From: a virus
Virus record (IMG/VR): IMGVR_UViG_3300032360_000049
Location: 1-25,036 of that record
DNA length: 25,036 nucleotides
Strand: one strand, 5' to 3'
Every line of letters begins with the position of its first letter. The first letter of the stretch is position 1. Positions 1 to 25,036 of the stretch are shown here, piece by piece. The notes below the pieces were generated by a model. It saw only the letters and a list, made by a program, of their open reading frames with translations. It did not search any database and was not told the origin of the DNA. The translations under genes were made by a program, and so were the position numbers.

Positions 1-531
1 TCTCATTTTTCGAATGAACGCGACTAACTCATCACGGTCCATGGATTTTCTCATTTTTGGAGTAATGCCTTTTAGATCATCAACCATGGACATTAGACCT
101 TCCATAGCTCCTTGAAGAGTACTGTCATCTGTTGCTTTAACGCCTTTTCGCGCAGCCAAAGTTTCTAATTGTTTTCCAACTACTGGAGTGCCTTCTTTAG
201 TTACAACGTTTGATGGTACATATTTAACTTTTCCACCTACTGTGAAATAATCTTGTAAATTGTTAGCAAAGTTTACTAACTCCATTTCGTTCATTTGCGA
301 AAGGTATTTAGCGTCTTCTTTAAATATATCTGTTGCATCACTAAAGGTTGCTTTATCTTTAGTTAACGCATCTATCAATTTTGGTTTAGTAGATGTCTTT
401 TGAGTTTTAGTAATTAATTGTGAAATTTTGTTAGGATCAATCTCTCCAGCCATTTTGCTGTAATCAATTCCTGCCTTTTTAAGTAGCGCAATAACTTTTG
501 CTATTAATTCTGTTATTATTTTTACTGCCAT
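1..531 (-). CDS. Hypothetical protein, partial (runs off left edge)
   Basis: The frame is open for 177 codons from ATG at 531 to base 1, with no stop inside the window, so the C-terminus is missing. The product begins MAVKIITELIAKVIALLKKA, an amphipathic or hydrophobic helix, and continues as a soluble, lysine-rich, mostly helical sequence with no motif I recognise. Its ATG shares one base with the TAA of the terminase large subunit gene (TAATG), so it is probably translationally coupled to it. A gene directly after terL in a phage late operon would often be portal or a packaging or virion gene, but nothing in this sequence shows that. It is not a shadow, because terL ends exactly where it starts. 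Confidence 0.75.
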   Translation of the reverse strand, partial: MAVKIITELIAKVIALLKKAGIDYSKMAGEIDPNKISQLITKTQKTSTKPKLIDALTKDKATFSDATDIFKEDAKYLSQMNEMELVNFANNLQDYFTVGGKVKYVPSNVVTKEGTPVVGKQLETLAARKGVKATDDSTLQGAMEGLMSMVDDLKGITPKMRKSMDRDELVAFIRKMR

Positions 532-1997
532 TAGTAATATTCCATCTTCCTAGGCGGTTGTTTTTCCATAATATAGTCTTCAGGATGCTGAATAAATCCG
601 CCCTGCCTGAAGCGCATCACAGCCATGGTCATAGAATCGACCAAGTCGTCATGATCACCGTGCGGGAATGCTGCACATTCTTCAATTACCTCTTCTGTAA
701 ACTTCTGATCAGGCGCCCATATCATGCCAGATTCAAAAAGAGGTGCGCACGTATTTACTCTAACATGCTTATCATTTCCTTTGCTAGGAGTAAAGGTCTG
801 AACTGGAATATCCATTTGTCTTAGTTCATAGGTCAATGGAAGGCCTGAGGCCTTCGCTTCGATGATTACCATCTCTGGTTTCCAATATTTATACTGATCT
901 AGCGCCACACGACGAAGTTCTGGAAATTCATACCTGTCTTTTATCGCATCTAGCAGAATTAAGTTCGCAGGTTTGTCTTCTTCTGGATAAAACACTCCCC
1001 AAGTCGTAATTGCCGAAAAATCGGCCGTTTCTTTTTTCATAAACGCCGTATCGTAAGATTGTATGACATAATGCAAGTCAGGTGGCTTATCATCTTCCCA
1101 TTTACGCCACCATTCACGTTTTATCAACGCTCCTTCTTCAGAAGTTGGATTTTGCATCCATTGAGCATTCCATTTGCCCACCGGAAGGGTAGCTTTTACC
1201 TTATCGAGTTCATTTTTGTTCCAATACTCAGGCCACACTGGTCCGTGGTCCATAAGTGCTGGAAATTCGACAATTTCCCATTGATCGCCTTTTATTTCTT
1301 TTTGATTCTTTAACAAAATTCCAGTTAGATCCTTTTTTGACCATCTGGTCATAACTAAAACGATGCTTGCGCCTGGTTGAAGTCTTTGTCTTGGGCCGGA
1401 CGTATACCATTCGTAAGCGGACTCTAACGCAGTCGGTGAAAGCGCGTCTTGCTCAGAATGGGGATCATCAATAATTAATAAGTCAGCACCCCGTCCGGTG
1501 ATAGCACCGCCGACACCTGCAGCGAAGTACTCGCCGCCTTGTGCTGTTTCCCACCTCCCAGCGGCTTGTGAATCTTCTTGTAATCTTGTTTGAAAAATCT
1601 TGGAATATTCTTCTGAATCAATTAGGTTCTTGGCTTTACGGCCAAATCTTATGGCAAGTTCTCCAGTGTGCGTCACTTGAATGATTTTGAGTTTCGGATT
1701 ACGGCCCACCATCCAGGCTGGCAGGAGATAAGACGCAAATTCTGATTTTGTATGCCTTGGAGGCATGTTCACGATTAATCTATTTAATTTACCAGTCGCC
1801 AGGTCATTAAATTTTTTTGCAATGTGCCGATGATGTGCGCCTTCAATGAACTCGGGCCAAACGCACTTAACAAAGCTTAAAAAATCATCTTTAGCTTTGT
1901 TTTGAATTCTTTTTTCGGCATACATTACTTGTAATTGTAGGAATTGTTTTCTAACGTCAGCTGGAAGCTTGCTAATATCAACGGTATTTAAATTCAT
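531..1997 (-). CDS. terL: Terminase large subunit (ATPase and nuclease)
   Basis: This is the packaging motor that translocates phage DNA into the prohead and cuts the concatemer. The 488-residue product has an N-terminal ATPase with the terminase-style Walker A PPRHTKS (residues 79-85), a Walker B LLIIDD (173-178), and a coupling-like segment LVMTRWS (214-220). A C-terminal RNase H-like nuclease follows, with candidate metal ligands D316 (SYDTAF), E380 (VIIEAK) and the D/H cluster HDDLVDS (449-455). Length and domain order are normal for a complete TerL. The start ATG at 1997 has no clear Shine-Dalgarno; the upstream 20 bases are nearly all A and T. The terminase small subunit is not adjacent but lies about 6 kb away on the other strand. 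The identification is secure from the motifs. Confidence 0.97.
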   Translation of the reverse strand: MNLNTVDISKLPADVRKQFLQLQVMYAEKRIQNKAKDDFLSFVKCVWPEFIEGAHHRHIAKKFNDLATGKLNRLIVNMPPRHTKSEFASYLLPAWMVGRNPKLKIIQVTHTGELAIRFGRKAKNLIDSEEYSKIFQTRLQEDSQAAGRWETAQGGEYFAAGVGGAITGRGADLLIIDDPHSEQDALSPTALESAYEWYTSGPRQRLQPGASIVLVMTRWSKKDLTGILLKNQKEIKGDQWEIVEFPALMDHGPVWPEYWNKNELDKVKATLPVGKWNAQWMQNPTSEEGALIKREWWRKWEDDKPPDLHYVIQSYDTAFMKKETADFSAITTWGVFYPEEDKPANLILLDAIKDRYEFPELRRVALDQYKYWKPEMVIIEAKASGLPLTYELRQMDIPVQTFTPSKGNDKHVRVNTCAPLFESGMIWAPDQKFTEEVIEECAAFPHGDHDDLVDSMTMAVMRFRQGGFIQHPEDYIMEKQPPRKMEYY

Positions 1998-2180
1998 AAA
2001 AATTTTTTATAATTTTTTGCACCCTTTTAAGATGTTCAACATGTTTTTACCAGCATTGACTGTCTAAATCAAGCAATACAACCTAGAGTAGTGGGACCCC
2101 TTTTTTATTTAAGGGGGATCGATGTTTAAGCGCGCGCGATTTTTAGGATTAGGTTTGGTACCTCTATTGATAAGGTAAAA

Positions 2181-2205
2181 CAGGGGCGAATTTTATTCGC
2201 CCCTG
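2181..2205 (-). terminator. Intrinsic terminator after the small-gene operon
   Basis: A perfect 10-bp GC-rich stem (CAGGGGCGAA / TTCGCCCCTG) surrounds a 5-base loop. On the minus strand it is followed by GTTTTACC. It lies 15 bases past the stop of the gene ending at 2221 and upstream of terL, so it probably ends or attenuates transcription before terL. The rest of the 223-bp gap (1998-2220) holds no ORF that I can support. Confidence 0.75.
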
Positions 2206-2220
2206 ATCTCATGTCTATGG

Positions 2221-2505
2221 TTAGTTGATTGTCTTCTTGCGAGAAGCTATGAAGTCTTTATATAATGTGGAGTCTTTGCCCTGTTCCATAAGCCAAGGCA
2301 ATACGAGTAATGCCATTGCATAACTCATTGCTTGTTCTCCCATTTGTTTAGTAAGATACTCAACACGCTTGATTGTTTCTTGTTTATCTTTTGCATTGTG
2401 AACATACAAAGAAGCGTGAACTATTTCTGGTGTCATGTGTTTAGGGAAACTAATATCATCTTCTGTTAAGTTTCCTAATCGTTGTTGTCTTTTACCTAGT
2501 GGCAT
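2221..2505 (-). CDS. Hypothetical protein, 94 aa
   Basis: I do not recognise this protein. It starts MPLGKRQQRLGNLTEDDI and has a central helical segment (KRVEYLTKQMGEQAMSYAMA) with a hydrophobic stretch LLVLPWLMEQG. An in-frame ATG exists five codons upstream at 2520. I prefer 2505 because AAAGG lies about 8 bases before it and because the upstream gene stops at 2510, leaving a 4-base gap rather than an overlap. It is the last gene of the run 3091 to 2221 and is followed directly by the hairpin at 2181-2205. It is probably a small early or accessory protein; no function can be assigned. Confidence 0.7.
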   Translation of the reverse strand: MPLGKRQQRLGNLTEDDISFPKHMTPEIVHASLYVHNAKDKQETIKRVEYLTKQMGEQAMSYAMALLVLPWLMEQGKDSTLYKDFIASRKKTIN

Positions 2506-2509
2506 ATTT

Positions 2510-2881
2510 CTACCTTTCATTTAAAGTATAATTAGTATCACGATATTGCGCCTCGGTCAATGGTCTGCGCTCCTTTGTTATTCCATTAATAAAGAAATAT
2601 CTATTTTGATCATCATCAACTCTCCAATCATAATCTTTAATCCAGGCATTTTCTTCTGTTAAATGTTTTGTTTCTGTTGTTCTTCCATAATGATCTAGAG
2701 CCTGTTCAATGTATTGCGCAACCCAATCATACAAACATCGTTGATCGCAAAAATTTCCACGACCATAATACATATGTGATCTTCTTCTAGTTTGATAAGT
2801 CTTATTTTCTTTAGGTCCTTTCAGCCTGTCCTGTGTTGTATAAGTATGACAATCCGGACCTTGGCAATATTTTAAAGTCAT
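2510..2881 (-). CDS. Hypothetical protein with possible zinc-binding Cys pairs
   Basis: The 123-residue product has paired cysteines C6/C11 (CQGPDC) and C45/C49 (CDQRC). This spacing could bind zinc, though it is not a classical ribbon. The C-terminal third contains RYFFINGITKERRPLTEAQY, which resembles the 48-residue protein encoded on the plus strand at 6322-6468 (RRYWIIN...RITEAQFHD). This suggests a shared small domain. The ATG overlaps the TGA of the upstream 43-codon gene (ATGA), so the two are coupled. Function unknown. Confidence 0.75.
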   Translation of the reverse strand: MTLKYCQGPDCHTYTTQDRLKGPKENKTYQTRRRSHMYYGRGNFCDQRCLYDWVAQYIEQALDHYGRTTETKHLTEENAWIKDYDWRVDDDQNRYFFINGITKERRPLTEAQYRDTNYTLNER

Positions 2882-3009
2882 GATGTTAAACTTATGATTA
2901 TGTTTTCTAAACTTGTAACAACATCTTTGCTAATGTGTTGTTCATTACTTTCGTAATGATAAGTCTTTAGAATTGTTCTTAACTCTTTAACTATTTCTTG
3001 TTTGGTCAT
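2878..3009 (-). CDS. Hypothetical small protein, 43 aa
   Basis: This short ORF begins MTKQEIVKELRTILKTYHYE and is predicted helical and soluble. The start is supported by GGAGAG six bases upstream of the ATG, and the stop overlaps the next start as ATGA. Those two signals, and the absence of a larger ORF in the interval, make it likely to be real despite its length. No family is recognised. Confidence 0.65.
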   Translation of the reverse strand: MTKQEIVKELRTILKTYHYESNEQHISKDVVTSLENIIISLTS

Positions 3010-3091
3010 TTCTCTCCTTTAAATAATAAAATGCGCCAGCGATAGCTGGCGCAAGTATTATGATTAGTAATGTTGTTGGAATACAAATCAT
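2987..3091 (-). CDS. Single-span membrane microprotein, 34 aa
   Basis: The ORF starts MICIPTTLLIIILAPAIAGA and ends with a short basic tail. Residues 2-23 form one strongly hydrophobic segment, so the product would be a single-pass inner-membrane peptide. It starts on an ATGA overlap with the 63-residue gene ending at 3088 and overlaps the start of the next gene, as other genes here do. It has no Shine-Dalgarno of its own, so coupling would be needed. The 9-bp hairpin at 3032-3053 lies inside it and encodes APAIAGA. The alternative is that this stretch is only a terminator. Confidence 0.45.
   Translation of the reverse strand: MICIPTTLLIIILAPAIAGAFYYLKERNDQTRNS
3032..3053 (-). terminator. 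Hairpin with T-rich tail, possible terminator
   Basis: A perfect 9-bp stem TGCGCCAGC / GCTGGCGCA surrounds a 4-base loop. On the minus strand it is followed by TTTTATTATTT. It sits between the genes ending at 3088 and starting at 3009, as an intrinsic terminator would, but it also falls inside a coding-like microprotein frame (2987-3091). Confidence 0.6.
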
Positions 3092-3279
3092 GCTTTGGTT
3101 ACAGTATAATTTACTGCTGTTCTTGGGTGTTCTGCTTCAATATCCCAAAAGTTATAGCAAGGGTTTCCATTTTTATCTTCCCATTGTCTTGATTTAAAAT
3201 CCTCATGTTCATCAACACCTTTAACAGTATCAATCTTGTTTCGTGATTTCATAAACCAAGTAAAGTATTTTATAGACAT
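3088..3279 (-). CDS. Hypothetical protein, 63 aa; paralogue of the 11055-11249 product
   Basis: The C-terminal half (GNPCYNFWDIEAEHPRTAVN, ending YTVTKA) matches the 64-residue protein at 11055-11249 (GNLCKRYWDESKEGLRTAN, ending WTITVRK). The shared pattern is GNxCxxxWDxxxExxRTAxxxxxTxT. The two are paralogues in one phage, so the small domain is real and conserved, but I cannot name it. The start has GGAG eight bases upstream. The stop overlaps a downstream membrane microprotein (ATGA); the other paralogue is also next to a membrane microprotein. A promoter and operator-like dyad lie just upstream. Confidence 0.75.
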   Translation of the reverse strand: MSIKYFTWFMKSRNKIDTVKGVDEHEDFKSRQWEDKNGNPCYNFWDIEAEHPRTAVNYTVTKA

Positions 3280-3301
3280 TTATTTCTCCTGTATTTGTTA
3301 A

Positions 3302-3340
3302 TTAGGGATAATCTTATCATGGATTATCCCTAAAGGTCAA
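3302..3340 (-). promoter_or_regulatory. Promoter with palindromic operator candidate
   Basis: A 12-bp perfect dyad TTAGGGATAATC / GATTATCCCTAA (3302-3313 and 3322-3333, 8-base spacer) spans the spacer and -10 of a possible minus-strand promoter. The -35 is TTGACC (3340-3335), the spacer is 18 bp, and the -10 is TAAGAT (3316-3311). A regulator binding the dyad would block this promoter. It could instead be a weak terminator for the 327-residue gene, but it has no clear T-run. Confidence 0.5.
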
Positions 3341-3343
3341 TAG

Positions 3344-4327
3344 TTAATTTAAACTATTTTGTTGCTCATACTCACGTCTAGCGAGTATTTTAGCCTCTCT
3401 TGTTACTGTCGTATTTTTCATGGATTTTAAATGTTCTGACGCACTTTTAGGATTGTAAATAGTTAAACCAGAACTATTACATCTTATTATATCTGCCTCA
3501 TTAATTGTTGAACCACTCTCTTGAGCAAACTCAATAGCCTCATCAAGATATTTATAACTCTTTAAAACATCTTTAATAAAGTTAGTTTGTTTCAAAATGG
3601 ATTTAACCCATTTATAATGTGCCATGATTAATTGTCCTTTTTTCTGTTGCCACATCTCGAAAGTTTTATATTCCTCTCTCGATACAGCTATCTGCCTATC
3701 TCTACAATATTCACGACCAATTAAATCTAACTCATATTCCTTATCCCATTTATCTGCGTATGATGTTAGATTATTTCTTCCACTTGATGTTCCAAGATAC
3801 CTATCATTTGCGTCTTGAATTTTAGTCCAATGTGGATTACCAGATTTGCCCTCCATCTCGATTGTAATATCGGGATTACAATCTTTTTGTGCTTTTAGTT
3901 CATCTCTAAAATAAGCATAGCCAAAATCTCTTGAACATGGTTGATAGCCTTCCATTTCATCTTGGTCATCAATTCCATCATAATTTCCATTTAATCTGAA
4001 ATCAAAATGTTTAGAGATGTATTTATCTTCTTCGTTATCTTCTTCTGGTTTTCCCATATAACCAAAATGGAAACAACTATCCTTGGCAATAGTATTTACG
4101 TTAGGATATTTGTCTTGAAGATAATGTGCCATGTCCACGTCTTTGTGTGGATATTGTCTTGACACACATAGTTTAGCAAGTTCCCAAACTTTGTCTTGGA
4201 TTGCTTTGAAGTTTTCTCGTTCCTGGTCGAAAGCTTCTCTCTCTTGTGTGCGTTCTTGTTCGGCATAAGTTTTCATTTTAACTGTAACTTTATTCCGTTG
4301 TTCTTGATTTAGTCTTATTCTACTCAT
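3344..4327 (-). CDS. Hypothetical protein, 327 aa
   Basis: I do not recognise a family. The N-terminus is a charged helix rich in Gln, Glu and Arg (MSRIRLNQEQRNKVTVKMKT), probably coiled coil to about residue 50. A mixed region follows with C53 and C84, then an acidic stretch (EEDNEEDKY), a middle part rich in Tyr and Asp, and a Lys-rich C-terminus. There is no signal peptide or membrane segment. GAAAGG stands about 9 bases before the ATG. It is the first minus-strand gene to the left of the structured region at 4.39-4.99 kb, so it probably heads its own transcript from the promoter near 4362-4389. Confidence 0.8.
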   Translation of the reverse strand: MSRIRLNQEQRNKVTVKMKTYAEQERTQEREAFDQERENFKAIQDKVWELAKLCVSRQYPHKDVDMAHYLQDKYPNVNTIAKDSCFHFGYMGKPEEDNEEDKYISKHFDFRLNGNYDGIDDQDEMEGYQPCSRDFGYAYFRDELKAQKDCNPDITIEMEGKSGNPHWTKIQDANDRYLGTSSGRNNLTSYADKWDKEYELDLIGREYCRDRQIAVSREEYKTFEMWQQKKGQLIMAHYKWVKSILKQTNFIKDVLKSYKYLDEAIEFAQESGSTINEADIIRCNSSGLTIYNPKSASEHLKSMKNTTVTREAKILARREYEQQNSLN

Positions 4328-4361
4328 ATATGCCTTTCGTTTTATTTTGCATAAATAAAGT

Positions 4362-4389
4362 TTTATATCTTGACAATTCCTTTGTCAAG
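4362..4389 (-). promoter_or_regulatory. Promoter and 8-bp inverted repeat upstream of the 327-aa gene
   Basis: On the minus strand, TTGACA (4388-4383) and TATAAA (4367-4362) are separated by a short 15-bp spacer, upstream of the gene starting at 4327. The -35 is half of a perfect dyad CTTGACAA / TTGTCAAG (4369-4376 and 4382-4389), an operator-like arrangement. The short spacing lowers confidence in the promoter but not in the dyad. Confidence 0.45.
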
Positions 4390-4499
4390 CATTATGTTGG
4401 ATAAAGGCTCCTGGGATATGAGCCTTAATAATAACTGTCCTGGGACAACCTCAGGTTGCATCACACCCCAGTTCGCTGGCGTCTTTGTAACTTAGAGGA

Positions 4500-4579
4500 C
4501 TGATCCCAGATCTAAGTAGCGGTAACAGCTCCGGATATTCTAGATGCCCTCCGGTTAATGTACTTGGATCTGGGATCAG
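4500..4579. repeat. Long hairpin element 1 (ACTGATCCC family)
   Basis: The arms at 4500-4518 and 4561-4579 pair over 19 bp with one G-T pair (left arm CTGATCCCAGATCTAAGTA). The 42-base interior has two CCGG copies. Its arm core CTGATCCCAGAT recurs in elements 2 and 3. Confidence 0.8.
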
Positions 4580-4681
4580 ATGTTGTAACTGCGGGATATT
4601 AACCGCTATAACTCTGGATGCGCGCTTGTCATGACACAGCTAGTTTAATCGCCAGCGCACTAGCTCCAGCGTAGGACAACA

Positions 4682-4759
4682 ACTGATCCCTGATCCATAT
4701 TATTAGTGGCCAGTAGCAGGTCTCAATGTGGTTGCGAAGAGTATGGATCTGGGATCAGT
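4682..4759. repeat. Long hairpin element 2 (ACTGATCCC family)
   Basis: The arms at 4682-4701 and 4740-4759 pair over 20 positions with one T-T mismatch and one wobble (left arm begins ACTGATCCCTGATCCATA). The interior is 38 bases and differs from that of element 1. Confidence 0.8.
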
Positions 4760-4820
4760 AATATTTGGTAACATTATGTTACTTGTAGGATAATAAGGGA
4801 TATGATATAACCCAATTTGA

Positions 4821-4941
4821 TACTGATCCCTGAGTGGTGATGTAACGTATAGGAATTCGCTCAGACCGAGCCTATGTCCGAGGGTGCAATAAAGCTATGG
4901 TAAAGAAGTCGACCTCCCTAATCGCTACTCAGGGATCAGTA
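4821..4941. repeat. Long hairpin element 3 (ACTGATCCC family)
   Basis: The arms TACTGATCCCTGAGT (4821-4835) and its exact complement (4927-4941) pair perfectly for 15 bp. Pairing extends about six more with wobbles, to 4841 and 4921. The interior is about 79 bases, the longest of the three, and differs in sequence from those of elements 1 and 2. Confidence 0.8.
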
Positions 4942-4969
4942 ATAATGAGAAAAATCAGCGCTCTGCGCT

Positions 4970-4997
4970 GCAAGCTGCAAGCTTCAAGCTCCAAGCT
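4970..4997. repeat. Heptanucleotide array 1 (NCAAGCT x4)
   Basis: Four tandem 7-base units GCAAGCT, GCAAGCT, TCAAGCT, CCAAGCT end directly on the -35 box of the plus-strand promoter at 4997. Two further arrays of the same unit lie at 5433-5467 and 6507-6613. Confidence 0.85.
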
Positions 4998-5025
4998 TGA
5001 CAGTGACTAAATGATTTAGTAGGAT
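4997..5025 (+). promoter_or_regulatory. Plus-strand sigma70-like promoter with dyad in the spacer
   Basis: TTGACA (4997-5002), a 17-bp spacer and TAGGAT (5020-5025) precede the gene at 5045. The spacer contains a perfect 7-1-7 dyad ACTAAAT-G-ATTTAGT (5006-5020), which would suit a repressor or activator site. The -10 matches consensus at four of six positions. Confidence 0.6.
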
Positions 5026-5044
5026 GAATTAACAAAGGAGAAAT

Positions 5045-5350
5045 ATGAAACAATACAAAGAAGTAACTTGGAAAGGTAAAAAAATAAAACTACCTTTTCC
5101 GGATCCACGAGACAATGAGTCTGAGCTGTATGAGATGGAGGAAAAACAGAATAGGTTCACAGGGCAAAGTACTACAATGCCAAGCTTTGCCGCAGGTGTT
5201 TATGAAGTGATCCTTGGCCAGGAATATGCCGCAACAATTGATGACAAGAGATTAGGGACCGGCGGATCTAAAAAATGGGACGATGTACGTAAGGGCCTAG
5301 GCTGGTTCAGACGTTATTTCGCAGAACAATACATGGTGGTTTTAGACTGA
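5045..5350 (+). CDS. Hypothetical protein, 101 aa
   Basis: The product begins MKQYKEVTWKGKKIKLPFPD and ends with an aromatic basic segment (GWFRRYFAEQYMVVLD). It is compact and soluble with no motif I can name. GGAG lies six bases before the ATG and a good promoter lies upstream. It leads the plus-strand island and is bracketed by heptanucleotide arrays on both sides. Codons here use more G and C than in the AT-rich minus-strand genes around it, which fits a module of different origin. Function unknown. Confidence 0.8.
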   Translation: MKQYKEVTWKGKKIKLPFPDPRDNESELYEMEEKQNRFTGQSTTMPSFAAGVYEVILGQEYAATIDDKRLGTGGSKKWDDVRKGLGWFRRYFAEQYMVVLD

Positions 5351-5370
5351 TGTCCATAGTCTGGAATACT

Positions 5371-5392
5371 GGGCTCGCTGCAGAGCGAGCCC
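5371..5392 (+). terminator. GC-rich hairpin after the 101-aa gene
   Basis: A perfect 9-bp stem GGGCTCGCT / AGCGAGCCC with a 4-base loop lies 20 bases after the stop of the gene ending at 5350. No T-run follows on the plus strand, so it may protect the 3' end or pause polymerase rather than terminate on its own. Confidence 0.4.
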
Positions 5393-5432
5393 GGCACAAC
5401 CTGAAGTTGAATAAAAAAAGGCGCCCCGCAGC

Positions 5433-5467
5433 CCAAGCTGCAAGCTCCAAGCGGCAAGCTGCAAGCG
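5433..5467. repeat. Heptanucleotide array 2 (NCAAGCN x5)
   Basis: Five tandem units CCAAGCT, GCAAGCT, CCAAGCG, GCAAGCT, GCAAGCG lie in the gap between the plus-strand genes ending at 5350 and starting at 5519. Flanking GGCGCC (5420-5425) and GCGCC (5465-5469) can pair around the array. On the minus strand this closes into a hairpin followed by seven T. Confidence 0.85.
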
Positions 5468-5518
5468 CCACGAAAAAGACACAATTGAATGGTACAAAGT
5501 AATTAGAAAGAAGAAATT

Positions 5519-5746
5519 ATGAAAACATTAAAACAAGAGTGGCTCGACAGAGCTAAAAAAGCAGGAATCACGGATCCTGATCCTAACAACCGCACATGCC
5601 AAGCTTTCGCACATTTTGATGGTGAAGGCTGGACCAAGTTTGCTATGGCTGGACTGATAATCGAATTATCAGAAAAATTAGATAAATTAGAAGATCAAAA
5701 AGAAGACAATTTTTATAGACAATGGAATGCTAAAGAAGGAAGCTAA
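5519..5746 (+). CDS. Hypothetical protein, 75 aa
   Basis: A small acidic protein beginning MKTLKQEWLDRAKKAGITDP with a helical C-terminal half (LSEKLDKLEDQKEDNFYRQW). GAAAGAAG precedes the ATG at a suitable distance. Its 3' end overlaps the start of the Gp88-like gene by 20 bases, implying coupled translation. No family recognised and no membrane segment. Confidence 0.75.
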   Translation: MKTLKQEWLDRAKKAGITDPDPNNRTCQAFAHFDGEGWTKFAMAGLIIELSEKLDKLEDQKEDNFYRQWNAKEGS

Positions 5747-6335
5747 AGAAATAACCGGCGGGCTCTCGAGCCCGTCGAAAATGCCTGGACCATCATTCAA
5801 CCTGCCGGCTGCCGCATGCATTACGGGCGCCAAGCTCGTGAAGGTTAAAGGTTCAACCTGCAGCGGATGCTATGCACTTAAAGGCCGCTATCGATTCGGC
5901 AATGTACAGGCAGCGCTCAGGCGTCGACTGGCCAAGCTCCACGATCCACGGTGGGTCGACTCGATGGTAACATTAATTGACGACGCTCCAGTCTTCAGGT
6001 GGCATGACTCAGGAGACATCCAGAGCGCCAAACATTTAACAAATATATTCGAAGTATGTAACAGGACCCCGGACACCAGTCACTGGCTCCCGACCCGTGA
6101 ATCACGGTTCCTGAGACTGATGGATCCTGAAGTAGTTCCAAAGAATTTAAAAATAGTTTTATCTGATCATATGAACAACCAACGGGTGGCTCCTACCTGG
6201 TGGCCGTATACGTCAGGCGTGACAACCAGTCATGAGCTGGTTACATGCCCGGCGTCATCTCAGGGGAATAAATGCCTAGATTGCAGGAAGTGCTGGGACC
6301 GATCAACGAAGCGTGTTATATATGGCAAACACTAA
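5727..6335 (+). CDS. Gp88-family phage protein
   Basis: The 202-residue product matches the conserved pattern I know for the phage gene product 88 family: SPSKMPGPSFNLPA (15-28), STCSGCYALKGRY (43-55), FRWHDSGD (90-97), and HWLPTRE (119-125). A C-terminal Cys cluster CLDCRKC (183-189) follows a further Cys at 174. The family's biochemical role is not established to my knowledge. The CxxC and CxxCxxC spacing and the RWHDSGD segment recall metal or Fe-S radical enzymes, which is inference. The ATG at 5727 lacks a Shine-Dalgarno and overlaps the preceding gene. A later start at 5781 would remove the conserved SPSKMP, so the longer form is preferred. The gene looks richer in G and C than its surroundings. 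Confidence 0.85.
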   Translation: MLKKEAKEITGGLSSPSKMPGPSFNLPAAACITGAKLVKVKGSTCSGCYALKGRYRFGNVQAALRRRLAKLHDPRWVDSMVTLIDDAPVFRWHDSGDIQSAKHLTNIFEVCNRTPDTSHWLPTRESRFLRLMDPEVVPKNLKIVLSDHMNNQRVAPTWWPYTSGVTTSHELVTCPASSQGNKCLDCRKCWDRSTKRVIYGKH

Positions 6336-6468
6336 AAAAATATTTACTTATACAAAGAATAAGGACGATTTCATGGGCCGTGAAAACAGGCGCTATTGGA
6401 TCATCAATCTAAAAACTGGTAAAAAGAAAAGAATTACTGAAGCGCAGTTCCATGACCCACGAATATAA
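6322..6468 (+). CDS. Small basic protein, 48 aa, sharing a motif with the 2510-2881 product
   Basis: The ORF begins MANTKKIFTYTKNKDDFMGR and ends RITEAQFHDPRI. The segment RRYWIIN...RITEAQF resembles RYFFING...PLTEAQY in the minus-strand protein at 2510-2881, which argues that the ORF is real. It overlaps the Gp88 gene end by 14 bases and the next ORF start by 17. Function unknown. Confidence 0.65.
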   Translation: MANTKKIFTYTKNKDDFMGRENRRYWIINLKTGKKKRITEAQFHDPRI

Positions 6469-6619
6469 ACACCCCAAGTACTACGCAGAGATGAGAGCTG
6501 AGAGACGCAAGCTCCAAGCGTCAAGCCTCAAGCGCCAAGCTTCTGAAGCATCAAGCTGCAAGCCCCAAGCCCCGAACAACAAGCGTCAAGCTTCAAGCCG
6601 CAAGCGTCAAGCTCCATGA
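6452..6619 (+). CDS. Repeat-encoded basic peptide, 55 aa
   Basis: The ORF begins MTHEYKHPKYYAEMRAERRK. After about residue 20 it is the translation of the heptanucleotide array, a run of LQASSLKRQAS-type heptapeptides that is strongly basic and probably unstructured or helical. The start overlaps the previous ORF. Its 3' half is antisense to the end of the nuclease gene on the minus strand. It could be a true coding sequence extended by repeat growth, or an ORF kept open because the repeat has no stop in this frame. The non-repeat first 20 residues favour a real gene. Confidence 0.5.
   Translation: MTHEYKHPKYYAEMRAERRKLQASSLKRQASEASSCKPQAPNNKRQASSRKRQAP
6507..6613. repeat. Heptanucleotide array 3 (NCAAGCN, about 13 recognisable units)
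   Basis: This is the longest of the three arrays, with units such as GCAAGCT, CCAAGCG, TCAAGCC, TCAAGCG and CCAAGCT from 6507. It is interrupted near 6542-6550 and 6572-6579 and ends with TCAAGCT at 6607-6613. It underlies the ends of two convergent genes. Seven is not a multiple of three, so 21 bases (three units) give one heptapeptide on either strand. Confidence 0.9.
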
Positions 6620-6905
6620 TCCGCGAACCACGGAACATGTGAACAAGTTTCGAGGACCTCGGACCATGGCTCTCGGCTATGATGAATGTGTTGTGCGGAT
6701 GTGTCTTATGAAATGCAATTTGGTGTGCAGAAAATTTGAGTTTATTCCCTCGGGTAACTTTTAACTCAACAGTGAAAAATGTGCCAAAACTATTATAGCC
6801 CAATAGATCAGGAGTACCCAAAGAGCTAAGGTTTTCAATCCTATTCCAGGTAATTCCTTTAGAATTTTTACGAAGTTTTTGGTATAATTTTGCCTCTGGA
6901 CCCAT
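6528..6905 (-). CDS. VRR-NUC-type PD-(D/E)XK nuclease with repeat-derived tail
   Basis: A 125-residue nuclease probably acting on branched or damaged DNA. The fold signature is visible: an early acidic residue (MGPEAKLYQKL), GTPDLLGY (residues 30-37) with the catalytic Asp, and FFTVELKVTRG (43-53) with the E-x-K pair. The conserved Q of SAHQIAFHK follows. The last 28 residues (from MELDACGLK) are read through the heptanucleotide array and look appended rather than part of the fold. No strong Shine-Dalgarno is seen. The role in phage recombination or host DNA breakdown is inferred. Confidence 0.85.
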   Translation of the reverse strand: MGPEAKLYQKLRKNSKGITWNRIENLSSLGTPDLLGYNSFGTFFTVELKVTRGNKLKFSAHQIAFHKTHPHNTFIIAESHGPRSSKLVHMFRGSRIMELDACGLKLDACCSGLGACSLMLQKLGA

Positions 6906-6933
6906 GTCTTTATCGAGGTAACGACCTCGTGCA

Positions 6934-7173
6934 TTAGTAGTCTTTTTGTAGCTTGTCTGGTAAGATAATTGAAGAAGGTTTTTGAGTTTTTAAAACTAAA
7001 CGATGAGCTGTATGACCCGTGTGTCCAATGATTGGAACAGTATTCTCATGCACTTCCATTCTTCTAATATCATATAATGTGCCATTAACTTCGGCAAAGA
7101 TAACAGCATTCTTTACTGCGTCTGATCCTTGTGTAAAGGAAGTAAGGAACTGTTGCATGTCTTGTACTCGCAT
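6934..7173 (-). CDS. Hypothetical protein, 79 aa
   Basis: The product begins MRVQDMQQFLTSFTQGSDAV and has a beta-rich middle (VIFAEVNGTLYDIRRMEV). It is probably a small globular protein; I recognise no family. The ATG shares one base with the TAA of the coiled-coil gene upstream (TAATG). It is the third gene of the operon that starts at the strong promoter at 7844-7872 and is followed 28 bases later by the nuclease gene. Confidence 0.75.
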   Translation of the reverse strand: MRVQDMQQFLTSFTQGSDAVKNAVIFAEVNGTLYDIRRMEVHENTVPIIGHTGHTAHRLVLKTQKPSSIILPDKLQKDY

Positions 7174-7628
7174 TAATGTGTACCGTCTCCGAATTTTCTT
7201 GAAGTAGTTAAATCTTGAATTTGTTTTGCCAGCTTCTTATTATCATCTTCTACTTCTGTCAACCTTGTTTGTAATTTTCCATTATATCTTTGATGATTTT
7301 CATTTATGTCTTGAGCACTTCCTAACGTACCTTCCAATTCCATTATCTTATCTTGCGCAGAACGCATCTCAGGGGAGTTCATTCCAATCCCTTTAACAAT
7401 CGTCATTTCTCCAATAGCTTCCTGAGTTTTCTTTATTAATTTTAAGTTTTCTCCTTCAACCTCTCTTACTTTTTTTCCTAACTCAACTATTTTAGTTGAG
7501 AGTTCTTCTATAATTCTTTTGCTACCCTCTAATAAATTCCTGTCACTTACCCACTTAGATTCTTTTTGTTTCCATTCCCAAATATCTCTCTTGTGCTGCT
7601 CAATTAACGATGTTAAATCTCCTGTCAT
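7173..7628 (-). CDS. Coiled-coil hypothetical protein, 151 aa
   Basis: Nearly the whole product is predicted helical with heptad spacing, for example IIEELSTKIVELGKKVREVE and LTEVEDDNKKLAKQIQDLTT. There are no cysteines, signal or membrane segment. It overlaps the upstream gene by ATGA (7625-7628) and the downstream gene by TAATG. Being between two very small proteins in a tight three-gene unit suggests a complex, but the function is not evident. Confidence 0.8.
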   Translation of the reverse strand: MTGDLTSLIEQHKRDIWEWKQKESKWVSDRNLLEGSKRIIEELSTKIVELGKKVREVEGENLKLIKKTQEAIGEMTIVKGIGMNSPEMRSAQDKIMELEGTLGSAQDINENHQRYNGKLQTRLTEVEDDNKKLAKQIQDLTTSRKFGDGTH

Positions 7629-7837
7629 TTTCTTATAATATGTTTCCTTAATGCTCTAACTAATCTTTCAATATTATCTATAATATCAATCAGAGTTTGA
7701 CTTTTAATAAAATTCTCCTCACGTTTTATTTCATCATACTCTTTAAGAGGTATGGTAACAGTACGTTTAGATGTAGCCGCTTCATCTTCATAAGTAGCAT
7801 CTGCAGCTCTTTCTCCATTTTCCGGTTGATCTTTCAT
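7625..7837 (-). CDS. Hypothetical protein, 70 aa, leaderless first gene of an operon
   Basis: An acidic N-terminus (MKDQPENGERAADATYEDEA) is followed by TVTIPLKEYDEIKREENFI, then a helix ending in ALRKHIIRK. The VTIPLKEYDEIKRE segment looks like the strand-then-helix start of small dimerising DNA-binding proteins, but I cannot confirm a ribbon-helix-helix fold. There is no Shine-Dalgarno. The ATG lies six bases past a strong -10 box, so the mRNA is probably leaderless. It is the first gene of the unit 7837 to 6528. Confidence 0.75.
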   Translation of the reverse strand: MKDQPENGERAADATYEDEAATSKRTVTIPLKEYDEIKREENFIKSQTLIDIIDNIERLVRALRKHIIRK

Positions 7838-7838
7838 A

Positions 7839-7867
7839 TTGACTTTATAGGATAGTTACCTTAAATT
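7839..7867 (+). promoter_or_regulatory. Plus-strand promoter for terS, interlocked with the minus promoter
   Basis: TTGACT (7839-7844), 17 bp and TAAATT (7862-7867) precede ATG 7875 by seven bases. It overlaps almost completely with the opposing promoter at 7844-7872, so both cannot be occupied at once. The -10 is only a partial match. Confidence 0.45.
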
Positions 7868-7872
7868 GTCAA
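7844..7872 (-). promoter_or_regulatory. Strong sigma70-like promoter, minus strand (P1)
   Basis: Consensus TTGACA (7872-7867), exactly 17 bp, and TATAAA (7849-7844), with ATCC directly before the -10. The start codon at 7837 begins six bases past the -10. The same layout recurs at 13450-13478, and the same ATCCTATA core at 12743-12771. Confidence 0.8.
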
Positions 7873-7874
7873 CC

Positions 7875-8399
7875 ATGGGAGTTCATAAAAGATTAACAGA
7901 AATGCAGAAAAGATTCGCCGAATTTATAGTATTTGGTGGACCTGAAGGACCAGTCTCACAGATGGAAGCAGCAAAGCTAGCTGGCTACAGCCATAACAGA
8001 GCTAGACAGGAAGGATCAGAACTTATGAATCCCAGACTGTCTCCATTAGTTGCAAAGTTTGTTGGTGAACTCAAAGAAGAAAGACTTAAGAAGTTTGAAG
8101 TTAATTATGAAACCCACATAGCAGAATTAGATAGAATTAAACAAATGGCTTTGAAGAAGGGATCTTTTTCTTCAGCAGTAAACGCTGAAACCAATCGAGG
8201 GAAAGCAGCAGGCCTGTACATAGACCGCAAAATAATAAAACATGGAAAGCTAGAAGAGCTAACAGAGGAACAATTAGAAGCCAAAATGAAACAAATTCTA
8301 ACCGACTACGAACCTCTATTAAATGCGAAGACTGTTGAAGCATTGCCAGAAGAAGTTACTGAGGTATTAAAGTCAAAAGATAAAGACAAGAAAGCATAA
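7875..8399 (+). CDS. terS: Terminase small subunit
   Basis: This would be the DNA-recognition partner of TerL, which binds the packaging site and loads the motor. The product (174 residues from ATG 7875) shows the pattern of the terminase small-subunit type: TEMQKRFAEFIVFGGPEGPV, then EAAKLAGYS...ARQEGSELMN, a helix-turn-helix-like DNA-binding segment near residues 35-60. A long helical middle and a Lys-rich tail follow (KSKDKDKKA). A TTG nine bases upstream (7866) is an alternative start. ATG is preferred, although neither start has a Shine-Dalgarno. It stands alone on the plus strand, about 6 kb from terL, and is transcribed away from it. The family call rests on pattern recognition, not a search. 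Confidence 0.75.
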   Translation: MGVHKRLTEMQKRFAEFIVFGGPEGPVSQMEAAKLAGYSHNRARQEGSELMNPRLSPLVAKFVGELKEERLKKFEVNYETHIAELDRIKQMALKKGSFSSAVNAETNRGKAAGLYIDRKIIKHGKLEELTEEQLEAKMKQILTDYEPLLNAKTVEALPEEVTEVLKSKDKDKKA

Positions 8400-8438
8400 A
8401 GACTGCCACTGCTAAGTAAAATAAATATCTAGGAAGCA

Positions 8439-8783
8439 TTAATTTATCTTTTTAATAGATTGAATTACAGAAGTTGGAATTATAGTTGTATTACCAATGT
8501 CTTCGAATGTTTCTTTATCTTTTTGTTTTATAAAGTCACAAAAAATTCTTGTAACACCATGCTTTTGACTTAACAAATAGCCTTTAGATACACAAACAGG
8601 TAACTTAGATTTGTTTAAAGACCTTGTGTTTGACCAACCTGAGTCTCCTTCAATGTCGGCCCACTCTACTTCTACAAAAGGATATTTAGATATATCACTC
8701 CCTAAAGATTTTAAGTTTAGAGGGATTGTCTTTTTGTTTTTGAGTCTTCTCTTCGATCTCTTTTTTGATTTTCTTCGTGGCAT
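8439..8783 (-). CDS. Hypothetical protein with basic N-terminus, 114 aa
   Basis: The first 20 residues are almost all Lys and Arg (MPRRKSKKRSKRRLKNKKTI). A compact domain follows with EVEWADIEGDSGWSNTRSL, then a strand-rich stretch and a C-terminal TSVIQSIKKIN. The W-x-D-x-x-G-D-x-G-W segment looks like a conserved core, though I cannot name it. The basic leader overlaps the out-of-frame ORF at 8695-8841. The true start may therefore lie further in, but no internal ATG exists. It is the last gene before the terS convergence and no clear terminator follows. Confidence 0.65.
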   Translation of the reverse strand: MPRRKSKKRSKRRLKNKKTIPLNLKSLGSDISKYPFVEVEWADIEGDSGWSNTRSLNKSKLPVCVSKGYLLSQKHGVTRIFCDFIKQKDKETFEDIGNTTIIPTSVIQSIKKIN

Positions 8784-8841
8784 AATAATATCTCGGGTTG
8801 TGTTTCTTATGGAATTTATCCCAAAATTCTTTCTCTGTCAT
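8695..8841 (-). CDS. Possible small protein, 48 aa, overlapping the next gene
   Basis: The ORF begins MTEKEFWDKFHKKHNPRYYY and then becomes Lys and Glu rich. Its aromatic and charged N-terminus looks protein-like. It overlaps the 114-residue gene by 89 bases in a different frame. Only weak AGG is seen upstream. It could be an overlapping gene, or the two frames could be one protein split by a frameshift. Confidence 0.4.
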   Translation of the reverse strand: MTEKEFWDKFHKKHNPRYYYATKKIKKEIEEKTQKQKDNPSKLKIFRE

Positions 8842-8860
8842 CTGTTAAAAACCTATCTTC

Positions 8861-8883
8861 TGCCTTATTTCGGCCTCATTTCA
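8861..8883. repeat. Direct repeat, copy 1
   Basis: The copy TGCCTTATTTCGG followed by CCTCATTTCA matches 9220-9242 with three mismatches in 23 bases, 359 bp apart, bracketing the structured core. Confidence 0.7.
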
Positions 8884-9017
8884 TGCTTGCGACCCCTAAA
8901 GGGTTAAAATATATTTTTTTGTTTCACTCGCGCTAAAAAAATATTTAGGTATCGAATTCAGTAAAAAAACCACACCTGTCTCTTACAACCGTTGGTATAA
9001 GCCACTGATTTAAGGAA

Positions 9018-9079
9018 AAAAAGCCGACCCCCCCCCCGTCGAATAGGGGTCGCATGGGGGTCGCAGGTGTCGGCTTTTT
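9018..9079 (-). terminator. Strong terminator after the exonuclease operon
   Basis: An 11-bp stem AAAAAGCCGAC / GTCGGCTTTTT (9018-9028 and 9069-9079) ends on the minus strand in a run of seven T, which suits the operon ending with the exonuclease. The plus strand also has five T, so it may work both ways. The large loop includes a run of ten C and a GTCGAATAGGGGTCG unit. Confidence 0.75.
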
Positions 9080-9129
9080 CATCAATTTTGTACACTTCTG
9101 TCGCACTTGACCATGAATTTGGACATTTC

Positions 9130-9213
9130 CACCTCAATGCCGACCCCTATTCGATACCCGTCGACCCCTATTCGATACCCATTCGACACCCCCGGTGTCG
9201 GCATTTCGAGGTG
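9130..9213. repeat. Branched hairpin enclosing two 21-bp tandem repeats
   Basis: CACCTC plus AATGCCGAC (9130-9144) pairs with GTCGGCATT plus GAGGTG (9197-9213), a 15-bp stem with a 2-base bulge. Inside are two 21-base units CGACCCCTATTCGATACC (9141-9161 and 9162-9182, differing only at the last bases). An alternative 7-3-7 hairpin CGACACC/GGTGTCG lies at 9184-9200. Confidence 0.8.
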
Positions 9214-9219
9214 TCATTT

Positions 9220-9242
9220 TGCCTTATTTCGGACACATTTGA
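9220..9242. repeat. Direct repeat, copy 2
   Basis: Second copy of the repeat at 8861-8883: TGCCTTATTTCGG then ACACATTTGA. Confidence 0.7.
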
Positions 9243-9247
9243 GGATA

Positions 9248-9290
9248 TACCCGCGTGGACACGCGGGTACCCACGCACCAAACGTGGGTA
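9248..9290. terminator. Twin hairpins downstream of the exonuclease gene
   Basis: TACCCGCGT/ACGCGGGTA (9248-9269, 4-base loop) is followed at once by TACCCACG/CGTGGGTA (9268-9290, 7-base loop). The two share two bases, so they compete at the junction. They lie seven bases beyond the exonuclease stop. On the plus strand they run into GTATTTTTAAATTTT, so a plus-strand terminator or an mRNA 3' end cap is possible. Confidence 0.55.
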
Positions 9291-9296
9291 GTATTT

Positions 9297-10037
9297 TTAA
9301 ATTTTGTCTTTATCAAATTCTTTTAATAGGTCAGTCATATTGACCTTAGCTCGCTCTTTTTCATCGAAGATAAGCTCATTGTAGTGGTCCAGTCTCTTAA
9401 GGAACTTATGTTTCCAGGTCCGTAAGTCGTGGTCCGTGATCCGGAACTCCTGGTAATATAAATCTGGAGTACAGATCATTATAACACCCTGACGAATGGT
9501 TGACCCGTAATACGCATCGTGGGCCATGGCATACGCTGCGATCTGCGCGTAGTAATCTTCGATCCATTCTTTCTTCTTAGGACGATTAGCCTGTTTAAAA
9601 TCTACAATAGTTTCCAGACCCTCGTGCATACAAACCAAGTCAGTAGAGCCAGCGTATAGCCCAGGATAATGTAACATGACTTCTGAACCATAATACTCTT
9701 CAACGTTTTCAAGACCCACTTCAATAATTTTTTCGGCCATGGGCTTCGCCTCGCATCCGATTGGCGTAAGATCATCGTAGCCAACACCTTCGATATGAGA
9801 TTCCAGGAACTTATGCATGGCAGTCCCCCGCTTTGATGATAGATTCTTAATTGCTTCTGCTTGTTCATGTCCAACTTTATTTTTCCAACGCGTTAAATAC
9901 GCCTGATTCTTTGTCTTTGCAAGGATAGTCGTAACGCTCGGAAGCCGCATACCCTGGAAGTCATAATATCGGGTGCCAGTATCGACGTCCGTCACCTGTT
10001 TTCCACTGATATAACTGTATTTATTACTTTTTTTCAT
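9297..10037 (-). CDS. RecB/Cas4-like PD-(D/E)XK exonuclease
   Basis: A 246-residue nuclease of the RecB-type superfamily, probably a phage recombination or DNA-processing exonuclease. Visible motifs are RGTAMHKFLE (70-79) with the motif-I His, GSTDLV (130-135) with the catalytic Asp, IVDFKQ (144-149) with the D-x-K pair, and DYYAQIAAYA (161-170), the Q-x-x-x-Y helix. No iron-sulphur Cys cluster of the AddB/Cas4 type is present. It overlaps the 50-residue gene upstream by 14 bases and lies in the operon running down from 12.7 kb. A terminator follows at 9018-9079. Substrate and polarity cannot be read from the sequence. Confidence 0.9.
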   Translation of the reverse strand: MKKSNKYSYISGKQVTDVDTGTRYYDFQGMRLPSVTTILAKTKNQAYLTRWKNKVGHEQAEAIKNLSSKRGTAMHKFLESHIEGVGYDDLTPIGCEAKPMAEKIIEVGLENVEEYYGSEVMLHYPGLYAGSTDLVCMHEGLETIVDFKQANRPKKKEWIEDYYAQIAAYAMAHDAYYGSTIRQGVIMICTPDLYYQEFRITDHDLRTWKHKFLKRLDHYNELIFDEKERAKVNMTDLLKEFDKDKI

Positions 10038-10176
10038 GTTTTAGATTCTTCTCCTTGTCCTTCATTAATCCTTTATGTATTTCATCTATATTAGACCAAG
10101 TAATCTCTGAGTATCGTTTACGATACTTATCATTTGAGACTCTAGATTTTCCATCCCACTTAGGTTTTTGGGTCAT
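10024..10176 (-). CDS. Small basic conserved phage protein, 50 aa
   Basis: The ORF begins MTQKPKWDGKSRVSNDKYRK and continues YSEITWSNIDEIHKGL with a Lys-rich tail. The KPxWDGKSR opening followed by YRKRY resembles a small protein I have met often in marine phages, function unknown. It overlaps the SET gene upstream by 17 bases and the exonuclease gene downstream by 14, consistent with coupled translation. Confidence 0.7.
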   Translation of the reverse strand: MTQKPKWDGKSRVSNDKYRKRYSEITWSNIDEIHKGLMKDKEKNLKHEKK

Positions 10177-10513
10177 ACATTTTATATTTTAATGTTAATT
10201 CATCTCCTTCTTCAATATCTTCTATGACTACTAAATTCCATTTATCAAAGCCGGGTCTAATTCTAATCTGGTTGCGTACGCAATTGGGCGTCTCGCTATG
10301 ATTAATAAATCCTCCTAAAGGAGTTCTAATCATTTGATTATCAATACGATAATGAGATTCTCCAAGTTCAGCTCCAGCAACGAGTCGTCTGGTCGTGAAG
10401 ACTCCTTGGCCCGAGATCCCTGAGTCGGCGACCGTGAGTCCTGAAGGCAACGGATGGTATTGCTTTAATCTATCTAGATCATGATATTCTTTTATGTCTT
10501 CGTCATTCATCAT
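10160..10513 (-). CDS. SET-domain protein, first of two
   Basis: SET domains are S-adenosylmethionine-dependent protein lysine methyltransferases. The 117-residue product has the N-terminal SET motif SGISGQGVFTTRRLVAG (31-47), the cofactor-binding FINHSETPNC (69-78) and the closing GDELTLKYKMYD (103-114). It is a minimal SET with no pre- or post-SET Cys clusters. Its target could be a host or phage protein, and activity is not certain from sequence alone. It overlaps the HNH-like gene upstream by ATGA. A second SET protein is encoded at 18241-18621. Confidence 0.88.
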   Translation of the reverse strand: MMNDEDIKEYHDLDRLKQYHPLPSGLTVADSGISGQGVFTTRRLVAGAELGESHYRIDNQMIRTPLGGFINHSETPNCVRNQIRIRPGFDKWNLVVIEDIEEGDELTLKYKMYDPKT

Positions 10514-11058
10514 AGAGACCCCATCTCAATAAACCGTTTCTTGTGTAACTTTATTTGTGTAATACAATCTTCGTAACTAGTATCTTTTTTCCTGTCATTT
10601 TCATCAGTTCTAATAAATATTAAATTTTGTAGAGTATAGGGTTTAGATGAGTCTAATCTATCACAACTTAGGTTACTTATATATTTAGGAATTTTTTTTG
10701 TGCTTCTTCCTTGATAAATCATTGTCATTGGTAAATGATGAGGACCCCATGCACTGTTCATTCCATGAGTTTCTTTGTGTTTTTTAAATGCATTATAAAA
10801 CTCTTTAAAAGTAAAATAACACTGGTATTTCATATCCTTATATTTTTTTCCTCTAGTTCTAATGCTGCCATATCTCATTTTCAAATATCCTATTTCTGTA
10901 TTTAATCGCTTTACGTTATTTTTCTTACCAGCTTTGCCCCAACATATTATGCATATAGATCGAAGTCCATCCTTAGGAGGAAAGACTAAGGATCGTGGAC
11001 ATTTATAAAAATCGGTAAAAGGCTTTAGTTCATTACATCCACTACACTTCTTTTTCAT
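10510..11058 (-). CDS. HNH-like nuclease with N-terminal zinc finger
   Basis: The N-terminus carries CSGCNELKPFTDFYK (5-19) and CIICW (36-40), the CxxC...CxxC finger typical of phage HNH endonucleases. The C-terminal half has GPHHLPMTM (105-113) and SCDRLDSSKPYTLQN (131-145), matching the SxDRxDxxxxYTxxN segment of a variant HNH family. It is probably a free-standing homing or nicking endonuclease; its site is unknown. It is tied by ATGA overlaps to genes on both sides. Lower GC and more AAA and TTT codons than the adjacent SET gene hint at a separate origin. Confidence 0.75.
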   Translation of the reverse strand: MKKKCSGCNELKPFTDFYKCPRSLVFPPKDGLRSICIICWGKAGKKNNVKRLNTEIGYLKMRYGSIRTRGKKYKDMKYQCYFTFKEFYNAFKKHKETHGMNSAWGPHHLPMTMIYQGRSTKKIPKYISNLSCDRLDSSKPYTLQNLIFIRTDENDRKKDTSYEDCITQIKLHKKRFIEMGSL

Positions 11059-11249
11059 TTTCTAACCGTGATGGTCCATGGTGCGTTAGCCGTCCTCAAA
11101 CCTTCCTTACTTTCATCCCAGTATCTTTTACAAAGATTACCTGATCCTGCTATGAACTCATGTTGCTTTTCAGCATGCGGATCGTACGGTCTTTTAATCT
11201 TCTTACCATCAGATTTTGAAAAATAATTTATATAATATTTATTGGTCAT
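11055..11249 (-). CDS. Hypothetical protein, 64 aa; paralogue of the 3088-3279 product
   Basis: It begins MTNKYYINYFSKSDGKKIKR and has a C-terminal half with GNLCKRYWDESKEGLRTAN, shared with the 63-residue protein at 3088-3279. A single conserved Cys and the WD and RTA positions are the shared core. It overlaps a membrane microprotein upstream (ATGA) and the HNH-like gene downstream (ATGA). Function unknown. Confidence 0.75.
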   Translation of the reverse strand: MTNKYYINYFSKSDGKKIKRPYDPHAEKQHEFIAGSGNLCKRYWDESKEGLRTANAPWTITVRK

Positions 11250-11335
11250 AGTACCACCACCAACATATAGACACTGAATAACGTAATCAGTGTTAACGTT
11301 CCAAATATAATTATAAAAATTTTATTGTTGTTCAT
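11246..11335 (-). CDS. Single-span membrane microprotein, 29 aa
   Basis: The product, beginning MNNNKIFIIIFGTLTLITLF, is essentially one hydrophobic helix after a short polar start. It overlaps the end of the 57-residue gene by 14 bases and ends in ATGA overlap with the next start. The unbroken chain of overlaps is the main support. No function can be given. Confidence 0.5.
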   Translation of the reverse strand: MNNNKIFIIIFGTLTLITLFSVYMLVVVL

Positions 11336-11495
11336 AAATTCTATTGTGTGTCCATTTTCTTTTTTGCCAATACTTTCTACGCTGAATCGGATAGCCATTA
11401 TCTCTGCACCACTGATCAGCGTGTTGTTGAATTACTTTAGACTCTAGGCGATTACCACCCCAGTTAGGGTTTCCTGGTTTATTCTTTTCGCTCAT
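11322..11495 (-). CDS. Small basic Trp-rich protein, 57 aa
   Basis: The ORF begins MSEKNKPGNPNWGGNRLESK and is rich in Trp, Arg and Lys toward the C-terminus (RRKYWQKRKWTHNR), suggesting nucleic-acid contact. Its ATG shares one base with the TAA of the gene upstream (TAATG). No family recognised. Confidence 0.65.
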   Translation of the reverse strand: MSEKNKPGNPNWGGNRLESKVIQQHADQWCRDNGYPIQRRKYWQKRKWTHNRIYEQQ

Positions 11496-11800
11496 TATTC
11501 ATCTGACATAGGACTAGTAATAGGTTCTAATTCGTCCTGCGCCTGTTCTGATGTTGTTTTCCTTTCCTTGGTTTGTCTCACTGATTCTTCGTAGGAATCT
11601 TTTAGTTCTTGCTTTTCTTTTTCAGCTTCTTCTAGGAAATCTAGTTTCTTTGAAGGGGCTATTGCACCCGGTACATCTTTCATTTCCCATCGGGTAATGA
11701 TATCACTAATTCTTTGGTATGGATAGTTTCTAGCTACCATGTCTGCACGGTAGTCTCTAAGTTCTTTTAATAAATCTTCTAGTTCAATGTTTAAGGCCAT
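11495..11800 (-). CDS. Hypothetical helical protein, 101 aa
   Basis: The product starts MALNIELEDLLKELRDYRAD and has a charged helical C-terminal half (FLEEAEKEKQELKDSYEESV) ending in an acidic tail. It is likely coiled coil with no signal or membrane segment. It overlaps the LAGLIDADG-like gene by 10 bases, with AGGAG just before the start. Function unknown. Confidence 0.75.
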   Translation of the reverse strand: MALNIELEDLLKELRDYRADMVARNYPYQRISDIITRWEMKDVPGAIAPSKKLDFLEEAEKEKQELKDSYEESVRQTKERKTTSEQAQDELEPITSPMSDE

Positions 11801-12207
11801 ACTCTCCTAATAATTCTTTCTTTCTCTAGATCCACTACATTATCTCCGAGTTCTTGAGTGTCTGGTTCATAGTGATCTATAATAGATTCTAATTTATGAA
11901 GCTTAACCTGTGTGTATGGCCACATCAGTTTAGCAAACACTAAAGCGTCTCGGTGCCCGCAGGCCCAACGCCACCATCGTTTTTTAGGAGTACCTTTATT
12001 TTTTTTTTCGTTACTCCAACCAAAACCTAATACTTCATGAAGACCGGTAATAACATCTTTGTCGGTCAGGGCTATTTCACAGCGGATGTGCCACTGATTA
12101 TAAATTTTGTTTCCTCTGTCTTTGTGTTTAGTCTTTTTTTTGTAGCATGCTACATGGCCTCTTACATCAAAGAGTCCGGCTATATAAGCTATTTCACTTA
12201 TTTCCAT
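11791..12207 (-). CDS. LAGLIDADG-like protein, catalytic acid replaced
   Basis: The 138-residue product opens with EIAYIAGLFDVRGHVACY (5-22), aligning with the LAGLIDADG helix (AGLFDxEG). WHIRCEIALTDKDVITGLHE and a C-terminal RDALVFAKLMWPY helix also fit that fold. The position that normally holds the metal-binding Asp or Glu is Arg16 (FDVRG). The fold is therefore likely, but DNA cleavage is doubtful; it may be a decayed homing enzyme or one reused for binding. One core motif means a homodimer if functional. It overlaps genes on both sides. Confidence 0.7.
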   Translation of the reverse strand: MEISEIAYIAGLFDVRGHVACYKKKTKHKDRGNKIYNQWHIRCEIALTDKDVITGLHEVLGFGWSNEKKNKGTPKKRWWRWACGHRDALVFAKLMWPYTQVKLHKLESIIDHYEPDTQELGDNVVDLEKERIIRRVWP

Positions 12208-12430
12208 TTTTTTCTTTCGTTAGTGCGTCGTAGGCATGCATCTTAATATCTTTGTCTGTAGAGATAACAGTTAGAAAATCTATGCCACTGTACGCTTTAG
12301 CATAAGCATTATGACTTACAGCAATTCCTGCGCCAGAACTTATTATAGCGAAATTAGTGCAAGAACTTGTAAGTATTACGAGTGCCGTGAGTAGCATCAT
12401 CGTGCTCAACCAGTTTGGGTTGATATACAT
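12194..12430 (-). CDS. Small phage lipoprotein
   Basis: From ATG 12430 the 78-residue product starts MYINPNWLSTMMLLTALVIL followed by the lipobox LTSSC, so lipidation at Cys is predicted. The mature part (FAIISSGAGIAVSHNAYAKA then a Lys-rich end) has an Ala and Gly rich stretch. GGAGAG lies seven bases before this ATG. An ATG further upstream (12505) would bury the signal peptide and is rejected. Its start lies inside the end of the zinc-finger gene, an overlap of 77 bases. Membrane role unknown. Confidence 0.75.
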   Translation of the reverse strand: MYINPNWLSTMMLLTALVILTSSCTNFAIISSGAGIAVSHNAYAKAYSGIDFLTVISTDKDIKMHAYDALTKEKNGNK

Positions 12431-12569
12431 AAAACTCTCCTTCCGAGTCACATTCCCAGCATTGGTGAATGTGATTCTTTTGATCAACATGGACAACCCT
12501 AACATATCCGTTGCCTTTGCACACGTCGCAAATTTCTTTGTGTACTCTATATTTTTTTAATCTTGCCAT
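12354..12569 (-). CDS. DnaJ-type zinc-finger protein, 71 aa
   Basis: Two Cys pairs are visible: CDVCKGNGYVRV (residues 14-25), a CxxCxGxG repeat, and CWECDSEGEF (37-46), a degenerate second one. These resemble the zinc-binding repeats of DnaJ without a J domain. It is probably a zinc-stabilised adaptor or peptide-binding protein. It overlaps the RHH-like gene upstream by 23 bases and the lipoprotein gene by 77. Confidence 0.75.
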   Translation of the reverse strand: MARLKKYRVHKEICDVCKGNGYVRVVHVDQKNHIHQCWECDSEGEFYVYQPKLVEHDDATHGTRNTYKFLH

Positions 12570-12720
12570 TTAACTTTTTCGCTTTCTCATTCGTTAATGC
12601 TTCAATGGTTTTACTAATTGATAATTTTGCATCTGGTAATAATACCTTCGACAAACTAATCAAAGTCTTGTATGTTTCATGTGTAAGTGAAACGTTTCGA
12701 TATTTTGTAATATCAGTCAT
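12547..12720 (-). CDS. Ribbon-helix-helix-like small protein, 57 aa
   Basis: The product has a strand-like NVSLTHETYKTLISLSKVLL followed by a second helix containing SKTIEALTNEKAKKL. This is the usual outline of a dimeric ribbon-helix-helix DNA-binding protein (beta strand, helix A, helix B). It could repress the adjacent promoters. AAAGGA lies seven bases before ATG 12720, and a consensus promoter (12743-12771) lies just upstream. It would be the first gene of the long operon down to 9297. The fold assignment is by pattern only. Confidence 0.65.
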   Translation of the reverse strand: MTDITKYRNVSLTHETYKTLISLSKVLLPDAKLSISKTIEALTNEKAKKLNGKIKKI

Positions 12721-12733
12721 GTGTTCCTTTCAT

Positions 12734-12762
12734 TTGAACTATTATATAGGATTTTTTTAAAA
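12734..12762 (+). promoter_or_regulatory. Weak plus-strand promoter candidate
   Basis: TTGAAC (12734-12739), 17 bp and TTAAAA (12757-12762) end eight bases before ATG 12771. It is interlocked with the minus promoter as at 7.85 kb. The -10 is poor, so it rests mainly on the repeated layout. Confidence 0.3.
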
Positions 12763-12771
12763 GATTGTCAA
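12743..12771 (-). promoter_or_regulatory. Strong sigma70-like promoter, minus strand (P2)
   Basis: TTGACA (12771-12766), 17 bp and TATATA (12748-12743), extended to TATAAT, with ATCC before the -10. It drives the operon starting at 12720 with a leader of roughly 16 bases containing AAAGGA. Its -35 overlaps the start codon of the plus-strand gene at 12771. Confidence 0.8.
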
Positions 12772-12992
12772 TGATAAAATTTACTTTAACAATATGGGTG
12801 TGTTCTTTTTTAAGTATGCCGAGTGTATGTATGGCGCCTATTGAAAGTACTATCCGCTACAACAGCTGGTATGAATGTTCACGGGCTGCGCATATGCAGT
12901 CTATAAGGATATATTCTAGGTTAGGCTATAAATATGTTAATGAGAATAAAATTGCAACACGTTACACTTGTAAAGCAGATGAGACTATTTGA
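12771..12992 (+). CDS. Small exported two-Cys protein, plus strand
   Basis: A signal peptide (MIKFTLTIWVCSFLSMPSVC then MA) precedes a mature domain of about 50 residues. That domain has WYECSRAAH and RYTCKAD, whose cysteines could form one disulphide in the periplasm. It resembles in outline the exported proteins at 13068-13280 and 13865-14080. It stands alone on the plus strand, divergent from the operon at 12720 and convergent with the gene at 13280. A TTG at 12765 is an alternative start. No Shine-Dalgarno, so leaderless translation is possible. Confidence 0.7.
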   Translation: MIKFTLTIWVCSFLSMPSVCMAPIESTIRYNSWYECSRAAHMQSIRIYSRLGYKYVNENKIATRYTCKADETI

Positions 12993-13037
12993 CAATATGG
13001 CCGAAATGTGTTAGAGCAAAATCTTCTCACCACAATT

Positions 13038-13068
13038 AACCTATTCTAAATCCCTTTTAGGGTAGGTT
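13038..13068. terminator. Bidirectional terminator candidate between convergent genes
   Basis: AACCTA/TAGGTT (13038-13043, 13063-13068) encloses CTAAA/TTTAG with two G-T pairs between, about 13 bp with a 5-base loop. It lies between the plus gene ending at 12992 and the minus gene ending at 13068. The T-run after it is short. Confidence 0.5.
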
Positions 13069-13280
13069 TATTCACAATAATATCCCTGGATCGTTCCTCG
13101 ACCATCATTAAGATACCAGCCTTGTTCTTCCCCTGGTCCCTGATACGTGGATACTACTTCGGTATATGCTTGGCCCAAAGCTAAACAATCCATGATGTCT
13201 ATGGAAGGATTAAAATCTAGCTTTTCTTTGACGACCGTGCCGTTGAAAAGTAGAATCAATATCACTAGTGTCTTGACCAT
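13068..13280 (-). CDS. Small exported two-Cys protein
   Basis: From ATG 13280 the 70-residue product starts MVKTLVILILLFNGTVVKEK, a signal-like hydrophobic segment. It then has IMDCLALGQAY and a terminal QGYYCE, giving two mature Cys. GGGGGAG lies about 9 bases upstream. The upstream ATG at 13313 would hide the signal and is not used. It overlaps the leaderless gene at 13210-13443 by 71 bases. Function unknown. Confidence 0.7.
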   Translation of the reverse strand: MVKTLVILILLFNGTVVKEKLDFNPSIDIMDCLALGQAYTEVVSTYQGPGEEQGWYLNDGRGTIQGYYCE

Positions 13281-13443
13281 GTATTTTTCTCCCCCATTTA
13301 ATGATTCGATCAAAATTTTTAGCTTTAATATTTATTTCCGGACCAAATCTTTGCCACGAGTCTTTAACAAGATTTAATTCAATCAGCAAATTGGTCCATT
13401 GCTTTTGAGATATATTAGATACTTTTATATGTACTTCTTTCAT
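13210..13443 (-). CDS. Hypothetical protein, 77 aa, leaderless
   Basis: The product begins MKEVHIKVSNISQKQWTNLL with KNFDRIIKWGRKI in the middle and a basic C-terminus. It looks like a small alpha-beta domain; no family recognised. Its ATG is six bases past the -10 of the promoter at 13450-13478, and no Shine-Dalgarno could fit, so translation is probably leaderless. The last 24 codons overlap the exported protein gene. Confidence 0.7.
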   Translation of the reverse strand: MKEVHIKVSNISQKQWTNLLIELNLVKDSWQRFGPEINIKAKNFDRIIKWGRKIHGQDTSDIDSTFQRHGRQRKARF

Positions 13444-13449
13444 ACTGTA

Positions 13450-13478
13450 TATATAGGATATTAGATGATTAAAGTCAA
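13450..13478 (-). promoter_or_regulatory. Strong sigma70-like promoter, minus strand (P3)
   Basis: TTGACT (13478-13473), 17 bp and TATATA (13455-13450) with ATCC before the -10. ATG 13443 follows after six bases, exactly as at 7.84 kb. Its -35 overlaps the last codons of the gene at 13475-13609. Confidence 0.75.
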
Positions 13479-13609
13479 GTGCCTGTTTTGGGTAAATAGC
13501 ACCCCATTCTTTTCTCCTGTTTATTACGATTTTTCTTGTGTCTTCCAGGCCTCTTTTTCCTAGTTTGTTTATGGTAGGTGTTAACTCCGTACTTTGGTAG
13601 TGTCGCCAT
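13475..13609 (-). CDS. Small Lys/Arg-rich conserved phage protein, 44 aa
   Basis: The product begins MATLPKYGVNTYHKQTRKKR and continues PGRHKKNRNKQEKR. The KKRPGRHKKxxNKxxKR core is one I recognise from many marine phage genomes. It is very basic and probably contacts nucleic acid, but has no assigned role. It starts inside the end of the zinc-ribbon gene (29-base overlap). Confidence 0.7.
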   Translation of the reverse strand: MATLPKYGVNTYHKQTRKKRPGRHKKNRNKQEKRMGCYLPKTGT

Positions 13610-13820
13610 CTTTAGTTTCTTCAGGAAATTTGGTTATAGCTGGTAAATATCTTATGCTACCATTAATATACTGTTTACAATCAGAACCACAATTCATACA
13701 CCTGTATATTTCAGGACTTAAAGATACAAACATAGTTTCGTAAGTACAAGTAGGACATACGCCACCCGTAACTTGTGCTGCTACATCAAGAGCTTTCCCA
13801 AAAGGACCTTTTTTGTACAT
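13581..13820 (-). CDS. Zinc-ribbon protein, 79 aa
   Basis: Two Cys pairs, VCPTCTYE (21-28) and RCMNCGSDC (40-48), form a typical zinc ribbon. The domain then continues through KQYINGSIRYLPAI. The start has GGAG about 11 bases upstream. A small nucleic-acid or protein adaptor is likely. It precedes the basic 44-residue protein with a coding overlap. Confidence 0.75.
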   Translation of the reverse strand: MYKKGPFGKALDVAAQVTGGVCPTCTYETMFVSLSPEIYRCMNCGSDCKQYINGSIRYLPAITKFPEETKDGDTTKVRS

Positions 13821-13864
13821 GTTTATCTTTTCTCCTATCCTTAATTTTATCTTCTTTTTATTTA

Positions 13865-14080
13865 TTATTCAAGTATTAGCGCTGTAATCTTTTTTTCACC
13901 CATATACACCTCTATTTGAGCTTTAGATTTAATGCATTGATATATAACTCTATCAGTAGTTTTTTTATCCCGCATCGCGATGCGCTTGCCTTTGAGGCAT
14001 TGGCTGAGGGTGGGCTGAATTAAGTGCTCCTTAATTTCATGGTCTACAATGAGTAAAAGTGCAAAAACTGTCTCGATCAT
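13865..14080 (-). CDS. Small exported two-Cys protein, 71 aa
   Basis: A short hydrophobic N-terminus (MIETVFALLLIVDHEIKEHL) is followed by LSQCLKGKRIA and VIYQCIKSKAQ, and a mixed end. The Cys layout matches the exported proteins at 12771 and 13280. The hydrophobic segment is short, so signal peptidase cleavage is uncertain. The ATG follows directly after the stop of the membrane protein gene upstream. Confidence 0.65.
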   Translation of the reverse strand: MIETVFALLLIVDHEIKEHLIQPTLSQCLKGKRIAMRDKKTTDRVIYQCIKSKAQIEVYMGEKKITALILE

Positions 14081-14266
14081 TTAACTAAACCCCCACCAAA
14101 TTAAAGCTACAGGAATAACAATATGTTCAAAAATTTCATACAGACAAATAAAAACTAGAAGCCATGTAAAAAATAGACTCGTTTTAGATTTTCGAGTGAG
14201 AAAATCAAATAGAGTGACGTGCCATGTAGTAATTTTATGTGTAAGTTTTAATAAACTTTCTTTCAT
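14081..14266 (-). CDS. Small membrane protein, 61 aa
   Basis: A basic amphipathic N-terminus (MKESLLKLTHKITTWHVTLF) precedes one long or two short hydrophobic segments (TSLFFTWLLVFICLYEIF and HIVIPVALIWWGFS). Size and topology would allow a holin or other inner-membrane role, but there is no sequence evidence for one. It overlaps the TM coiled-coil gene by ATGA. Confidence 0.7.
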   Translation of the reverse strand: MKESLLKLTHKITTWHVTLFDFLTRKSKTSLFFTWLLVFICLYEIFEHIVIPVALIWWGFS

Positions 14267-14670
14267 CCGGGAGTCCCATTAGCAAATGTTCTTTGCTTAT
14301 CTTTTAATTTTTCAATATCACTCATCATCTTCTCTACATCTTTTTGCAGACGGTCTATATTTACGGTATTTGACATCATATTCTCCATCCGACTTTCCAT
14401 TTTCTCTAATTGACCTGACATGTGCTCCACCAACATGAAAAGCTCGGCTTCTCCACTTGATTGTCCTAATTCTCCACGCGGGTATTTGATTCTAAATTCT
14501 GAGTTTTGTTCTAAATCTTTTTCCATTAACTCTAAGGTTGTGGTATGCCTGTTAAGGGTCTCTTGGATAGAAAAAAATGCCCAGGTCCCGATCGCAACCA
14601 GCGCGATTAGGCTGGCAACTGTCTTCATCGGCATTTGAACTTTTGCTTCGTCTGAAATTTTTAGTGCCAT
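14263..14670 (-). CDS. Membrane-anchored coiled-coil protein, 135 aa
   Basis: One transmembrane helix (VASLIALVAIGTWAFFSI, about residues 18-35) is followed by about 95 residues of mostly coiled coil (HMSGQLEKMESRMENMMSNT). A type II arrangement with a periplasmic coiled coil is typical of inner-membrane spanins, although many marine phages carry similar genes of unknown role. It starts on the stop of a lipoprotein gene (TAATG). Function is inferred at best. Confidence 0.75.
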   Translation of the reverse strand: MALKISDEAKVQMPMKTVASLIALVAIGTWAFFSIQETLNRHTTTLELMEKDLEQNSEFRIKYPRGELGQSSGEAELFMLVEHMSGQLEKMESRMENMMSNTVNIDRLQKDVEKMMSDIEKLKDKQRTFANGTPG

Positions 14671-14825
14671 TAGTTACAATTATTTTTGCTCAAGTCTACG
14701 GGCACTTCTTTAGTAAACCAGAACCAAGATGAAATTTTAGTTCCTTCTTGTGTGTACGTGCATTTTTGCCCGACTGAGCAGGCGCTTAATGCGAATAATG
14801 CTAGTATTAAAAATAATTTTTTCAT
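14670..14825 (-). CDS. Small lipoprotein, 51 aa
   Basis: A short signal (MKKLFLILALFALSACSVGQ) contains the lipobox LSAC, with lipidation predicted at Cys16. The mature part is about 36 residues (KCTYTQEGTKISSWFWFTKE) with two further Cys near positions 22 and 50. It fits the size of a phage outer-membrane spanin (Rz1-like), next to a TM coiled-coil protein. That role is inference only. Confidence 0.75.
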   Translation of the reverse strand: MKKLFLILALFALSACSVGQKCTYTQEGTKISSWFWFTKEVPVDLSKNNCN

Positions 14826-14826
14826 G

Positions 14827-15165
14827 TTAGTTGGTTAGGGGGTTTGACGTGGAGACCTTAATCTCCTCTATTTGAACTTTTAGTAATTCGATTTCTTTAG
14901 CATTAACTAAAGGTTTAGTATGATTATGCTTAACTGGATGCTCGTGTGAAGTGTCCACACTTTCTAATTTTGCTACTTTTTCCTCTAACACTTTTATTTC
15001 TGATAAAAAACTCATATCAATGCTTTTAGATGCACCTTCTAGTACTTCTAACTTAGTCATAACCTCACCATACTTAATGAAACCACCACCGATTGCAACG
15101 ATGGCTGCGATCAATGCAGCGATTCCTGCGAGCTGGTCTTTTAAATTAAATTTTTTATCAGCCAT
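14827..15165 (-). CDS. Membrane-anchored coiled-coil protein, 112 aa
   Basis: Topology matches the 135-residue protein: a TM segment (QLAGIAALIAAIVAIGGGFI) near residues 11-30, then coiled coil (FLSEIKVLEEKVAKLESV), and a His-rich patch (HEHPVKHNH) before a second helix. It ends two bases before the lipoprotein start and overlaps the end of the Glu-rich gene. Function unknown. Confidence 0.75.
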   Translation of the reverse strand: MADKKFNLKDQLAGIAALIAAIVAIGGGFIKYGEVMTKLEVLEGASKSIDMSFLSEIKVLEEKVAKLESVDTSHEHPVKHNHTKPLVNAKEIELLKVQIEEIKVSTSNPLTN

Positions 15166-16702
15166 TTTTTAACATCTCCAGTTCATATAAAAGCCGTTGC
15201 TTCTTAATATTTATTTCATTAAGTTTTCTGGCTTTGATTTCGATCTTATCATTTTGAATATAACTTGCAAGATTAGTATTTGGGTATATTTGTCTAAAAT
15301 CAAAGATATTTAACTGGTCTAAATATATGTCTTTTGGCTTATAAAAGACTGCATTTTGATACATGTCCAAAGATGCCTGCTCACTTGTCATCGCTTCCAT
15401 TTTTATAATATTTTTGATAGCTAAATTTTTAGCAACATCCTTAATATCCTTGTCAATCTTATCCATTATTCTAGAGAGATTTTTAACGATAGCTTTTTTC
15501 TGTTGTATCTTTTTTTGTTTGGCAAGCTTCTTAGCCTGAAGAGTGGATGTTGCAGCAGTTTCGCTAGTAGGTTCCTCTTCTTGTGCTTCTTCTTCAAACG
15601 TTTCTTCATCCGCTGCTTCTACCATTTCTGTGGACTCTTCTTCAACTGCTTCTTCAGCCATTTCCGTAGGTTCTTCCTCCATAACCTCTTCTTCGGCCAT
15701 TTCTGTAGGTTCTTCAGTCATTTCTTCTTCCACCATAGGCTCTTCTTCCTCAAATGTTTCAGTCATCATTGGAGATTCTTCTTCCATTATTTCTTCTTCA
15801 GAAACCATAGGTAAGAATGTTTCAACGATTTCGTTAGTTTCTTCATAAATTTCCTCCATTTCTGTGTCTGTAAATTCAAACATTGGACCATCTTCAAATG
15901 CCATATCTTCGTCTTCCATAAAGAACTCTTCATCCATCTCCATAAAGAATTCCTCTATGAATTCTTCTGCAAATGTAAATGTTTCCATCTCCATCTCAAA
16001 CTGGGGCTCTTCATTAAAAGTGAAAGTTTCTTCTTCAAAGAAGAATTCTTCCATGTCTTCAAAGACTTCTTCTTGTAAATCTTCTAGAGCTTCTTCAATA
16101 TCATCTAATGCGTCTGATGCATCTTGTTCTAGTACAGTATCATCGTAAGTTACAGTTAAGATAGGTTGTTTTAAATCTGCTGCTCTATGTGTTCCACTAT
16201 ATGAAGCACTACCAGATGGACTAGAATTAAATTCAAATCTAGCCTTGATATCAAAATCAGTTTGAGTGTTTGAACCTATTGAATAAGTATTATTACCTGT
16301 ATTTTGAAAGGCACATCCATTAAAAGTTGCACATGATCCTGTAATTGTTTTAGTTTGAGTTGTAACATTACCATCACTATTAGTTATAATCTGTTTCATT
16401 ACAACATCTTGGTCATTACTATTCCAAAACCATACCTTAGCAGATTGATTAGATGTAAAGCCATTATTGAATTGGTCTGCAGATATATCTACGTCATCCA
16501 CTAGACTATAGGCTTCTGTATTTTCTACATAACCCTCGTCTATTCCAGCGATGGTTCCTGTTCCGTGATTACTGGATAATTGGCCCGTCCAGTTATTTCC
16601 TGATGTGAAAGTTTGACTTAGAATATTATTTGTTGTTACTTCTTCTGCTGAAGTCGTAAGGGTTAACGTCATCAGCAAAACGGTCAATAGCAAAGTGCGC
16701 AT
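15158..16702 (-). CDS. Exported Glu-rich low-complexity protein, 514 aa
   Basis: A clear signal peptide (MRTLLLTVLLMTLTLTTSAE) is followed by a Ser, Asn and Thr rich domain (to about residue 185) with a Cys pair (GSCATFNGCAF). Then come about 200 residues dominated by Glu with Phe, Met and Thr (runs of EEPTEMAEEEVMEEE type). The C-terminus is basic and helical (KKIQQKKAIVKNLSRIMDK), ending in a Lys and Leu rich coiled coil. AGGAG precedes the ATG. The repeats make it a likely extended or calcium-binding envelope or virion protein; this is inference. Reverse-frame ORFs here are shadows of the Glu codons. Confidence 0.85.
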   Translation of the reverse strand: MRTLLLTVLLMTLTLTTSAEEVTTNNILSQTFTSGNNWTGQLSSNHGTGTIAGIDEGYVENTEAYSLVDDVDISADQFNNGFTSNQSAKVWFWNSNDQDVVMKQIITNSDGNVTTQTKTITGSCATFNGCAFQNTGNNTYSIGSNTQTDFDIKARFEFNSSPSGSASYSGTHRAADLKQPILTVTYDDTVLEQDASDALDDIEEALEDLQEEVFEDMEEFFFEEETFTFNEEPQFEMEMETFTFAEEFIEEFFMEMDEEFFMEDEDMAFEDGPMFEFTDTEMEEIYEETNEIVETFLPMVSEEEIMEEESPMMTETFEEEEPMVEEEMTEEPTEMAEEEVMEEEPTEMAEEAVEEESTEMVEAADEETFEEEAQEEEPTSETAATSTLQAKKLAKQKKIQQKKAIVKNLSRIMDKIDKDIKDVAKNLAIKNIIKMEAMTSEQASLDMYQNAVFYKPKDIYLDQLNIFDFRQIYPNTNLASYIQNDKIEIKARKLNEINIKKQRLLYELEMLKNG

Positions 16703-16735
16703 ATATAATAACTCCTATAAATATTGTTAACCAGA

Positions 16736-17431
16736 TCATTTAGGATCTACCCATTCCATTTTTTTCATTTGTATAGCTTCTTCTTTAATTCTCTCAGCTT
16801 CTATTTTTTCAAATTCTTTTGTCATTGCTATCTGTTCAGCTAATTCTGCTTTTTCACGTTCTTCCATACGTTTAACGTAAACTTTATAATCAGGTCTTTC
16901 ATGATCATATTTATTCCATAAAGACATAGCTTCTTTTCCAATACGTCCGTCGATTGGACAAGGCGTACCAGCTTGGATCATGCTTTCAAAAACACGTTCA
17001 TCTTGACAGAGGATTGCAACAGCTGCTACCTTCATACCAAAGTCATTAAGTATTCTAGCTAGCTTTAATCTTTCACAATTTTTATCAATCATATGTTTGC
17101 CACCACTAACACCAATACCAAATGTTTGTATACCTGCAGAAACTCCTACTGCGCACACGTCTTGTGTCATGGAATTATATGATGGAGCTCCTGCTGATGG
17201 TGGAGATGATCTTATATCTGAATTTGTAGTGTTATTAGTTGTAGATGTAGATTCAGAACCTGTTTCATATGTTGTGGTTGCCGTTGACGTATAACCGCCA
17301 TCGATTGACGTGTTGGAGCCACTAACGTTCGTCTGAACTTCGTCTGAACGAGCTGGTCCCCCAAATAGAGCTAACAGTGTCATGAGAATAATTAATATTC
17401 CCGTAAAATAATAATTCACGATCTTCTCCAT
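16736..17431 (-). CDS. Exported protein, 231 aa, with Ser/Thr-rich linker
   Basis: A membrane-targeting N-terminus (GILIILMTLLALFGGPARSD) is followed by a Ser, Thr and Asn rich linker to about residue 85. The compact domain DVCAVGVSAGIQTFGIGVSG follows, with Cys at CERLKL, ILCQDER and TPCPIDG, and then a long charged C-terminal helix (MEEREKAELAEQIAMTKEFE). It lies directly upstream of the Glu-rich exported gene and probably works with it. A GTG at 17419 with GGAG six bases upstream is an alternative start. No family name is known to me. Confidence 0.8.
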   Translation of the reverse strand: MEKIVNYYFTGILIILMTLLALFGGPARSDEVQTNVSGSNTSIDGGYTSTATTTYETGSESTSTTNNTTNSDIRSSPPSAGAPSYNSMTQDVCAVGVSAGIQTFGIGVSGGKHMIDKNCERLKLARILNDFGMKVAAVAILCQDERVFESMIQAGTPCPIDGRIGKEAMSLWNKYDHERPDYKVYVKRMEEREKAELAEQIAMTKEFEKIEAERIKEEAIQMKKMEWVDPK

Positions 17432-17433
17432 AA

Positions 17434-17598
17434 TTATTGACAGCTTTCACATTCCCCTGTCTCGTCGATAACAAGACCTTCTGTCTCGTCTTTTACTTCA
17501 CGACATTTACAATTATCACAGGTGCATACTCCGTATACATCTGCATGTAACTCACCATCACAGTGACAATTACAATTACAATTTTTACACTTCTTCAT
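17434..17598 (-). CDS. Metallothionein-like Cys-rich protein, 54 aa
   Basis: The product has 11 Cys in 54 residues, in CKNCNCNCHC (4-13), CTCDNCKC (25-32) and CESC (50-53), with His12 and His18. The C-x-C and C-x-x-C spacing is that of metallothioneins, which bind zinc, copper or cadmium in the cytoplasm. The start at 17598 has GAGG eight bases upstream and overlaps the previous gene. An ATG at 17616 is disfavoured. Whether it binds metal as a thionein or as two small zinc knuckles is open. Confidence 0.7.
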   Translation of the reverse strand: MKKCKNCNCNCHCDGELHADVYGVCTCDNCKCREVKDETEGLVIDETGECESCQ

Positions 17599-18238
17599 TT
17601 TTCTCCTCAATCTCATAGAAGTACCTATCAGTATCTTCTGTTTTCCACTTACCCGAATCCTCTACATTCCATTCTGAAGTTTGAACCTTCCAATCTGGTA
17701 CTTCGTCTTTTACTGTAAACGAAGGTATATCCCAGAGGATACGATTGTTGGGCTGTGCTGCATAATTACCATCCTCTAGTGCGAGAATGTGGGCGCATTT
17801 ATGTTCATGCGGTATTTCAGAATGATCTGTGTCGACTATATTACTCTCTGGGTGTGCCCAGTCAACTGTAAAAAGATATTTACCGGGATGGTTTTTCTTA
17901 TCTTTTCCAAAAAACTTTCCAGAACTTCCTTCTAAGAAATCAAAAGAAGTAACGCTAGGATAGTAACTAAAGCAATTCCACAGCTCCAGCTCATCAAGTC
18001 GCATCCTAGGAACTTTTTTTGCGTCATAGCCTCTTTGAATAAAAGCGGATATCGGCAGCCGATAGAATACAGCACCGTTTTCCATAATTGCATGAAAGAG
18101 TATAGGACGTCCTGTGATCGATGCCAGGCCAAAGATAATGCAGTCTTCCACTTCTCCATGATGTTCTTTAAGATCATAGAGATACTCTCTCCTGATCTGT
18201 GAATACATCACAGGAATGTTTGCATTTAAATAGGACAT
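17585..18238 (-). CDS. Conserved phage hypothetical protein, 217 aa
   Basis: The product begins MSYLNANIPVMYSQIRREYL and has a large compact core (GRPILFHAIMENGAVFYRLP, then SSGKFFGKDKKN) and an HKCAHILALEDGNYAAQPNN segment. A Trp and Glu rich tail follows. I recognise this arrangement from marine phage genomes but know no function. There is no signal peptide. It follows the SET gene by two bases and overlaps the metallothionein-like gene by 14, so it is co-translated with both. Confidence 0.8.
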   Translation of the reverse strand: MSYLNANIPVMYSQIRREYLYDLKEHHGEVEDCIIFGLASITGRPILFHAIMENGAVFYRLPISAFIQRGYDAKKVPRMRLDELELWNCFSYYPSVTSFDFLEGSSGKFFGKDKKNHPGKYLFTVDWAHPESNIVDTDHSEIPHEHKCAHILALEDGNYAAQPNNRILWDIPSFTVKDEVPDWKVQTSEWNVEDSGKWKTEDTDRYFYEIEEKNEEV

Positions 18239-18240
18239 AA

Positions 18241-18621
18241 TTAAATATATTTATATTTTTCATGATCGCTGTCTAGTGTTTTATAATTACACCTCAATTC
18301 TTCGTCTTTGTCAATATCTTTCAAAGCAAATCCAGCATGAGAAATATTAGGATTATTAGAGTGATTAATAAATCTATCCTGATCTAAAGATACATAAAGA
18401 TGATCCGATCCAAGAGGTTCCTCATAACCATAAGTCAATAAAAAGTTACAAATAACTTTAGGATAAGTCAAAACCTCTTTTTTTGAAAAATTTACCTCAA
18501 ATTTTTTAGCTAACTGAGAATCATAATCACAAATCTGAGAACCTTTTTTAATAGGTGTATTTGCAAAAACTCCGATACCGTGGATTTTACTTCGGCTTAA
18601 GTAGGTATCGAGTAAGATCAT
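18241..18621 (-). CDS. SET-domain protein, second of two
   Basis: A 126-residue SET protein with SRSKIHGIGVFANTPIKKG (9-27), DRFINHSNNPNIS (82-94) and KDEELRCNYKTLD (105-117), the three regions expected for cofactor and lysine binding. It is diverged in sequence from the SET protein at 10160-10513 and has a longer middle (residues 30-80). That points to distinct targets rather than a recent copy. It is encoded just before the 217-residue gene. Methyltransferase activity is inferred from the motifs. Confidence 0.88.
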   Translation of the reverse strand: MILLDTYLSRSKIHGIGVFANTPIKKGSQICDYDSQLAKKFEVNFSKKEVLTYPKVICNFLLTYGYEEPLGSDHLYVSLDQDRFINHSNNPNISHAGFALKDIDKDEELRCNYKTLDSDHEKYKYI

Positions 18622-18634
18622 GACCAGGCATTAA

Positions 18635-18736
18635 TTATTTAATTAAAGCGATTATTGCAATAACAACGACGACTATAATAACAGATTTCTGTTTATTAGC
18701 TTTAGCCCATGTTAGTACTTTTTTTATATGGTCCAT
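18635..18736 (-). CDS. Single-span membrane microprotein, 33 aa
   Basis: The ORF begins MDHIKKVLTWAKANKQKSVI and ends with one hydrophobic segment (IIVVVVIAIIALI). GGAG lies six bases before the ATG, good evidence for translation. It lies between the DNA polymerase and SET genes with no overlap on either side. Function unknown. Confidence 0.65.
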   Translation of the reverse strand: MDHIKKVLTWAKANKQKSVIIVVVVIAIIALIK

Positions 18737-18745
18737 AGTTTTCTC

Positions 18746-20848
18746 CTATTTTTCTTTTAATGTACCCCAATTTTCCCCTTTTTTATAGTTAACTTTGTTA
18801 TTAATTATAAGAGGAATAGCGGTTTCCATTGTTTCTTGTACAATTGCAGCCTCTTTATCATTTTTTATAGACAGACACAACTCATCATGTATTTGTATTC
18901 GTGGTAAAATTCCCTTTTCATATAAATTTACCATTGCTTTTTTAGTCATATCAGCTGCACTACCTTGAATGAGTCTATTTAAAGCTTTGTATGTAAATGC
19001 TGGTGTGTAATGTTTATCAAAATTTTTCATGTAATCTGGGGGTATCTTTTTATCCTTATACATTTTAGTTACTTGAGCCGAATAAGCAGTTTGTGCATCT
19101 TCTTTTGTTAATAGAGGTACTGGCTCATATCTATTAATTTTATTATTCCATTTTCGATCTTGTGTTTCCCACTTGTTAAACCTACAGAATCTATCTTCCA
19201 GCGTAAATAGTAATTTATGTTTTTCTGCAAACTGAATTAAGTCTTGAGATAGCTGTCTTACAAAAGGTGCATTGTTATGATACGTATTAAATAATTTAGT
19301 AGCTTTATCTTTATCTAGGTTTAATTCTTTTTGTAATTTTATTTTTCCCATACCATAGAAGAGGCCTAGGTTAATGGTCTTGGCCGTGATCCGTGGTATT
19401 TTAGCCATGTCTGCCACAGTCTGGTGAAAATCTACATCGGATTTTCTGTAAGCTTCTTCAATTTTCTCTAAACTTTTTATTAAATTAGTAGGTAAAACTT
19501 CATCATCCGGATCTATTTCTCTTTCTAAATATATTTTTAAAGCGTAATGAACAACAATCCGTGGCTCTTGTTGTGAGTAATCAAATGACCCCCACGTACA
19601 CCCTTCATCAGGTATAAAAAGCTCTCTCATTTTTTTACCAATAAAACCTTTAGAAGGTATTTGTTGTAGGTTAGGGTTAGACATAGAAAATCTACCAGTA
19701 ACCGTACCCCCATCATCAGATCTTATCTGATTAATATCTGCATGTATTTTACCTTCATGTACAAAGTCTAATAAACCTTCAATAAAAGTATTTTCTGTTT
19801 TGTCAAAGTTTCTAGCTTTAACAATTAATCTTAGAAAATGATTCTTGTGTGTTGATAAATAATCTTTAGGAAGCTTAGGTATTGTAGATTTAATTGTTTC
19901 TGTTTTAACTTTACCAGTTTCTTTATCAATAATAGGTTTACCATCTTTGTCTTTTAGTTTTTTTTCTTTATCTTTTGTTGTTTCGTAGTCAGTTATTTTT
20001 TGATGATCAAGTAATTTTTTAATAGAAGACGCTGCCCAAATTTCTATCTTAACTCCTGTTCTTCTTTCAATATAATTAATAATATTTTGTTTTGTTTTCT
20101 TTAAACGTTTACCAAACGCCTCAGCTTTTTCGACATCTATTTTAACTCCCTCAAACTTCATGTCAACTAGGCACGGAAACAATTTAGTTTCTAATTCAAA
20201 AATCTTTCTACATGTTTTTTCTTTTTTTGTTTTAGGATCTGTGTATAATACTTTGTCTAATTTTTTTTCAAATAACTCCCACAGCTTTAAAGTTAACTTT
20301 ACATCTTGTTCTGCATAATCTTTTACTAAGTGATGCGGAAGTTTATGCATGTTGGTCATAGGATCTTTTATCATTCCCTTAGACCATTTTAAAACTTTAG
20401 CTGTCAAATCATATTTGTATTTAGAGCCAATCTTATAGTCTTTTGCTAAAGAATCTAAACTGTATCTCATTCTTGTTTCGTCAATTACCGAAGCTGCGAT
20501 CATGGTGTCGAGCAATGGTCCTTGTGGCATCTCTCCAGTTGCCGATCTAATCCAGCAAACGTCGTACATGGCATTGTGAAAAACCTTGCGCAAACCCTTG
20601 TTTTTAAACACTTTTTCGTTTAAATAATCCCATGTTTCTTTGGTGTTTAAATTAGCCGTCATGTGATGGGCAATAGGAAAATAAAGAGTTTGATTCTTGG
20701 TAGCTATGGCTATGCCGCAAACAAAACCATCTTTTCTAATTGCGCCTAACCCTTTTGTTTTTAAATTAGGATCATATGTTTCTAAGTCAATTGCAACGGT
20801 ATCTATGTCTGTTAAATCTAGATCAGTTAGTTGTGGAACTTCACACAT
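18746..20848 (-). CDS. polA: DNA polymerase I (family A) with 3'-5' exonuclease
   Basis: This is the replicative polymerase. Numbering from the ATG at 20869, exonuclease motifs are IDLETYD (27-33), FHNAMYDVCW (97-106) and DYAEQD (184-189). Polymerase motifs are SFDYSQQEPR (428-437, motif A), ITAKTINLGLFYGMG (494-508, motif B) and QIHDEL (659-664, motif C). In motif B the position equivalent to E. coli Phe762 is Leu. There is no 5' nuclease domain, as in many phages. I take ATG 20848 as start (700 aa) because GGAAG lies about 9 bases upstream and it overlaps the DUF3310 gene by only 8 bases. Confidence 0.97.
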   Translation of the reverse strand: MCEVPQLTDLDLTDIDTVAIDLETYDPNLKTKGLGAIRKDGFVCGIAIATKNQTLYFPIAHHMTANLNTKETWDYLNEKVFKNKGLRKVFHNAMYDVCWIRSATGEMPQGPLLDTMIAASVIDETRMRYSLDSLAKDYKIGSKYKYDLTAKVLKWSKGMIKDPMTNMHKLPHHLVKDYAEQDVKLTLKLWELFEKKLDKVLYTDPKTKKEKTCRKIFELETKLFPCLVDMKFEGVKIDVEKAEAFGKRLKKTKQNIINYIERRTGVKIEIWAASSIKKLLDHQKITDYETTKDKEKKLKDKDGKPIIDKETGKVKTETIKSTIPKLPKDYLSTHKNHFLRLIVKARNFDKTENTFIEGLLDFVHEGKIHADINQIRSDDGGTVTGRFSMSNPNLQQIPSKGFIGKKMRELFIPDEGCTWGSFDYSQQEPRIVVHYALKIYLEREIDPDDEVLPTNLIKSLEKIEEAYRKSDVDFHQTVADMAKIPRITAKTINLGLFYGMGKIKLQKELNLDKDKATKLFNTYHNNAPFVRQLSQDLIQFAEKHKLLFTLEDRFCRFNKWETQDRKWNNKINRYEPVPLLTKEDAQTAYSAQVTKMYKDKKIPPDYMKNFDKHYTPAFTYKALNRLIQGSAADMTKKAMVNLYEKGILPRIQIHDELCLSIKNDKEAAIVQETMETAIPLIINNKVNYKKGENWGTLKEK

Positions 20849-21122
20849 TATTTTTCTTCCATTTGTCATAGCCTTTAACCCAGTCGGTGGATTGTGGTTC
20901 TTTTAGTTTTTTTCCCTTGGGATAATCTCTATCGATTGCCATCTGACAGTAGTGAATTGCTTTTTCCAAATCTTGCTTTTGTCCTTTCTGTTTGTGTCTG
21001 CACAAATATTTTATAGCGTTTCCTTCTGCAAAAGGTAAATTATTTTTGTTAATAAATTCAGAGGGCTGTATAACCATGGATTGATAATGAGATCCTCCGA
21101 TTTGTTTATCGTATGGTTTCAT
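20841..21122 (-). CDS. DUF3310 family protein, 93 aa
   Basis: The conserved DUF3310 core is clear: YDKQIGGSHYQSM, IQPSEFINKNNLPFAEGNAI, KYLCRHKQKGQKQDLEKAIH. The family is common in phage genomes and is sometimes labelled a nucleotide kinase, but no activity is certain. Its position between the helicase and polymerase genes, coupled by short overlaps (ATGA at 21119), supports a role near DNA synthesis or nucleotide supply. Confidence 0.92.
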   Translation of the reverse strand: MKPYDKQIGGSHYQSMVIQPSEFINKNNLPFAEGNAIKYLCRHKQKGQKQDLEKAIHYCQMAIDRDYPKGKKLKEPQSTDWVKGYDKWKKNNV

Positions 21123-22744
21123 ATTGATCGTACTCCTAACTTTCTATTTGTTGTTGATGCTAATTCCCAGTAATCAAAAACTCCTCTACTATAAGCTGTA
21201 TATTCTAATCTCAACTGTGTATGAAAGTCTTCGGCTCTAGTCATGGTATGGTCCACGATAACATTATCAAAGGTTAAACCTTTTACCTGGTGTATGTTTC
21301 CATAAAAAATTTGACTAGGTTTATCATTGTCAAATCCGTTAGCTAAAACTCTTTTTATATACTGTAGTTTTTCTTTACCTCCTACAATGTCGCTAGGCAC
21401 ACGAATTAAATCGAAATCTGTATATTGTTTACAATCTTCTTTTAATAATTTTAAATTAATTAGTTCATCTATTGTGTAATCTTTCTCAATCCAATCTTTA
21501 AAATCATATTCACCTTTACCGCGCACTATAACTGTTCCCCCAATGTAATCCCAAAAATCTTTAATTTGTCTAAGGTGCATTGGTTTTCCTTGCACAAAAT
21601 CTGGCCATACATAATGAGAGTTTATTTCTTTTTTAGATGCGTGAGGAGAGCAACCAACCATAGAATATTCTAAACCCATCCTTGATAAAAATTTTGTAGC
21701 ACGATTGTCGCTTGGAGTTCCCCTGTAAGTAAACAAAAATGTTTGAGTAGTATTTTTTATTTTATTTAATAAGATATCTAAATGAGTAGAGCCTCTTTCT
21801 AAATAAGGTAAGTAATAACCCATTCCTTTAATTGTTTCTCCTATGTGTCCCACGCCATGTTCCTTTCGGTACTTAGCTGGTGTCCATATTCTATGTGAAT
21901 TCCATTTATCCCACACAGGCTTAATAACTTTTTTACATTTTGTATTTATTGCTTCACTACATCTTAATCCTTCTTTTAATTCAAAATAAGGTTTAGACGC
22001 TAGCTTATGAAAGTAATTAGGGTTGGATCCCGCATATTCAAATAAAGTTTGATCCGCATCTCCAACTAAATAAAAATGTCCATCTTTTACATTAGTCGCC
22101 ATTTTTTCAATAGCTTTTGTTTGAGGTACATTACTGTCTTGGCATTCATCTATAATTACTGCATCTATATCTGGATCCTCTAGATCTGGATTAAGAAATC
22201 TTTCTATCATATCAGAATAGTCTTCTCTGCGATAAAGTTTTTTATAGTCTTCATAAATTTTAAATAATTCTTTCATTACTTCTAAACCATAAGGTCGGTA
22301 ATCGTCCTGATCGCATTTTCTCCAATATTCATCATAAGAAAGGCCACGTCCTTTTGCATCTGATCTAAATCTATAGAGAGCATGTTTTTCAATATCAGGA
22401 TTCCTATCGTCATTAAAATGTCTGTTTTTTTCAATTAACTTTTTGTGATCCTCTAATTTTGTTTTTTCTAATTTGCCCTCTAGAGATGGTCGATTTCTAC
22501 AATAGTGATGAATAGTACCAATAGTTTTTCTTAATTCTTTTTTAGTGACTTCCTTCATTTTTGGTAATTTATGTACAGCTTCTAAAATTTGTTCAGCGGC
22601 TACATTTGTATGAGATAAGATAAGTATTTTTTTGTAATCATATTCAACTAACAGTTCTTCAAAAAGTCCTACTATATAAACATGGGTCTTACCTGTACCT
22701 GGAGGACCTGCAATAAATCTAGGCTCTATCTTTTTCAAAGTCAT
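21119..22744 (-). CDS. SF1 DNA helicase, UvrD/Rep-like
   Basis: A 541-residue helicase with Walker A GPPGTGKT (13-20), motif Ia ILSHTNVAA (42-50), Walker B AVIIDECQDS (195-204) and motif III FYLVGDADQTLFEYAG (224-239). Near the C-terminus are motif V QVKGLTFDNVIVDH (486-499) and motif VI EYTAYSRG (514-521). These define superfamily 1. It probably unwinds duplex ahead of the polymerase or in recombination. It is joined to the primase gene by a 26-base overlap. No DnaB-like or T7-like replicative helicase is present in the window. Confidence 0.95.
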   Translation of the reverse strand: MTLKKIEPRFIAGPPGTGKTHVYIVGLFEELLVEYDYKKILILSHTNVAAEQILEAVHKLPKMKEVTKKELRKTIGTIHHYCRNRPSLEGKLEKTKLEDHKKLIEKNRHFNDDRNPDIEKHALYRFRSDAKGRGLSYDEYWRKCDQDDYRPYGLEVMKELFKIYEDYKKLYRREDYSDMIERFLNPDLEDPDIDAVIIDECQDSNVPQTKAIEKMATNVKDGHFYLVGDADQTLFEYAGSNPNYFHKLASKPYFELKEGLRCSEAINTKCKKVIKPVWDKWNSHRIWTPAKYRKEHGVGHIGETIKGMGYYLPYLERGSTHLDILLNKIKNTTQTFLFTYRGTPSDNRATKFLSRMGLEYSMVGCSPHASKKEINSHYVWPDFVQGKPMHLRQIKDFWDYIGGTVIVRGKGEYDFKDWIEKDYTIDELINLKLLKEDCKQYTDFDLIRVPSDIVGGKEKLQYIKRVLANGFDNDKPSQIFYGNIHQVKGLTFDNVIVDHTMTRAEDFHTQLRLEYTAYSRGVFDYWELASTTNRKLGVRSI

Positions 22745-24203
22745 CTATCAAACCTCCTGTCTCTTCTACGTATTCTCCCTCTATTACTAAATCTTCAATT
22801 GGAAATTCTGGGTTGTTAATCTTCCAAGCTGGACAAGACTTTCCGAGATACTTTCCATGATTCTTTTTCGCTTGTAATATATCTTGAATCTTCAGTACAA
22901 GATCCACTCTTTCAAGATTTACTTTTTGACTATGAAGATAATCTTCAAAATTATCTAAATTAAATTCTAAAAAGTTTTTTTGTTGATTAAAGTAGGGCAT
23001 TTTATAATTTGCTAATTCTTTCTTATTTGTAAAAACTTTGACTCTGCTAATATAACTCGTAAAATGTTTTTTAAATACTAAGTTGTTATCTGCGTCGTCT
23101 TCCCAATCTTTAGATTGAATTCGTTTTTCAAATTTCATTTTCATTATTTCTTCAAACTGAGCGGGCTTCATTTTAGGGATCCATACTTGAGCCTGAGAAA
23201 TAACCGCATCATAAAATGCTTTTTGGTTCATTAGTGTTTGGCCATCGACAATAATAGTTTTCTCAAAAATTTCATTTTCTAATTTACCAGTAACTTTTAT
23301 TTTGTATCTATTTTGACCATACTGAATAATGTCTCCGATAGATTCATCTGCAAGTATTTTAACATCGGCTAAAGATTTATCCTCTGCTCCTATCCAACTA
23401 AATATTGTTGCGATGGATTGTGCTTTACATTCTACTATTTCTGCAATCTTTGGCATTCCAAATTGTCTTTTAGAGGTTCTAGTAGAGGAGCCTTTAGTTC
23501 TTCTGTTTTCGGCTTCATCATCATTTGATATAACCGCGATGTCATAAATAAAATCATTAATTTCTGCATCATCCCAATCAGTCTGTTTAATTAGAACTCC
23601 GGCTATAGCGGTACAATACTCATCTCTTTGACCTTTGTGTGCATATAAAACTGATAAAGCAGTAGCCAAAGCTATTTTTCGTAAAACTTTATTTAGATCT
23701 CCAACATATTCCGTAAACCCTTCGTACTTCTCCCATCTTACATGTTCATGATTTTTACTATGTAACGATTCGGGAGCTATTGTGTAATTTGATTCACCAC
23801 TTCTTATTTCACATAAACACTTTCCATGTGCAGCATGTTCAACATATCTATTTAGTTCGTTTGGTAATGTAAATTGTTGTGCAGTTAATTTTTGTTTCCA
23901 TACATAATGGCTAGTCGGGTTGTGATCTCTACCAAAAATAGCATCGCATCCTATTATCCATTTTTTTGCAAACTCTTTTGCACGAGAGTGATCAATATCA
24001 AGATCAACTAAAGTGTCTAATCTTAATCCTAATTCTTTATCTAAATATCTACTTTTCCATTCTTCTTTCGTTATTGTAAAATTTGTATCACTCCATTGCT
24101 TGACTACAGCTTTACCCCCTTCACAAGGAATAAGGGTATGTCCAAGATCATACCAATCCTCATAAGTGGTCGGACCACTATTAATTTTTTTTTCATCAAT
24201 CAT
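22719..24203 (-). CDS. AEP-type primase-polymerase
   Basis: From ATG 24203 the product has 494 residues. An archaeo-eukaryotic primase domain is visible near the N-terminus: LGLRLDTLVDLDID (metal-binding DxD), NPTSHYVWK and CEIRSGESNYTIAP. A helical C-terminal part is of the kind found after primases (YAHKGQRDEYCTAIAGVLIK). There is no Walker A, so the helicase function is in the separate SF1 gene. A TTG 15 codons upstream would extend it, but that start has no clear signal and lies in a GC-rich hairpin (GGGCGG/CCGCCC). Role: primer synthesis at the phage fork. Confidence 0.85.
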   Translation of the reverse strand: MIDEKKINSGPTTYEDWYDLGHTLIPCEGGKAVVKQWSDTNFTITKEEWKSRYLDKELGLRLDTLVDLDIDHSRAKEFAKKWIIGCDAIFGRDHNPTSHYVWKQKLTAQQFTLPNELNRYVEHAAHGKCLCEIRSGESNYTIAPESLHSKNHEHVRWEKYEGFTEYVGDLNKVLRKIALATALSVLYAHKGQRDEYCTAIAGVLIKQTDWDDAEINDFIYDIAVISNDDEAENRRTKGSSTRTSKRQFGMPKIAEIVECKAQSIATIFSWIGAEDKSLADVKILADESIGDIIQYGQNRYKIKVTGKLENEIFEKTIIVDGQTLMNQKAFYDAVISQAQVWIPKMKPAQFEEIMKMKFEKRIQSKDWEDDADNNLVFKKHFTSYISRVKVFTNKKELANYKMPYFNQQKNFLEFNLDNFEDYLHSQKVNLERVDLVLKIQDILQAKKNHGKYLGKSCPAWKINNPEFPIEDLVIEGEYVEETGGLIDDFEKDRA

Positions 24204-24253
24204 AATTTTTATGGGCGGATCCACTCTCGCTTCGCCGCCCACTCCCAAGGGAA

Positions 24254-25018
24254 CTATAAATTGATTGTCTTTTTAGTTGCTTCCTGATTTTCGGGTTTAA
24301 CTTTTACTAAACCTTTGCTATTTTTTTCAGCAAAGCTTTTAGCAATCGCATAAACACCTTTATCGGTAACCGGTCCCACTTTAGACACATCCCAACCAAA
24401 CCATGTTCCTTTGTCATTCGACATTTGAACAGTTTTTAGATTATAAATGTGGCTGTATGTTGGCGGTGTGAATAAGCCATTTTTACCTTGTAGCTTAAGA
24501 CCCATCATGATTGAATTCCATTTACGACTAATCTTTAATTGAGTAGCCTTCATAGATATCAAAGCTGTTGATGGACTTTTACCCATAAGAATCACAAAGT
24601 GATTCGCAGTATTTTCCAGATAATTACCATTAGGTAATCTATCCTTCCAAGATTTATCACGAGTAGTTGTACTCACGATATCACTATCCGCACTATGGAT
24701 TGCTACAGGAGCATTTCCAGATTGACCTCTGTCTTGCCATTCGACATATTGTCTTTCATAATGGACTGGTATAATATTTATACCTTTTGATCCATCATAA
24801 AGCTCTTTGGTCACGCTGTTTACAATCATTCCAGGTTCTGCGCCGCTAATAAACTTAGCATTCTGTTTATTAACCTCTGGAGATAATTGTCCCAAAACTT
24901 TCAGAAATGGTAATGCAAGATCTTCTTGCGTCATATTCTGAGAGCCCGCATTTGCATCAGCTTCGAATAGATTCGTAGCCAAAGCACCTGCTTCTTCTTT
25001 TTTTTGTACTTGGTTCAT
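24254..25018 (-). CDS. Putative ssDNA-binding/replication accessory protein, 254 aa
   Basis: The product has an N-terminus with MTQEDLALPFLKVLGQLSPE, a beta-rich core (INIIPVHYERQYVEW and NHFVILMGKSPSTALISM), and LKISRKWNSIMMG near residues 172-184. I know such proteins from marine phages next to replication genes, sometimes called ssDNA-binding proteins, but no diagnostic motif confirms that. AAGGAAAC lies upstream at a suitable distance. It leads the replication operon within the window, and its promoter must lie outside. Confidence 0.75.
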   Translation of the reverse strand: MNQVQKKEEAGALATNLFEADANAGSQNMTQEDLALPFLKVLGQLSPEVNKQNAKFISGAEPGMIVNSVTKELYDGSKGINIIPVHYERQYVEWQDRGQSGNAPVAIHSADSDIVSTTTRDKSWKDRLPNGNYLENTANHFVILMGKSPSTALISMKATQLKISRKWNSIMMGLKLQGKNGLFTPPTYSHIYNLKTVQMSNDKGTWFGWDVSKVGPVTDKGVYAIAKSFAEKNSKGLVKVKPENQEATKKTINL

Positions 25019-25036
25019 GTTTATTGTTTCCTTTTT

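Follow-up and report, generated by a model that had tools for sequence, protein, structure and literature searches.

A candidate modular structured RNA with interchangeable apical cassettes in a lineage of pelagiphages

We describe what appears to be a new, modular, structured non-coding RNA, probably acting in trans, whose apical cassettes have been swapped between phages; we lean towards this statement as a whole, and its parts are graded separately below. It was recognised in a 25,036-nucleotide stretch of viral DNA (the window), a record whose relatives are the pelagiphages HTVC027P and HTVC033P. The structure, strand, promoter, lineage distribution and apical exchange are established by comparison between related loci, that is, at the level of sequence.

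The hairpin region sits between the small and large terminase genes. An earlier note, made from the letters of this DNA, had placed it in a non-coding setting between divergent transcription units, which is what we find: no ORF of at least 60 aa lies between the divergent genes at 3344-4327 (−) and 5045-5350 (+). A protein-coding explanation of the hairpin region was rejected for the same reason. The features of the locus, each with the evidence by which it was recognised, are as follows.

3344-4327 (− strand): gene2, a divergent 327-aa gene that marks synteny on the opposite side (ORF list)
4370-4398 (+ strand): promoter P1 of the RNA, TTGACA-17-TATGTT (same element across loci)
4405-4998 (+ strand): probable extent of the structured RNA (promoter position, module array and next promoter at 4997)
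4449-4498 (+ strand): D0, the first stem module, abutting hairpin A (fold z −3.5 versus shuffles; upstream pairing)
4500-4579 (+ strand): hairpin A, element 1 of the earlier note (inverted repeats, arm motif, fold z)
4580-4681 (+ strand): D2 module, a junction domain of ~105 nt with P1, a P2 hairpin (GCGG/CCGC) and P5 (covariation)
4682-4759 (+ strand): hairpin B, element 2 of the earlier note (inverted repeats; cassette also in loci L022 and L023)
4760-4821 (+ strand): spacer between hairpins B and C, with a weak promoter-like site at 4765-4794 (similar segments in relatives)
4821-4941 (+ strand): hairpin C, element 3 of the earlier note (inverted repeats; related cassette in L020 and L021)
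4971-4996 (+ strand): CAAGCTN heptamer repeats that lead into the next promoter (counted across loci)
4997-5025 (+ strand): promoter P2 of the downstream operon, TTGACA-17-TAGGAT (conserved across loci)
5045-5350 (+ strand): first downstream gene in the same direction, 101 aa (ORF list)

The RNA probably starts about 7 nt past the −10 box, which gives the first position of the extent listed. Pfam and PHROG searches with the 101-aa protein returned no match, and gene2 has no Pfam match and a single weak PHROG match. In HTVC027P the first gene after the structured RNA is gp34 (L035, 5279-5419; 46 aa); at that length, its published assignment (PMC12753301) to a peptidase C33-associated domain seems doubtful. 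A segment nearly identical to the B-C spacer is present in L020 and L021, which lack hairpin B, and in L150 a similar segment stands before a small ORF.

A repeat search located the arms of hairpin A at 4500-4518 and 4561-4579 (19 nt, 95%, 42 nt between them), those of hairpin B at 4682-4704 and 4737-4759 (23 nt, 87%, 32 nt between) and those of hairpin C at 4821-4841 and 4921-4941 (21 nt, 90%, 79 nt between). Exactly six copies of the motif CTGATCCCWGA are present in the 25,036 bases of the record, three per direction, and all of them lie within hairpin arms; the reversed control pattern has no match in the whole record. The three long hairpins with a common arm that had been seen by eye are thus real. 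Of the interior lengths first given for them (42, 38 and 79), the first and last hold and the second is 32 nt by the present count; arms of the proposed 15-20 bp are present, but pairing extends past the conserved block. On folding, hairpins A, B and C (z = −5.7, −6.1 and −5.3) and the whole region 4330-5044 (z = −10.7) are all far more stable than their shuffles. Hairpins B and C are not confined to the window's phage.

Across loci the basal hairpin stem has the RNA consensus CUGAUCCC-U-GRUCC / GGAYC-U-GGGAUCAG, and the arm has the DNA consensus CTGATCCC[T]GRTCC. The outer 8-10 bp hardly vary, so that a protein recognising the arm is possible; most loci were collected by the exact arm pattern and this constancy is partly by construction, but among loci found via gene2 alone both arms are exact in 31 of 36 hairpins. 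Further in, at stem positions 11-18, pairing among 235 hairpins with distinct interiors is far above that of shuffles and is achieved by many pair types. An independent count over 54 arm pairs gave 98% paired cells and nine pairs in which both partners had changed; the covariation score was 0.475, versus 0.131 when shuffled (0/500). Together with the covariation of the D2 module described below, this agrees with the suggestion in the earlier note that the stems are kept under selection, and supports the structured RNA that was among the options it listed.

The pairs that are not Watson-Crick indicate which strand folds. At stem positions 11-18, read on the window's + strand, G.U pairs outnumber A.C pairs by 159 to 20, whereas both kinds are about equally frequent in the apical region (252 G.U versus 238 A.C); the bias is also seen in loci found via gene2 alone (20 versus 4, p = 0.0015). 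Read on the gene2 strand, stem position 9 is A.A in 326 hairpins and never T.T; the elements never flip and have one orientation. The + strand of the window very probably gives a structured RNA. A folded single strand of DNA would likewise favour G.T over A.C, and we prefer RNA to folded DNA because the promoter reads on the strand that folds.

The array alternates between hairpins and other stem modules. In the region of D0, the last 8 nt ahead of the first hairpin pair with upstream sequence (6.7 versus 5.3 matches in 130 nonredundant loci). The D2 family, present in 83 loci, has three helices with changes on both sides (93.6% paired; covariation score 0.455 versus 0.182 shuffled, 0/500), and the minimum-energy fold of the window's own D2 contains those three helices. 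RNAalifold applied to the mixed D2 alignment recovered one helix only, since the three subclasses align poorly, and these counts were made on a named structure instead. Within 130 nt past the last hairpin, a truncated third arm, CTGRTC, is found in 61% of 139 loci versus 4% of shuffles, and the module that precedes it has pairing ends. Because this truncated copy follows the last hairpin, the counter-arm GGGATCAG could pair with either neighbouring copy of the arm.

As a separate observation, the motif AUUA[CG]UG ... G[GUA]GAAGAG, which looks like a defined internal-loop motif, occurs in 11 of 373 distinct modules where 0.05 would be expected from shuffles. It is found in L192, L193, L028, L011 and others, both inside and between hairpins, and a looser form is present in hairpin B (4682-4759).

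Upstream of the first hairpin, a TTGACA..TGTCAA palindrome that includes the −35 box (window 4370-4388) is present in 105 of 159 loci. In the rows inspected by eye the palindrome is 16-19 nt long, and a shorter palindrome is followed by more bases such that the spacer to the TATATA-like box is held at 17 nt. The promoter bears on the possibility that what folds is single-stranded DNA of the + strand, while the phage genome is being replicated or packaged, as an origin, primase site or packaging signal. The location between the two terminase genes and the fixed orientation would suit such an element, as would the G.T pairs that DNA also tolerates. Nevertheless, a promoter of fixed spacing reads into the array, D2 is a complex, RNA-like junction domain with covariation, and the position is shifted in phage 023Pt_psg01. 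GC skew across the window follows gene direction with no switch at this site, although this is a weak test. We therefore consider a DNA element improbable. Of the overall reading in the earlier note, the selected stems, the structured RNA and its lack of a family name (see below) stand, but the phage origin is unsupported, given the course of the GC skew and the promoter on the folded strand.

Promoter P2 of the downstream operon is also conserved and lies just before the first gene, and at least two CAAGC units stand immediately ahead of this TTGACA-17-TAGGAT element in 50 of 52 loci. The heptanucleotide repeats that had been reported near the hairpins correspond to the CAAGCTN heptamers at 4971-4996; in the window as a whole this heptamer has 13 matches versus none in shuffles. 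CAAGCTN arrays lie at window positions 4971-4996, 5434-5466 and 6508-6612 and run into the coding end of the ORF at 6528-6905.

An intrinsic terminator between the array and P2 was found in 1 of 52 loci, the same as in shuffles, and the structured RNA may thus continue into the downstream operon. None of hairpins A, B and C was listed as an intrinsic terminator (a G+C stem followed by a T run). In L181 the truncated third arm past the last hairpin is directly followed by TTTTTTTT, and the counter-arm with this third arm would form a terminator there. An attenuator made of the truncated third arm and a U run was rejected as a general feature, having been seen in L181 but not generally in other loci.

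The main alternative to a trans-acting RNA is that the modules form a long 5' leader acting in cis, with transcripts from P1 running through them into the operon (5045 onwards; gp34-gp33 in HTVC027P). The hairpins would then control termination, processing, stability or translation of the mRNA, for example by RNA antitermination. The modules are on the same strand as the operon and directly upstream of it, with no intrinsic terminator ahead of P2, and the complementary copies (arm, counter-arm and truncated arm) would permit alternative pairings. In HTVC027P, gp33 and gp34 have a time course of their own, constituting a separate temporal expression class that is high at 6-9 h (PMC12753301). 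However, a conserved promoter belonging to the operon itself follows the CAAGC heptamers, the first downstream gene varies between phages, and exchange of apical parts in arrays of one to five hairpins would be odd for a cis-acting switch. On these grounds a leader is a doubtful reading, although one to be taken seriously.

Pattern scans of viral contigs listed at least 413 hairpins in at least 247 loci. Among these matches, 410 of the hairpins and 244 of the loci belong to a single pelagiphage lineage of the HTVC023P/HTVC027P type, and their usual place is the same divergent intergenic region. Hairpins of the lineage adjoin gene clusters encoding a 202-aa GP88-family protein, the 327-aa gene and the small and large terminases, and most loci with a relative of the 327-aa gene carry hairpins just upstream of that gene. 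Some of the IMG/VR contigs are near duplicates, and the key counts use distinct interiors or nonredundant segments. Arrays were counted to contain one to five hairpins, L087 has an array of six, and the cultured pelagiphage HTVC027P carries one hairpin. The element is not universal in the lineage: L019 has no hairpins, the version in L001 has diverged, with compensatory changes in its arms, 023Pt_psg01 has one hairpin displaced to a position upstream of the GP88 gene, and neither an arm pair nor D2 was found in 8 kb around the terminase gene of HTVC023P. When the hairpin region was compared by BLAST with 50,697 phage records, HTVC027P was the sole match beyond chance; the six-hairpin array of L087 had no match in the same records, and for a longer locus most matches were to coding genes of relatives. 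This type of pelagiphage is widespread, and its host, SAR11, is among the most abundant bacteria of the ocean.

In 84,980 cellular genomes the arm pattern had 26 matches versus about 29 expected by chance, an expectation estimated from the arm pattern and the amount of sequence scanned. One of the 26 is on a phage contig of the same lineage in a Flavobacterium single-cell assembly. Copies of the hairpin in host genomes were rejected: cellular matches are at the level of chance and the only real one is on a phage contig. The hairpin is therefore a phage feature. The contig in question (L319; KB911123.1, 1-6564), filed under Flavobacterium single-cell genome AAA160-P02, carries the promoter, D0, a hairpin, D2, the GP88 gene and the small terminase gene, and may come from an infected cell, from a virus sorted along with the cell or from contamination.

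Hairpin interiors appear to have a history different from that of their neighbours. Interiors that are 85-100% identical are found in phages whose neighbouring gene products are only 26-60% identical, and in 61 such pairs, whose hairpins are 88-100% identical inside, identity falls to ~0.3 in the first 10 nt beyond the arms and then to the chance level of 0.25 on both sides. The cassette of hairpin B is 98% identical over its 52-nt interior in L022 and L023, where the gene2 protein is only 54% identical. That of hairpin C is 90% identical, with compensatory changes, in L020 and L021 (gene2 55% identical), and here the likeness leaks 10-20 nt past the right edge. Conversely, both 25-nt flanks are in common in 46 pairs of loci, 11 of which, with HTVC027P among them, have unrelated interiors; neither the 61 nor the 46 pairs are all independent of one another. 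HTVC027P, L120 and L070 are nearly letter-for-letter alike in the promoter, D0, outer arms and D2 core but not in the apical portions of hairpin and D2, and chimeric assembly does not explain the case of HTVC027P because this phage is an isolate. In addition, L007 and L237 have a module in common that is enclosed by hairpin arms in one of the two phages and stands between hairpins in the other, and so do L218 and L304.

From these comparisons it is very likely that apical cassettes have been exchanged between phages, a natural experiment on interchangeable RNA parts. Since modules and arms are shared while interiors differ, the basal stems would be a framework on which the upper parts are interchangeable. 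The exchanges might have occurred by recombination at the arms, or by recombination anywhere with selection for well-folded products.

The sharp boundaries of the cassettes at the inverted arms also bring to mind tiny mobile elements, similar to MITEs, REPINs or Rickettsia palindromic elements, which would insert in hairpin form and have conserved ends. Copy number varies, and some sites hold other short sequences where a hairpin would be, as such elements would predict. Yet nearly all copies are in one intergenic region, in one orientation and in one phage lineage; swaps change the inside while the arms stay; a single module can lie within an arm pair or between hairpins; and no transposase was identified. 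Insertion of mobile elements is thus highly improbable. Even less probable is that the hairpins are non-functional debris in a recombination hot spot. Their content is hypervariable and the relative L019 lacks the element altogether, but strong covariation, conserved promoter spacing and fixed orientation are hard to reconcile with debris.

Returning to the structured RNA, we propose that one RNA would be transcribed from the window's + strand, starting at the promoter at 4370-4398, as a string of stem modules separated by few linker bases or none. The basal stems (those of the hairpins, the D2 core and the D0 stem) would form a constant framework, and the parts above them would be cassettes passed whole from phage to phage by recombination. 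Transcription itself, the position at which the RNA ends, its partner and the benefit to the phage are elements of this proposal that we infer. The RNA would act in trans inside the infected SAR11 cell, a point on which we are evenly balanced. The invariant CUGAUCCCUG outer stem, with its U.U mismatch, might be bound by a host or phage protein or might join modules. The changing tips might be under diversifying selection, as would be expected if they decoyed or antagonised a host factor that itself varies, or if they were a set of target-recognition loops; they could instead reflect a lack of constraint. Tentatively, and with less than even confidence, we suggest a non-coding RNA akin to a variable region, in which exchange of apical cassettes at the bases of stems supplies a large combinatorial repertoire in an arms race with host factors.

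The published account of the HTVC027P infection transcriptome deals with genes only and makes no mention of intergenic or non-coding RNA (PMC12753301), and no mention of such an RNA was found in the open-access papers on these phages that were searched. A structured RNA would thus have been overlooked in pelagiphage annotation and in one infection transcriptome; with the cultured pair HTVC027P and HTCC1062, its expression and structure are directly testable.

No named family was known to the earlier note, and likewise the Rfam 15 covariance models gave no match at the gathering threshold in the window. With E up to 10, region 4330-5060 had a single weak snoRNA match, far below threshold and on the opposite strand. 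Models of GOLLD and ROOL had no match in the window, and no tRNA or tmRNA was found in its 25 kb. These two are nevertheless nearest in kind, being large multi-helix RNAs of phages and prophages whose function is unknown, as here. GOLLD is a large phage RNA whose expression rises during phage lysis and whose 5' part is less conserved (PMC12286853). GOLLD and ROOL often lie near tRNA islands, whereas the window has no tRNA gene, and of these RNAs only the one described here is characterised by exchanged apical cassettes on constant stems.

Other systems share single aspects. Like the hairpin RNA, RNA II/RNA I of ColE1 is promoter-driven, spans several hundred bases and has constant stems with fast-changing loops; the hairpin RNA differs in swapping whole cassettes rather than acquiring point changes in loops, and no plasmid-type origin was seen. 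The put RNA antiterminators of HK022 are likewise hairpins directly downstream of a phage promoter but comprise two defined stem-loops, whereas the pelagiphage array combines junction domains with one to five hairpins whose tips are unrelated. Integron attC sites combine a folded single strand, conserved arm ends, mismatches, a variable interior and cassette exchange, all of which the pelagiphage hairpins share. In place of the attC core RYYYAAC/GTTRRRY, however, they have the arm CTGATCCC, their cassettes contain no gene and no integrase was found. Mitochondrial GC clusters and RHEs, Rickettsia palindromic elements and REPINs are also short inverted-repeat units with variable interiors; by contrast with such mobile hairpins, those described here show no dispersed insertion, being restricted to one locus, orientation and lineage, and retain their arms while interiors change. 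To our knowledge, cassette exchange at the bases of helices within a non-coding RNA is undescribed, and apical cassette exchange on constant stems is what defines the pelagiphage RNA.

Elsewhere in the window, two ORFs at 10160-10513 and 18241-18621 (−) appear by eye to be SET-domain-like (motifs FINHSETPNC and FINHSNNPN), and such proteins are, as far as we know, unusual in a phage. A further ORF of 514 aa (15158-16702, −) contains a long acidic repeat region rich in Glu, Met and Phe.
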